A stretch of 40,768 nt of DNA from a virus. Below are positions 1 through 40,768 of this stretch, one piece after another; position 1 is the first letter of the stretch, and every line of letters begins with the position of its first letter. The notes beneath the pieces were generated by a model, which worked only from the letters and a program-made list of their open reading frames with translations, did no database searches and was not told the DNA's origin. The position numbers and the translations under genes are program-made. Where the stretch lies: the IMG/VR virus record IMGVR_UViG_3300043446_003752, positions 1 to 40,768 of that record; one strand, written 5' to 3'.

Positions 1-150
1 GCGTCTTCTTCGTTGCGAGACGTGCTGACGACGGGCGAAGTGCCGCAGCGGTACTTCTTGAGCGCGAGGGCTTGCGAGGGAATCCTGCGCCGCGCGTCGA
101 AGCGGGGACGCAGCCTGCCCGAGCTGCTGGAGAGGGCGTTGAGGTCGGTC
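1..150. repeat. Terminal overlap (left copy)
   Basis: Bases 1-150 match 40619-40768 with two mismatches, at positions 18 (A versus C) and 24 (G versus T). Both lie inside the methyltransferase gene; one is synonymous (Arg) and one changes Ser to Ala. The overlap shows the sequence is circular or terminally redundant. The mismatches point to population variation or error at the contig edge. Confidence 0.95.
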
Positions 151-275
151 GTTGGCAACCCGTGATGGACCCGTGCGGCACGTTCACTCAGGGGGCGCAC
201 GCCTCCGGGTTCAACGGGCAGAACGCCTACACGGGCCATGTGGTGGTCGGGGCTGCGCCGGCTGAGGGGCTGTGA
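1..275 (+). CDS. DNA cytosine-5 methyltransferase, alpha part, 3' end
   Basis: This is the 3' end of the gene that begins at 40123. Joining the two through the 150-base terminal overlap gives one 256-residue frame. This segment starts just after the QRRRR (motif VIII) region and holds the beginning of the target-recognition region, with one repeat of the type TFTQG...GHVVV. The frame stops with TGA at 273-275, and the next gene starts at the overlapping GTG 272 or ATG 275. Motifs IX and X are missing here and lie in that next gene, so the enzyme is split. The boundary resembles the two-subunit methylase M.AquI. An indel in a once single gene is the alternative. Confidence 0.85.
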   Translation, partial: VFFVARRADDGRSAAAVLLEREGLRGNPAPRVEAGTQPARAAGEGVEVGRWQPVMDPCGTFTQGAHASGFNGQNAYTGHVVVGAAPAEGL

Positions 276-1045
276 TGTTCGTGGACTTCCGGCACGGGAC
301 GGTGGGGGAGATAGAACCCACCTTGCAGGCGAAGGGCACGGGCGGGTGGTCGCTGAACTACCTGCCAGGGGTGGTGACGTGGGTGAAGGCGAAGAACGCG
401 CAGACAGCCGAGGACTTCGAGACGTGGGAGGAGCGGGAGGTGGGGCGCACCCTGAACGCCTACGAGAACGCCGACGACAGCAGGGCGACGATGCTGGTGA
501 CATATCCGATACAGGACGGAAGAGGCATGGACAAGCAGCAGAACGGCCTCGGCGTGGGCGGGGAGGAAGACCCCAGCTACACACTCGACGCGACCGGGGG
601 GCAGTCTGTGGCCGTGGTGCAGACGGTTCTCGGCGACGTGGCCCACACCCTGACCAACGAGGGGCATGACGCCTCCGAGGACGGCTCCGGCAGGGGCACC
701 CCGGTGGTGTCGTTCTACAGCACGGGGGGATCGATGAACGGTTTCGCCCATGAGGGCGACGTGTCGATGACGCTCACAGTCGGCTCCGGCCTGAACATCG
801 CCTCGCCGCCAGCCGACGCCCTTCCCGACCTCGTCGTCCGCCGACTCACCCCCGTGGAGACGGAGAGACTCCAGGGTCTGCCCGACGACCACACCCGGTG
901 GAAGGTGGACGAGAAGACCGGGCAGGTCGTCGAGCAGTCCGACAGCGCACGCTACAAGCAGTGCGGGAACGGGCTGGCGGTGCCGGTGATGCAGTGGATC
1001 GTGGACGGCATCCTCGCGCTGATCGCCGAGGAGGAGGGGTCGTGA
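272..1045 (+). CDS. DNA cytosine-5 methyltransferase, beta part (target recognition, motifs IX and X)
   Basis: This 257-residue product carries the C-terminal half of an m5C methyltransferase. Motif IX (RRLTPVETERLQGLPDD) is near residues 189-205 and motif X (CGNGLAVPV) near 230-240. The preceding ~180 residues form a repetitive target-recognition region with recurring (P/Y/H/M)TL...G...VV units, continuing the unit at the end of the alpha part. The catalytic Cys is not here. The start is GTG 272 or ATG 275, overlapping the alpha stop, which suggests translational coupling and a heterodimer. The role inferred is self-methylation of phage DNA against host restriction. Motif assignment is firm; whether the split is functional is inference. 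Confidence 0.85.
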   Translation: MMFVDFRHGTVGEIEPTLQAKGTGGWSLNYLPGVVTWVKAKNAQTAEDFETWEEREVGRTLNAYENADDSRATMLVTYPIQDGRGMDKQQNGLGVGGEEDPSYTLDATGGQSVAVVQTVLGDVAHTLTNEGHDASEDGSGRGTPVVSFYSTGGSMNGFAHEGDVSMTLTVGSGLNIASPPADALPDLVVRRLTPVETERLQGLPDDHTRWKVDEKTGQVVEQSDSARYKQCGNGLAVPVMQWIVDGILALIAEEEGS

Positions 1046-1401
1046 GCGACCTGTTCAGGATGTCGTGGCCGATCCTCGACGACCGGATGGTGCTGTCGGC
1101 GGTGCGGATGGAGGCGTTCCTCGACCTCGTCCACGAGCTGTGGAGGCATGATCCTCCGCTGGTGATGACGGGTGACCCCCGGTGGTCGTTCACCGGGGAC
1201 CGGGTGGAGGTGGAGGTCGATGTGGAGGTGCGGGTGCTGACGGGGGTTCCGTGCGACATCTGCCGCCTGCGGCGGACGATGACGGCGAAGGAGGCCGCTG
1301 CGGTGCTGGGGTTCTCGCTGCACCGCGTGCGCCGGCATTCGATGCGGGTGTGCGCGGCGGAGCGCGCGATGGAGATGGTGGAGGCGTCGGCGCATGGTTG
1401 A
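1042..1401 (+). CDS. Small HTH protein with CxxC
   Basis: A 119-residue protein starting at GTG 1042 inside the stop of the methyltransferase beta gene; ATG 1060 is an alternative. The middle has a CDIC pair, and the C-terminal third reads TAKEAAAVLGFSLHRVRRHS, which fits a short helix-turn-helix of the excisionase/MerR type. A DNA-binding regulator or accessory protein is plausible. No second Cys pair is obvious, so a full zinc finger is not proven. It overlaps the primase gene at 1394, placing it in the same operon as methylase, primase and recombinase. Exact family not recognised. Confidence 0.6.
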   Translation: MSDLFRMSWPILDDRMVLSAVRMEAFLDLVHELWRHDPPLVMTGDPRWSFTGDRVEVEVDVEVRVLTGVPCDICRLRRTMTAKEAAAVLGFSLHRVRRHSMRVCAAERAMEMVEASAHG

Positions 1402-1750
1402 GGGCGTGGAGCCGAGGGCGGTGCTGGCGCACTACGGGATCACCGCCTACCGCCAGTGCAAGGTCCGCTGCCCGGTGCATGACGAGTCCCGTCCGTCGTG
1501 CTCGGTGGATCCGGTGCGGGGGCTGATCAACTGCTTCGGGTGCGGGTGGCAGGGGGATGTGATCAAGCTGGTGATGGAGATCGAGGGGCTGGTGTTCAGG
1601 GATGCTGTCGAGTTCGCGAAGGGACTGTCTCACCCGGGAGGCGCGGCTGTGGCACCAGTCGCTGACGGGCCGCGCGGAGGTCTATTTGGAGGAGCGGGGG
1701 ATTCCGCCGGAGGTGGCGGCAAGGTTTCTCCTTGGGACCGCCTCGGGTGA
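1394..1750 (+). CDS. DNA primase zinc-binding (CHC2) domain
   Basis: Residues 1-75 match a CHC2 primase zinc finger: C26-P-V-H29 followed by C47-F-G-C50, then a GDVIKLVMEIEGLVFRDAV helix typical of the family. The domain reads template DNA during primer synthesis. After about residue 75 the sequence becomes Gly/Ala/Pro-rich, because the natural continuation (Toprim part) is in the frame starting at 1602. Either a one-base indel broke a single primase gene, or the two domains are made separately. The 149-base overlap with the Toprim frame favours an ancestral single gene. Confidence 0.85.
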   Translation: MVEGVEPRAVLAHYGITAYRQCKVRCPVHDESRPSCSVDPVRGLINCFGCGWQGDVIKLVMEIEGLVFRDAVEFAKGLSHPGGAAVAPVADGPRGGLFGGAGDSAGGGGKVSPWDRLG

Positions 1751-2216
1751 GGGGTCCTCGGCTGGCAGCGGGGGCAGGCTGTCGATCCCGTACATGACCC
1801 CTGCGGGGTGCGTGGGGTTCAAGTTCCGCAGCCTGGACGGGTCGGAGCCGAAGTACCTGGCCCCGTCGGGGCAGGAGGTGCGGCTGTTCAACGCCGCCGA
1901 CCTGCTGTCGGGCGGGGAGGTGGTGGTGCTGTGCGAGGGGGAGCTGGACGCGGTGGCGGTGTCGGGGGTGCTGGGCATCCCGGCGGTGGGGGTGCCGGGC
2001 GCTGCTTCGTGGAAGCGGCACTGGGACCTGCTGCTGGAGGGGTTCGAGCGGGTGGTGGTCGCCGCGGACGGCGACGAGGCGGGGCTGGCGATGGCGGAGA
2101 GGGTGCGGTCGCGGGTGCCGCAGGCGGTGGTCGCGGCGATGCCGGCGGGGCATGATGCCTCGTCGGTGCTGGCGGGGTTCGGCGCGGACGAGCTGATGGG
2201 CATCCTGCTGCACTAG
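1602..2216 (+). CDS. Toprim domain primase-like protein
   Basis: The 204-residue frame contains a Toprim catalytic fold: the acidic motif VVVLCEGELDAVAV and the DxD-type motif VVVAADGDEAGLAMA. The family forms the primer-synthesis active site of DnaG-like primases. Upstream, the stretch LTREARLWHQSL...YLEERGI is typical of the linker between the zinc and Toprim domains in phage primases, so the true homologous sequence begins near residue 10. ATG 1602 lies inside the zinc-domain gene in the +1 frame. No helicase domain is attached; the RecA-like ATPase at 37192 may supply that role. Confidence 0.85.
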   Translation: MLSSSRRDCLTREARLWHQSLTGRAEVYLEERGIPPEVAARFLLGTASGEGSSAGSGGRLSIPYMTPAGCVGFKFRSLDGSEPKYLAPSGQEVRLFNAADLLSGGEVVVLCEGELDAVAVSGVLGIPAVGVPGAASWKRHWDLLLEGFERVVVAADGDEAGLAMAERVRSRVPQAVVAAMPAGHDASSVLAGFGADELMGILLH

Positions 2217-2232
2217 TGCGTGCATATGATAT

Positions 2233-2268
2233 GGTGCATGCGTCAGGGCAGGACGGACAAGGGGCAGA
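2233..2268 (+). promoter_or_regulatory. Regulatory block shared with the 34.9 kb operon
   Basis: Two words occur in the same order here and upstream of the gene at 34936: GGTGCATGCGTCA (2233-2245; 34845-34857) and GGACAAGGGGCAGA (2255-2268; 34909-34922). The second ends in the GGGGCAG ribosome-binding motif just ahead of ATG 2271. The shared first word may be an operator half-site. The conserved pair suggests coordinated control of recombinase and right-hand operon. Confidence 0.6.
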
Positions 2269-2270
2269 CG

Positions 2271-3242
2271 ATGAGGGTCAGCGAGAGCATGGACGCCTAC
2301 CTCGCCGCGCGGGTCGCGGCGGGAAGGGCGGCGAACACGATGGACGCCAACCGCAGGGAGCTGCGGCGGCTCGCCGAGGCGGTCGGCGACTGCGACGCCG
2401 CCGACCTGTGCATCGAGGACATCGACGGGTGGGCGCAGGAGCGGCTGGTCGGGGCCGCTCCCGCGTCCGCGTCCCAGCGGGTGGCGACCGTCCGCATGTG
2501 GCTGCGCTGGTCGGCGGCTCGCGGGCACCACGGGCTGCACGCCGACCAGGTCCTCGACGGCCTCGGCGGTCGCCGCGCCCCCAGGCAGGCGCGGCGCAGG
2601 GTGCCCGTGGAGAGGTTCGCCGACCTCCTCGACGCCGCGGGCAGGCACCACCCCAGGGACAGGGCCGCGGTCGCCGTGGGCCTGTACCTGATGCTGCGCC
2701 GCAACGAGGCCCGCGACATCCTCGTCGGCGACGTGGACCTGCTCTCCAGCGAGGTCGCCGTCACCATCCCGAAGACCCGCGACTTCGACCTGATGCCGGT
2801 GTGCGCCGAGCTGGACTTCGAGCTGCGGCTGTGGCTCGACGAGTACGCGGCCCGCTGCGGCCCGTTGCAGCCGCACTGGCGGCTGCTGCCCTCCCTCGGC
2901 CCGAACACGTTCGCCTGCCCGATCTCCGAGCGCAGGCCGCTGCCGGAGCAGGCGATGAGCAACCTGCCGGCGGTGGTGTCCCGCGCCCTGGAGGGCATCG
3001 GCTGGGCGGACACGCGGGGCGACGGATGCCACACGCTGCGCCGCTCCGGGGCGAGGGCGATGTTCGACTCGCTGGCCGCGCAGGGCTACGACGGGGCGCT
3101 GCGCCAGGTGATGGCGATGCTGCACCACACGCAGGCATCGACGACGGAGGCGTACCTCGGGCTCGACGTCGATCGTGCCCGCAGGGATGCCCGCGTCAAG
3201 GGGCTTCCGATGCACCCCTCGCTGACGCCTCCCGCATTCTGA
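2271..3242 (+). CDS. int: Tyrosine recombinase / integrase
   Basis: This 323-residue protein has a SAM-like core-binding N-terminus (about residues 1-95) and a C-terminal catalytic domain. All expected residues are visible: R143 in LMLRRNEARD, K168 in IPKTRD, H254 and R257 in CHTLRR, His285/286 in MLHHTQ, and nucleophile Y295 in TEAYLGL. ATG 2271 is preferred because GGGGCAGA lies just upstream. The family joins phage and host att sites, or resolves multimers. No attP core could be identified next to it and no repressor is obvious, so temperate life is possible, not shown. The 3' end is overlapped by the convergent gene at 3196-3351. Confidence 0.88.
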   Translation: MRVSESMDAYLAARVAAGRAANTMDANRRELRRLAEAVGDCDAADLCIEDIDGWAQERLVGAAPASASQRVATVRMWLRWSAARGHHGLHADQVLDGLGGRRAPRQARRRVPVERFADLLDAAGRHHPRDRAAVAVGLYLMLRRNEARDILVGDVDLLSSEVAVTIPKTRDFDLMPVCAELDFELRLWLDEYAARCGPLQPHWRLLPSLGPNTFACPISERRPLPEQAMSNLPAVVSRALEGIGWADTRGDGCHTLRRSGARAMFDSLAAQGYDGALRQVMAMLHHTQASTTEAYLGLDVDRARRDARVKGLPMHPSLTPPAF

Positions 3243-3351
3243 CGATCACGTCCCACGTCGGCCCGTCGAGGAGGCCGGTGACGGCCAGCCCCGATGCCGC
3301 CTGCACGGCGCGGATGCGGGCGACGGCGCGCTCCTCGTCACCGATCCGCAT
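3196..3351 (-). CDS. Tiny peptidoglycan-binding-like protein
   Basis: The 51-residue product contains AVARIRAVQAASG, then LAVTGLLDGPTWDVIV. This matches the core of the PG_binding_1 helix bundle (V...LQ...GL.VTG.LD..TW). ATG 3351 overlaps the end of the upstream tail gene (stop 3338). A TTG at 3426 in the same frame is less likely. It is the last gene of the leftward late operon and its end overlaps the convergent recombinase gene by 47 bases. A bare cell-wall-binding unit could help the tail or lysins dock on the wall. Function is inferred from fold resemblance only. Confidence 0.55.
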   Translation of the reverse strand: MRIGDEERAVARIRAVQAASGLAVTGLLDGPTWDVIVRMREASARGASEAP

Positions 3352-5293
3352 CCCCCAGAACCCCAAGAGGCGCGGAAGCGACGGAGGGCGCTGATCCCAG
3401 GACCTGCGGAACTGTTCGCAGCTCAACGGTCAGAACACCCCCCATCTCCTCGTCGGCCCAGTCGAACGGGGTGATCCGCTCCAGCTCGACGGCGTTGATG
3501 ACGGCCTCGACCTGCCACACCGACCTGCCCGCGGCGATGCGGCGCACCAGGACGGGTGCGCCCTGCTCCTCCATGTCCACGACGGCTCGCATGCGGCGCG
3601 TCGGGTCGGTGCGGTAGGCGTGGCCGCGGGAGTCCCGCTCCTCGGGCAGGCACAGCAGCGACAGGACGATGCGCCGGGTCCGCATCGGCACGGGCAGCGC
3701 CTTCAGCCGCCACCCGGTGACGACGGGTCCCAGCGACGGGGTGCCGTCGCGGAGCAGGTCCAGGCGCAGCGAGCACGCCTCCACCGGGTCCGCGCCGGAG
3801 CGGACGGGAAGGTCCTGCATCACGCCGACGGAGGTGACCTCGCCGCAGGACGCGGCCTCCCCGAGCATGTCGATGGTGGAGACGAGCACGGTGCCGCGGG
3901 GGTTGGACTGCGTCACCCCGGCGTAGGAGAACCGCTTCGGCTCCAGCGTGCCGAAGCGCACCCTCGACGCCTCCAGCCAGCCGTGCGCGACGAGGCTTCC
4001 GGTCTGCTCGACCAGCCCGACGCCCTCCTGCACGAAGCCCACCCTGCCGGTGGACACGGTGACGGCGACGACGGCGTCACCGGGATGCGATGCCTCCCCG
4101 GGGGCGACGATGTCGGTGGCGTACGGGTACCTCCCGGTCGCCTGGCTGCGCGAGGACAGGTCGATGCGGGTCAGCGCGCCACGGTGCCGGGGGGTGCCCC
4201 CGGCGTAGACGTACTGCCCGAGGCCGGCGACGGCATGGGTGCCGCTGGCCGACGTCGGCACGACGGGGCCGACGTCCACGCCCTGCCCGACCTCGCAGAC
4301 CCGCACCCCGGCGGAGGTGCCCAGCACCAGCTTGCCGAGGTAGTAGCCGATGCACTGCGCCTGCTCCCCCGCCGGCAGCGACGCCATCTGCACGGGCGCG
4401 GTGAGCTGGAGGGTGTCGTCGAGGGAGATGAAGTGGACCTCGGAGCTCAGCCCCGACCAGCCGAACGCCCAGATGCCGCCGGGGGCGTCGGCGAACCCCA
4501 CCCACCGGAAGTCGTCGGCGAGGACGCGGACGCCGGTGTCGGGGTTCGGGTTGCCGATGGGGGTGGTCGCGGTGAACGTGAAGATGCGCGGCCCCATCGA
4601 GGCGAGGATGCGGCCTCGGGCGTAGCCGACGACCATGTGCCCGAAGTAGGAGCCTGTCTGCATCACGGTGGAGCCGTCGTCGCGGAGGTCCTTCCGCAGC
4701 AGCGACGAGGTGTTCGGGCCGGACACGACCCACCACAGGTGGGTGCCGTCGGTGGTCATCGACGTGACCATCGACCCCGCCCCGACGGTGGCGGTTCCTG
4801 ATGCGGTGGTCTTGATCTGCCCGTCGCGGATGAGGCGGATGCTGTCGCCGTCGGCGATGGCGATCCCGCGGGGGATCTCGCAGGCGGCGCTGGTGCCGTA
4901 CGGTCGGGTCACCTCGCACTCGTGCAGCAGGGACACCTCGCCCGGCTCCCACACATCGACGCCCTCGGAGTCCCAGAACCTGTCCTCGGCGTCGGTGGGT
5001 GCGTCGGCGTCGATGATGCGCTGCCCCGCCCCCCCGGTGAAGGTGCGCTGCGAGCGCACCCACCAGAAGGCGTCCAGCGCCTTCTCCCCCGGTTCGCCCG
5101 TGGTGTCGAACTGTTCCTTGCGGACGGGTGCGGTGCCGTACCGCATGGGCCTCTGGTCGGATATGGCGGCGAGGAACGGCTCGGAGCCGATCATCACATC
5201 CCATGCCACACCCGTGGGCACGGCGGGCACGGGGGCCGGGCCGTGGCTCGGCTCCCGCTGCCCGAGGGGGTGGGGTATCCGCTGCGTGATCAT
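3338..5293 (-). CDS. Minor tail protein, beta-propeller-like
   Basis: A 651-residue protein rich in short beta repeats (such as DGTHLWWVVSG, YARGRILASMG and GGIWAFGWSG), compatible with a propeller or beta-barrel tail component such as a nozzle. The N-terminal 150 residues carry WWVRSQRTFTGGAGQR and a following DVWEPGEVSLLHE segment, a pattern I associate with actinophage minor tail proteins. ATG 5293 overlaps the stop of the preceding gene (ATGA), so the two are co-translated. No catalytic motif is visible. A distal tail tube or adsorption role is inferred from position after the lysis cassette and two other tail-type genes. Confidence 0.65.
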   Translation of the reverse strand: MITQRIPHPLGQREPSHGPAPVPAVPTGVAWDVMIGSEPFLAAISDQRPMRYGTAPVRKEQFDTTGEPGEKALDAFWWVRSQRTFTGGAGQRIIDADAPTDAEDRFWDSEGVDVWEPGEVSLLHECEVTRPYGTSAACEIPRGIAIADGDSIRLIRDGQIKTTASGTATVGAGSMVTSMTTDGTHLWWVVSGPNTSSLLRKDLRDDGSTVMQTGSYFGHMVVGYARGRILASMGPRIFTFTATTPIGNPNPDTGVRVLADDFRWVGFADAPGGIWAFGWSGLSSEVHFISLDDTLQLTAPVQMASLPAGEQAQCIGYYLGKLVLGTSAGVRVCEVGQGVDVGPVVPTSASGTHAVAGLGQYVYAGGTPRHRGALTRIDLSSRSQATGRYPYATDIVAPGEASHPGDAVVAVTVSTGRVGFVQEGVGLVEQTGSLVAHGWLEASRVRFGTLEPKRFSYAGVTQSNPRGTVLVSTIDMLGEAASCGEVTSVGVMQDLPVRSGADPVEACSLRLDLLRDGTPSLGPVVTGWRLKALPVPMRTRRIVLSLLCLPEERDSRGHAYRTDPTRRMRAVVDMEEQGAPVLVRRIAAGRSVWQVEAVINAVELERITPFDWADEEMGGVLTVELRTVPQVLGSAPSVASAPLGVLGDADR

Positions 5294-6168
5294 GCGTCGG
5301 CCGACACCACGATGTAGTGGATGGACAGGGTCACCGTGGCTGCGGTGGCGTTGATGTGCTGGACGCGGATGGTGCAGCCGGTGGAGGTCAGGGTCTCCAC
5401 GGTGGCGATGTAGGCCACGGTGCCGTACACGGTGGCGACGACGGACAGGGTGCCCGGCATCGCCGGCCAGGTGACGATGGATGTTCCGGCAGCAGCGGCG
5501 GTGAGCGTGATGTTGGTGCGCCCCGCATGGATCAGGTTGGTCGCCACCGCGCCGATGTCGGCCGGTGTCGGCCGCTTGTGGACGTGGTCGGATCGGGATG
5601 AGGTGGTGGCTGTGCCGACCGCTGCGGTGCCCAGATCGGCGGGCTTGGTGGTGCCCTCCATCCGTGCGGTGATCCTGGTCTCCACCTCGCCGCCGAAGGC
5701 TGCGACCCGCTCCACCACGTCTCCGATGGAGGCGGCGTGCATGTCCAGGCTGGGGATGCCGAGCAGGATGACGGGCTGCTCGAAGGTCTTCTGCCCGCTG
5801 TACCACTCCACCGCCGACTTGCGGGACAGGTCTGCGGTGCTGGTGATCCCGTGGACGTTCGCGGTCCCCTCGATGTGCGCCACGGTGTCCGCGAAGTCCC
5901 TCGCGGAGACCCCGTGGACCACCTTCACCCCGGCGATGTGGGCGACGGCCTGCGTGCCGTCCTCGCCCCGGGTGACGGTGAGGGTGGTGCCGACCGCTGC
6001 GGTGACGGTGACCACCTCCTCCCCGTCCCCGCCCGAATCGACGATCAGCGTGTACGGGTAGGAGGTGGGGAAACCGGAGGTGGAGCCGACCACCATTTGG
6101 CCGGCTCCCTGTGTGATGCCCGATGCCAGCGATGTGGCCACCGACCGCGACGAGTACTTCCTGCCCAT
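5290..6168 (-). CDS. Minor tail / fibre-like protein with DHVH unit
   Basis: A 292-residue protein. Residues ~60-100 contain TLTVTRGEDGTQAVAHIAG and VVHGVSARDF, a motif frequent in actinophage tail proteins. The middle has one SDHVHKRP unit related to the tandem DHVH units of the fibre at 9875-11563. The C-terminal third is Thr/Val-rich beta sequence. The start at 6168 follows the 291-residue gene with an 8-base gap. It is probably a structural tail protein assembling with its two neighbours; no enzyme motif is visible. Confidence 0.6.
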   Translation of the reverse strand: MGRKYSSRSVATSLASGITQGAGQMVVGSTSGFPTSYPYTLIVDSGGDGEEVVTVTAAVGTTLTVTRGEDGTQAVAHIAGVKVVHGVSARDFADTVAHIEGTANVHGITSTADLSRKSAVEWYSGQKTFEQPVILLGIPSLDMHAASIGDVVERVAAFGGEVETRITARMEGTTKPADLGTAAVGTATTSSRSDHVHKRPTPADIGAVATNLIHAGRTNITLTAAAAGTSIVTWPAMPGTLSVVATVYGTVAYIATVETLTSTGCTIRVQHINATAATVTLSIHYIVVSADA

Positions 6169-6176
6169 GTGTCTCC

Positions 6177-7052
6177 CTACCTGATCTGCTGGTGGATGCG
6201 CTGGGGCCACTCCGCGAGGAGCGCCTCCCTGACCTCGGCGACGCGGCGCTGGCCTTGCTGGAGGAACCACCTCGCCGCGGAGGTGGCCGACCCTGCGGGG
6301 GAGGGCTGGTCGAGCATGTCGGCGGACACCGACTGGGTGCTGATCCGCCCCGGCTCCAGGTCGGTGATCAGCGACGAGCAGGCCAGCAGCACGACGGCGT
6401 CGCGCGCGGACGCGGGAAGCCCCGACGCGGCGAACAGCGCCGCGGACTGCCCGAGCCTGCGCGGGGGGACCATCGCGGTGACGGCGAGCCTGCGACCGGG
6501 GGAGGGTCCCTCCCACACGGTGACCGACGGGGCGCCGGAGGAGCGGTCGTACCGCCAGCGGCGCACTCCCACCCACTCCCCTGCCGGGCCGACCGTCTCG
6601 GCGCGGACGTCGAGGACGCCGCGCACGTCGGCGCCGAGCGCATATGTGGTCTGCGCGGGGGAGAAGGCGACGTGCTCGACGGTGACGCCGAACAGCATCG
6701 GCCACGTCGATTCGATGGCGTCGTCGATGGCCCGCGCCACGACGGCGCGGGGGAAGCGGGGGTTGCCCCTGACCAGCTCCCCCGCCTGGTGCGCGGCGGG
6801 GGTTGACCCGCCCGCGCCGCGGGAGGCCACCACGACGGTGCTGTTGACCGCGTCCACGTCGGACACCAGCATCAGCTCGTCGCCGACCTCGACGTACCCG
6901 CGGGTCAGCTGCCCCGCGGAGGCGACGGTCAGCTGCCTCGCCGCGTCGCCGACGCCGACGGCGAGGGTGGTCACCATGTCCTCGGCGGCGAACCCGGACA
7001 GCTTCAGCAGCGCCTCGTCGACCAGGCGACCGAGGGTGTCGGCGCGGTACAT
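6177..7052 (-). CDS. Putative head-tail or tail-tube connector
   Basis: A 291-residue protein. The first 110 residues include GYVEVGDELMLVSDVD, SRGAGGSTPAAHQAG and NPRFPRAVV followed by an AIDDAIESTWPMLF helix. This order is common in actinophage connector-type proteins, which link portal or tail ring to distal tail. The same xTRG/SRG...AHxAG signature recurs in the neighbouring 292-residue protein. ATG 7052 overlaps the previous gene's TGA. The C-terminal part is Ala/Arg-rich and helical. Assignment rests on pattern memory and position. Confidence 0.5.
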   Translation of the reverse strand: MYRADTLGRLVDEALLKLSGFAAEDMVTTLAVGVGDAARQLTVASAGQLTRGYVEVGDELMLVSDVDAVNSTVVVASRGAGGSTPAAHQAGELVRGNPRFPRAVVARAIDDAIESTWPMLFGVTVEHVAFSPAQTTYALGADVRGVLDVRAETVGPAGEWVGVRRWRYDRSSGAPSVTVWEGPSPGRRLAVTAMVPPRRLGQSAALFAASGLPASARDAVVLLACSSLITDLEPGRISTQSVSADMLDQPSPAGSATSAARWFLQQGQRRVAEVREALLAEWPQRIHQQIR

Positions 7053-7303
7053 CAGCCGAGCACCGATGCGTCGAAGGGCCTGCCGAGGCGGTCGGAGGCA
7101 TCCAGCGCCCTGCGGATGTCGGGGGTGCGGGTCGTCGCCGGCTGCACGCCCTGAAGGCGTGCGGAGCGGTACAGGTCCAGCTCGGCGTCCCAGCGGCGGT
7201 TGGCGCCGCCGTGCAGCTCCAGCCCCACCCCCTTGGACCGCAGGCATTCGCCGTATGAGGAGTGCGTGCCGGGTGCGGCGCAGCCGGATGAGCAGTTGTC
7301 CAT
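7052..7303 (-). CDS. Small conserved phage protein, Cys-rich N-terminus
   Basis: The 83-residue product begins with a CSSGCAAPGTHSSYGECLRS segment, i.e. CxxxC plus a third Cys, followed by KGVGLELHGG. This N-terminal pattern recurs in short phage proteins of unknown function beside tail genes. The rest is helical and charged (WDAELDLYRSARLQG). ATG 7303 is clear and the stop overlaps the next start (ATGA). A metal-binding or chaperone role is possible, but none is shown. Confidence 0.65.
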   Translation of the reverse strand: MDNCSSGCAAPGTHSSYGECLRSKGVGLELHGGANRRWDAELDLYRSARLQGVQPATTRTPDIRRALDASDRLGRPFDASVLG

Positions 7304-7397
7304 GCCGCCACGATATCCGCGATGCGGGGGCGGATGCTAGCACTCCGTCGGCGGTGCGTGCTACTGTCTGTGACGAGGGGAGCCCCCTTCCCCTTTC

Positions 7398-7453
7398 GAA
7401 GGCCCTGCGTCCCAGACTTCCTGCCCCGGTGACTGGTCCGATGCGGGGCCTTC
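7398..7453. other. Long-range inverted repeat / stem-loop
   Basis: An 11-base arm at 7398-7408 pairs with 7443-7453 (one mismatch), with a small internal CCAG/CTGG pairing. It lies between the 48-codon frame and the gene at 7303, in about 150 bases without other coding signal. The plus-strand exit reads TTCTTCTTG; the minus-strand exit has no T run. It could be an attenuator or RNA-processing site of the late transcript. Confidence 0.4.
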
Positions 7454-7461
7454 TTCTTGCC

Positions 7462-7608
7462 CTAGAGGCGGATGATCCACTTCCAGACGCCCAGGCGGGC
7501 GAGCCTGTCGGCGAGGCGTGCGACGTCGGATGCGAGCGCGTACACGGCGGTGTCCACCGCCGGCTGGAACCTGTTCAAAGTTATGGCCCATTGCCTTTCG
7601 TAGGTCAT
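7462..7608 (-). CDS. 48-residue hypothetical protein
   Basis: ATG 7608 opens a 48-codon frame ending TAG at 7462. The product has a charged start (MTYERQWAITLNRF) and an amphipathic helix (ALASDVARLADRLARLG) ending in VWKWIIRL, which could touch membrane or protein. It fills an otherwise empty gap in the late operon and has a natural start and stop, but no good ribosome site. An overlapping frame at 7361-7591 has poor composition, so this frame is preferred. Unrecognised; may not be expressed. Confidence 0.4.
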   Translation of the reverse strand: MTYERQWAITLNRFQPAVDTAVYALASDVARLADRLARLGVWKWIIRL

Positions 7609-7620
7609 AGTTCTATATAA

Positions 7621-7630
7621 GTTTGCAAAC
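7621..7630. promoter_or_regulatory. Palindrome GTTTGCAAAC
   Basis: A perfect 10-base palindrome in a short AT-rich patch (TATATAAG next to it) between the stop of the gene at 7845-7630 and ATG 7608. It could be an operator or a local promoter element within the late operon. Confidence 0.3.
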
Positions 7631-7845
7631 TATCCCTCGAGCGTGAGCCGATCCAGCTGCGCGGCGATCTGGTCGCGGCGGTACTCCGCGTTGTGCAGGG
7701 CGTCGCGCTTCTGCTGGATCTCGCCGTCCAGCCAGGCGATGGCCTCCGTGTTGGAGGCGATGCGGCAGTCCCGGCACAGGCCGAGCCTGTCACGGGGCAG
7801 GCTCGGTGCGGTGCGGCACCTGTAGCACAGGTCATCGTCGCTCAT
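7630..7845 (-). CDS. Small zinc-ribbon protein with coiled tail
   Basis: A 71-residue protein with two Cys pairs (CYRC near residues 7-10 and CRDC near 24-27), spaced as in treble-clef or zinc-ribbon folds. A charged helix follows (WLDGEIQQKRDALHNAEYRR, then DQIAAQLDRL) and probably forms a coiled coil. It starts at ATG 7845, 27 bases after the preceding gene. Nucleic-acid or protein binding is possible. It sits among lysis and tail genes, so a role late in infection is likely. Not recognised beyond the metal site. Confidence 0.6.
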   Translation of the reverse strand: MSDDDLCYRCRTAPSLPRDRLGLCRDCRIASNTEAIAWLDGEIQQKRDALHNAEYRRDQIAAQLDRLTLEG

Positions 7846-7872
7846 GGCTGCTCCCCTCCGACGGGGGCGACC

Positions 7873-8145
7873 TCACGGGTGCTCCGGACAGACCAGGGCA
7901 AGGTTCTCGGCAACTGCCTGGCACCGGCACGGGTAGCGTGCCCCCTCCCATTCGATGCGCGTCCTGCCGCCGTGGCCGTGGATGGCCTCCACGCCCTCCA
8001 CGCCCCTGTCGTGGAACACCACGGAGGTGGGCCACGCAGACAGCCAGCGCAGGGCGACGGAGCCGTCGGAGAACTCGACCAGCTCGCCGACCACGCCGGT
8101 GCCCGACACCCCCGTCACGTCCTCGTCCCTGACGAGCCTGCCCAT
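7873..8145 (-). CDS. Hypothetical late protein
   Basis: A 90-residue protein beginning MGRLVRDEDVTGVSGTG. GTG 8151, overlapping the upstream stop, is an alternative start giving two more residues. The middle, ELVEFSDGSVALRWLSAWP, looks like a small beta barrel; the end has CRCQAVAENLALVCPEHP, giving three Cys and a His that could bind metal. It follows the gene at 8148-8423 without a gap. No family recognised. Confidence 0.55.
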   Translation of the reverse strand: MGRLVRDEDVTGVSGTGVVGELVEFSDGSVALRWLSAWPTSVVFHDRGVEGVEAIHGHGGRTRIEWEGARYPCRCQAVAENLALVCPEHP

Positions 8146-8147
8146 CC

Positions 8148-8423
8148 TCACGGCTTGCCCTCCTCCACCTCGACGACGACGGTGATGCAGGTGCGCCCTC
8201 GCGGCCACGTCACCTCCACCGACTCCAGGACGGGGTCGGCGGGGACGTCGAGGTAGGAGGCGAGGTTGTGCGCGAGCGCCTGCGCCGCTGCCACCGGCCA
8301 GTCGTTGAGCCGCATGTTCTCGTCCACCCGCGTGGACCACGCCGAGGCGTCGTTGGCCTCGTCAAGCCCGATGATCTCGGCGCGGGTGTTCCGCTCGTAG
8401 TACTCGATCCGATACCTGCCCAT
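8148..8423 (-). CDS. Hypothetical late protein
   Basis: A 91-residue acidic protein with an N-terminal beta/helix pattern (MGRYRIEYYERNTRAEIIG) and a C-terminal beta hairpin (ITVVVEVEEG). It starts at ATG 8423 shortly after the 33-residue membrane protein. Its location directly behind the lysis cassette may imply a lysis accessory, but nothing in the sequence shows a function. Confidence 0.6.
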   Translation of the reverse strand: MGRYRIEYYERNTRAEIIGLDEANDASAWSTRVDENMRLNDWPVAAAQALAHNLASYLDVPADPVLESVEVTWPRGRTCITVVVEVEEGKP

Positions 8424-8436
8424 GGACGGCAGCGTA

Positions 8437-8538
8437 TCAGCGGTCCTGCCACCACTCCACGAACGCGATGGCGATGGCGGCGACCATCGCGGCGACGCCG
8501 GCGACGAGGGTGACGAACGCGGCCCCGACCAGGATCAC
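8437..8538 (-). CDS. 33-residue membrane protein, possible holin-like
   Basis: GTG 8538 overlaps the TGA of the lysin gene and opens 33 codons. The product is one hydrophobic segment (ILVGAAFVTLVAGVAAMVAA, then IAIAFV) with a short charged end (EWWQDR). This is a single-pass membrane peptide directly downstream of the M23 lysin. It could be a second holin, an antiholin or a spanin-like helper. Too short for a family call. Confidence 0.5.
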   Translation of the reverse strand: MILVGAAFVTLVAGVAAMVAAIAIAFVEWWQDR

Positions 8539-9044
8539 CCCGTGGTCCCCTTGAGAATCCGCTCCAGCGGCCACACGCGGCGCTCGGCGCTGTTGAGGTG
8601 GTCCCACCGCTGCGACGCTGATGCCTTCTGGCCGCGGGGAACCCATTGCGCCCCGATGTGGAGGTGCGGCCCCGACGACCGGCCGGTGTCGCCCGAGTAG
8701 CCGATGATCTCGCCCTGCTGCACCTTCTGGCCGACCTCGACGGGGATGCCAGGGGACAAGTGCTGGAGCATCACCGTGATCTGCTGCCTCGTCCCGTAGT
8801 TGGTCATCAATGAGGTCCGCAGCAGGACCCAGTTCGACGGCATCCCCGACCACGTCCTCCGGGGGCCGGGGCGGTGGTTCTTCACGCCGTCGGCGAGCGC
8901 GACGATGGTCCCGTCGCCGCACGCTCGGATCGGTGTCCCGATGGGCATCATGACATCCCACGCGCCGTGGATGGCCCCGTCGCTGTACCGGAGCTTGTTG
9001 ACGACGCGGAAGTCCTCACCGCCCCAGACCAGGCTCCTCGTCAC
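8535..9044 (-). CDS. Endolysin, M23 metallopeptidase
   Basis: A 169-residue zinc endopeptidase that should cut peptidoglycan cross-links. The LytM/M23 motifs are complete: H26-x3-D30 (HGAWD), H95 in MLQHLSPG, and H127-x-H129 in GPHLHIG, with the usual GQKVQQGEIIGYSGDTG strand between. There is no signal peptide or separate wall-binding domain, so release probably depends on the holin gene that overlaps its GTG start (holin ends at 9016). The tiny PG-binding-like protein at 3196 might compensate for the missing binding domain. Confidence 0.88.
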   Translation of the reverse strand: MTRSLVWGGEDFRVVNKLRYSDGAIHGAWDVMMPIGTPIRACGDGTIVALADGVKNHRPGPRRTWSGMPSNWVLLRTSLMTNYGTRQQITVMLQHLSPGIPVEVGQKVQQGEIIGYSGDTGRSSGPHLHIGAQWVPRGQKASASQRWDHLNSAERRVWPLERILKGTTG

Positions 9045-9372
9045 CCTCGACCACCCCCTCGGGGTCGATGCGCGACAGGAGGTCCTCGGTGCCGTCAGGG
9101 CCGGGCTTGATGGCCGGCAGGTCCGTGCGGCCGCCGACGAGGATGCCGACGAGGCCGCCGAGTCCCACGCCGACGAGGTCCCCGAGCGCGGCGAGCTCGT
9201 CGGGCTTGCCCGCGTACAGCAGCAGCATCAGCCCGACCAGCAGCGTGACGCTGATGACGGTGGGCGACAGGCCGGGCTTGTCGGCTGCCTGGAGCAGCGC
9301 CCGGACGACGTACATGATGACGATCGTGCTGGCGATGGCCAGCGGGATCCCAATCCAGAGACCGATGCTCAT
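9016..9372 (-). CDS. Holin
   Basis: A 118-residue protein with at least two hydrophobic segments: near residues 3-24 (GLWIGIPLAIASTIVIMYVV) and near 36-52 (VISVTLLVGLMLLLYAG), with a third weak one (GVGLGGLVGILVGG). The C-terminal tail is charged and cytoplasmic-like. ATG 9372 overlaps the previous stop. The gene overlaps the M23 lysin by 29 bases, the classical holin-endolysin order. The holin call rests on topology and neighbourhood. Confidence 0.75.
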   Translation of the reverse strand: MSIGLWIGIPLAIASTIVIMYVVRALLQAADKPGLSPTVISVTLLVGLMLLLYAGKPDELAALGDLVGVGLGGLVGILVGGRTDLPAIKPGPDGTEDLLSRIDPEGVVEGDEEPGLGR

Positions 9373-9878
9373 CGGCTGATCCCATCTCTCGTGATTCGGC
9401 TCTTGAACTCCGCGAACGACCCGGCGGTCTGCAATGCGTCCACCAGTTCCAGCGCGGCCACCGCCCCCTCGGGCGGGGCCGGGACGGCGTTGACGCTGGT
9501 GGTGACGATCTCCCAGTCCTCGGGGATGACGACCTTCCGGCACATCAGGGCGGCGACGCGGACACCGGCTAGGACGGAGTGTTCACCGGAGTTGTGTTCG
9601 GTGGGGGTGACGTCTTCCATCATCCAGACGGCGAGGCCGGTGGAGTGCGGGGTGGGGCGTTGCTGGGTGTCCCTGGTCGCGACCATCAGCCATGCGCCGT
9701 CGCGGACCATGTCGCCCTGCTGGTAGGGGGCCGTGGCGTCGGGGAATGCGCCTCGCCACCGCAGAGCTGCTTTGGGTGTTGCGGCTGCGAGGTCGATGAT
9801 GGCTTGCCGGATCAGGTTGTGGTCGCGGATGTGGCCGACGCTGCCGTCGTGTTTGACCTCGGGTACTTCGACCATCAC
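9369..9878 (-). CDS. Short tail protein sharing the fibre's N-terminal anchor
   Basis: The 169-residue protein starts at GTG 9878 (ATG 9875 possible), overlapping the fibre gene stop. Its first ~30 residues (VPEVKHDGSVGHIRDHNLIR then QAIIDL) match the start of the fibre protein next door (VPGNKHVTDLGHTSDHNLIR, QALLDL). The body carries GAFPDATAPYQQGDMVRDGA, the bacterial/phage carbohydrate-binding-like pattern W.G....Y..GD.V. This suggests two tail appendages attached at the same virion site by a common N-terminal peg. Confidence 0.65.
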   Translation of the reverse strand: MMVEVPEVKHDGSVGHIRDHNLIRQAIIDLAAATPKAALRWRGAFPDATAPYQQGDMVRDGAWLMVATRDTQQRPTPHSTGLAVWMMEDVTPTEHNSGEHSVLAGVRVAALMCRKVVIPEDWEIVTTSVNAVPAPPEGAVAALELVDALQTAGSFAEFKSRITRDGISR

Positions 9879-11563
9879 GCCCCCTTGAGGACTTTGATGA
9901 GTGTGGCGCGGGGCTTCGGTTGTGCTTCCTCGTAGGCGAGGGCGAGGGGGGTGCGTGTGATGGTGTCCTCCGCGACCCAGTCGAGGGTTTCCTGCACGGT
10001 CATCCCGGCGGGTACGGTCTGGACGGCGGATTCTTCGTGCTGTTCGAGGAAGGGTGCTGCGGTCTGCTTGGTGCCGGGGAGCGATGTGGGGATTGCGTCG
10101 TCCGTGGTGAATTCGACGCTGAAGTTGTACCGTCCTGCATTTGCCGCTTGTGCGTACTGAACCGCGCCGCCGGGGGCGACGTACCAGATCTGAACGGGGG
10201 ATGTCGGGTTCGCGTCAAAGGGGCAGGTGTAGTAGCCCGCCAGCGCGGCCCGGAACCCGGTCGGGAGGGTGAGGACGGGCAGTCGGTTCCCCCCGGCCGT
10301 GTTGGTGATCGAGGCCACAAACGTTACGCGGTTTCCGTTGCGGCGCACACGGAGCGTCGTCACCGTCTGCCCGGTGTTCGCCGTCGCCAGCGATGCCATA
10401 TCCCGCCAACCCGAATCGTAGTGAACCGTCTGCCAGCGTCCCGACGATGCATCCCACTGCTCGCACAGCACATCATCACCGTTCGGGTGGGTGGTGCGGA
10501 TGCCCTGATTCGTGATCGGGGAGCCGGGAAGTGCCCAGTCCCCGCCTGCGCCCTCCCAGAAGCCGATCTCGTCGTAGGTGACTCGCTGACCTGCTGCTGA
10601 TGCTGTGTTGTACAGGTGCATCAGAGCCTTCGTCGCTCCTGCTGGGGCTACGCCTGTGGTGATGTATCGCTGCGGAGTGGTGGAGGTGAATGCGGGGGCG
10701 ATGTCACCGACCTTGCTGCCTGAGTCGTTGGCGAAGTAGATGCCTACGGCTCCGCTGGTGGCATCGACGTTCGCTGCCCAAGCAGTTGCCGTGTACGTCC
10801 TCCCTGCCACGACGGGAATCCACGTTGCGGTCTGCGCGAGTGACCATGAGTTGCGGGTGTTCTCAATGGTAAGCGACGTGCCCGAGCGTGCGTTCAGAGT
10901 CGTGTACGACACGTTCGCGTGGCCGCCAACCCAACCTGATTCGGCGTTCGCCTGCGCCGCAGTCAGCAGGTTCCCGCCCAGCAGACCCTGATGCACATGG
11001 TCGGCGCGTGCAGCCGTCGTCCCCACACCCACCGACGAAGCCGAGGCGATAGCGGCGGGGGCGGTCGAGGCCAGTTGCACACCGGCGTGGACGTGATCCG
11101 CCCTGGCAGCGGTCAGGCCGCTGCCCACAGCCGCGGCGCCAGCCACATCAGCGGGAGCCGTCGAGGCGAGTTGCGTCGTCGCGTGGACGTGATCCGCGCG
11201 AGCAGCCGTCGTGCCCGTGCCCACAGCCGACGCCGCGCCCGTCGGGGACGGGGTCGTCCCGGTGAGCACCAGCCCCCCATGCGTGTGGTCCGCCCGCGCC
11301 GCCGACGGCGACGTGCCCGCCGACGAGGCCAGCCCCACCTCCGGCGGCGCGGACGAGGACACCGACAGGCCCGCATGCACATGGTCCTCGCGGGCAGCGT
11401 CGGCGGACGTGCCAGCCGACGCCGCGCCGTCGGGCAGCGGCACCGCCGACCCGACCTGCGCCTTCTGCGCGTCAAGGTCCAGCAGCGCCTGACGGATCAG
11501 GTTGTGGTCCGAGGTGTGCCCGAGGTCGGTGACGTGCTTGTTCCCGGGGACGTTGATTGCCAT
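9875..11563 (-). CDS. Tail fibre / receptor-binding protein
   Basis: A 562-residue fibre. Residues 1-35 are the anchor shared with the next gene. Residues ~45-190 hold five tandem units ending in AAR(A/E)DH(V/T)H, spaced about 28-30 residues; the HxH motif is typical of trimeric metal-binding fibre shafts. Residues ~200-340 resemble a CBM4/9-type carbohydrate-binding domain (SGTSLTIENTRNSWSLAQTA, VVAGRTYTATAWA, YDEIGFWEG). The C-terminal part (VRRNGNRVTFVASITN, LPTGFRAA) resembles the head domains of Gram-positive phage receptor binders. ATG 11563 is clear. It should recognise host surface sugar. Confidence 0.8.
   Translation of the reverse strand: MAINVPGNKHVTDLGHTSDHNLIRQALLDLDAQKAQVGSAVPLPDGAASAGTSADAAREDHVHAGLSVSSSAPPEVGLASSAGTSPSAARADHTHGGLVLTGTTPSPTGAASAVGTGTTAARADHVHATTQLASTAPADVAGAAAVGSGLTAARADHVHAGVQLASTAPAAIASASSVGVGTTAARADHVHQGLLGGNLLTAAQANAESGWVGGHANVSYTTLNARSGTSLTIENTRNSWSLAQTATWIPVVAGRTYTATAWAANVDATSGAVGIYFANDSGSKVGDIAPAFTSTTPQRYITTGVAPAGATKALMHLYNTASAAGQRVTYDEIGFWEGAGGDWALPGSPITNQGIRTTHPNGDDVLCEQWDASSGRWQTVHYDSGWRDMASLATANTGQTVTTLRVRRNGNRVTFVASITNTAGGNRLPVLTLPTGFRAALAGYYTCPFDANPTSPVQIWYVAPGGAVQYAQAANAGRYNFSVEFTTDDAIPTSLPGTKQTAAPFLEQHEESAVQTVPAGMTVQETLDWVAEDTITRTPLALAYEEAQPKPRATLIKVLKGA
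10995..11430 (-). repeat. Five tandem DHVH fibre-shaft repeats
   Basis: The DNA encodes five ~28-30-residue units of the form (A/S)(A/S)xGT...AAR(A/E)DH(V/T)H. Three of the units are close copies at the nucleotide level, for example the word GCGTGGACGTGATCCGC on the plus strand. Repeat-number variation by recombination is likely. Confidence 0.75.
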
Positions 11564-11571
11564 GCGGCCTC

Positions 11572-11874
11572 CTACTTCGCCGCCGGAGCCGGCGGCGTGA
11601 GCGTGGTGATCAGCGACAGCGAGGACGCCGCGCCCAGTCCGTCAGCCGGGGACCCCGGCGCGAAGATCAGCGCCATCTCCCGGCACGCCCCGTCCAGGCC
11701 CAGCGCCTGGTCGGGGGAGATGTCGAGGAAGGCGTTCAGCGCGCCCACCACCTCCAGCCCCGACGTGCCCGCGATCTGGTTCGCGGCAGCAGCCGCGCCC
11801 AGCGACGCCCTGCCATCGACCAGCGTCTCCGCGAGTCGGTTCAGCTCGAACTCCAGCGACCCGATGTCAGCCAT
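11572..11874 (-). CDS. Hypothetical protein, head-tail region
   Basis: A 100-residue, Ala/Leu-rich and mostly helical protein (SLEFELNRLAETLVDGRASL). It starts at ATG 11874, two bases after the preceding gene, and ends eight bases before the fibre start. Composition and place suggest a small structural or chaperone protein for head completion or fibre assembly. No recognised motif. Confidence 0.6.
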   Translation of the reverse strand: MADIGSLEFELNRLAETLVDGRASLGAAAAANQIAGTSGLEVVGALNAFLDISPDQALGLDGACREMALIFAPGSPADGLGAASSLSLITTLTPPAPAAK

Positions 11875-11876
11875 GC

Positions 11877-12206
11877 TCAGCCCCTCGCCCAGAAGCAGGA
11901 GTCGGGGAGGCCAGCCGCCCTCAGCAGCGCCTCCGTGTCCCCGTCTATCTCATGCTGGTGCCCGCCCAGGAGCACCATGTCGAAGTCTTCCCAGTCATCC
12001 GGGTGCGTCGGATAGTCGCGCACCACCACCTCGGTGCCGCGCACCAGCACCGAGAACGACCGCGTCCGCGCCGAGAGGAACCGGAGCAGCCGGTGGTCGG
12101 GGTTGATCGCCTCCCGCTCCGTCGGAGGGGCGAACATCCGCACCACGCGCCCGTACCCGTCCGCGTACGCATCCGCGTAGTCGTCCGTCAGGGGCGAGGT
12201 GAGCAT
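11877..12206 (-). CDS. Hypothetical protein, possible head-completion/adaptor
   Basis: A 109-residue acidic protein directly after the major capsid gene. Residues ~30-70 (NPDHRLLRFLSARTRSFSVL, VRGTEVVVRDYP) look like beta strands around a charged helix, and the end is DSCFWARG. The slot after the capsid gene is usually used by connector or head-completion proteins; this is the only support for that role. ATG 12206 has GGAGG just upstream. Confidence 0.55.
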   Translation of the reverse strand: MLTSPLTDDYADAYADGYGRVVRMFAPPTEREAINPDHRLLRFLSARTRSFSVLVRGTEVVVRDYPTHPDDWEDFDMVLLGGHQHEIDGDTEALLRAAGLPDSCFWARG

Positions 12207-12230
12207 CAGGGCGTCCTCCGGGAGGGGGGC

Positions 12231-12267
12231 GGGGCGGGAGGCGGCTGCACGGCCATCCTCCCGCCCC
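12231..12267 (-). terminator. Post-capsid stem-loop (attenuator)
   Basis: A perfect 11-base inverted repeat, GGGGCGGGAGG at 12231-12241 with CCTCCCGCCCC at 12257-12267, 15-base loop, between the major capsid stop and the next gene. No T run follows. Likely a partial terminator or 3'-stabilising hairpin that keeps capsid expression above downstream genes. Confidence 0.6.
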
Positions 12268-12278
12268 TGAGGGGGTTC

Positions 12279-13250
12279 CTACGGGATCGGGATCGAGGCG
12301 GCGGTGTCGATGCGGAACAGCGACTCCTCGCGGTACCGCGCCCAGCCGATCACGCCGTACCAGCCGATGGGACGGAAGCGCATCAGCTTGTCGGTGACCG
12401 GGCCGATCACCACATGCGGCTCCTCCGCCACGGCCTCCGCCAGCGCCTGCTGGCCCAGGACGTAGGAGCGGTACACGCGGGCCGACGACGCGCCGTCCTT
12501 GGCCGAGTAGCAGCGCGGGTTCTCGATGAAGTTCGCGCCCTCGAACGTGCCGATGTAGCCGGCCCACGTCCGCTCCTGCGAGGAGCCGTAGTCCGAGGCG
12601 ACGCGCCAGCCCGCGGCGCCCGCGTCGGCGCGCAGGTCCATCGACACGTCCGGGTGGACGATGGCGGTGTACAGGGTGCCCGAGGTGGGCACCGCCGAGT
12701 TGCCGCGCAGCTTCGCCACGGCGGTGCGGAAGTCGCGGGACTTCGCCGTGTCCGTCGCGGCGACGCTGGCCAGCGCCCCGCCGAGGGCCATGTTGCCGCC
12801 GTTCTCGCGGATCACGTTGGTGCCCCCGCGGAGCTGCGTCTGCGCGAGCTGGTCGAGGGAGTCCGCCATGTTGTAGGCGATGATGTTGGCGACCGCCGGA
12901 TCGACGTCGGCGAGGGAGAACAGCTCCAGCTTCCGGGTGACCAGCGCGGCGTTGCCGTACTCGTTCAGCGTCACCGTCACCGAGTTGGTCGTCCCGATGT
13001 TCACCGCGTCGGGGTCGGTCGTCTCCGTCAGCGCGGTCGTCGCGGCGGCGAGGTTCTTGTACAGCTGGAACACCACCGACGAGCCGGGCATCGCCTGCGC
13101 CTCCGGGCGCTTCGTGGCGTAGGAGCGGAACAGCGGCTGCGAGCGCAGCGCGAACTCCACCATGCGGTCATAGGCGGTCTGCACCAGGGAGGTGCCGAGG
13201 GAGGAGGCGTCAGTCCGAGTGAACTCGGCTGCGCCGGGAGGGGTAGCCAT
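12279..13250 (-). CDS. Major capsid protein, N4-gp56 family
   Basis: A 323-residue HK97-fold-type capsid protein. The segment LELFSLADVDPAVANIIAYN followed by MADSLDQLAQTQLRGGTNVI is characteristic of N4-gp56-family major capsid proteins. Other supports are ATKRPEAQAMPGSSVVFQLY near residue 45 and IVHPDVSMDLRADAG near 195. ATG 13250 has an AGGAG site a short distance upstream. It follows the scaffold gene by 47 bases and precedes a strong stem-loop. This family usually accompanies short-tailed phages, consistent with the lack of a tape measure here. Confidence 0.88.
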   Translation of the reverse strand: MATPPGAAEFTRTDASSLGTSLVQTAYDRMVEFALRSQPLFRSYATKRPEAQAMPGSSVVFQLYKNLAAATTALTETTDPDAVNIGTTNSVTVTLNEYGNAALVTRKLELFSLADVDPAVANIIAYNMADSLDQLAQTQLRGGTNVIRENGGNMALGGALASVAATDTAKSRDFRTAVAKLRGNSAVPTSGTLYTAIVHPDVSMDLRADAGAAGWRVASDYGSSQERTWAGYIGTFEGANFIENPRCYSAKDGASSARVYRSYVLGQQALAEAVAEEPHVVIGPVTDKLMRFRPIGWYGVIGWARYREESLFRIDTAASIPIP

Positions 13251-13297
13251 CTTTCTATCTCCTCAGGAGGGGTGTCGGTGACCCCCTTCGAGGGGCG

Positions 13298-13762
13298 CTA
13301 TCCCTGGATGATCTGCATCAGCTCTTCCATCGAGGAAGCCTGCTGGAGCCGCGACAGGGTGTCGCGGGCAGGCTCGGAGGGGAGCGCGGTCTGCTGGACC
13401 GCGTCCATCTGCCGGAGCGCTGCGAGATCGGCCTGGGACAGGGCCGGCTCTGCGGGGGCCTGGGGGTTCTGCGGCGCCGTCGCCGCCCCGCCGAACAGAT
13501 CCGCGTACTGGCCCAGCCACTCCTCGACGGAGGTGCGGTCAGCGCGATCAGCGGGGATCAGGCCGGCGACCTTCTCGCTGATGCCCTTCTCGCGGAGGAC
13601 CTCCGCGACGACCTGTCCTCGCTGGGAGGAGCGCAGGGAGGCGTTCTCCGCCTCCAGCTCCTTCAGCTTCTTCTCCAGCGCCCGCGCATGCTTGCGAACC
13701 TGCTGCATCGCGCTGCCGTCGGAGTAGTCGTCGTCATCGTCCGCGTCGAACATCAGTCCCAC
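13298..13762 (-). CDS. Capsid scaffolding protein
   Basis: A 154-residue acidic protein: an Asp-rich start (MGLMFDADDDDDYSDG), a coiled coil at about residues 20-50 (VRKHARALEKKLKELEAENA), a Pro/Ala/Gln-rich middle, and a basic-acidic helix at the end (LSRLQQASSMEELMQIIQG). This is the usual design of a phage scaffold, which drives capsid assembly and leaves before packaging. Its position immediately upstream of the major capsid gene supports the call. ATG 13762 is preceded by AAGGGTGGG. Confidence 0.8.
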   Translation of the reverse strand: MGLMFDADDDDDYSDGSAMQQVRKHARALEKKLKELEAENASLRSSQRGQVVAEVLREKGISEKVAGLIPADRADRTSVEEWLGQYADLFGGAATAPQNPQAPAEPALSQADLAALRQMDAVQQTALPSEPARDTLSRLQQASSMEELMQIIQG

Positions 13763-13873
13763 CCTTCGCTTCTCGCAACCCCACGACGGGCGGCTGGGGA
13801 GCCGTCCCGCGGCTGTCGCTACCGGACTGCTGCGTCGCGCAGGAGGGCCGGTCGATCCCCTGCGGATAGTCCG

Positions 13874-13903
13874 AAAGTACTACCGAACGTGCATGGGGGT
13901 CAA
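13874..13903 (-). promoter_or_regulatory. Predicted late promoter for scaffold and capsid
   Basis: On the minus strand TTGACC (13903-13898) and TACTTT (13879-13874) are 18 bases apart, in the 141-base gap between the stop at 13904 and scaffold start 13762. This is the largest gap within the head genes. A dedicated promoter here would raise capsid output. Confidence 0.5.
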
Positions 13904-14710
13904 CTACACCTGCGAGTCCCGGATCAGCGAGTCCCGCCCGATCCCCGACTCCCCGGAGAACAGGGCGCGCTCCTGCGAGGCCAGCCTGCCCTTCTTCGCC
14001 CGGGCGTCCTTCCGGGACAGCACCGCGTCCACCGCGTCCTCGGAGTCCCACGACTGGTCGAACCGGGCGGCAGCGCCCGACATCCCCTCGAACATCAGCG
14101 CCTCCGACTGGAGCGCCGACTCGTACCTGCCCGACCTGTCCGGGTCGGAGGACACGACGTCCTCGGCCTGCTGCCGGGAGATCCGCATCCCCGACGACGC
14201 CGCCATGCCGCCCACCCGCGCCGTGCGGGCGCGGTTCTCCAGCTCGGGGGCGCCCACCTTCGGGTCGAGGAAGTACGTCAGCAGGTCCGCGTCGCCGATG
14301 CCGTAGTAGCGGGCCATCTCCGCGCGCACCGACGGGTCGGAGGCATCCACCATCTTGCGGGCCTCGCCGACCCGCGAGGCCATCTCCTGCGGCGACACCT
14401 GCCCGGCGATCAGGCGGGCGTAGGCGTCCATCGAGTCGAACTGCGAGCCGCCCATCCCGTACGAGGACAGCACCTGCTTGTAGGCATCCTCCGTGGCGAT
14501 GTACTCCGCCTCAGACATCACCGCCAGGCCGGCCTTCTTCCGCATCTCGTTCCCCGCGAACCGCTTCTTCCACGCCTCCTGCTCGCGCAGCAGCAGCTTC
14601 CACTCGTCCTCCGTCGCCGCGACGGTGCGCCAGCCCCACACCACGTCCGTCAGCCCCTCCAGCCCCCACTCCTTGAGCCTGAGCCTGATCAGCTCCTTCG
14701 CGCTCGCCAT
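13904..14710 (-). CDS. Putative internal virion / ejection protein
   Basis: A 268-residue, largely helical and charged protein. Near residue 95 it has DAYARLIAGQVSPQEMASRV and near 125 RAEMARYYGIGDADLLTYFL, a pattern I have seen in internal or tape-like proteins of actinophages. The C-terminus is charged (DARAKKGRLASQERALFSGE). ATG 14710 starts one base after the CHAP gene stop region. It lies with the CHAP protein, the 264-residue protein and the giant protein, so a role in the ejection apparatus is inferred. Confidence 0.5.
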   Translation of the reverse strand: MASAKELIRLRLKEWGLEGLTDVVWGWRTVAATEDEWKLLLREQEAWKKRFAGNEMRKKAGLAVMSEAEYIATEDAYKQVLSSYGMGGSQFDSMDAYARLIAGQVSPQEMASRVGEARKMVDASDPSVRAEMARYYGIGDADLLTYFLDPKVGAPELENRARTARVGGMAASSGMRISRQQAEDVVSSDPDRSGRYESALQSEALMFEGMSGAAARFDQSWDSEDAVDAVLSRKDARAKKGRLASQERALFSGESGIGRDSLIRDSQV

Positions 14711-14711
14711 G

Positions 14712-16136
14712 TCAGCTCACCTTCCCGAGCATCCGACCGATCTCCGTGACCATCGACGCGGCCTCCGCGTTCGCCTGCCGCGTCTGGTCCCAGCGGGCGT
14801 CCTTGCGGACCCACGTCTGGAACTCCGCCAGCGACGGGATCGTCGGCTTGCCCTTGCCGTCCCGCGCCGACAGCAGCTTCTTCATCACCGGGTCGTTGAA
14901 GTCCAGCGACCCCGGGTCGCGCTCCAGCAGGGCGCCGGCCTCCTCGAAGTACCCGTTGGTCAGCGCCCGCAGCGACACCGTGGAGTCCTTCGCGAGGTCC
15001 GCGTCCCAGCCCCGGTAGAGGCGGCGGGCCTCCCGGTGCAGCTCGTCGGTGAACTGCCCCTCCGACGCCTTCCCCGCCACCACCTGCTTCGCCTTGTCCT
15101 GGTACCAGGCGTCGTTGCGGGTCACGCCGTTGTCCCGCGCCCACTTCCGCAGGCGGTCGGCCACCTCGCCGACGCTGCCCGCGCCCGTCGTCGCCACCTG
15201 GCCCTTGTTGAACGAGGCCACCTCGGACTGGATGCGGGCCTCGTCCTTGATCCAGCCGCCTGCGATGCCCTGCACCACCAGCGACTTCAGGCCCGTCGGG
15301 GTCATCTTGACGCCGGCGGCGACGGCGATCCTCGCCACCAGGTTGATGTAGTTCTTCACCTCCTGGTCATAGGTCTTCGGGTCGGTGGCGTTCAGGATGT
15401 CCGCGAGCCGCTTGGACTCCGGGTTCTCCCGGTACCACTTCGAGGCCCTGACCGCGCCCTGCCAGCGCGAGACCGACCAGTTCTCCTTCCACGCCTTCTC
15501 GAACACCGCCTTCAGCGACGGAACCGACTCGATGAACCTCAGCCCGTAGCCCACCGACTCGGCGTACTCCGACCTCGTCTGCTTCTTCTCCTCCACCGCG
15601 ATCCCTCCCAGCGAATCGACCGACACCTTCGGCAGCTCCGCGTTCGGAGCGCCGCCCACCAGCTTGTCCACCTTGATCTTCTTGTCGCCGACCGACTGCC
15701 CCCAGCCGGCGTACTTCAGGCCCGCCGCGTCGTAGTACAGCGGCACCTCCTTGATCCGCCCGTCCCACGACGTCGTGATGATGTACGGGGTTCCCTGCTC
15801 GTCGTACTTCGACACGATGGCGATGTGGCCCAGCCCGCCGCGACCGCCCGTCCAGTACACCGGGGCGCCCACCGGGGGGCGGGCGTCGGCGATCAGGTTC
15901 CCCGACCTCGCAGCCGCGGCAGCAGCCGCGGACGCCGACGCACCCGTCCCCGTCAGCCCGAACGCCTTCGACACGAACGCCAGGCACCAGCCCTGATACG
16001 CCGCCCTCCCGACCATCGTCCGGGCCAGCGCCACCGCCACCGCCGGGTCGCCGTCCGCCACCCCCGACCCGAACCTCGGCAGGGTCTGCAACGACCCCCG
16101 CGTGCCCCCCTGGGGGCCGGTGACCGCCCCCGCCAT
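14712..16136 (-). CDS. Virion-associated hydrolase, CHAP/NlpC-P60-like, with helical tail
   Basis: A 474-residue protein. The first ~125 residues form an amidase-type domain: C51 in YQGWCLAFVSKAF, GAPVYWTG (residues 90-97), and H104 in GHIAIVSKYD, matching the Cys-His core of CHAP/NlpC-P60 enzymes that cut peptidoglycan. Residues 170-474 are helical and resemble internal virion proteins, ending RWDQTRQANAEAASMVTEIG. It probably opens the wall during DNA entry. ATG 16136 overlaps the previous stop (ATGA). A structural protein with a dead enzyme domain is possible, though both catalytic residues are present. Confidence 0.78.
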   Translation of the reverse strand: MAGAVTGPQGGTRGSLQTLPRFGSGVADGDPAVAVALARTMVGRAAYQGWCLAFVSKAFGLTGTGASASAAAAAAARSGNLIADARPPVGAPVYWTGGRGGLGHIAIVSKYDEQGTPYIITTSWDGRIKEVPLYYDAAGLKYAGWGQSVGDKKIKVDKLVGGAPNAELPKVSVDSLGGIAVEEKKQTRSEYAESVGYGLRFIESVPSLKAVFEKAWKENWSVSRWQGAVRASKWYRENPESKRLADILNATDPKTYDQEVKNYINLVARIAVAAGVKMTPTGLKSLVVQGIAGGWIKDEARIQSEVASFNKGQVATTGAGSVGEVADRLRKWARDNGVTRNDAWYQDKAKQVVAGKASEGQFTDELHREARRLYRGWDADLAKDSTVSLRALTNGYFEEAGALLERDPGSLDFNDPVMKKLLSARDGKGKPTIPSLAEFQTWVRKDARWDQTRQANAEAASMVTEIGRMLGKVS

Positions 16137-16930
16137 CAGATATCGACCGGAGCCTGCGCCGCAGCCGTCAGGCTGTCCATCCTCGTCGCCCCCGCCACAT
16201 CCCGGCGCTCGGCGTCATACGCCCCCGACTCCGCGTGGTCCTTCGCCACCGCCGCCGGGTTGATCCCGCCCGAGGTGGTCGAGGACGAGTTCCCCTCCGC
16301 GTCGTACGTCGTCGTCGTCGTCTGCGGGCTGGCCGACGCCGCGCCGTTCATCGCCGCCAGGAACGCCTGCACCTCCGCGTCGGAGGCATCCCTGCCGACC
16401 GCGTCCTGCATCGCATTGTCCGCCGACACCTCCGCGTCGCCCTCGTTGAGCTGCTGCACCGACGTGGACGTCACCGTCCGCGGACCCGACGACGAGCCGC
16501 CCGAGGAGCCGCCGCCGGCGGTCGGGTCGCCGCCCGCCGCCACGATCGCCATCGCCTTGTCGAACCACGCCCACACGTTCCCGCCGTCCTGCGTCTGCGA
16601 CACCGCGTAGTCCCACAGATCCTTCGCCGACGTCCACTTCCCCGACTGCGTCGAGGGGTTCCGCAGGATCGTCATCCACTGCTGCACCGCCGTGCGCTCG
16701 GACTCCTTCAGGTCCCAGAACGCCCGCTGCGCCACGTCGGCGTCCATCCGGTCGGCGCCGTGGATCACCCCGCCGTCGGTGTACGTCCCCGTCCGCGGGT
16801 CGTAGTAGCGGAACGACGACGACGGACCCAGCGTCACCTGCCGCTTCGGCTGCACGGCGGCGGCGCCCGCCGAACCGCCCTCCCCGCCGGCAGCCTCCTT
16901 GAGGACGTCGTTCTGATTCGGATCAGCCAT
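16136..16930 (-). CDS. Virion protein carrying RYYDPRTGTY motif
   Basis: A 264-residue, Ala/Gly/Ser-rich and acidic protein. Residues ~38-52 contain SFRYYDPRTGTYTDGG, nearly the same as the first residues of the giant protein encoded next to it (SPFRYYDPRTGTYQGG). The middle has WTSAKDLWDYAVSQ and WFDKAMAIVAAGG; the rest is low complexity with TTTTTYDAEGNSSSTTSGG. It overlaps the end of the giant gene by eight bases. The shared motif suggests both proteins dock on the same partner, perhaps portal or core. No enzyme signature. Confidence 0.6.
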   Translation of the reverse strand: MADPNQNDVLKEAAGGEGGSAGAAAVQPKRQVTLGPSSSFRYYDPRTGTYTDGGVIHGADRMDADVAQRAFWDLKESERTAVQQWMTILRNPSTQSGKWTSAKDLWDYAVSQTQDGGNVWAWFDKAMAIVAAGGDPTAGGGSSGGSSSGPRTVTSTSVQQLNEGDAEVSADNAMQDAVGRDASDAEVQAFLAAMNGAASASPQTTTTTYDAEGNSSSTTSGGINPAAVAKDHAESGAYDAERRDVAGATRMDSLTAAAQAPVDI

Positions 16931-19900
16931 CGCTCTTCCCCTTCTGCGCCGTCACCAGCAGCGAATCGCGGAACATCTGGTACGCATCCGTCGTTCCCAT
17001 CTGCGGCAGGATCACCGCGCGGACGTAGTTGATCACGTTCTGCTGGTAGTCGGGAGCCGTCTCCGCGACCGTCCTCGCGAACAGCCTCACCGAGGCGCGG
17101 TGGACGTCAGTCTGCGTCATCGGGCGCATCTGCCCGGGACGCTTCTCGTCGGGCACCAGCGGCGCCTGGCCCTGCTTGATCAGGAGCACAGCCGAGGCGT
17201 CGTCGCCGATCAGCTTGTTCACCCGCTTGAACGCGGCCTCATGCGGCCACAGCTCCCGGCCCCTCTCCTCCTTGCGGGCCACCCACGCATCGACCTGCGA
17301 CATCAGCGTCACCGGGGACGCCGGGACCCTGCCCTCGTCGGAGGTGGTGTTGCGGAGCCACTCGTCCAGCTCCTTGTTGCCCGCGCGCATCTCCGCCTTC
17401 CTCCTGCGCCCGATCTCGTCAACCCTGTTCGGGTTGATCCCCAGCGACGGGGCCATCGCGCGGGCCTCGGCGATCTGCTGCGACAGCTCGAACCACTCCC
17501 CGACCCGCGTCGCCACGTTCAGGGCGTCGCGGTACTCGCCGAACCCCTTCGGCACCTTCGCCCCGATCCGCCTCGCCTCCGTGTTCGCCGGGAAGTAGTA
17601 CTCCTCCCCCGCCTGTGCCGGGATCAGGAACGGCAGCGCCATGTTCGACCTGCCCGCCTCGATCATCGAGGCGTGGTCGTGCATCCACGCCGCCGACTGC
17701 TTCGTCGCCGCGGGGCGCGCACCCGGCTGGGACGGCTTGTTCACCGACTCCTGGAGCAGCGGCAGCTGCGGGAACAGCTTCGAGAACTCAGCCGTCGCCG
17801 TGCCGAAGGCGTTCACGTCGCCCTCCGCCGTCAGCTCCCGCACCCGCGCCGCGAACACCGGGTTCAGCGTCACCCCGGCGAGGTTCTCGTAGTCGGTGCG
17901 CGGCAGCTCGACCTGCGGCGACGCCGGCAGCAGGAACCGCAGCAGGTAGCGCATCGTCATCATGTTCCGCGCCGCCGCGTACACCCCCGCCTCGCGGTCG
18001 GCCTGCGCCTCCGCGTCCATCATCCCCGGCTGCGCGTACCCGTTCTGCAACCAGTCCGCGAGCGCAGCATCCTTCGCGATCCGCATCTGCATCTCCCGGC
18101 GCTGCTCCGGGGTGCGGACCATCCACGCCTCCGCGACGCCGTCCGGGCCGAGGAGCTGGAGCAGCGGCGTCGGGATCGTCTGCTCCATCAGCGACCGGCC
18201 CTGCGACATCCGCCCGAGGAAGAAGCCCTCGTTGTCGCGGAAGAACTGGCCCACCCCGCCCGTCGCCCCGTCGAAGCCGGGGGCGTTCTTCAGGCCCGCG
18301 TAGGCGAACGCCGCCAGCGGACCCGACAGCGTCGGCACCCAGCCCGCCGCGTCCAGCGACGGCGACAGCATGCTGTACTGCCCGGTCAGGTTCAGGTCGA
18401 TGTCCTGCGGCACCGACACCCCGAGCAGGTTCGACACCTGCTGGAAGACCGCGTTCACGCCCGAGTACACGAAGTACTCGTTGCCCTGGTCGTCCTTCGC
18501 CGACCCGCCCGCGTCCGAGAGCAGGTCGTAGGCCAGCGCCATCTTGTACACGCCCTGCGGGTGGTAGCGGCCCATCCGCATGGCGCGGCGGTAGAAGTCC
18601 TCCGTGGCCCGGTAGAACCGCGCCAGGTTGCGGAGGTGGTAGGCGGCGGTCGTCCGCATCGCCGGGTTGTCCGCCATCATCATCGTCGAAGCCATGCCGT
18701 GGTGCTGCGCCCACTCGACCACATGCGCGGCAGCGGCCTTGCGGGCCTGCTGCGCCACCTCGTCGGCCTCGTCGGCGTCCAGCGACATCGCCGACCGCAG
18801 GCGGACCACCTCGTCCTCATGGAGCTGGTTGATCGCCTTCAGCCGGTAGTTGCCCTGGTTCAGCGGGTGCGCCTGCGCCCACGGGCGCACGTCGGTCGGC
18901 GACGCGGGGACGATGGGGTCGGAGAAGTGCATCCCGAACCGGGCGTTCATGTCTCCCTCGGACGCGAGCGCGTAGCGCAGCCGCTGCGGCACCCGGCGGG
19001 TGCCCTGCGCCCTGCCGTGCTTGCGCCGCAGGTCCTCGATCCGCTTCGCCCGGGCGCGCTGCGCCGGGGTCATGTCGGCCTGAGCCTCCACCATCCGCTG
19101 CCGGTGCTGCCACCCGTTGCTGCGGAACGCCTTGTGCAGCCTGCCGCTGACATCCCGCTGCACATGCACGACGGCCTCCGGCGGCACCGGGCCGTCGATC
19201 TCCACCTCGTTGCGGGAGTTGATGCGGACCCTGCCCTTCAAAGCCGGATGGTTCACGTCGAACACCACCAGCGCGCCCTTGCGACCGGGGGCGCCGTGCC
19301 CCGGCTGGTCGATGGTTCCCGCGGCGTCCGGGTGGTTCCTCGCGTTCACGCCGGGGTTCTCGTTGGCGTAGTGGCGCGCCGACAGCACCGAGTTCATCGG
19401 GGCGCCGCCGTGGTGCGACGGGGAGTCCAGCATCGTCCCGAACACCACGTCGTCGCCGTCCGGGTGGCCGTGGCCCGCCGGCGGCGGGGTGATGCCCTTC
19501 CTCCGCAGGCTCTTGAGGTCCCCGCCGTAGGAGCCGTGGATCGCCAGACCGCCGCCGTGCTCCTCGTTCAGCTTCGCCAGGAAGTCGTACAGGTCGCGGG
19601 GGATGCCGTCCTCGGGGACGTCCAGACCCTCGACGCGCGACTGGCCCTGCCGCAGCCTGGCGCGCTGCGCGTCCGTCGCGGGCGTCCCGCCCGGCAGCGG
19701 CTCGCTGTCGAACTCCACCGCCCGGTACTCCGGGGGCAGGTCGCGGTTCGGCGACAGGATCGCATGCACCTTCTGGATGGCCGGGTGCTTCAGCACATCC
19801 GGGTCGTCCATCAGCTCGCGGGAGGCGATGTGCCCGATCCGCGACCGCAGGTCCGCCTTCTGCTCCTCGAACGCCCGCAGCATCTCGTCGTGCGACACCG

Positions 19901-22900
19901 GGACCGCGTCCCGCGTCCGCGCCGAGCGCGGCAGGAACTCCCCGCGGGACGGGGAGAACACCCAGTCCACGTTGCCGTCCTTCAGCTCCCGCCGCAGGAA
20001 CGTGACGTAGTCCACCGCGTCGGCGACGGTCTTCCCCCGCCACACCATCGGCATCGCCTCGACCGAGCCGCCGTCCGGGACCGCGCTGGAGTACTCGTCC
20101 CACCAGTCGTTGATGCCCTGCTCGATCCGCTCGCGGGCCTGCGACGCCTGCGCGTGCAGCTTCGCCGCCTGCGCCTGCCCCTCGATGTCCCCGCGCAGCA
20201 GCGCCGCGATCATGTCCTCCGCCGGCTTCGCGATCGCATAGGCGTTCATCGAGTTCGCGTGGAAGATCGGAAGCCGCGACATCCGCGAGTTCATCATGCC
20301 CATGTGCCGCCAGAACTCGTCCGACACCGCCAGCCGGCGGTCGCCCAGCCCGATCAGGTGCGAGAACTCCCGCTCCATCGTCCGACCCAGAACCCACGGC
20401 GGGTTCTCCGCGCCCTTGTCGGCGAACATCGCCAGGATGTCGGACTCCTTGACGTTGTCCACCAGGTCGCCGTCGGAGTTCCGGTAGATCGCCGCGTACG
20501 AGTTCCGCTCCGGCACCCACAGCTTGTCCAGCAGCGCCTTGTTCGGCATCAGCCCCGACGAGTCCGACAGGTTGTGGGCCAGGGACGCGAAGTACCGCTC
20601 CGCGAACTCCCGCGGCGACGACGCCGCGACCATGTCGTCGGCCCAGCCCTTGAACCCCTCGTACGGGCCGAGGGAGTCGAAGCCGCCCTCCGCGAACGCC
20701 TTCCGGGTCGCGTCCTCGTTCAGGGCGCGCACCAGCCTCGGGACCGCGTCCTGGTACGCCTGGGCGACCGTGGGGTGGCGGTGCAGCGACTTCGCCACGA
20801 TCTGCGCCAGCGGGCCGTCCTGGAGGAAGATGCTCTGCAACGAGTGGTGCAGCGCGCCGGCGGCATCCTCGGCGCGGCTGGCAGGGATGTTCTGGAAGCC
20901 CTTCACGACGTCCTGGCCGTCGTCGAAGAAGCGCCAGCCCGAGCCTGCGCCCTTCTCCGAGGACAGCAGCGCCTTCGGGTCGCCCTCGAACTGCCCCGAC
21001 ATCCCCAGCCGCACCGAGTCGGCGACCTCGTCGGCCACCGACGCGGAGAACCGGGTGTACGCCGCGCGGACGTAGTCCTCGTCCATCGCCGACATCGACT
21101 TCCCCGCGAACATGCGGCGCATCACCGCGGCGTGCAGGAGCTGGCCGACCTTCTCCGAGTCGCCGGCGGCGAACCAGCCCTGCGCCACCTTCACCTCGTC
21201 CTCGTTCAGGTACGGCAGCACCGAGCGCCGCCACCACGAACGGGCCATCACCTCGGGTGCGATGTTGCCGTCCGCGTCCAGGAGCCGCTCCGTGTCCTTC
21301 GCCGCGGCGGCGCGGGACCGGGACTCCGTCATCACCAGCCCCATCTTCTTCCCCGACCGGAGGTCCTTGCCCCGCTTGCGGAGCGGACCCGTCGAGGCGC
21401 CGAGCATCTCCAGCTGCGAGTGCGCGACGGCGCGGCCCTTCATCGCGTCCGACATGCTCCCGCCCGCGGCGAGGTGGAACGCCCACTCCTCCAGGCTGTT
21501 GCGGAGCGCGAACCGGGGGCCGGCGAGGACGCCGAGGGACCACAGGTTCGTCGCCGTCGCGGCGGGCCGCGACCACGTCATCCCGATCAGGGAGTGCAGC
21601 ACCCCCACCCGCGTCGAGTAGCGGTTCAGCAGCTCCATGTCGGGCATCCTCACCCGCTGCGAGGTCTGGTAGCGGTGCAGCGCGTAGTGCTTCCCGCCGA
21701 CCAGCGACGGCGACCAGAACGGGTTCGACTCGTCGATCAGGTACGGGGTGCCGTCCTTCGCGAGCGCCTTCGCCGCCTTCCGCTCCTCGACCAGCCCGCG
21801 GATCTCCCACGACGTCATCCCGGCGGCGCGGCGCAGGTCGGCCTGCTTGGCCCGCAGCGCATCGATGTCGGCGATGATCCCGCGGCGCTCCGCCGGGTCC
21901 ATGCGCTCCTTGGACAGGCGGCGCTTCAGGCGGGCGAGGTCGGCATCGGCGATCCGCATCTCCTTCGCCACCCGGGAGGCGTCGTCGGTCATCTCCAGGA
22001 ACGCCGCCCGCTGCGTCTCCGACCAGTCCCGGGCCAGCTCGGCCAGCTCGTCGGCGGCGATGCCGAACGTGTCCCGCAGCACCTGGTTGATGTCGCGCTT
22101 CAGTCCGCGCTGCTCCAGCCGGGAGTCGTCCCTGCCCATCCGCATCGCGTCCCGCGCGCCGTCGCGGGCCTGCTTCTTCGCGTCCTGCACGGCGGGACGG
22201 CCCTTCGCGTTCGAGGTCATCGCCGCGGCCATCGCCGGATCGGAGACATCCCCGCCCGTGGCGCGCGCCACCGCGTTGCCCATGTCCGACAGCGCCTGCT
22301 CGGCGGTCTGCCCGAGGGAGTTGATCTCCCCCCGGATCAGCTTCCCCGCGACGTCGTACGCCTCCCGCGACCTGTCGAACCCGTCATCGATCAGGGCCTT
22401 GGACTCGTCGGATGCGAGGCGGCGCAGGTCGCGCATCTCCGCCTGCGTCCCCGCCAGCGCCTGCCCCTGCAACAGGCGCGACTCCCGCTCGTTCGCCCGG
22501 ATGCCCTGGCGGGCGTCCTGGATCGCCTGCGTCGCAGCGTCCATCTCCGCGGAGATGCGGGCGATGTCGGCCTCCGCCGCACCCGACTGGCGGGCGGCGG
22601 CGATCCTGCGGCGCAGCTGGTCACGCAGCGCCCCGAGGGCGCGGACCTCGTCGGCGAGGGACTCGCGGCGGGTGATCAGCGACGCGATCCGCCCGCCGTA
22701 GGCCCTGACCGCGCCGTCGAACGTCGTGTCCTGGGGCGGGACGAACTGCTCGGGCCTGCCGTCCGCGTCCAGCTTCAGCGTGCCGTCGTCCTTCCTCGCC
22801 CCGGTCGGGGCGCCCATGTTGCGCGCCCGGTACTCCCCCTCGGAGATCAGGCTGGCCTGCGCGTTGGCGGGGAGCCTGCGATGGCCGAGGATGATGGGGG

Positions 22901-25262
22901 CGTACTGCTCGCCGTCCACATACGCCCTGACCAGGCGGTCGATCTCCTCGTCGCGGTTGGCGAAGCCGAGCATGTAGCCCTTCGCGTCCGCCATCGTGCG
23001 GATCATGCCCTCCCACATGCTGCGCCGCTGCGCCGGGGTGACCTCCATCCACGCCTGCCGCAGCAGCGCCGCGTGGCCCTTCGACGTGAACGTGCGCGCC
23101 AGCCGGTACACCACGTCGGAGTCGGCGGCGACGTCGTCGCCCTCGGTGGCGATGCCGCGCGTCGAGGCGGGATGCTGGGAGAACCATGCGCCGAACCTGT
23201 CGTAGGCGCGCGCGACCCTCTTCGGGGCGTAGGCCCGCAGCGGCTTCAGGCGCGGGGCGTCGGTGGCCTTCTCCAGCACGCCGACCAGAGGCTCCGACCC
23301 CGGCACCCCGCCGAGGACGCGGGCCGCTGTCTGCGAGTACCGGAACGTGTTCTGCTCGGTCGGCGCGAGGCCCTTCGCCCGCATCGTCGAGGTCAGCCCC
23401 TCCGTGCCCTGCTTCGCCGCGACGAACTCCGCCGACGGGTCAGGCCCGTACAGGGTGCCGATCATCCTCCCGGCGGTGTCCCAGCTCATCGCCCGCGAGC
23501 CGGCGAGGACGCGCTGCGCCTGCAACCGCGGCGCCGACAGGCGCGGGATCGTCTTCGTGATCAGCCCCGACCTGCCGAACATGATGTTCAGGACGCGGGT
23601 CTGGTCCTCCAGGTACGAGTACGCCCCCGAGGCGTCGCGAACCCCGGCCTTCGCCTGCCCGGGGACCTGGTGGACTGCCAGCTCCTCCAGGATGTCGGAG
23701 GTCTTCTCCCCGAACTGCGGCGACCACCGCTGCACGAACAGGGCGCGGGCCTTCGCCCGGTCCTGCATCTTCGGCGCGTCGAGGTACTTCGCCACGTCGG
23801 AGCCGACCTCGTCCCACAGCCTGGTCACCATGCGGCGGCGGTGCGCCCCCGCGAGTCCCTCGTTCGCGCTCTTGTAGAACAGCGACGAGATGTCGGCGGT
23901 CGGCCCGACCATCCGCTCCATCCCCCACATCGCGGCGCGGTAGGTCGTGAAGATCTTCCCGCCGATCAGGTAGGGGTCGGCGAACAGCGTGACGACGGTC
24001 GTGCCGAGGCCGGAAACCGCCGTGTACGACGACGTGCCCGCCGTCAGGCCGACCTCCGTCGCCAGCACGTCGCCGAACGAGCCGCCGTTCGACGACGAGA
24101 CGAGGTCGAGCAGCTCCTTCGCCGACTGGTGCCTGCCGTCATCGACGCCGTAGCCGCCGAACGCGGCGCGGATCAGGTCCTGCTCCTCCTGCGACCCGTT
24201 CGCGGACACCTCGGAGACGATCCGGGCGATCTCGGCGGCGGGGTTGTCCGACTGCGACGCCTGGTGGATGCGGACGGCGACGTCCACGGCCTGCGGCGAC
24301 CAGCGCGCCTTCGCGTCCTCGATCTGCCTCTGGAGCATCTGACCGGACTCGGTCTTCTTCCACGCCTCGCGCCAGGAGAGCGCCTTGGCGTCGTCCAGCG
24401 ACCCGACCTGCGTCACCGCGGTTCGGAGGGTGCGGTTCACCAGCTCGATGGGAACCTCGATGGCATCGACGGCAGCCTCGAACGGAGCCTTCACCATCTC
24501 CCATACGAGATCGCCGAAGCTCGGCTCCCCGCCATCGACGGGGATGTCCCCGCCGGGGGCCGTCTCCCGCTCCTTCAGCAGCTCCTCGAAGGCGCCGAGG
24601 CCGGCGAGCTGCACCGTCGGGGCGGACGCGAGGATCGCCCTCACGTCCTGCGGCAGGGCGCGGGACAGCTGCTCGTGCATCTGCGCGCCGCGGATCGCGC
24701 GGGCGATGTCCGACAGGGTCCTCGGGTCGGTGATCCCGGCGGCGAGGACGGCGGCGGCGACGGCGGGGGAGCGCATGATGATCGCGGGGAGGACGGGCGT
24801 GCCGCCCTGGCCCCCGACCGTGGGGTAGGCGGAGGGCTGGGCAGTCGCCGGGGATGCCGGGGGCATCCCGTGGACGCTCGGCATCGCCGTGCCGCCGACC
24901 TTGCCGCGGGTGTGGACGTAGTCGATCAGGGTGTCGATGGTCTCGCTGGAGAAGTCGCGGGCGTCGAAGTCCATCTGCGACGCGGCCTCGGGGGCGATCT
25001 GCCGGTTCAGCCTGTTCGCCTGCGCCCGGGAGGCGGCGACCGAGGCGACGAACCTGTCGGCCTTCGCCGGGTCGGCGTCGGCCTGCGCCCGCAGCGCCGG
25101 GGGCAGCAGCCCCAGGGTGGCCTCGCGGGCCTTGGCCTGCTGCGCGGCGATCATCGCCAGGCGCTGCTTCTCGTCCATCGGCTTCGGCCCCGCCGGGGCT
25201 GGGGTGCCGCCCTGATAGGTGCCGGTACGGGGGTCGTAGTAGCGGAACGGCGAGGCGGTCAA
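16923..25262 (-). CDS. Giant virion protein with ADP-ribosyltransferase-like region
   Basis: A 2,779-residue protein using one fifth of the genome. A TTG at 25262 overlaps the previous TGA, placing PFRYYDPRTGTY at residue ~5. A coiled coil spans about 840-960 (RRESLADEVRALGALRDQLR). Residues ~1885-2030 carry an ART-like H-Y-E pattern: H1909 in LAIHGSYGGDLKSLRRKGI, Y1965 in SARHYANENPG, and E2019/E2021 in NEVEIDGPVPPEAV, as in DarT/PARP-like folds. The remainder is helical with hydrophobic patches. It lies after the portal, where MuF or ejection proteins usually sit. Likely packaged and injected to modify a host target. T7/N4-type polymerase motifs were not seen. The gene call is firm; the ART call is moderate. 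Confidence 0.8.
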   Translation of the reverse strand: MTASPFRYYDPRTGTYQGGTPAPAGPKPMDEKQRLAMIAAQQAKAREATLGLLPPALRAQADADPAKADRFVASVAASRAQANRLNRQIAPEAASQMDFDARDFSSETIDTLIDYVHTRGKVGGTAMPSVHGMPPASPATAQPSAYPTVGGQGGTPVLPAIIMRSPAVAAAVLAAGITDPRTLSDIARAIRGAQMHEQLSRALPQDVRAILASAPTVQLAGLGAFEELLKERETAPGGDIPVDGGEPSFGDLVWEMVKAPFEAAVDAIEVPIELVNRTLRTAVTQVGSLDDAKALSWREAWKKTESGQMLQRQIEDAKARWSPQAVDVAVRIHQASQSDNPAAEIARIVSEVSANGSQEEQDLIRAAFGGYGVDDGRHQSAKELLDLVSSSNGGSFGDVLATEVGLTAGTSSYTAVSGLGTTVVTLFADPYLIGGKIFTTYRAAMWGMERMVGPTADISSLFYKSANEGLAGAHRRRMVTRLWDEVGSDVAKYLDAPKMQDRAKARALFVQRWSPQFGEKTSDILEELAVHQVPGQAKAGVRDASGAYSYLEDQTRVLNIMFGRSGLITKTIPRLSAPRLQAQRVLAGSRAMSWDTAGRMIGTLYGPDPSAEFVAAKQGTEGLTSTMRAKGLAPTEQNTFRYSQTAARVLGGVPGSEPLVGVLEKATDAPRLKPLRAYAPKRVARAYDRFGAWFSQHPASTRGIATEGDDVAADSDVVYRLARTFTSKGHAALLRQAWMEVTPAQRRSMWEGMIRTMADAKGYMLGFANRDEEIDRLVRAYVDGEQYAPIILGHRRLPANAQASLISEGEYRARNMGAPTGARKDDGTLKLDADGRPEQFVPPQDTTFDGAVRAYGGRIASLITRRESLADEVRALGALRDQLRRRIAAARQSGAAEADIARISAEMDAATQAIQDARQGIRANERESRLLQGQALAGTQAEMRDLRRLASDESKALIDDGFDRSREAYDVAGKLIRGEINSLGQTAEQALSDMGNAVARATGGDVSDPAMAAAMTSNAKGRPAVQDAKKQARDGARDAMRMGRDDSRLEQRGLKRDINQVLRDTFGIAADELAELARDWSETQRAAFLEMTDDASRVAKEMRIADADLARLKRRLSKERMDPAERRGIIADIDALRAKQADLRRAAGMTSWEIRGLVEERKAAKALAKDGTPYLIDESNPFWSPSLVGGKHYALHRYQTSQRVRMPDMELLNRYSTRVGVLHSLIGMTWSRPAATATNLWSLGVLAGPRFALRNSLEEWAFHLAAGGSMSDAMKGRAVAHSQLEMLGASTGPLRKRGKDLRSGKKMGLVMTESRSRAAAAKDTERLLDADGNIAPEVMARSWWRRSVLPYLNEDEVKVAQGWFAAGDSEKVGQLLHAAVMRRMFAGKSMSAMDEDYVRAAYTRFSASVADEVADSVRLGMSGQFEGDPKALLSSEKGAGSGWRFFDDGQDVVKGFQNIPASRAEDAAGALHHSLQSIFLQDGPLAQIVAKSLHRHPTVAQAYQDAVPRLVRALNEDATRKAFAEGGFDSLGPYEGFKGWADDMVAASSPREFAERYFASLAHNLSDSSGLMPNKALLDKLWVPERNSYAAIYRNSDGDLVDNVKESDILAMFADKGAENPPWVLGRTMEREFSHLIGLGDRRLAVSDEFWRHMGMMNSRMSRLPIFHANSMNAYAIAKPAEDMIAALLRGDIEGQAQAAKLHAQASQARERIEQGINDWWDEYSSAVPDGGSVEAMPMVWRGKTVADAVDYVTFLRRELKDGNVDWVFSPSRGEFLPRSARTRDAVPVSHDEMLRAFEEQKADLRSRIGHIASRELMDDPDVLKHPAIQKVHAILSPNRDLPPEYRAVEFDSEPLPGGTPATDAQRARLRQGQSRVEGLDVPEDGIPRDLYDFLAKLNEEHGGGLAIHGSYGGDLKSLRRKGITPPPAGHGHPDGDDVVFGTMLDSPSHHGGAPMNSVLSARHYANENPGVNARNHPDAAGTIDQPGHGAPGRKGALVVFDVNHPALKGRVRINSRNEVEIDGPVPPEAVVHVQRDVSGRLHKAFRSNGWQHRQRMVEAQADMTPAQRARAKRIEDLRRKHGRAQGTRRVPQRLRYALASEGDMNARFGMHFSDPIVPASPTDVRPWAQAHPLNQGNYRLKAINQLHEDEVVRLRSAMSLDADEADEVAQQARKAAAAHVVEWAQHHGMASTMMMADNPAMRTTAAYHLRNLARFYRATEDFYRRAMRMGRYHPQGVYKMALAYDLLSDAGGSAKDDQGNEYFVYSGVNAVFQQVSNLLGVSVPQDIDLNLTGQYSMLSPSLDAAGWVPTLSGPLAAFAYAGLKNAPGFDGATGGVGQFFRDNEGFFLGRMSQGRSLMEQTIPTPLLQLLGPDGVAEAWMVRTPEQRREMQMRIAKDAALADWLQNGYAQPGMMDAEAQADREAGVYAAARNMMTMRYLLRFLLPASPQVELPRTDYENLAGVTLNPVFAARVRELTAEGDVNAFGTATAEFSKLFPQLPLLQESVNKPSQPGARPAATKQSAAWMHDHASMIEAGRSNMALPFLIPAQAGEEYYFPANTEARRIGAKVPKGFGEYRDALNVATRVGEWFELSQQIAEARAMAPSLGINPNRVDEIGRRRKAEMRAGNKELDEWLRNTTSDEGRVPASPVTLMSQVDAWVARKEERGRELWPHEAAFKRVNKLIGDDASAVLLIKQGQAPLVPDEKRPGQMRPMTQTDVHRASVRLFARTVAETAPDYQQNVINYVRAVILPQMGTTDAYQMFRDSLLVTAQKGKSDG

Positions 25263-25681
25263 CGGCCCGCCCCCCTCGCCCACGCGGCGATGGCGGCGAT
25301 CTGCGGGTCCCCGGACTGCGCCGCGAGGCGGGTCAGCACGTCGGACACGCGCGGACGGCCCACGCCGGGGAGCGCCTCCGTGCCCGGTCCCGCGCCGAGG
25401 GCGGCGCCGGCGGTCACCGGCTCGTCCGGTCGCCCCGTCGGGGCGAACAGGTCCATCTGCGGCGGCGGCTGCGGAGCCGCCATCGGGGCTGCGGGGGCCT
25501 GCTGCGGCGAAGCCGCCATCGGCGCGCCGGACTGCACCTCGGCCATCTCGGTGCGCTCCCCGTACTCCCCGCCCGGCATCGGCACGGGGGCCTGCCTGCC
25601 GCCGGGTCCGCCGTCGGTGCGGCGGGAGAAGCGGCCCGGGCCTGACACGGGAGCGGGGTTCGAGGGCGGCTGGTACGCCAA
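25259..25681 (-). CDS. Pro/Ala-rich protein after portal
   Basis: A 140-residue, low-complexity protein with PAPVSGPGRFSRRTDGGPGG near the start and a small ordered C-terminus (VSDVLTRLAAQSGDPQIAAI). It begins at TTG 25681 with AGGAGG five bases upstream, which fixes the start. I recall the SGPG..SRRTDGGP signature from actinophage proteins encoded next to portals. Probably a flexible virion or assembly protein; its end is coupled to the giant gene by a TTGA overlap. Confidence 0.6.
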   Translation of the reverse strand: MAYQPPSNPAPVSGPGRFSRRTDGGPGGRQAPVPMPGGEYGERTEMAEVQSGAPMAASPQQAPAAPMAAPQPPPQMDLFAPTGRPDEPVTAGAALGAGPGTEALPGVGRPRVSDVLTRLAAQSGDPQIAAIAAWARGAGR

Positions 25682-25690
25682 GGGGGCCTC

Positions 25691-27538
25691 CTAGATCGGC
25701 TGGCGGCGGGTGATCGTGGCCCGCATGTCGGGGGAGCCTGACGAGGACAGGCCGGCGAGGAGCACCGACAGGTCCGGGCGTCCGCCGGGACCCATCGTGG
25801 CCTGCCCCTGCGCCACGCCGACGGGAAGGCCGGAGGACGACATGCCCTCGGGGGCGCCCTGCCCGGGCATCCCGGGCATCATCTGCTCCTCCGCGCCGCC
25901 CTCGGCGGCACTCTCCGCCGGGTTCTCCGCCTCCTGGGGGGGCGGGGGCGGCGGGAACACCTCGCGGACGATGTCCTCGATGGCGCGGCCCTTCTGCCGC
26001 CCGTCGATGATGTCGGCGACGCCGCGGACCACCGCGGACGGGTCCTGCCCCTGCTGGGCGTAGATCGGGATCGCCTGCGCGTACGCCGCCAGGGCCTGCT
26101 TGAGGGAGTCCCGCAGCTCCTCCGCATCGACCCGCATCTCCTCCTCGGACGGGTTCAGCGACCACGGCATCTGCCGGCGCAGGAAGTCCCGGGAGATCAG
26201 GCGGTCGCCGCGCGCCTGCAAGCCGAAGATCAGGGCGCGGTTGGGGTCCAGCCCCGCCATCAGCCCGTACGTCACATCGACGGTGTGGTCGCCCTTGATG
26301 TCCCTCGACGGCGCGTACGTCACCGAGTACGGGGTGCCGTTGTCCTTCACCCGGATCGTGCGGGCCTCGTCGGGCCACAGCGCCTCGTCGATCTCGAAGC
26401 AGTCCGACACGACCCGCTCCAGGGTCTCCGCGAGCATCGCCTGCGCCGCCTTGATCCGGGAGTCGAACCCGCCCATCAGCGCCTGCACGCCCTTGCCGGT
26501 GATCACCGAGGCGTCCATCGAACCCGACCGGGCCTCCGGGTAGCGGGCCGACTGGCGGGCCTCGGACTCCAGCGTCGCCGACTGCGCGAACGCCGACTGC
26601 GGCAGCTCCACGGGGACGCGGCGGATCGCCTCCGGCTTCGACGTGCGGATGATCGCATCAGGGCCGATGGACAGCTCCTGCACGTCGAACGGCAGCGCCA
26701 GCGGCGCCTGCACCGCCTTCTCCGCCGCCTCCATCTGCATCATCGCGAAGCGGTGCCTGGCGAGCATGATCCACAGCACGTCGTCGTACTCCCCGCGGGC
26801 CTCGCCGGCCACCGAGGGCAGCTGCGCCACCCGCACCAGCGGCCTGCCGAGCGGGTTCGGCACCGACGCGAGCACGGTGGCCCGGGAGTTCGCCCACGGC
26901 TGCGACGGCAGCACCATCGTGGTGGCGTGCCTGTCGTTGTGCAGCAGCACCTCGACCTGCGACCCGGGCATGTTCCCGCCCGGGCGCGGGCCGAGGATGC
27001 GGGCCTCCAGCTCGGGGAACTGCACCACCAGGTTCGCCGCCGTCGCCCGGATCACCCGGGTGTAGGACACCACCCGGCCCCAGCGGTCGAACTCCGGGTA
27101 CGCCCCGACGGGGGAGTCCAGCACGATGCGGGGGGCCTTCGCCTCCGCATCGACCTCGACGCGGACGGGCAGGAACCCGAACGTCAGGAACCAGTCCGCG
27201 CCCGAGTACATCTGCACCTGGAGGCGGGACTCCTGGACGTAGGAGTTCGCGATCCGGGTCCGCTTGTCCGCGAACGCCCGGGCGCGGTCGGACACCTGCG
27301 TCGCCGACGAGCAGGTGAACGACGGCAGCGGCGCGAGGATGTCGGCGGTGTCCCGGGCGGCGATCTGGATCGTGTTCGCCACGATGGGGTGCGGGAACGA
27401 CGGGTCGAACATGTCGGGGGCGATCTCGGCGAGGCGCCCCGACCTCGCGCGGATCATGTCGGCGTGGCGGGCATCCCTGCCCGCAGCCTCCAGCCGCAGC
27501 CTCCGGTACGTCTCCACGATCCTCGACGGGTCAGCCAT
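25691..27538 (-). CDS. Portal protein
   Basis: A 615-residue protein directly after the large terminase. It has portal-like features: an N-terminal helical region (PIVANTIQIAARDTADILAP), the beta-rich clip/wing region with SGADWFLTFGFLPVRVEVDA and YPEFDRWGRVVSYTRV, a long central helix (GGFDSRIKAAQAMLAETLER), and a Pro/Gly/Met-rich disordered C-terminus. Gene order (terminase, portal) is decisive. ATG 27538 touches the terminase stop. It forms the dodecameric DNA gate of the capsid. Length is in the usual range for podovirus portals. Confidence 0.85.
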   Translation of the reverse strand: MADPSRIVETYRRLRLEAAGRDARHADMIRARSGRLAEIAPDMFDPSFPHPIVANTIQIAARDTADILAPLPSFTCSSATQVSDRARAFADKRTRIANSYVQESRLQVQMYSGADWFLTFGFLPVRVEVDAEAKAPRIVLDSPVGAYPEFDRWGRVVSYTRVIRATAANLVVQFPELEARILGPRPGGNMPGSQVEVLLHNDRHATTMVLPSQPWANSRATVLASVPNPLGRPLVRVAQLPSVAGEARGEYDDVLWIMLARHRFAMMQMEAAEKAVQAPLALPFDVQELSIGPDAIIRTSKPEAIRRVPVELPQSAFAQSATLESEARQSARYPEARSGSMDASVITGKGVQALMGGFDSRIKAAQAMLAETLERVVSDCFEIDEALWPDEARTIRVKDNGTPYSVTYAPSRDIKGDHTVDVTYGLMAGLDPNRALIFGLQARGDRLISRDFLRRQMPWSLNPSEEEMRVDAEELRDSLKQALAAYAQAIPIYAQQGQDPSAVVRGVADIIDGRQKGRAIEDIVREVFPPPPPPQEAENPAESAAEGGAEEQMMPGMPGQGAPEGMSSSGLPVGVAQGQATMGPGGRPDLSVLLAGLSSSGSPDMRATITRRQPI

Positions 27539-29557
27539 CTATCCCACCTCTGCCTGCTGCTTGAGCCAGAACGCCTCGTCCAGGTTCACCACGACGCGGC
27601 GGGACCGCTGCGCCGGGGTGAGGAAGCGGTTGTCCACGTGCGCCTTGCCGAACTGGTCGTACGAGTTCACTATTTCTCGCGCACGCAATTCGCAAAACCA
27701 CAAGCTCATGACAAGATCCGTCTTGTTCCGCGTCGCCGGCGACCAGGTGATCAGCTGCTCGACGAGCGCCTTCGTGCCCTCCGAGATGGAGGTGGAGGGC
27801 AGGTGGATGATCGGATCGACGACGATGTGCTTGCCCTCCCCGTCGAGCTGCCCGAACAGCGGGGCCATCGAGGCGACGCCGTAGTCGGCGTCGATCTTGT
27901 TCCGCCCGGTGTAGTGCTCCCGCAGGATGACCCCGCGGGAGGCGAGGAACGTGCGGATGCCCTCGTCCTGGGTGAGGAACAGCTGGAAGGCGTTCTTCTC
28001 GATCACCCACATCGTGGGCCGGTAGCGGTCCTGCCACTCCACGATCAGCTCGCGGATCGCCGCCGGGGTGGGGTTGCCCATGCGGTGGGCGTCGAGGATC
28101 CAGCGGTGCTTGGTGCGGCGGTCCACGGCCATGCACACGGCGGCGGTGTCCATCGTCATCGCGGGGTCGAGGCCGGCGATGACGTCGAAGGAGTCCACCG
28201 ACTCCGGCATGTGGGGGGCGCCGGGGACGAGAGGCCCGGGGAACCTGCCCCCGGACACCGTCGCCCTGACGAGGCGGGACGGGAACACCGCCGCCTCGGA
28301 CACGTCGGCCTGCATGTACACCATCGACCAGGTCCGCGGGTCGAGCAGGCCGCGGCGGCGGTGCAGCCTCGGCCCGTCCCAGCGCGGGTACAGCCCGTCG
28401 GCGTCGGCGTCGTCGTCGGACCCCGACCACGGCTGGTCCGACCGCGGCCACAGCGTCACCCACCGCTGCGGGTCGTCGTCGAACGACAGCACCGCCGGCA
28501 TCCGCAGCAGCGTCCACGGCGACTCCCCCGACGGGTAGCGCTGCGGGTCGGTGATCTCCGAGTACAGGTCGCGGGTGTCCACCCGCGTGCCCACGATGAC
28601 CAGCCTGCCCGCCGGCCCCAGGCGGGTGAGCACCTCCTGCTGCACCCAGCGGATCTGCTTCTCGAACTCGGAGGCGTTCGACAGCGTCACGCAGTCGTCG
28701 AGGACGATCAGGTCGGCGCGGGCGCCGTAGATCTGCCCGCCGATGCCCAGCGCCTGGAGCGTGGGGTCCTTCTCCGCGCTGTCGCGCAGCTCCGACCCGA
28801 GGTACACGGTGTCCGACGCCCACTTGTCCGACGTCGCCCGGTAGCCCTCGTTCGGCCCGAACGCCATCTGGAGCGCGGAGTAGCGCGGATGGGTGAGCCG
28901 CTGCTTCACCGCGTACACGAACTCCTTCGCCTTGTCCTTCGTCTTCGACACCACCAGGATGCGGATGTTCGGGTCCAGGGCGATCCGGTACGTCAGGTAG
29001 TCCACCGACACCGTCATCGACTTCGCGTGCTCCGGGGGCACGTTGCACAGCACGAAGTTCGGGTACCCCCGGTGGTAGGTCACCCCCGGCGGGCACCACG
29101 ACGGCTCCCTGCCCTCGATCACGTCGATGATGGACCGCTGGTGGTCGAACGTCCGCATCCCCAGGTAGCGCTCCCGGAACTCCTCGAACCCCACCCCCGA
29201 CCCGCGCGCGGACCCGCGGCCCGCGCTCGCCGACCGCGCCGCGGCATCCACCGACGCCCGGAACCTGTCGTCGTCGCGCGCCCACTGCGACACCGTCGAG
29301 GCCGCGAACCCGGTCCCCTCCGCCGCGTCCGCCAGCGACATCCCCGACTCCACCCGCTCCACGACGAGCAGCTTCACCCGGCGGCGCTCGGCCTCCGCGA
29401 CCGCGCCCCGCCTGCCCCCCGTGCTCGCCCGCCGCGGACGGGCATCCCGCCGCTTCGCCTCCTCATGCGCGTTCCGGCAGCGCGGGCACCTCTTCGCCCA
29501 GTGGTGGGTCCCCTCCATCGTGCCGCCGCAGTCGCAGCAGGAGCGGGGATCAGCCAT
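27539..29557 (-). CDS. terL: Large terminase with zinc finger and HTH at the N-terminus
   Basis: A 672-residue packaging motor. The ATPase has a deviant Walker A, NVPPEHAKSM (~171), Walker B LIVLDD (~284) and the coupling segment VIVGTRVDTRDLY. The nuclease begins with the acidic motif AGLDPAMTMD (~461). Before them, C7/C10 and C24/C27 make a zinc finger, and residues ~71-95 (SLADAAEGTGFAASTVSQWA) look like the DNA-binding HTH of small terminases. No separate small-terminase gene was found, so recognition and motor parts may be fused. ATG 29557 is first in the leftward late operon; a TTG/ATG-containing extension to 29698 lacks conserved character. Confidence 0.9.
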   Translation of the reverse strand: MADPRSCCDCGGTMEGTHHWAKRCPRCRNAHEEAKRRDARPRRASTGGRRGAVAEAERRRVKLLVVERVESGMSLADAAEGTGFAASTVSQWARDDDRFRASVDAAARSASAGRGSARGSGVGFEEFRERYLGMRTFDHQRSIIDVIEGREPSWCPPGVTYHRGYPNFVLCNVPPEHAKSMTVSVDYLTYRIALDPNIRILVVSKTKDKAKEFVYAVKQRLTHPRYSALQMAFGPNEGYRATSDKWASDTVYLGSELRDSAEKDPTLQALGIGGQIYGARADLIVLDDCVTLSNASEFEKQIRWVQQEVLTRLGPAGRLVIVGTRVDTRDLYSEITDPQRYPSGESPWTLLRMPAVLSFDDDPQRWVTLWPRSDQPWSGSDDDADADGLYPRWDGPRLHRRRGLLDPRTWSMVYMQADVSEAAVFPSRLVRATVSGGRFPGPLVPGAPHMPESVDSFDVIAGLDPAMTMDTAAVCMAVDRRTKHRWILDAHRMGNPTPAAIRELIVEWQDRYRPTMWVIEKNAFQLFLTQDEGIRTFLASRGVILREHYTGRNKIDADYGVASMAPLFGQLDGEGKHIVVDPIIHLPSTSISEGTKALVEQLITWSPATRNKTDLVMSLWFCELRAREIVNSYDQFGKAHVDNRFLTPAQRSRRVVVNLDEAFWLKQQAEVG

Positions 29558-29641
29558 GAGCCGATCATGCCAGAAGAAGGCTTGCGGCGACAGGTGCGAC
29601 GCGGTACCCTGCTTCCGCAGCCATGCCGGCGACGGCGTGGT

Positions 29642-29668
29642 CCAGGGAATACTTAAGGGGAACCCTGG
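29642..29668. promoter_or_regulatory. Dyad upstream of terminase
   Basis: CCAGGG (29642-29647) and CCCTGG (29663-29668) flank an AT-rich core with CTTAAG, about 85 bases before terminase ATG 29557. Placed for an operator or leader hairpin of the late transcript. Confidence 0.4.
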
Positions 29669-29711
29669 CCGGGAACCTCGGGAGCGCGGATACCTCACGA
29701 CCGACGGGTGA

Positions 29712-29833
29712 GGAGCAGGCCACGAAGGCCAGCTCCACCGCCCAGAGTCAGGGATCCGAATCTCGGGCGAACGGAAGCCCGCCTTGAACTCCGAAGCGGA
29801 GAAGAGAAATGCGCGAGAAAAAAGAAGCGCATT
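29712..29833 (+). other. Run of four short stem-loops in divergent region
   Basis: Four perfect short hairpins follow one another: GGAGC/GCTCC with inner GGCC pairs (29712-29736), CGGGC/GCCCG (29764-29781), CTCCG/CGGAG with loop AAG (29789-29801), and AATGCGC/GCGCATT (29808-29833). No convincing frame covers this stretch on either strand. It may be a structured leader or non-coding RNA 5' to the heptaloop array. Confidence 0.4.
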
Positions 29834-29905
29834 CTTCGCGAAAAAGGGAGTTTGGGGGTAGGGGGCACCCGTTTGCCTAAGATTCGTTTCCTTCTACTCT
29901 GGGTG

Positions 29906-30209
29906 GGGGGTTCGAGCATTAAACGAGAACCCCCTAAGCAGAAGGAATCCGGCCCAGAAAAGGCCGGATTCCTATAGGGGCAGAATTCAAAAAAGAATGC
30001 TCCGGCCCATAAAAGGCCGGAGCATATAGGGGCAGAATTAAATTGAATTCATCTCGTCATCGAATTCTTTTCAATTCACTGACGCGGTCGGTGAAATTCA
30101 ATTCTCAATTCCGCCGGCGAATTCCATAAAAGAATTCGCCCTCAGGATTAATTCAATTCATCAATTCAATTACGAATTCAATTCACCGCCGCCCCATGAA
30201 AGGGCGGCG
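29906..30209 (+). promoter_or_regulatory. Array of five stem-loops with 7-nt CANNAAA loops
   Basis: Stems and loops: 29906-29934 (GGGGGTTC arms, tandem GA mismatch, loop CATTAAA); 29943-29973 (12 bp, CAGAAAA); 29997-30025 (11 bp, CATAAAA); 30116-30140 (9 bp, CATAAAA); 30187-30209 (8 bp, CATGAAA). The stems differ in sequence while the loop is kept, the signature of a loop-reading RNA- or DNA-binding factor. Stems 2 and 3 are each followed by the identical ATAGGGGCAGAATT; stem 5 is followed by AGAGGGGCAGA and ATG 30223. On the minus strand stem 3 is followed by six T, so a leftward terminator is a second reading. Confidence 0.7.
29983..30184. repeat. AT-rich island with AATTC repeats
   Basis: Fourteen AATTC words occur in about 200 bases, six of them as GAATTC (29983, 30045, 30062, 30119, 30132, 30174). 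The stretch is conspicuously AT-rich in an otherwise very GC-rich genome and has no credible gene. It is interleaved with the heptaloop hairpins. DNA-unwinding element or iterons of a replication origin is the leading inference. Confidence 0.65.
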
Positions 30210-30222
30210 AGAGGGGCAGAGC

Positions 30223-30546
30223 ATGAGACGCTGCACGGCCACCACGCGCAAGGGCAAGCCCTGCCCCATCGGCGCCGACCCCGGCGTTGACACCTGCCAC
30301 GTCCACAACCCCGACGGCACCTACCAGCAGCAGCTGCGCGCCGGAACCGCCAACAAGCCCAACCCGAACAAGAAGCCCCGCCCGGCACGCCAGGCGCCAT
30401 CGAGGGCGCCAGGCGACCAGCCCTGCCTCAAGATCTGCTGCCTCACCGACGCCACCATCCACACCCCCGTCCCACACGCCCAGCTCCACCCCGCAGATCC
30501 GAAGCGCACCAGATGCACCGGCCACATCTGCCACTGCCCCCGCTGA
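30223..30546 (+). CDS. Small Cys/His zinc-finger protein
   Basis: A 107-residue basic protein, first gene of the rightward block. The start RRCTATTRKGKPCPIGADPG followed by VDTCHVH fits the phage zinc-knuckle pattern C-x-A-T-x-x-G-x-x-C...C-x-x-H. The middle is Lys/Pro/Arg-rich and disordered, and the end has CLKICCLTD and CTGHICHCPR, so a second metal site is possible. ATG 30223 is chosen because AGGGGCAGA sits directly ahead, after the fifth heptaloop hairpin; ATG 30196 would place the start within the hairpin loop. Possible regulator or origin-binding protein. Confidence 0.65.
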   Translation: MRRCTATTRKGKPCPIGADPGVDTCHVHNPDGTYQQQLRAGTANKPNPNKKPRPARQAPSRAPGDQPCLKICCLTDATIHTPVPHAQLHPADPKRTRCTGHICHCPR

Positions 30547-30559
30547 CCACCCGGGCCAT

Positions 30560-30639
30560 ACGCCTGGAACTGGGAAAAATTCGCGGGGAGACTCTCAGGG
30601 CAAACGCCTGGAACTGGGAAAAAAATCTCGGGAGACTCT
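30560..30639. repeat. Two 36-base direct repeats
   Basis: Copies at 30560-30595 and 30604-30639 share ACGCCTGGAACTGGGAAAAA and a GGGAGACTCT end, with small differences between. Spacing is 44 bases. They lie just after the stop at 30546 in a non-coding stretch. Their A-tracts and regular spacing fit a protein-binding or origin repeat. Confidence 0.6.
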
Positions 30640-30653
30640 ACGTCACTGTGGGT

Positions 30654-30733
30654 CGTGACGTTAACAAGCGCGGGGTCGCGTGACGCGGGCGCGTGACGCG
30701 CGCGTGCCGGCGCGGGGGGGCGTGCGCGTGACG
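30654..30733. repeat. CGTGACG iteron-like repeats
   Basis: The word CGTGACG occurs four times in about 80 bases (30654, 30679, 30692, about 30727), three times within a longer GCGTGACGCG. Together with the AT-rich island ~500 bases to the left this looks like an origin of replication. Frames through here have no coding character. Confidence 0.5.
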
Positions 30734-30957
30734 CGCGTGCCAGGCGTGCGCGTGCGCGGTTCCTATCCCCCCTGTCAGTGACCCCCTCCCCTGTCATTGC
30801 CTACCGACCGTGCCGACCGTGGTCACTGCCCACCATGGCCGTATCCCCAGATATGGGAAGTGTGGCCATGCCCTGCCCTGCCATGCCTGAGCCGCCACCC
30901 GTCGAGCCACCAGCGCGGGAAACATGAGGAAAGCCTCACGTTCCAGGCATCAGCCAC

Positions 30958-31009
30958 CTTTACACCCTGTAAAGCTGCCGGCGCACCCGAGGTTTACACC
31001 CTGTAAACC
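30958..31009. promoter_or_regulatory. Pair of dyad operators TTTACA-N3-TGTAAA
   Basis: Two near-identical palindromes, CTTTACACCCTGTAAAG (30958-30974) and GGTTTACACCCTGTAAACC (30991-31009), are centred 34 bases apart, about three helical turns. Outer bases covary in each, keeping symmetry. This is the form of a cooperative dimeric repressor site upstream of the 31254 operon. Confidence 0.7.
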
Positions 31010-31082
31010 TGTCGGGAGACAGTACTCCCCCCCTCCCCCTGCCCCTGCCCCTGTGGAGCTCCTTCGCGTCTCGCGTTGCGTT

Positions 31083-31189
31083 GTCCGGTGTGTGTCCGGT
31101 GTGGCCCCTGTCGGAGTGACCTAGATCACATGCATACGGTATGCATGCATACCGCTACCCGTGCCATGATCTATCCATGCCGCCGGACA
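31083..31189. promoter_or_regulatory. TGTCCGG repeats and 18-bp palindrome
   Basis: TGTCCGG occurs at 31083 and 31094 and inverted (CCGGACA) near 31183. Between them CGGTATGCATGCATACCG (31137-31154) is a perfect 18-base palindrome preceded by a further TGCATAC at 31131. The arrangement suggests an operator cluster controlling the first small genes. The rest of 30740-30950 is C/T-rich and shows nothing else recognisable. Confidence 0.5.
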
Positions 31190-31204
31190 AGCGGACACCC
31201 AACC

Positions 31205-31227
31205 GCTAGCCGCCGACCACGGCTAGC
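31205..31227 (+). promoter_or_regulatory. Leader stem-loop 1, loop CCGACCA
   Basis: A perfect 8-base stem GCTAGCCG/CGGCTAGC with 7-nt loop CCGACCA, 26 bases before ATG 31254. First of five related leader hairpins. Confidence 0.6.
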
Positions 31228-31253
31228 CGACTACCAGACAGGATTCATCCCTC

Positions 31254-31394
31254 ATGTGCGATTGCTGCGACACCCGCAACGGTTCCTACCGCTATGACTA
31301 CTCAAGCGTGCTCTGCGCCGCTTGCTACCTTGAGCCGTTCGATGGCCCTGATGGCGACACCGTCTATCCGTCCTGCCCCACCTGCACCCGCTAG
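31254..31394 (+). CDS. 46-residue zinc-ribbon microprotein
   Basis: ATG 31254 opens a 46-codon frame ending TAG at 31394. It holds Cys at 2, 4, 5, 21, 24, 41 and 44, including the pairs CAAC and CPTC and a start MCDCCDTRNGSYRYDYSS, the design of a small zinc ribbon. It follows a leader stem-loop and precedes the GP88-like gene by 22 bases. The Cys spacing makes chance coding unlikely. It could bind nucleic acid or a host protein. Confidence 0.7.
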   Translation: MCDCCDTRNGSYRYDYSSVLCAACYLEPFDGPDGDTVYPSCPTCTR

Positions 31395-31406
31395 ACCCGA
31401 CACTAG
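31391..31406 (+). promoter_or_regulatory. Leader stem-loop 2, loop ACCCGACA
   Basis: A short CTAG/CTAG stem encloses ACCCGACA and is followed at once by GAGACC and ATG 31417. It starts within the TAG stop of the 46-residue gene. Weak as a stem, included because its loop and position match the other leaders. Confidence 0.4.
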
Positions 31407-31416
31407 GAGACCTGCC

Positions 31417-32373
31417 ATGACTTCCCTTGTCACCCTTGACATGCTCGACGCGCCTATCCCCTGCCGAATCGTCAAGCAGGCCCCCGTTCGGGTGCCTAGC
31501 CTCACCAAGCCGGAACGGCTTCTGGCCCCTGCCGATGGATCCGCCATCCGCTACCTGTCCGCAGACTGCGCCACGCGTCGAGTGATGCTCTCCGAAGCGC
31601 GGAAGGTGTGGGCGCAGTTTCGCGAGTCCCACGGCTTCAAGCGTGACGCGCGGCCGCTGCTGACGCCTCCCACGGCTCAGGCCAAATTGGCGAAGAGCGC
31701 CGTTCCCACGTTCGGCCTGTCACTGGTGCCGGGCGCCGCTTCGGGCTTCAACCTGTGCCCGGCCGCGTCGCGCGGCTGCCTCGGCGCATGCCTGCACACA
31801 AGCGGCAAGGGCCGCTTGGGAAGTGTGCGCTTCGCGCGTTGGGTGAGGGCGCAGTTTGCCCTCACCCATCCGGCAGAGTTCGGGATCATCCTGGTCGGTG
31901 AGCTGATCAGGCACGCGACCGTCAAGGGTGCCATTCGCGTCCGGCTCAACGTGGTGAGTGACGTGCGTTGGGCGCACGTCATGCCCGAGACTCTCTCGGC
32001 GCTCAAGGCGCTGGGCGTAGTCGCCTATGACTACACCAAGTACAGTCCCCGGCTCTACGCGCGGAATGACCTTGTCCACCTCACGCGGTCGGCCAGTGAG
32101 AGAATGTCGGACGCCGACATCATCGAGCTGGTGAATTCCGGCGAGAATGTCGCGGTGGTGTTCGCTGCTAGCAAGCGCGTGGTCAAGCGCGCGTGTGCGG
32201 ACGGCCTCACCTGGCACGGCATCCGGCTTGTGGACGGCCTCTCTACCGATGATCGGACCCTAGACCCTACGGGTTGCATCGTGGCCCTGGCCGCACTCGG
32301 CGACGGTGTCGGGGACAGCTCCGGCTTCGTCCGCCCGTGGGCGCCCGACACCGCTACCCTGCCGATGATCTAG
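31417..32373 (+). CDS. GP88-like phage protein
   Basis: A 318-residue protein resembling the phage gene-product-88 (GP88) family, whose function is unsettled. Visible marks are a Cys cluster near residues 112-123 (CPAASRGCLGAC, i.e. C-x6-C-x3-C), a RVRLNVVSDVRWAHVMPETL segment near 175, and the VVAYDYTKYSPRL stretch near 205. The Cys cluster may hold an Fe-S centre or zinc. ATG 31417 follows the leader motif closely. Codon use is less GC-extreme than in the structural genes, hinting at separate origin. It leads a set of small genes whose leaders share RNA elements. Confidence 0.65.
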   Translation: MTSLVTLDMLDAPIPCRIVKQAPVRVPSLTKPERLLAPADGSAIRYLSADCATRRVMLSEARKVWAQFRESHGFKRDARPLLTPPTAQAKLAKSAVPTFGLSLVPGAASGFNLCPAASRGCLGACLHTSGKGRLGSVRFARWVRAQFALTHPAEFGIILVGELIRHATVKGAIRVRLNVVSDVRWAHVMPETLSALKALGVVAYDYTKYSPRLYARNDLVHLTRSASERMSDADIIELVNSGENVAVVFAASKRVVKRACADGLTWHGIRLVDGLSTDDRTLDPTGCIVALAALGDGVGDSSGFVRPWAPDTATLPMI

Positions 32374-32381
32374 GCAACCCC

Positions 32382-32408
32382 GGCAGGGGGTCGCATTGGC
32401 CCCCTGCC
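32382..32408 (+). terminator. Stem-loop after GP88-like gene
   Basis: A perfect 9-base stem GGCAGGGGG/CCCCCTGCC with 9-base loop begins eight bases after the stop. No T run, so either an attenuator or 3'-end protection. A second 6-base stem (32426-32444, loop TACCCAG) follows. Confidence 0.55.
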
Positions 32409-32474
32409 ACCACTCAAAGCCATGCACGCGCTACCCAGGCGCGTCACCTAGACCCGTGATCTAGGCATGGCACG

Positions 32475-32493
32475 GGCGCCCCGACAGGGCGCC
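32475..32493 (+). promoter_or_regulatory. Leader stem-loop 3, loop CGACA
   Basis: GGCGCCC/GGGCGCC 7-base stem with loop CGACA, 33 bases before ATG 32527. It is followed by CGACAC-type words and GAGAGAGACATC directly before the start. Confidence 0.6.
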
Positions 32494-32526
32494 GACACAG
32501 ACAACCGACACACTGAGAGAGACATC

Positions 32527-32841
32527 ATGCGAAACATCCGTTCCGAGGATTGCGGCAACGTCGATATCTTGAAATCCGAGCTGGCCACGCTGGCCCGCTG
32601 CCATGGCCAATGGGCACGGCGCGACCTGTCGCCGGGCGTCGCCGCCATCGTTGACAAGGTGGGCGCCGACGTCGAGTGGATCGCCGCTTTCATCGCCGAA
32701 TTCGAGCGCAGCGCACGGAAGAACAACACCGCTAGCCGCGTGGCCGCAGCTGACCGGATGGCAAGCGCGTGGGGCATGTTGAGAGCCGTTTCGGTGGCCT
32801 GGTTCGCCCATGACATCCAACTCTCGGACATCGGCGCCTAG
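32527..32841 (+). CDS. Hypothetical early protein
   Basis: A 104-residue helical protein (NVDILKSELATLARCHGQWA, VEWIAAFIAEFERSARKN). ATG 32527 is chosen over an upstream in-frame ATG (32467) because that one lies before the leader stem-loop and GAGAGAGAC ribosome site. Its UAG stop is the first base of a structured RNA element. No family recognised; likely one of a set of small host-takeover or regulatory genes. Confidence 0.65.
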   Translation: MRNIRSEDCGNVDILKSELATLARCHGQWARRDLSPGVAAIVDKVGADVEWIAAFIAEFERSARKNNTASRVAAADRMASAWGMLRAVSVAWFAHDIQLSDIGA

Positions 32842-32914
32842 CACGCGCCACCAGCTCCGGCTGACGTCCGCAGGGACGTCGTCACGGCTCACCACCGGGC
32901 CGGAGCACGCTAGG
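32837..32914 (+). ncRNA. Structured RNA element, copy 1
   Basis: Starts at the UAG stop of the previous gene with TAGCACGCGCCACC. Outer stem GCTCCGGC (32854-32861) with GCCGGAGC (32899-32906); inner stem GACGTCC (32863-32869) with GGACGTC (32874-32880) and loop GCAG; then an 18-base joining strand ending ACCGG. CCTAGC/GCTAGG (32837-32842, 32909-32914) may close it. Compared with copy 2 at 33169, base pairs change in compensating fashion while loop and joining strand stay the same. Confidence 0.75.
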
Positions 32915-32934
32915 AAACTAGTATCGTGCATAAC

Positions 32935-32963
32935 TTGACATGCATAACCGAACACTGTAGGTT
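32935..32963 (+). promoter_or_regulatory. Predicted promoter
   Basis: TTGACA (32935-32940) and TAGGTT (32958-32963) are 17 bases apart, a good actinobacterial sigma-70-type promoter. Direct repeats TGCATAAC (32928-32935 and 32941-32948) straddle the -35 box, suitable for an operator. It would drive the gene at 33010 and the operon beyond. Confidence 0.7.
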
Positions 32964-32970
32964 CTACATA

Positions 32971-32990
32971 TCGGACCCCGACAGGTCCGA
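32971..32990 (+). promoter_or_regulatory. Leader stem-loop 4, loop CCGACA
   Basis: TCGGACC/GGTCCGA 7-base stem with loop CCGACA, immediately after the predicted promoter and 19 bases before ATG 33010. AAGGAGACAG follows as ribosome site. Confidence 0.65.
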
Positions 32991-33009
32991 CCGACTAAGG
33001 AGACAGGCT

Positions 33010-33171
33010 ATGAACATCATCACCGAGGCATTCGAGACCGAGTCCGGATTCATCTTCCAGGCGTTCATCCCGGGCGACATGCCCGACGACATGCCGCTGG
33101 CCGAGGGCGTCGCCTGCGCCAGCGCCGCCGATGCCGTTGATTCGCTGCTGTCGGTGCTCGGCATCCGCTAG
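33010..33171 (+). CDS. 53-residue acidic early protein
   Basis: ATG 33010 is set by AAGGAGACAG just upstream. The product (53 residues, start MNIITEAFETESGFIFQAFI) is acidic, with a DMPDDMPLAEG segment and a helix ending VDSLLSVLGIR. It could be a small alpha/beta protein or DNA mimic. Its UAG stop begins the second copy of the structured RNA element. No family recognised. Confidence 0.65.
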   Translation: MNIITEAFETESGFIFQAFIPGDMPDDMPLAEGVACASAADAVDSLLSVLGIR

Positions 33172-33237
33172 CACGCGCCACCTGGCCCCCGCTGGCATCC
33201 GCAGGGATGCCGCCAAGGCTCGCTACCGGGCGGGGGC
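33169..33237 (+). ncRNA. Structured RNA element, copy 2
   Basis: Begins at the UAG stop with the same TAGCACGCGCCACC as copy 1. Outer stem GCCCCCGC (33185-33192) with GCGGGGGC (33230-33237); inner stem GGCATCC (33194-33200) with GGATGCC (33205-33211), loop GCAG; 18-base joining strand GCCAAGGCTCGCTACCGG. Two pairs in each stem differ from copy 1 and all four remain paired, good evidence for a selected RNA fold. Confidence 0.75.
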
Positions 33238-33239
33238 AC

Positions 33240-33260
33240 GGGCACCTGAGACAGGGTGCC
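33240..33260 (+). promoter_or_regulatory. Leader stem-loop 5, loop TGAGACAG
   Basis: GGCACC/GGTGCC stem (G-U extension) with loop TGAGACAG, two bases after RNA copy 2 and 32 bases before ATG 33293. Downstream come GACAGACTGACTGACAC and GGGAGACAG as in the other leaders. Confidence 0.55.
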
Positions 33261-33292
33261 TCGACAGACTGACTGACACATGGGAGACAGCA

Positions 33293-33595
33293 ATGATCGA
33301 CGGATTCGTGAGCCTCGACGTCACCGAGGCATGGTTCCCCGCACGGTTCACCGTGTCCCCCAACGGCATGGCCGAGCCTCGCCTCGACGATGCCGCGATG
33401 GGCCAGCTCCTGATGGCCCTGGTCGCGGTCAACCCCGACCAGCGCATGTTCCTCAAGCACGACATGGTGACGCTGGTCGATCCGATGTGGGAGGGCGGGC
33501 CGGAGACGGTGCGACGCGACGCCGATGGCATGTGGGACTTCTCCCAGCTCAACTGGTCGTGGTACCACACGACCGACGTGGCCGAGACGGCCTGA
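33293..33595 (+). CDS. Hypothetical early protein
   Basis: A 100-residue protein from ATG 33293, preceded by GGGAGACAG. It has an alternating beta/helix start (MIDGFVSLDVTEAWFPARFT), a helix AAMGQLLMALVAVN, and a Trp-rich end (FSQLNWSWYHTTDVAE). Not recognised. It shares the leader design of the preceding genes, so it is probably expressed with them. Confidence 0.65.
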   Translation: MIDGFVSLDVTEAWFPARFTVSPNGMAEPRLDDAAMGQLLMALVAVNPDQRMFLKHDMVTLVDPMWEGGPETVRRDADGMWDFSQLNWSWYHTTDVAETA

Positions 33596-33629
33596 GACAG
33601 ACACGACTAGACAGACAGGAATTGGAGCG

Positions 33630-33851
33630 ATGGCAACGATGATCGACGCGCGGATCGCCGCGCGGGGAGAGGCGCTGATGCGCGACTACGGCAAGGAGCA
33701 CGCGCCCGGCGAGGGCTTGCGGACGGTGCTCGCGGATATCCTGGCCGACCTCATGGTGGCGGCTGAGTCGCTGAACCTCGACTGGCACGGCGCCGCCGAG
33801 CTGGCATACGCGCACTACTGCGTCGAGACGACCGAGGAGGTCGAGCTGTGA
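33630..33851 (+). CDS. Hypothetical early protein
   Basis: A 73-residue helical protein from ATG 33630, with TTGGAGC as ribosome site. Its leader has the GAGACAGACACGAC word of the earlier leaders but no hairpin. The stop overlaps the GTG of the next gene, so the two are coupled. Sequence (TVLADILADLMVAAESLNLD) shows no known motif. Confidence 0.6.
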   Translation: MATMIDARIAARGEALMRDYGKEHAPGEGLRTVLADILADLMVAAESLNLDWHGAAELAYAHYCVETTEEVEL

Positions 33852-34408
33852 TCACGGTTCACACGGCGGACGGGGACCGCTACGAGATCGACGCTGACGC
33901 GCAGCGGATCGCCGTCGCAACCTGGCTCGACGCCGCCGGGCGCCACCAGATGATATGGGAGCTGGACGAGAAGGAGCTGGGCGAGGTCATCGCTCGCGAC
34001 TTCGACCGTCCCGAGCGCGACCGCGACTCACAGCGGGCCGAGCTGGACAGGATGTGCCTAGGCTTCGCGGGGGAGTCCGAGCTGCGGCAGGCGATGCGGG
34101 ACGCGCGTCTGGCGCTGAGCCGGATCGAGGCCGGCGAGGGCGCCGATGACGGGGCCGTCGGCGCTGCCGAGGATGCTGCGCTCGATGCCGAGGATGACTA
34201 CTACAGGGCTGCGATGGACTGCATCGCGACCACGCGCGCCGGGATGGTCGCGGCGATCCAGGAGGACGCCTGCCGCGACGCCGAGGTGATCACGGTCGGG
34301 GAGATGATCGAGGATGGACGGGACCTCGGCTGGACGCTCAGCCGGATCCTCGGACGGCGTGACGTCGCGTTCGGCATCGTCCGCCTCGCAGACGAGGACG
34401 AGTCATGA
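33848..34408 (+). CDS. Hypothetical acidic protein
   Basis: A 186-residue protein starting GTG 33848 with a small beta barrel-like opening (MITVHTADGDRYEIDADAQR), then long charged helices (RQAMRDARLALSRIEAGEGA, DAALDAEDDYYRAAMD) compatible with a coiled coil. It ends in an Asp/Glu tail that overlaps the next start (ATGA). Function unknown. Confidence 0.65.
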   Translation: MITVHTADGDRYEIDADAQRIAVATWLDAAGRHQMIWELDEKELGEVIARDFDRPERDRDSQRAELDRMCLGFAGESELRQAMRDARLALSRIEAGEGADDGAVGAAEDAALDAEDDYYRAAMDCIATTRAGMVAAIQEDACRDAEVITVGEMIEDGRDLGWTLSRILGRRDVAFGIVRLADEDES

Positions 34409-34512
34409 GCGCGTGGCTGGTGGCGCACCCGCTGGTGCCTATCCTTGTGATCGCCGGGGCGTCCTACCTCGGCGGCTGGGCGCACGGCTTCAGGGATGGC
34501 CGGAAGGACTGA
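34405..34512 (+). CDS. 35-residue membrane peptide
   Basis: ATG 34405 overlaps the preceding stop. The product is one membrane span (PLVPILVIAGASYLGGWAHG) with a charged end GFRDGRKD, a layout common in short phage membrane proteins. It could be a superinfection or membrane-targeting peptide. It ends the operon, just before a stem-loop terminator region. Confidence 0.6.
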   Translation: MSAWLVAHPLVPILVIAGASYLGGWAHGFRDGRKD

Positions 34513-34570
34513 CGCAGGCACGGCGGACTAGTCACCCGCCGAGTCCGCTCGGCTGCGACCGGATCGCGGA

Positions 34571-34716
34571 GGCGGGGGCTTGTCACCCCCGCCGGCCCGC
34601 CGGGAATCGCGCCGAACGGGCGCACGAAAGCCCCCTCGCTGGATGCGGGGGGGCTTAAGTGTTTGCAACCACAGACACGAAAAGCAACCGTCTCGGGGGG
34701 GAGTTCGTTCCCCCCT
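34571..34716 (+). terminator. Terminator region with three hairpins
   Basis: Three GC-rich hairpins: GGCGGGGG/CCCCCGCC (34571-34593, loop CTTGTCA), AAGCCCCC/GGGGGCTT (34628-34656, then AAGTGTTT), and a G6/C6 hairpin (34697-34716). The middle one has the best terminator form. They end the 33-34.5 kb operon. From 34720 to 34840 nothing further is recognisable. Confidence 0.6.
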
Positions 34717-34844
34717 CGGCGGGCCGACCCGCTCGGCTTCCCCTCCGCTCGGCTCGGCGGTGTCGAGGCTACCGCCCGGGCGGGCGGGGGTGGCGCATCT
34801 GGCGGCGCGTCGGCGTGTCCGCATTCTGTCGGTGCATGTACGCT

Positions 34845-34922
34845 GGTGCATGCGTCACGGGGTTTAAACCCGGCTTGACGTGCTGATCGTGTGATGTGTA
34901 CGATATCCGGACAAGGGGCAGA
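34845..34922 (+). promoter_or_regulatory. Promoter and operator of the right-hand operon
   Basis: The word GGTGCATGCGTCA (34845-34857) is followed by palindrome GGGTTTAAACCC (34860-34871), then TTGACG (34875-34880) and TACGAT (34899-34904) with 18-base spacing, then GGACAAGGGGCAGA (34909-34922). First and last words recur upstream of the recombinase. A repressor bound at the palindrome would block the -35 box. Confidence 0.7.
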
Positions 34923-34935
34923 ACAGGGGCAGGGC

Positions 34936-35124
34936 ATGTTTCATCGGCGCAAGGGCGAGCTGGCTGCTCGCTCGCACGGGTACGTCGTGGTGCTGCGCCA
35001 CGACGGCGCGACCGTCGAGGGGTCGGCTGAGTACCGCCGCTGGCTGGGTCCGGTGAACCCGGTGAAGGTGTTGAAGGTCGGCAGGGTGTTCCTGCTGGTG
35101 GCAGAGAGGGAGGGCAAGCGATGA
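34936..35124 (+). CDS. Small basic protein, first gene of replication operon
   Basis: A 62-residue basic protein (start MFHRRKGELAARSHGYVVVL) with two short beta hairpins (VKVLKVGRVFLLVAERE). ATG 34936 follows GGGGCAGGGC closely. The stop overlaps the Cas4-like nuclease start. A KOW/SH3-like nucleic-acid binder is possible from the V.VL..GRVFLL pattern, but this is a guess. Confidence 0.6.
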   Translation: MFHRRKGELAARSHGYVVVLRHDGATVEGSAEYRRWLGPVNPVKVLKVGRVFLLVAEREGKR

Positions 35125-35927
35125 CGATCCTGGGGGTGAACGCGCCTCCGGCGCACCGCTCGTACAGCCAGGTGACGAGCTGGAAGACGTGCTCGGAGCA
35201 GTACTGGCTGGGCCGGGTCGAGAAGCGCCCGCAGCGACCGGGCTGGGGCGCGGTCGGCGGGAAGGCGGTGCATGCGGCGACCGAGGCCATCGACCTCGGC
35301 AGGCATGATCCGGCTGATCCGGCTGGCGCGTTCGCGCGGGCGCTGGCCGAGGCCGTGCGCGAGGAGGAGAAGCTGTCGGGGTTCCCGGCGGAGGAGTTCC
35401 ACGTCGGTGGTCGTGCCTCGAAGGACTGGCCGGAGAAGGAGACGCGCGCCTGGTGGGAGCACCACGGCCCGCAGCACGTCGAGTCGTGGGTGCGGTTCAT
35501 GTCGGGCGGCTGGTCGATCCTCGACATCGCCGGCACGCCTGCCGTCGAGATCGACGTGACCTCGATGCTCGGGGACATCCCGGTGAAGGGGTATGTGGAT
35601 CGGCTGCTCGTCTCGCCGGAGGGCGAGGTCGCCGTGGTGGACCTGAAGTCGGGGATGATGACGCCGTCGTCGGCGGTGCAGCTCGGCGTGTACGCGGTGC
35701 TGCTGGAGCAGACGGTGGGGATCAGGCCCAGCGTGGGCGCGTACTTCATGACCCGCAAGGGCGTGCTGACCGCGCCCGTGAGCCTCGACGCCTACACGGC
35801 TGAGCGCGTCTCGGTGATGTTCCGGGCCACCGACGAGGCGATCCGGTCGGGGCTGCACTTCCCGTCTCCGTCGGCGCTGTGCAGCGCGTGCGGGGTGAGG
35901 GAGTTCTGCTGGGCGGTGCAGCCGTGA
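35121..35927 (+). CDS. Cas4/RecB-family exonuclease
   Basis: A 268-residue PD-(D/E)XK nuclease. The active site is H51, D160 in GYVDRLL, D174-x-K176 in AVVDLKSG and the Q187...Y191 motif. Four Cys (C24, C254, C257, C263) in the Cas4 arrangement should hold a 4Fe-4S cluster. Phage Cas4-like proteins are 5'-to-3' ssDNA exonucleases used in recombination or replication. No cas1/cas2 genes or CRISPR are nearby, so this is not an adaptation module. It is coupled to its neighbours by 4-base overlaps. Confidence 0.85.
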   Translation: MTILGVNAPPAHRSYSQVTSWKTCSEQYWLGRVEKRPQRPGWGAVGGKAVHAATEAIDLGRHDPADPAGAFARALAEAVREEEKLSGFPAEEFHVGGRASKDWPEKETRAWWEHHGPQHVESWVRFMSGGWSILDIAGTPAVEIDVTSMLGDIPVKGYVDRLLVSPEGEVAVVDLKSGMMTPSSAVQLGVYAVLLEQTVGIRPSVGAYFMTRKGVLTAPVSLDAYTAERVSVMFRATDEAIRSGLHFPSPSALCSACGVREFCWAVQP

Positions 35928-36361
35928 CGAGCAACTGGGCGCCGGAGCCGCCCGCCCCGTCGCGCAAGCGCGTGCATCTGAAGCCTGCCCGGTTCGCGAT
36001 GGCGGCGCAGGCGATGCGGCGCAACCCGGGCATGTGGTACCTGGTCACGGAGAGGGAGCCGTGGGTGTACCAGAAGTTCGAGCGGATGAAGCACGGCCAG
36101 TACGTCGCGTTCAGGCCGTCGTACCAGTGGCGCTTCTGCGTCCGGCAGTCCACCAGGGTGGACATGGGCGACGGGAGGATGGTCTGGCACGGGGACATCT
36201 GGGGGGTCTATGACCCCAGCCTGTCCCCGATCGAGCGCCGACGGAAGGGCGAGGAGATCGACCCGTACGAGGCGCTTTACTACACCCTCGACCAGCAGCT
36301 CGCTGCCGAGGAAGCGAAGAAGCAGGAAGCAGAGAAGAAGAGGAAGGGAAGGAAGCGATGA
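35924..36361 (+). CDS. Conserved phage protein after Cas4-like nuclease
   Basis: A 145-residue basic protein (GTG 35924, overlapping the previous stop). It has MRRNPGMWYLVTEREPWVYQ, a motif I associate with actinophage replication-region proteins, and a Lys/Glu-rich helical tail (EEAKKQEAEKKRKGRKR). Probably DNA-associated; partner of the nuclease or of the protein at 36358. No catalytic site visible. Confidence 0.65.
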   Translation: MTSNWAPEPPAPSRKRVHLKPARFAMAAQAMRRNPGMWYLVTEREPWVYQKFERMKHGQYVAFRPSYQWRFCVRQSTRVDMGDGRMVWHGDIWGVYDPSLSPIERRRKGEEIDPYEALYYTLDQQLAAEEAKKQEAEKKRKGRKR

Positions 36362-36933
36362 CTGCGAAGATTCAGGTCAGCCTGAAGGAGGACTCCGGCA
36401 TCATCTGGGTGCTCGGCGGCGATACGGCGGACGAGTTCGAGCAGACGCTGAAGCTGACGCTCGGGCCGGATCTCGGCGGTGCCATGCTCCAGCGGCTGCA
36501 CGACGTGTTCGCTGCTGCGTCGGTGGGCCTGGCGTCGAGCGCGGTGGTGGCCCCGGCTGCTGCCGCCCAGGCTGCTGCGCCGGTGCGCCCGAGCGCGGCG
36601 AAGTACGGCATGTACCCGCAGGGGCAGCAGCCCCCGGCGGACGTGGCCCCGTGGGACAACCCGCACCCTGCTCCGGCGTGGTCGCAGGGTCCAGCCCCTG
36701 TCGCCGCCCCCGCCCCCGCCGCTGCTGGCGGGGGGGAGACGGTGCAGGACAACTTCGGCAACGCCTGGACCTACGGCCTGCCGTCGGCGCCGGCGTGCAA
36801 GCACGGTCCGATGCCGCAGAAGCGCGGCCGCTCGAAGGCGGGCAAGCCGTACACGGGCTGGTTCTGCCCGGCCGGTGGCCCGTCGTGGCGCGGCGACCGC
36901 GGGGACAAGTGCCAGGCGGTCTTCGATGACTAG
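36358..36933 (+). CDS. Possible ssDNA-associated protein with C-terminal zinc ribbon
   Basis: A 191-residue protein. Residues 1-60 are an ordered alpha/beta domain (KEDSGIIWVLGGDTADEFEQ), 61-125 are a Pro/Ala/Gln linker, and the C-terminus has CKHGPM, WFCP and DKCQ (four Cys/His ligands) around a basic KRGRSKAGKPY loop, a small zinc ribbon. Such proteins often sit between Cas4-like nucleases and RecA-like ATPases in phages. ssDNA binding is inferred from this setting. ATG 36358 overlaps the stop before it. Confidence 0.6.
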   Translation: MTAKIQVSLKEDSGIIWVLGGDTADEFEQTLKLTLGPDLGGAMLQRLHDVFAAASVGLASSAVVAPAAAAQAAAPVRPSAAKYGMYPQGQQPPADVAPWDNPHPAPAWSQGPAPVAAPAPAAAGGGETVQDNFGNAWTYGLPSAPACKHGPMPQKRGRSKAGKPYTGWFCPAGGPSWRGDRGDKCQAVFDD

Positions 36934-37207
36934 GGTCAGGCCCATGATGGACGGGAAGCTGGTCCCGGCGCACAGCCTCGACGGCGGGGCGATGACGTGC
37001 GTCAGCATCCTGCACGCGAACGTGCCCGCCGAGGGGATGGTGCTGCTCGGCGAGCACGGCTGCACCCGTGACGGTCGCTGGCTCCCGGTGTGCGAGTCGT
37101 GCCTGGGCCACTTCGAGACGGGCGGCATCGTGGCGTGCATGACGTGCGCGCTGGACTCCGGCGGCACTCCCTCGCGGGTGGCTGCACGGGCATGGCGACG
37201 GGGCTAG
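36926..37207 (+). CDS. Zinc-ribbon protein
   Basis: A 93-residue protein with CESC and CMTC pairs near residues 57-73 and a lone Cys at ~25 and ~46. Start ATG 36926 overlaps the preceding gene by eight bases; ATG 36944 is an alternative. The end overlaps the ATPase gene by 16 bases. Likely a nucleic-acid- or protein-binding accessory of the replication operon. Confidence 0.6.
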   Translation: MTRVRPMMDGKLVPAHSLDGGAMTCVSILHANVPAEGMVLLGEHGCTRDGRWLPVCESCLGHFETGGIVACMTCALDSGGTPSRVAARAWRRG

Positions 37208-38004
37208 CGCACGTCGCCCGGGCTGCGCTTCGGGCTGACGACGCCCTCCCGGACGTGTGGCCCAGCCTCGCCGCCCGCGGGGTCCGGTTCCGGCGCAGCC
37301 AGACGGCGATGGTGGCCGGCCCCCCGGGCGGCGGGAAGACCGCGCTGGCGGTGGTGCTCGCGTGCAGGGCGGGGGTGCCGACCCTGTACGTGTGCGCTGA
37401 CACCGACCAGCTGACGATGCTGGGAAGGGTGCTGTCGTGCGTGACGGGGGAGCCTTTCGACGTGGTCGAGGGCAGGCTCCGCATGCCGGGGGCGGTGGAC
37501 TACTACGGGCAGGCGCTCGCGGACGCGGCTCATATCCGGTTCGCGTTCGCGCCGTCGCCGTCGCTGGAGGACATCGCCGACGAGGTGCTCGCCTTCGCCG
37601 AGCTGTTCGGGCAGGCGCCGCACCTGATCGTCATCGACTCCCTGTACGACGTGTGCTCGGGGGACGGCGACGAGTGGTCGCAGATGCGGGCGGCGATGAA
37701 GCAGATGCGCCACCTGGCGCGCAAGAGCGGGGCTGCGGTGCTGGTGCTGCACCACACCAGCGAGTCCCACGAGCATCCGCATGATCCGCCGGCGCGGAGG
37801 TGGATACAGGGCAAGGTGTCGGCAGCGCCTGAGCTGGTGCTGACGGTGGGCTGCGACCCGTCGAGGTTCGAGTACAAGGTCGCGGTCGTCAAGAACCGCT
37901 CCGGGGTCAGCGACCCTGGTGCGCTGAACCCGCTGCCGTGGTGGTGCGACATGAGTCGCATGGTTCTGGTCGATTCGGTGGATGAGTGGAGGAGGTCGTT
38001 CTGA
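37192..38004 (+). CDS. RecA-like ATPase / DnaB-type helicase-like
   Basis: A 270-residue P-loop ATPase: Walker A GPPGGGKT at residues 43-50, Walker B HLIVIDSLYDV near 144-154, sensor LVLHHTSES near 183, and the sequence RWIQGKVSAAPELVLTV typical of AAA_25/RecA-type helicase loaders. It lacks the N-terminal domain of full DnaB helicases. In the operon with a Cas4-like nuclease and two primase domains it may act as replicative helicase, loader or recombinase. ATG 37192 lies inside the previous gene. Confidence 0.82.
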   Translation: MATGLAHVARAALRADDALPDVWPSLAARGVRFRRSQTAMVAGPPGGGKTALAVVLACRAGVPTLYVCADTDQLTMLGRVLSCVTGEPFDVVEGRLRMPGAVDYYGQALADAAHIRFAFAPSPSLEDIADEVLAFAELFGQAPHLIVIDSLYDVCSGDGDEWSQMRAAMKQMRHLARKSGAAVLVLHHTSESHEHPHDPPARRWIQGKVSAAPELVLTVGCDPSRFEYKVAVVKNRSGVSDPGALNPLPWWCDMSRMVLVDSVDEWRRSF

Positions 38005-38471
38005 TGGAGGAGCAGGAGCAGGAGGCGGCGGCGGTCGCCCCGAGGAGGCGTCGGTCGCCGTCGAAGGACAGGCCGGCGTCGGAGCAGTGGGCCGAGGGCG
38101 TGGCCCGTGCGAGGAACAACAAGCGCAAGGGCGCGAACTTCGAGCTGCGCCGGGTGGACTGGCACCGGGAGCAGGGCAGGGACGCGGAGCGCCTGCGGCT
38201 CGCGGGCGCGAAGGACGAGGGCGACATCGCGATCCGCCTTCCCGATGGCCGCGTGGTCGTCGAGGAGTGCAAGGTTGTCGGGACGAAGACGCATCTGCGG
38301 ATGCCGATGTGGTGGGGCGAGGCGGTGACGGAGGCGGCGAACTATGCCCGCGCCCGGCAGCTTCCGCTGGAGCGGGTGATCCCGGTGCTGGTGATCCGCA
38401 GGCACAACTCGACGGACATGGGTGCGGCGTGGACGATCCAGGCGGCGGCGGATTGGTGGGCTGGCCGGTGA
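38004..38471 (+). CDS. PD-(D/E)XK nuclease, possible resolvase
   Basis: A 155-residue basic protein. The motif NNKRKGANFELRRVDWHRE, then GAKDEGDIAIRLPDG and VVVEECKV, gives E...D...E-x-K as in Holliday-junction-type and other small PD-(D/E)XK nucleases. ATG 38004 follows GGAGGAGG and overlaps the ATPase stop. It could resolve branched replication products before packaging. The exact subfamily is unclear. Confidence 0.7.
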   Translation: MEEQEQEAAAVAPRRRRSPSKDRPASEQWAEGVARARNNKRKGANFELRRVDWHREQGRDAERLRLAGAKDEGDIAIRLPDGRVVVEECKVVGTKTHLRMPMWWGEAVTEAANYARARQLPLERVIPVLVIRRHNSTDMGAAWTIQAAADWWAGR

Positions 38472-38872
38472 CCGGGGTGTGCTCGTTCGACGGCTGTGAG
38501 CGCGCGCATCACAGCAAGGGCTGGTGCGGGGGGCATTATGTGCAGTGGAGCAAGGGGCAGGAGGTGCGTCCGCTCCGCGAGCCGAACGTGGGCTGCTCGT
38601 TCGATGGCTGTGACCGCGAGCATTCCAGCAAGGGCTTGTGCGCGGCGCACTACCAGCAGCAGCGCCTCGGCAGGCCGCTGAAGCCGCTGCGGGCGAAGAC
38701 GAACCAGATCGGGCGGCGGTGCTCGTTCGAGCTGTGCATGCGGTGGGCGGCGACGAAGGGGCTGTGCGAGGCCCACTACACCCAGCAGCGGCTCGGGAAG
38801 CCGCTGACCGTCGTCAAGTCGTACTGCTGCGTGCGGGACGGCTGCGGCCACTACGCCGGGGAGAAGGCATGA
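38468..38872 (+). CDS. Triple zinc-knuckle repeat protein
   Basis: A 134-residue protein made of three repeats: CSFDGCERAHHSKGWCGGHY, CSFDGCDREHSSKGLCAAHY and CSFELCMRWAATKGLCEAHY, each followed by Q(W/Q)..G and a basic linker, plus a partial fourth CCVRDGCGHY at the end. The pattern C-x4-C-x(8)-G-x-C-x2-H-Y is the zinc knuckle usually found ahead of phage HNH nucleases, but no HNH motif is present. Probably binds DNA or RNA. GTG 38468 overlaps the nuclease stop. Confidence 0.75.
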   Translation: MTGVCSFDGCERAHHSKGWCGGHYVQWSKGQEVRPLREPNVGCSFDGCDREHSSKGLCAAHYQQQRLGRPLKPLRAKTNQIGRRCSFELCMRWAATKGLCEAHYTQQRLGKPLTVVKSYCCVRDGCGHYAGEKA

Positions 38873-39189
38873 GCGGCGACAACGGCGGCTACCTCGTCGC
38901 CCCCGACCCCGACTACAAGTGGCTGGTCGTCAGCCGGGACGACCATGTGCTGAGCGCCTGGCTGGTGCTGGAGATCCACACCGACGAGAGGACGGACGGG
39001 TCCGTGGGCCGCGTCAGGCCGATGCTGCACGCCGGCCGGTTCCTCGGCCTCTGCATCGACGGTCGCGGCGCCGTCGGACCATCGAACGGCATTCCGATGT
39101 GGATGCCGTTCTCCGAGGAGAATGCCTACCGCTGGTTCGGGTCGGAGCAGCAGGTGAGGGCGTACCTGTCCGAGGAGCTGGAAGCGTGA
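38869..39189 (+). CDS. Hypothetical protein
   Basis: A 106-residue mixed alpha/beta protein (YKWLVVSRDDHVLSAWLVLE) with a C-terminal helix (FGSEQQVRAYLSEELEA). Start ATG 38869 overlaps the previous stop, and its own stop overlaps the next GTG. No motif or family recognised; it is part of a tightly coupled string of small genes. Confidence 0.6.
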   Translation: MSGDNGGYLVAPDPDYKWLVVSRDDHVLSAWLVLEIHTDERTDGSVGRVRPMLHAGRFLGLCIDGRGAVGPSNGIPMWMPFSEENAYRWFGSEQQVRAYLSEELEA

Positions 39190-39494
39190 GCGAGGAGTCG
39201 GAGATCCACGCGGTGACGGCCCGCCTGGAATGCACATGCCATATGCAGTTCGGGCATGAGCATCTGCTGTGCGGGTGCGGGTGGGACCACGTCCTGATGG
39301 GACGCACCTATCGGGAGGATCTGCTGGAGGATGTGCGCCGCCGCATCGCCGAGGACCACCTGCGGTCGGCGATGGCGACGGAGGCGACCAGGTGCCGGCG
39401 CTGCATGACGCCGCTGTACACGTTCTCGTTCCTCTACAGCAGGGTGATGTCGGGTATGTGCGTGCCGTGCTTCTTCGGGACGATGCCGGGATGA
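39186..39494 (+). CDS. Cys-rich protein, two putative zinc sites
   Basis: A 102-residue protein (GTG 39186) with CTCHMQFGHEHLLCGCGW near the start and CRRCM...CVPCF near the end, enough ligands for two zinc sites around a helix (EDLLEDVRRRIAEDHLRSAM). Coupled by overlap to both neighbours. Not recognised. Confidence 0.6.
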   Translation: MSEESEIHAVTARLECTCHMQFGHEHLLCGCGWDHVLMGRTYREDLLEDVRRRIAEDHLRSAMATEATRCRRCMTPLYTFSFLYSRVMSGMCVPCFFGTMPG

Positions 39495-39721
39495 GCAGCT
39501 TGGAGGAGCAGGCGATGGGGTTCTGGAAGTTCGGCGGCGCGTGCATGCGCTGCCATGACGAGGACGGGCCGTGGGGCCAGGTGAAGGCGGGGCCGCACAT
39601 CGGCGAGTGGTGGTGCGAGCCGTGCCTGGCTCGCTGCGAGTGCGGGGATGTCGGCCCGGGCGACGACTGCCACGACGAGTGCGGGTCGCGGCTGCGGCAT
39701 CCGGCGGGGAGGGCGCGGTGA
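39491..39721 (+). CDS. Cys-rich zinc-finger protein
   Basis: A 76-residue protein with CMRCHDEDG, WWCEPCLARCECGD and CHDEC, i.e. at least eight Cys with His ligands. It starts at ATG 39491 over the preceding stop. One of five Cys-rich proteins encoded between 36.9 and 39.9 kb. Function unknown. Confidence 0.6.
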   Translation: MSSLEEQAMGFWKFGGACMRCHDEDGPWGQVKAGPHIGEWWCEPCLARCECGDVGPGDDCHDECGSRLRHPAGRAR

Positions 39722-39876
39722 AGCGGGCGGTGACGCCTCCGTCGGCGATGCGACCGGCGAGGCTGTGCGACTGGTGCGGGGGATGGCCCGCGCCGCTGAG
39801 GCGCGAGGGGCAGCGGATCTGCGAGCGCTGCGAGAAGGCCGGCGACGAGAAGGGGAAGGAGCAGGGGGATGGCTGA
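39718..39876 (+). CDS. 52-residue zinc-ribbon protein
   Basis: GTG 39718 overlaps the previous stop. The product has CDWCGGWP and CERCEKAG pairs separated by 15 residues, a simple zinc ribbon with a basic start and charged tail. It overlaps the next gene by eight bases. Confidence 0.6.
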   Translation: MKRAVTPPSAMRPARLCDWCGGWPAPLRREGQRICERCEKAGDEKGKEQGDG

Positions 39877-40126
39877 GTTCGACTTGGGCGTGACGATCGA
39901 GGCTGACTCGATCAGGGTCAGCCTCGGCGGCAGGGAGTGGGAGCTGGAGCCGGAGGTGGCGGTGACCTATTCGGTGGCGCTGTCGATGGCGGCTTCGTCG
40001 GTGCTGGTGCGCCGAGGCTCCACCGACGACGAGATCGACGACCTGCACCTGCGCGCCTACGACGCGATGGTGGAGTTCCTCGAGGAGCAGGTCGAGGATG
40101 CGGTCGAGGAGGCTCCGCCGCTATGA
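39869..40126 (+). CDS. Hypothetical acidic protein
   Basis: An 85-residue acidic protein: beta-rich start (LGVTIEADSIRVSLGGREWE) and a helical Glu-rich end (MVEFLEEQVEDAVEEAPPL). ATG 39869; its stop overlaps the methyltransferase start, so it may be a partner or regulator of it. Not recognised. Confidence 0.6.
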   Translation: MAEFDLGVTIEADSIRVSLGGREWELEPEVAVTYSVALSMAASSVLVRRGSTDDEIDDLHLRAYDAMVEFLEEQVEDAVEEAPPL

Positions 40127-40768
40127 GGAACGTCGTGTCGCTCTTCTCCGGCGTCGGCTGCGGCGACCTCGCCTTCACCAGGCGCGGCATCCCCACCGTC
40201 CTCATGGCCGAGGTCGATGCGAACGCGCGCGGCGTGCTGCGCCACCACCACCCCAACACTTTGATCATGGAGGACGTAAGAGATGTCACAGGAGATATCG
40301 CCCGGTCAGCTGGATTTGCTGGACCTGACGGAGGCGTGGTCCTCGCCGGATGGCCCTGCCAGGACCTCTCCGTCGCCGGGAAGCGCGCCGGAATGGCTGA
40401 AGGGTCTGGCACACGATCCGCGCTCTGGTGGGAGGTCGTCCGAATCCTCGACGAAACCAAGGCGGAATGGTTCATCGGGGAGAACGTACCCGGTCTGCTG
40501 TCGAGCCGAGGAGGACGGGACATGGGCGCCGTCGTCGGGGCGCTGGCAGACCTCGGGTATGGGTTCGGCTACCGGGTTCTGGACGCTCAGCACTTCGGAG
40601 TGCCCCAGCGCCGGAGGCGCGTCTTCTTCGTTGCGCGACGTTCTGACGACGGGCGAAGTGCCGCAGCGGTACTTCTTGAGCGCGAGGGCTTGCGAGGGAA
40701 TCCTGCGCCGCGCGTCGAAGCGGGGACGCAGCCTGCCCGAGCTGCTGGAGAGGGCGTTGAGGTCGGTC
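40123..40768 (+). CDS. DNA cytosine-5 methyltransferase, alpha part (catalytic), 5' portion
   Basis: ATG 40123 begins the catalytic half, running off the end and continuing at 1-275 (256 residues in total). Motif I is SLFSGVGCGDLAF (residues 6-18), motif IV PCQ with nucleophile C79, motif VI ENVPG (120-124), and motif VIII QRRRRVFFVA (162-171). The enzyme flips and methylates C5 of cytosine using S-adenosylmethionine. Motifs IX and X are in the separate gene at 272-1045. The start overlaps the stop of the preceding gene. Confidence 0.9.
   Translation, partial: MRNVVSLFSGVGCGDLAFTRRGIPTVLMAEVDANARGVLRHHHPNTLIMEDVRDVTGDIARSAGFAGPDGGVVLAGWPCQDLSVAGKRAGMAEGSGTRSALWWEVVRILDETKAEWFIGENVPGLLSSRGGRDMGAVVGALADLGYGFGYRVLDAQHFGVPQRRRRVFFVARRSDDGRSAAAVLLEREGLRGNPAPRVEAGTQPARAAGEGVEVG
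40619..40768. repeat. Terminal overlap (right copy)
   Basis: Matches bases 1-150 with two mismatches; see the left copy. Removing one copy leaves a unit of 40,618 bases in which the methyltransferase frame is continuous. Confidence 0.95.

Follow-up and report, generated by a model that had tools for sequence, protein, structure and literature searches.

A two-copy structured RNA element behind unrelated genes of a podovirus-like actinophage

The early messages of phage T7 are separated by RNase III at interrupted hairpins. Other repeated short elements in the gene spacers of actinophages are the start-associated sequences and stoperators of mycobacteriophages, which are sites in DNA, or short inverted repeats close to starts, and lack the fold of the element described here. 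Cleavage of R1.1 RNA takes place at a single bond (PMC4858673), and in S. coelicolor the intergenic hairpin of rpsO-pnp is cut by the actinobacterial RNase III at a [4/4] internal loop (PMC10126417). The put RNA of phage HK022 holds a minor-groove triplex, and putR is found ~270 nt after its transcription start (PMC9378689). Our element shares with the RNase III processing hairpins (the T7 R sites and Streptomyces rpsO-pnp) the position in a spacer and the succession of lower stem, unpaired interruption and upper stem; it differs from them in its 1/18 interruption, its 15-bp helix and a leader and loop that are shared in sequence, and its cleavage is putative. With HK022 putL and putR it has in common a length of ~70 nt and the presence of two similar copies in what would be phage early transcription units, but it is nested and lies behind genes whereas the put stem-loops are in tandem and near promoters.

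The window, meaning the whole stretch of DNA that was analyzed (40,768 nt), is a 40.8-kb virus contig whose rightward genes include GP88, an exonuclease, a DnaB-like helicase and an HNH nuclease, and whose leftward genes include the portal, the major head protein, tail proteins and the terminase. The terminase is ~50% identical to that of ct2KA10 and 48-49% identical to those of Streptomyces phages such as WRightOn and Immanuel3, which are Beephvirinae by NCBI placement and the nearest cultured relatives by terminase. Beephvirinae-type Streptomyces phages include one of podovirus morphology, Abafar (PMC11536984), and the window is a podovirus-like actinophage. The elements lie within the first rightward cluster, GP88-A-B-C-D-E, ahead of the replication genes, and by analogy this cluster is probably an early operon. 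Its features around the elements are the following:

31417..32373, + strand, GP88-like gene, close to where the rightward cluster begins; the longer ORF 31294-32373 matches Pfam PF17338 (E 2e-22)
32527..32841, + strand, gene A, 104 aa, no known function; its last codon is the UAG of copy 1
32839..32909, + strand, structured element, copy 1, from the UAG stop of gene A through ACG
32839..32853, + strand, copy 1 UAG stop with single-stranded leader CACGCGCCACC and linker A; 14 nt are the same in both copies
32854..32861, + strand, copy 1 P1 5' strand GCTCCGGC, partner 32899-32906
32863..32880, + strand, copy 1 P2 hairpin, 7 bp, loop GCAG at 32870-32873
32881..32898, + strand, copy 1 joining strand GTCACGGCTCACCACCGG, 14/18 positions common to copy 2
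32899..32906, + strand, copy 1 P1 3' strand GCCGGAGC
32935..32963, + strand, possible promoter TTGACA-17-TAGGTT, 3' of copy 1 and 5' of gene B, read by eye and absent from the consensus-scan list
33010..33171, + strand, gene B, 53 aa, no known function; its last codon is the UAG of copy 2
33169..33240, + strand, structured element, copy 2, from the UAG stop of gene B through ACG
33185..33192, + strand, copy 2 P1 5' strand GCCCCCGC, partner 33230-33237
33194..33211, + strand, copy 2 P2 hairpin, 7 bp, loop GCAG at 33201-33204
33212..33229, + strand, copy 2 joining strand GCCAAGGCTCGCTACCGG
33230..33237, + strand, copy 2 P1 3' strand GCGGGGGC
33293..33595, + strand, gene C, 100 aa, no known function, 3' of copy 2

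Each copy consists, in order, of the leader UAGCACGCGCCACC, a linker, the 8 bp of P1, one unpaired U, the 7 bp of P2 with its GCAG loop, an 18-nt joining strand, the 3' strand of P1 and ACG. The leader is made up of the UAG and 11 further nt and is identical between the copies at 14/14 positions. The linker 5' of P1 is A (1 nt) in copy 1 and UG (2 nt) in copy 2, and this one base, directly before P1, is the sole length difference in the alignment of the copies. The preliminary description had the elements start at the UAG stops and fold into these two stems, which stands, but its limits had to be widened, for the likeness begins one base earlier (C) and runs three bases further (ACG, to 32909 and 33240). 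The ends of the likeness are sharp, at CTAG...ACG with GCACG at either end, and past the ACG the copies diverge immediately. Repeat families D1 (56 nt, 79%) and D11 (15 nt, 100%) were detected mechanically, and GCACGCGCCACC has exactly 2 occurrences in the record, with zero on the reverse strand and zero in the reversed control. The genes before the elements are indeed unrelated, as had been proposed, their two proteins giving no alignment at E <= 100. A protein-coding explanation of the repeat was rejected because the frame changes between the copies at the linker, and 6/12 frame readings hold the leading UAG or an internal stop. Nor do the copies look like an intrinsic terminator, there being no U run 3' of either copy and none listed on the + strand; no tRNA was found.

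In both copies each of the 15 pairs is a standard one. The stem differences between the copies (8/8) sit in four pairs, each of them changed on both sides and still paired, and 0 pairs are broken, so that the duplicated structured RNA with compensatory changes of the preliminary description is borne out. Sliding the partners by 1-3 columns, as a control on the two-copy alignment, left just 0-1 doubly changed pairs. In simulation, 8 random changes among the 30 stem positions kept all 15 pairs intact in 0.10% of trials, and mutation of copy 1 at 12 random places produced at least 4 compensated pairs with none broken in 5e-6 of trials; a shuffle control of pair compensation gave 33/500 and has little power with two rows. 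The fold of copy 1 is significantly better than those of its shuffles (z -3.0, 0/200), and that of copy 2, which is very G+C rich, is not (z -0.75). Selection on the pairing is well supported, though from two sequences only. For the unpaired parts, the aligned 56-nt block has differences at 4/26 unpaired versus 8/30 stem positions, and two copies at 79% identity are weak evidence for kept loops. The claim that the joining strand is kept holds for GGCTC and ACCGG, its only constant parts, and not for the strand overall, in which 4/18 positions differ (22%, about the stem rate of 27%). Special conservation of the loops and joining strand is accordingly a weak suggestion; only the 14-nt leader stands out, mildly.

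Rfam 15 returned 0 matches at the gathering threshold in the window and only chance matches at E 5-8, in keeping with the earlier view that no named RNA family has this form: even at E = 10 there was no plausible match. No third copy was found by five DNA-pattern scans (IMG/VR, GTDB genomes) or by the covariance model, R1, whose next best score after the copies across the window, with filters off, was 16 bits. IMG/VR loci with exact TAGCACGCGCCACC or CGCAGG..GGCTCNCNACCGG showed no such fold on reading, nor did the sites matching a three-part pattern in 84,980 genomes; for the IMG/VR patterns CGCGCCACC..CGCAG..GGCTC and CCGCAGGG..GGCTCNNNACCGG, the covariance model found nothing among the matches listed for the former or in the listed loci of the latter. 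On 80 terminase relatives R1 returned the window's own copies only, and on 396 actinobacterial genomes its two matches were weak (33 and 29 bits), lay over long open frames and were judged to be chance. A terminase search in 396 actinobacterial genomes yielded no prophage kin, and IMG/VR yielded no relatives via the GP88 or DnaB proteins, the DnaB query start probably lying too far upstream. In ct2KA10 there is no like element and no R1 match. Against the WRightOn spacers R1 had no match either (best E 0.31, inside the terminase gene), and blastn of copy 1 against plasmids and of copy 2 against phages gave short chance matches only. A close terminase relative (L167, 79%) stops 0.76 kb upstream of the terminase, short of the region of interest. 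These searches require a kept leader, a kept core or an already chosen locus, and divergent copies elsewhere could be missed. The preliminary description had staked its proposal on further homologues with covariation; the collections searched yielded none, so the case stands on two copies and does not demonstrate selection on a wider family. The element is a real, orphan, two-copy structured RNA of one phage, whose function we infer.

The reading that we prefer, tentatively and with somewhat less than even confidence, places the element between cistrons of the early operon as an RNA that most likely signals mRNA processing or 3'-end stability and that resembles RNase III sites in position. Both copies would be one cis-acting RNA element, sitting in the untranslated spacers of a polycistronic early mRNA right after the stop codon. 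A double-strand-specific RNase, for example host RNase III, would recognize the stacked stem of 8 bp and 7 bp with its 3'-side unpaired strand; by an alternative route, the stem would block 3'-5' decay. The outcome would be an upstream cistron with a defined, protected 3' end and a separate mRNA level for each cistron, which would explain separate levels of small early genes from one transcript. We infer the action as RNA rather than DNA, the transcription and the processing or stability role, the last because the position after stop codons, the polycistronic early-type cluster and the interrupted stems together fit a processing or 3'-protection role. Support for it also comes from compensated stems without any kept reading frame, in spacers behind two unrelated genes, and the promoter-like sequence after copy 1 possibly places that copy at the end of a transcript. 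The interrupted hairpins in the early spacers of the nearest cultured relatives, described below, and the RNase III cuts in T7 and Streptomyces named at the start also speak for it. Of the roles considered in the preliminary description, mRNA stability, here joined with processing, is the one we favor. Against RNase III, the 1/18 asymmetric interruption is far larger than in known signals and 15 pairs are short for the enzyme; a general double-strand nuclease, moreover, would not require the leader to be identical over 14 nt, nor GCAG, GGCTC and ACCGG to be kept. The very large one-sided interruption and the kept leader, which processing does not explain, leave room for protein binding or put-like action.

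Such binding might be by a regulator of the phage or a factor of the host, recognizing the unpaired leader, the GCAG loop, GGCTC and ACCGG and controlling the early mRNA, a reading to which we give a minor share of belief. The unpaired stretches that are the same in both copies while the stems vary point this way, as do hairpins with CCGACA-type loops and different stems ahead of several early genes, which suggest an RNA-regulated operon; the counts above are, however, weak evidence for kept loops, and genes A-E showed none of the known RNA-binding domains. Somewhat less likely, but still a live rival, is an antitermination RNA that needs no protein and remains bound to RNA polymerase, as HK022 put RNA does, although the similar size and copy number per genome are joined here by the early cluster and a possible third strand beside the helix, and copy 2 would sit ~200 nt past the promoter-like site at 32935. 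The put RNA is two side-by-side stem-loops and our element a single interrupted, nested stem; copy 1 is far downstream of any upstream promoter, and one gene cluster holds both copies. If RNA polymerase is indeed their target, the elements would add a second kind to the protein-free antiterminators. We also keep in view, as unlikely but deserving some weight, an undescribed class of phage cis-acting RNA, a module that would travel with an early-gene stop codon and depend for its action on the unpaired leader and the joining strand; it might, for instance, modify RNA polymerase without a protein.

The sharp ends of the likeness, and the fact that compensation would preserve a DNA hairpin too, could be taken to indicate a DNA-level element, either a single-strand replication hairpin or a mobile repeat carrying a stop codon. 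We hold this to be improbable, as the copies are oriented as the genes, begin exactly at stop codons and number only two, and no transposase or origin signal was seen. The dense shared unpaired letters around two stacked helices would suit a small riboswitch or self-cleaving ribozyme, but the copies follow genes instead of preceding a metabolic gene, and among Rfam ribozymes and riboswitches there is no match at E <= 10, making this quite improbable. Least credible to us is a stimulator of UAG readthrough or of re-initiation, both raised in the preliminary description. The fold does start 12-13 nt past the UAG in both copies, but that distance is not kept (12 versus 13 nt), the readthrough extensions would be unrelated and end after ~23 and ~25 codons, and the next starts are 168 and 121 nt past the stop. 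Intrinsic termination, readthrough and re-initiation are all poorly supported as roles.

Structured spacers are found elsewhere in this cluster. The fold scores of the spacers are z -3.9 for that of copy 1, -1.7 for that of copy 2 and -4.9 for the GP88-A spacer (32374-32529), which has a strong hairpin and a possible three-way junction; the latter (32419-32470, + strand) has GCCATG/CATGGC around two hairpins and contains GCACGCGCTACC, one letter off the element leader. Ahead of successive early genes on the + strand are hairpins with a (C)CCGAC(A)-like loop and differing stems (31205-31227, 31391-31406, 32475-32493, 32971-32990 and 33240-33261), followed by GACAGAC-type repeats and then the ribosome site. 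The loop is weaker in the hairpin at 33240-33261 (TGAGACAG).

The three Beephvirinae genomes that were read (WRightOn, Immanuel3 and FlowerPower) have an interrupted hairpin in most early spacers, in which unpaired bases separate a lower from an upper stem, and 11/12 pairs are doubly changed in an alignment of 10 sequences picked by hand. These hairpins resemble our element in belonging to related phages and in the kind of place, the interrupted stems and the compensated pairs. They differ in lacking sequence similarity to it, in their C(UUCG)G or C(UCCG)G loops and in interruptions that are short and mismatched, and are analogous in position, not homologous in sequence. In the early spacers of L285, L286 and L287, the hairpins with these loops are interrupted, show strong compensatory change and lie between unrelated early genes. 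A second, longer element of the Beephvirinae early region, UGAUCCAC(A/U)AUCUCA...CCAUGGAUCA, has a constant outer stem and flanking strands and a variable inner hairpin and appears RNA-like:

L285:42350-42408, L286:17690-17788 and L287:17455-17567, all - strand, UGAUCCAC...CCAUGGAUCA element, 59 to 113 nt in total

No family reached the Rfam gathering threshold in its Immanuel3 and FlowerPower stretches, and sequence similar to its region occurs in 18 phage records. The early clusters of actinobacterial podoviruses appear full of structured intergenic RNA, none of which, among those scanned, is in Rfam.

Three further observations concern the genomes at large. In the closest terminase relative (79%; L167:764-3862), 684 residues are spread over ~3.1 kb, which hints at an inserted stretch of ~350 codons, perhaps an intein. 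In the window, a reading frame of ~2,900 codons without PHROG match (16923-25664, - strand) lies directly downstream of the portal gene, and the intergenic stretch between the divergent gene arms (30040-30190) is rich in repeated GAATTC/AATTCAATTC.
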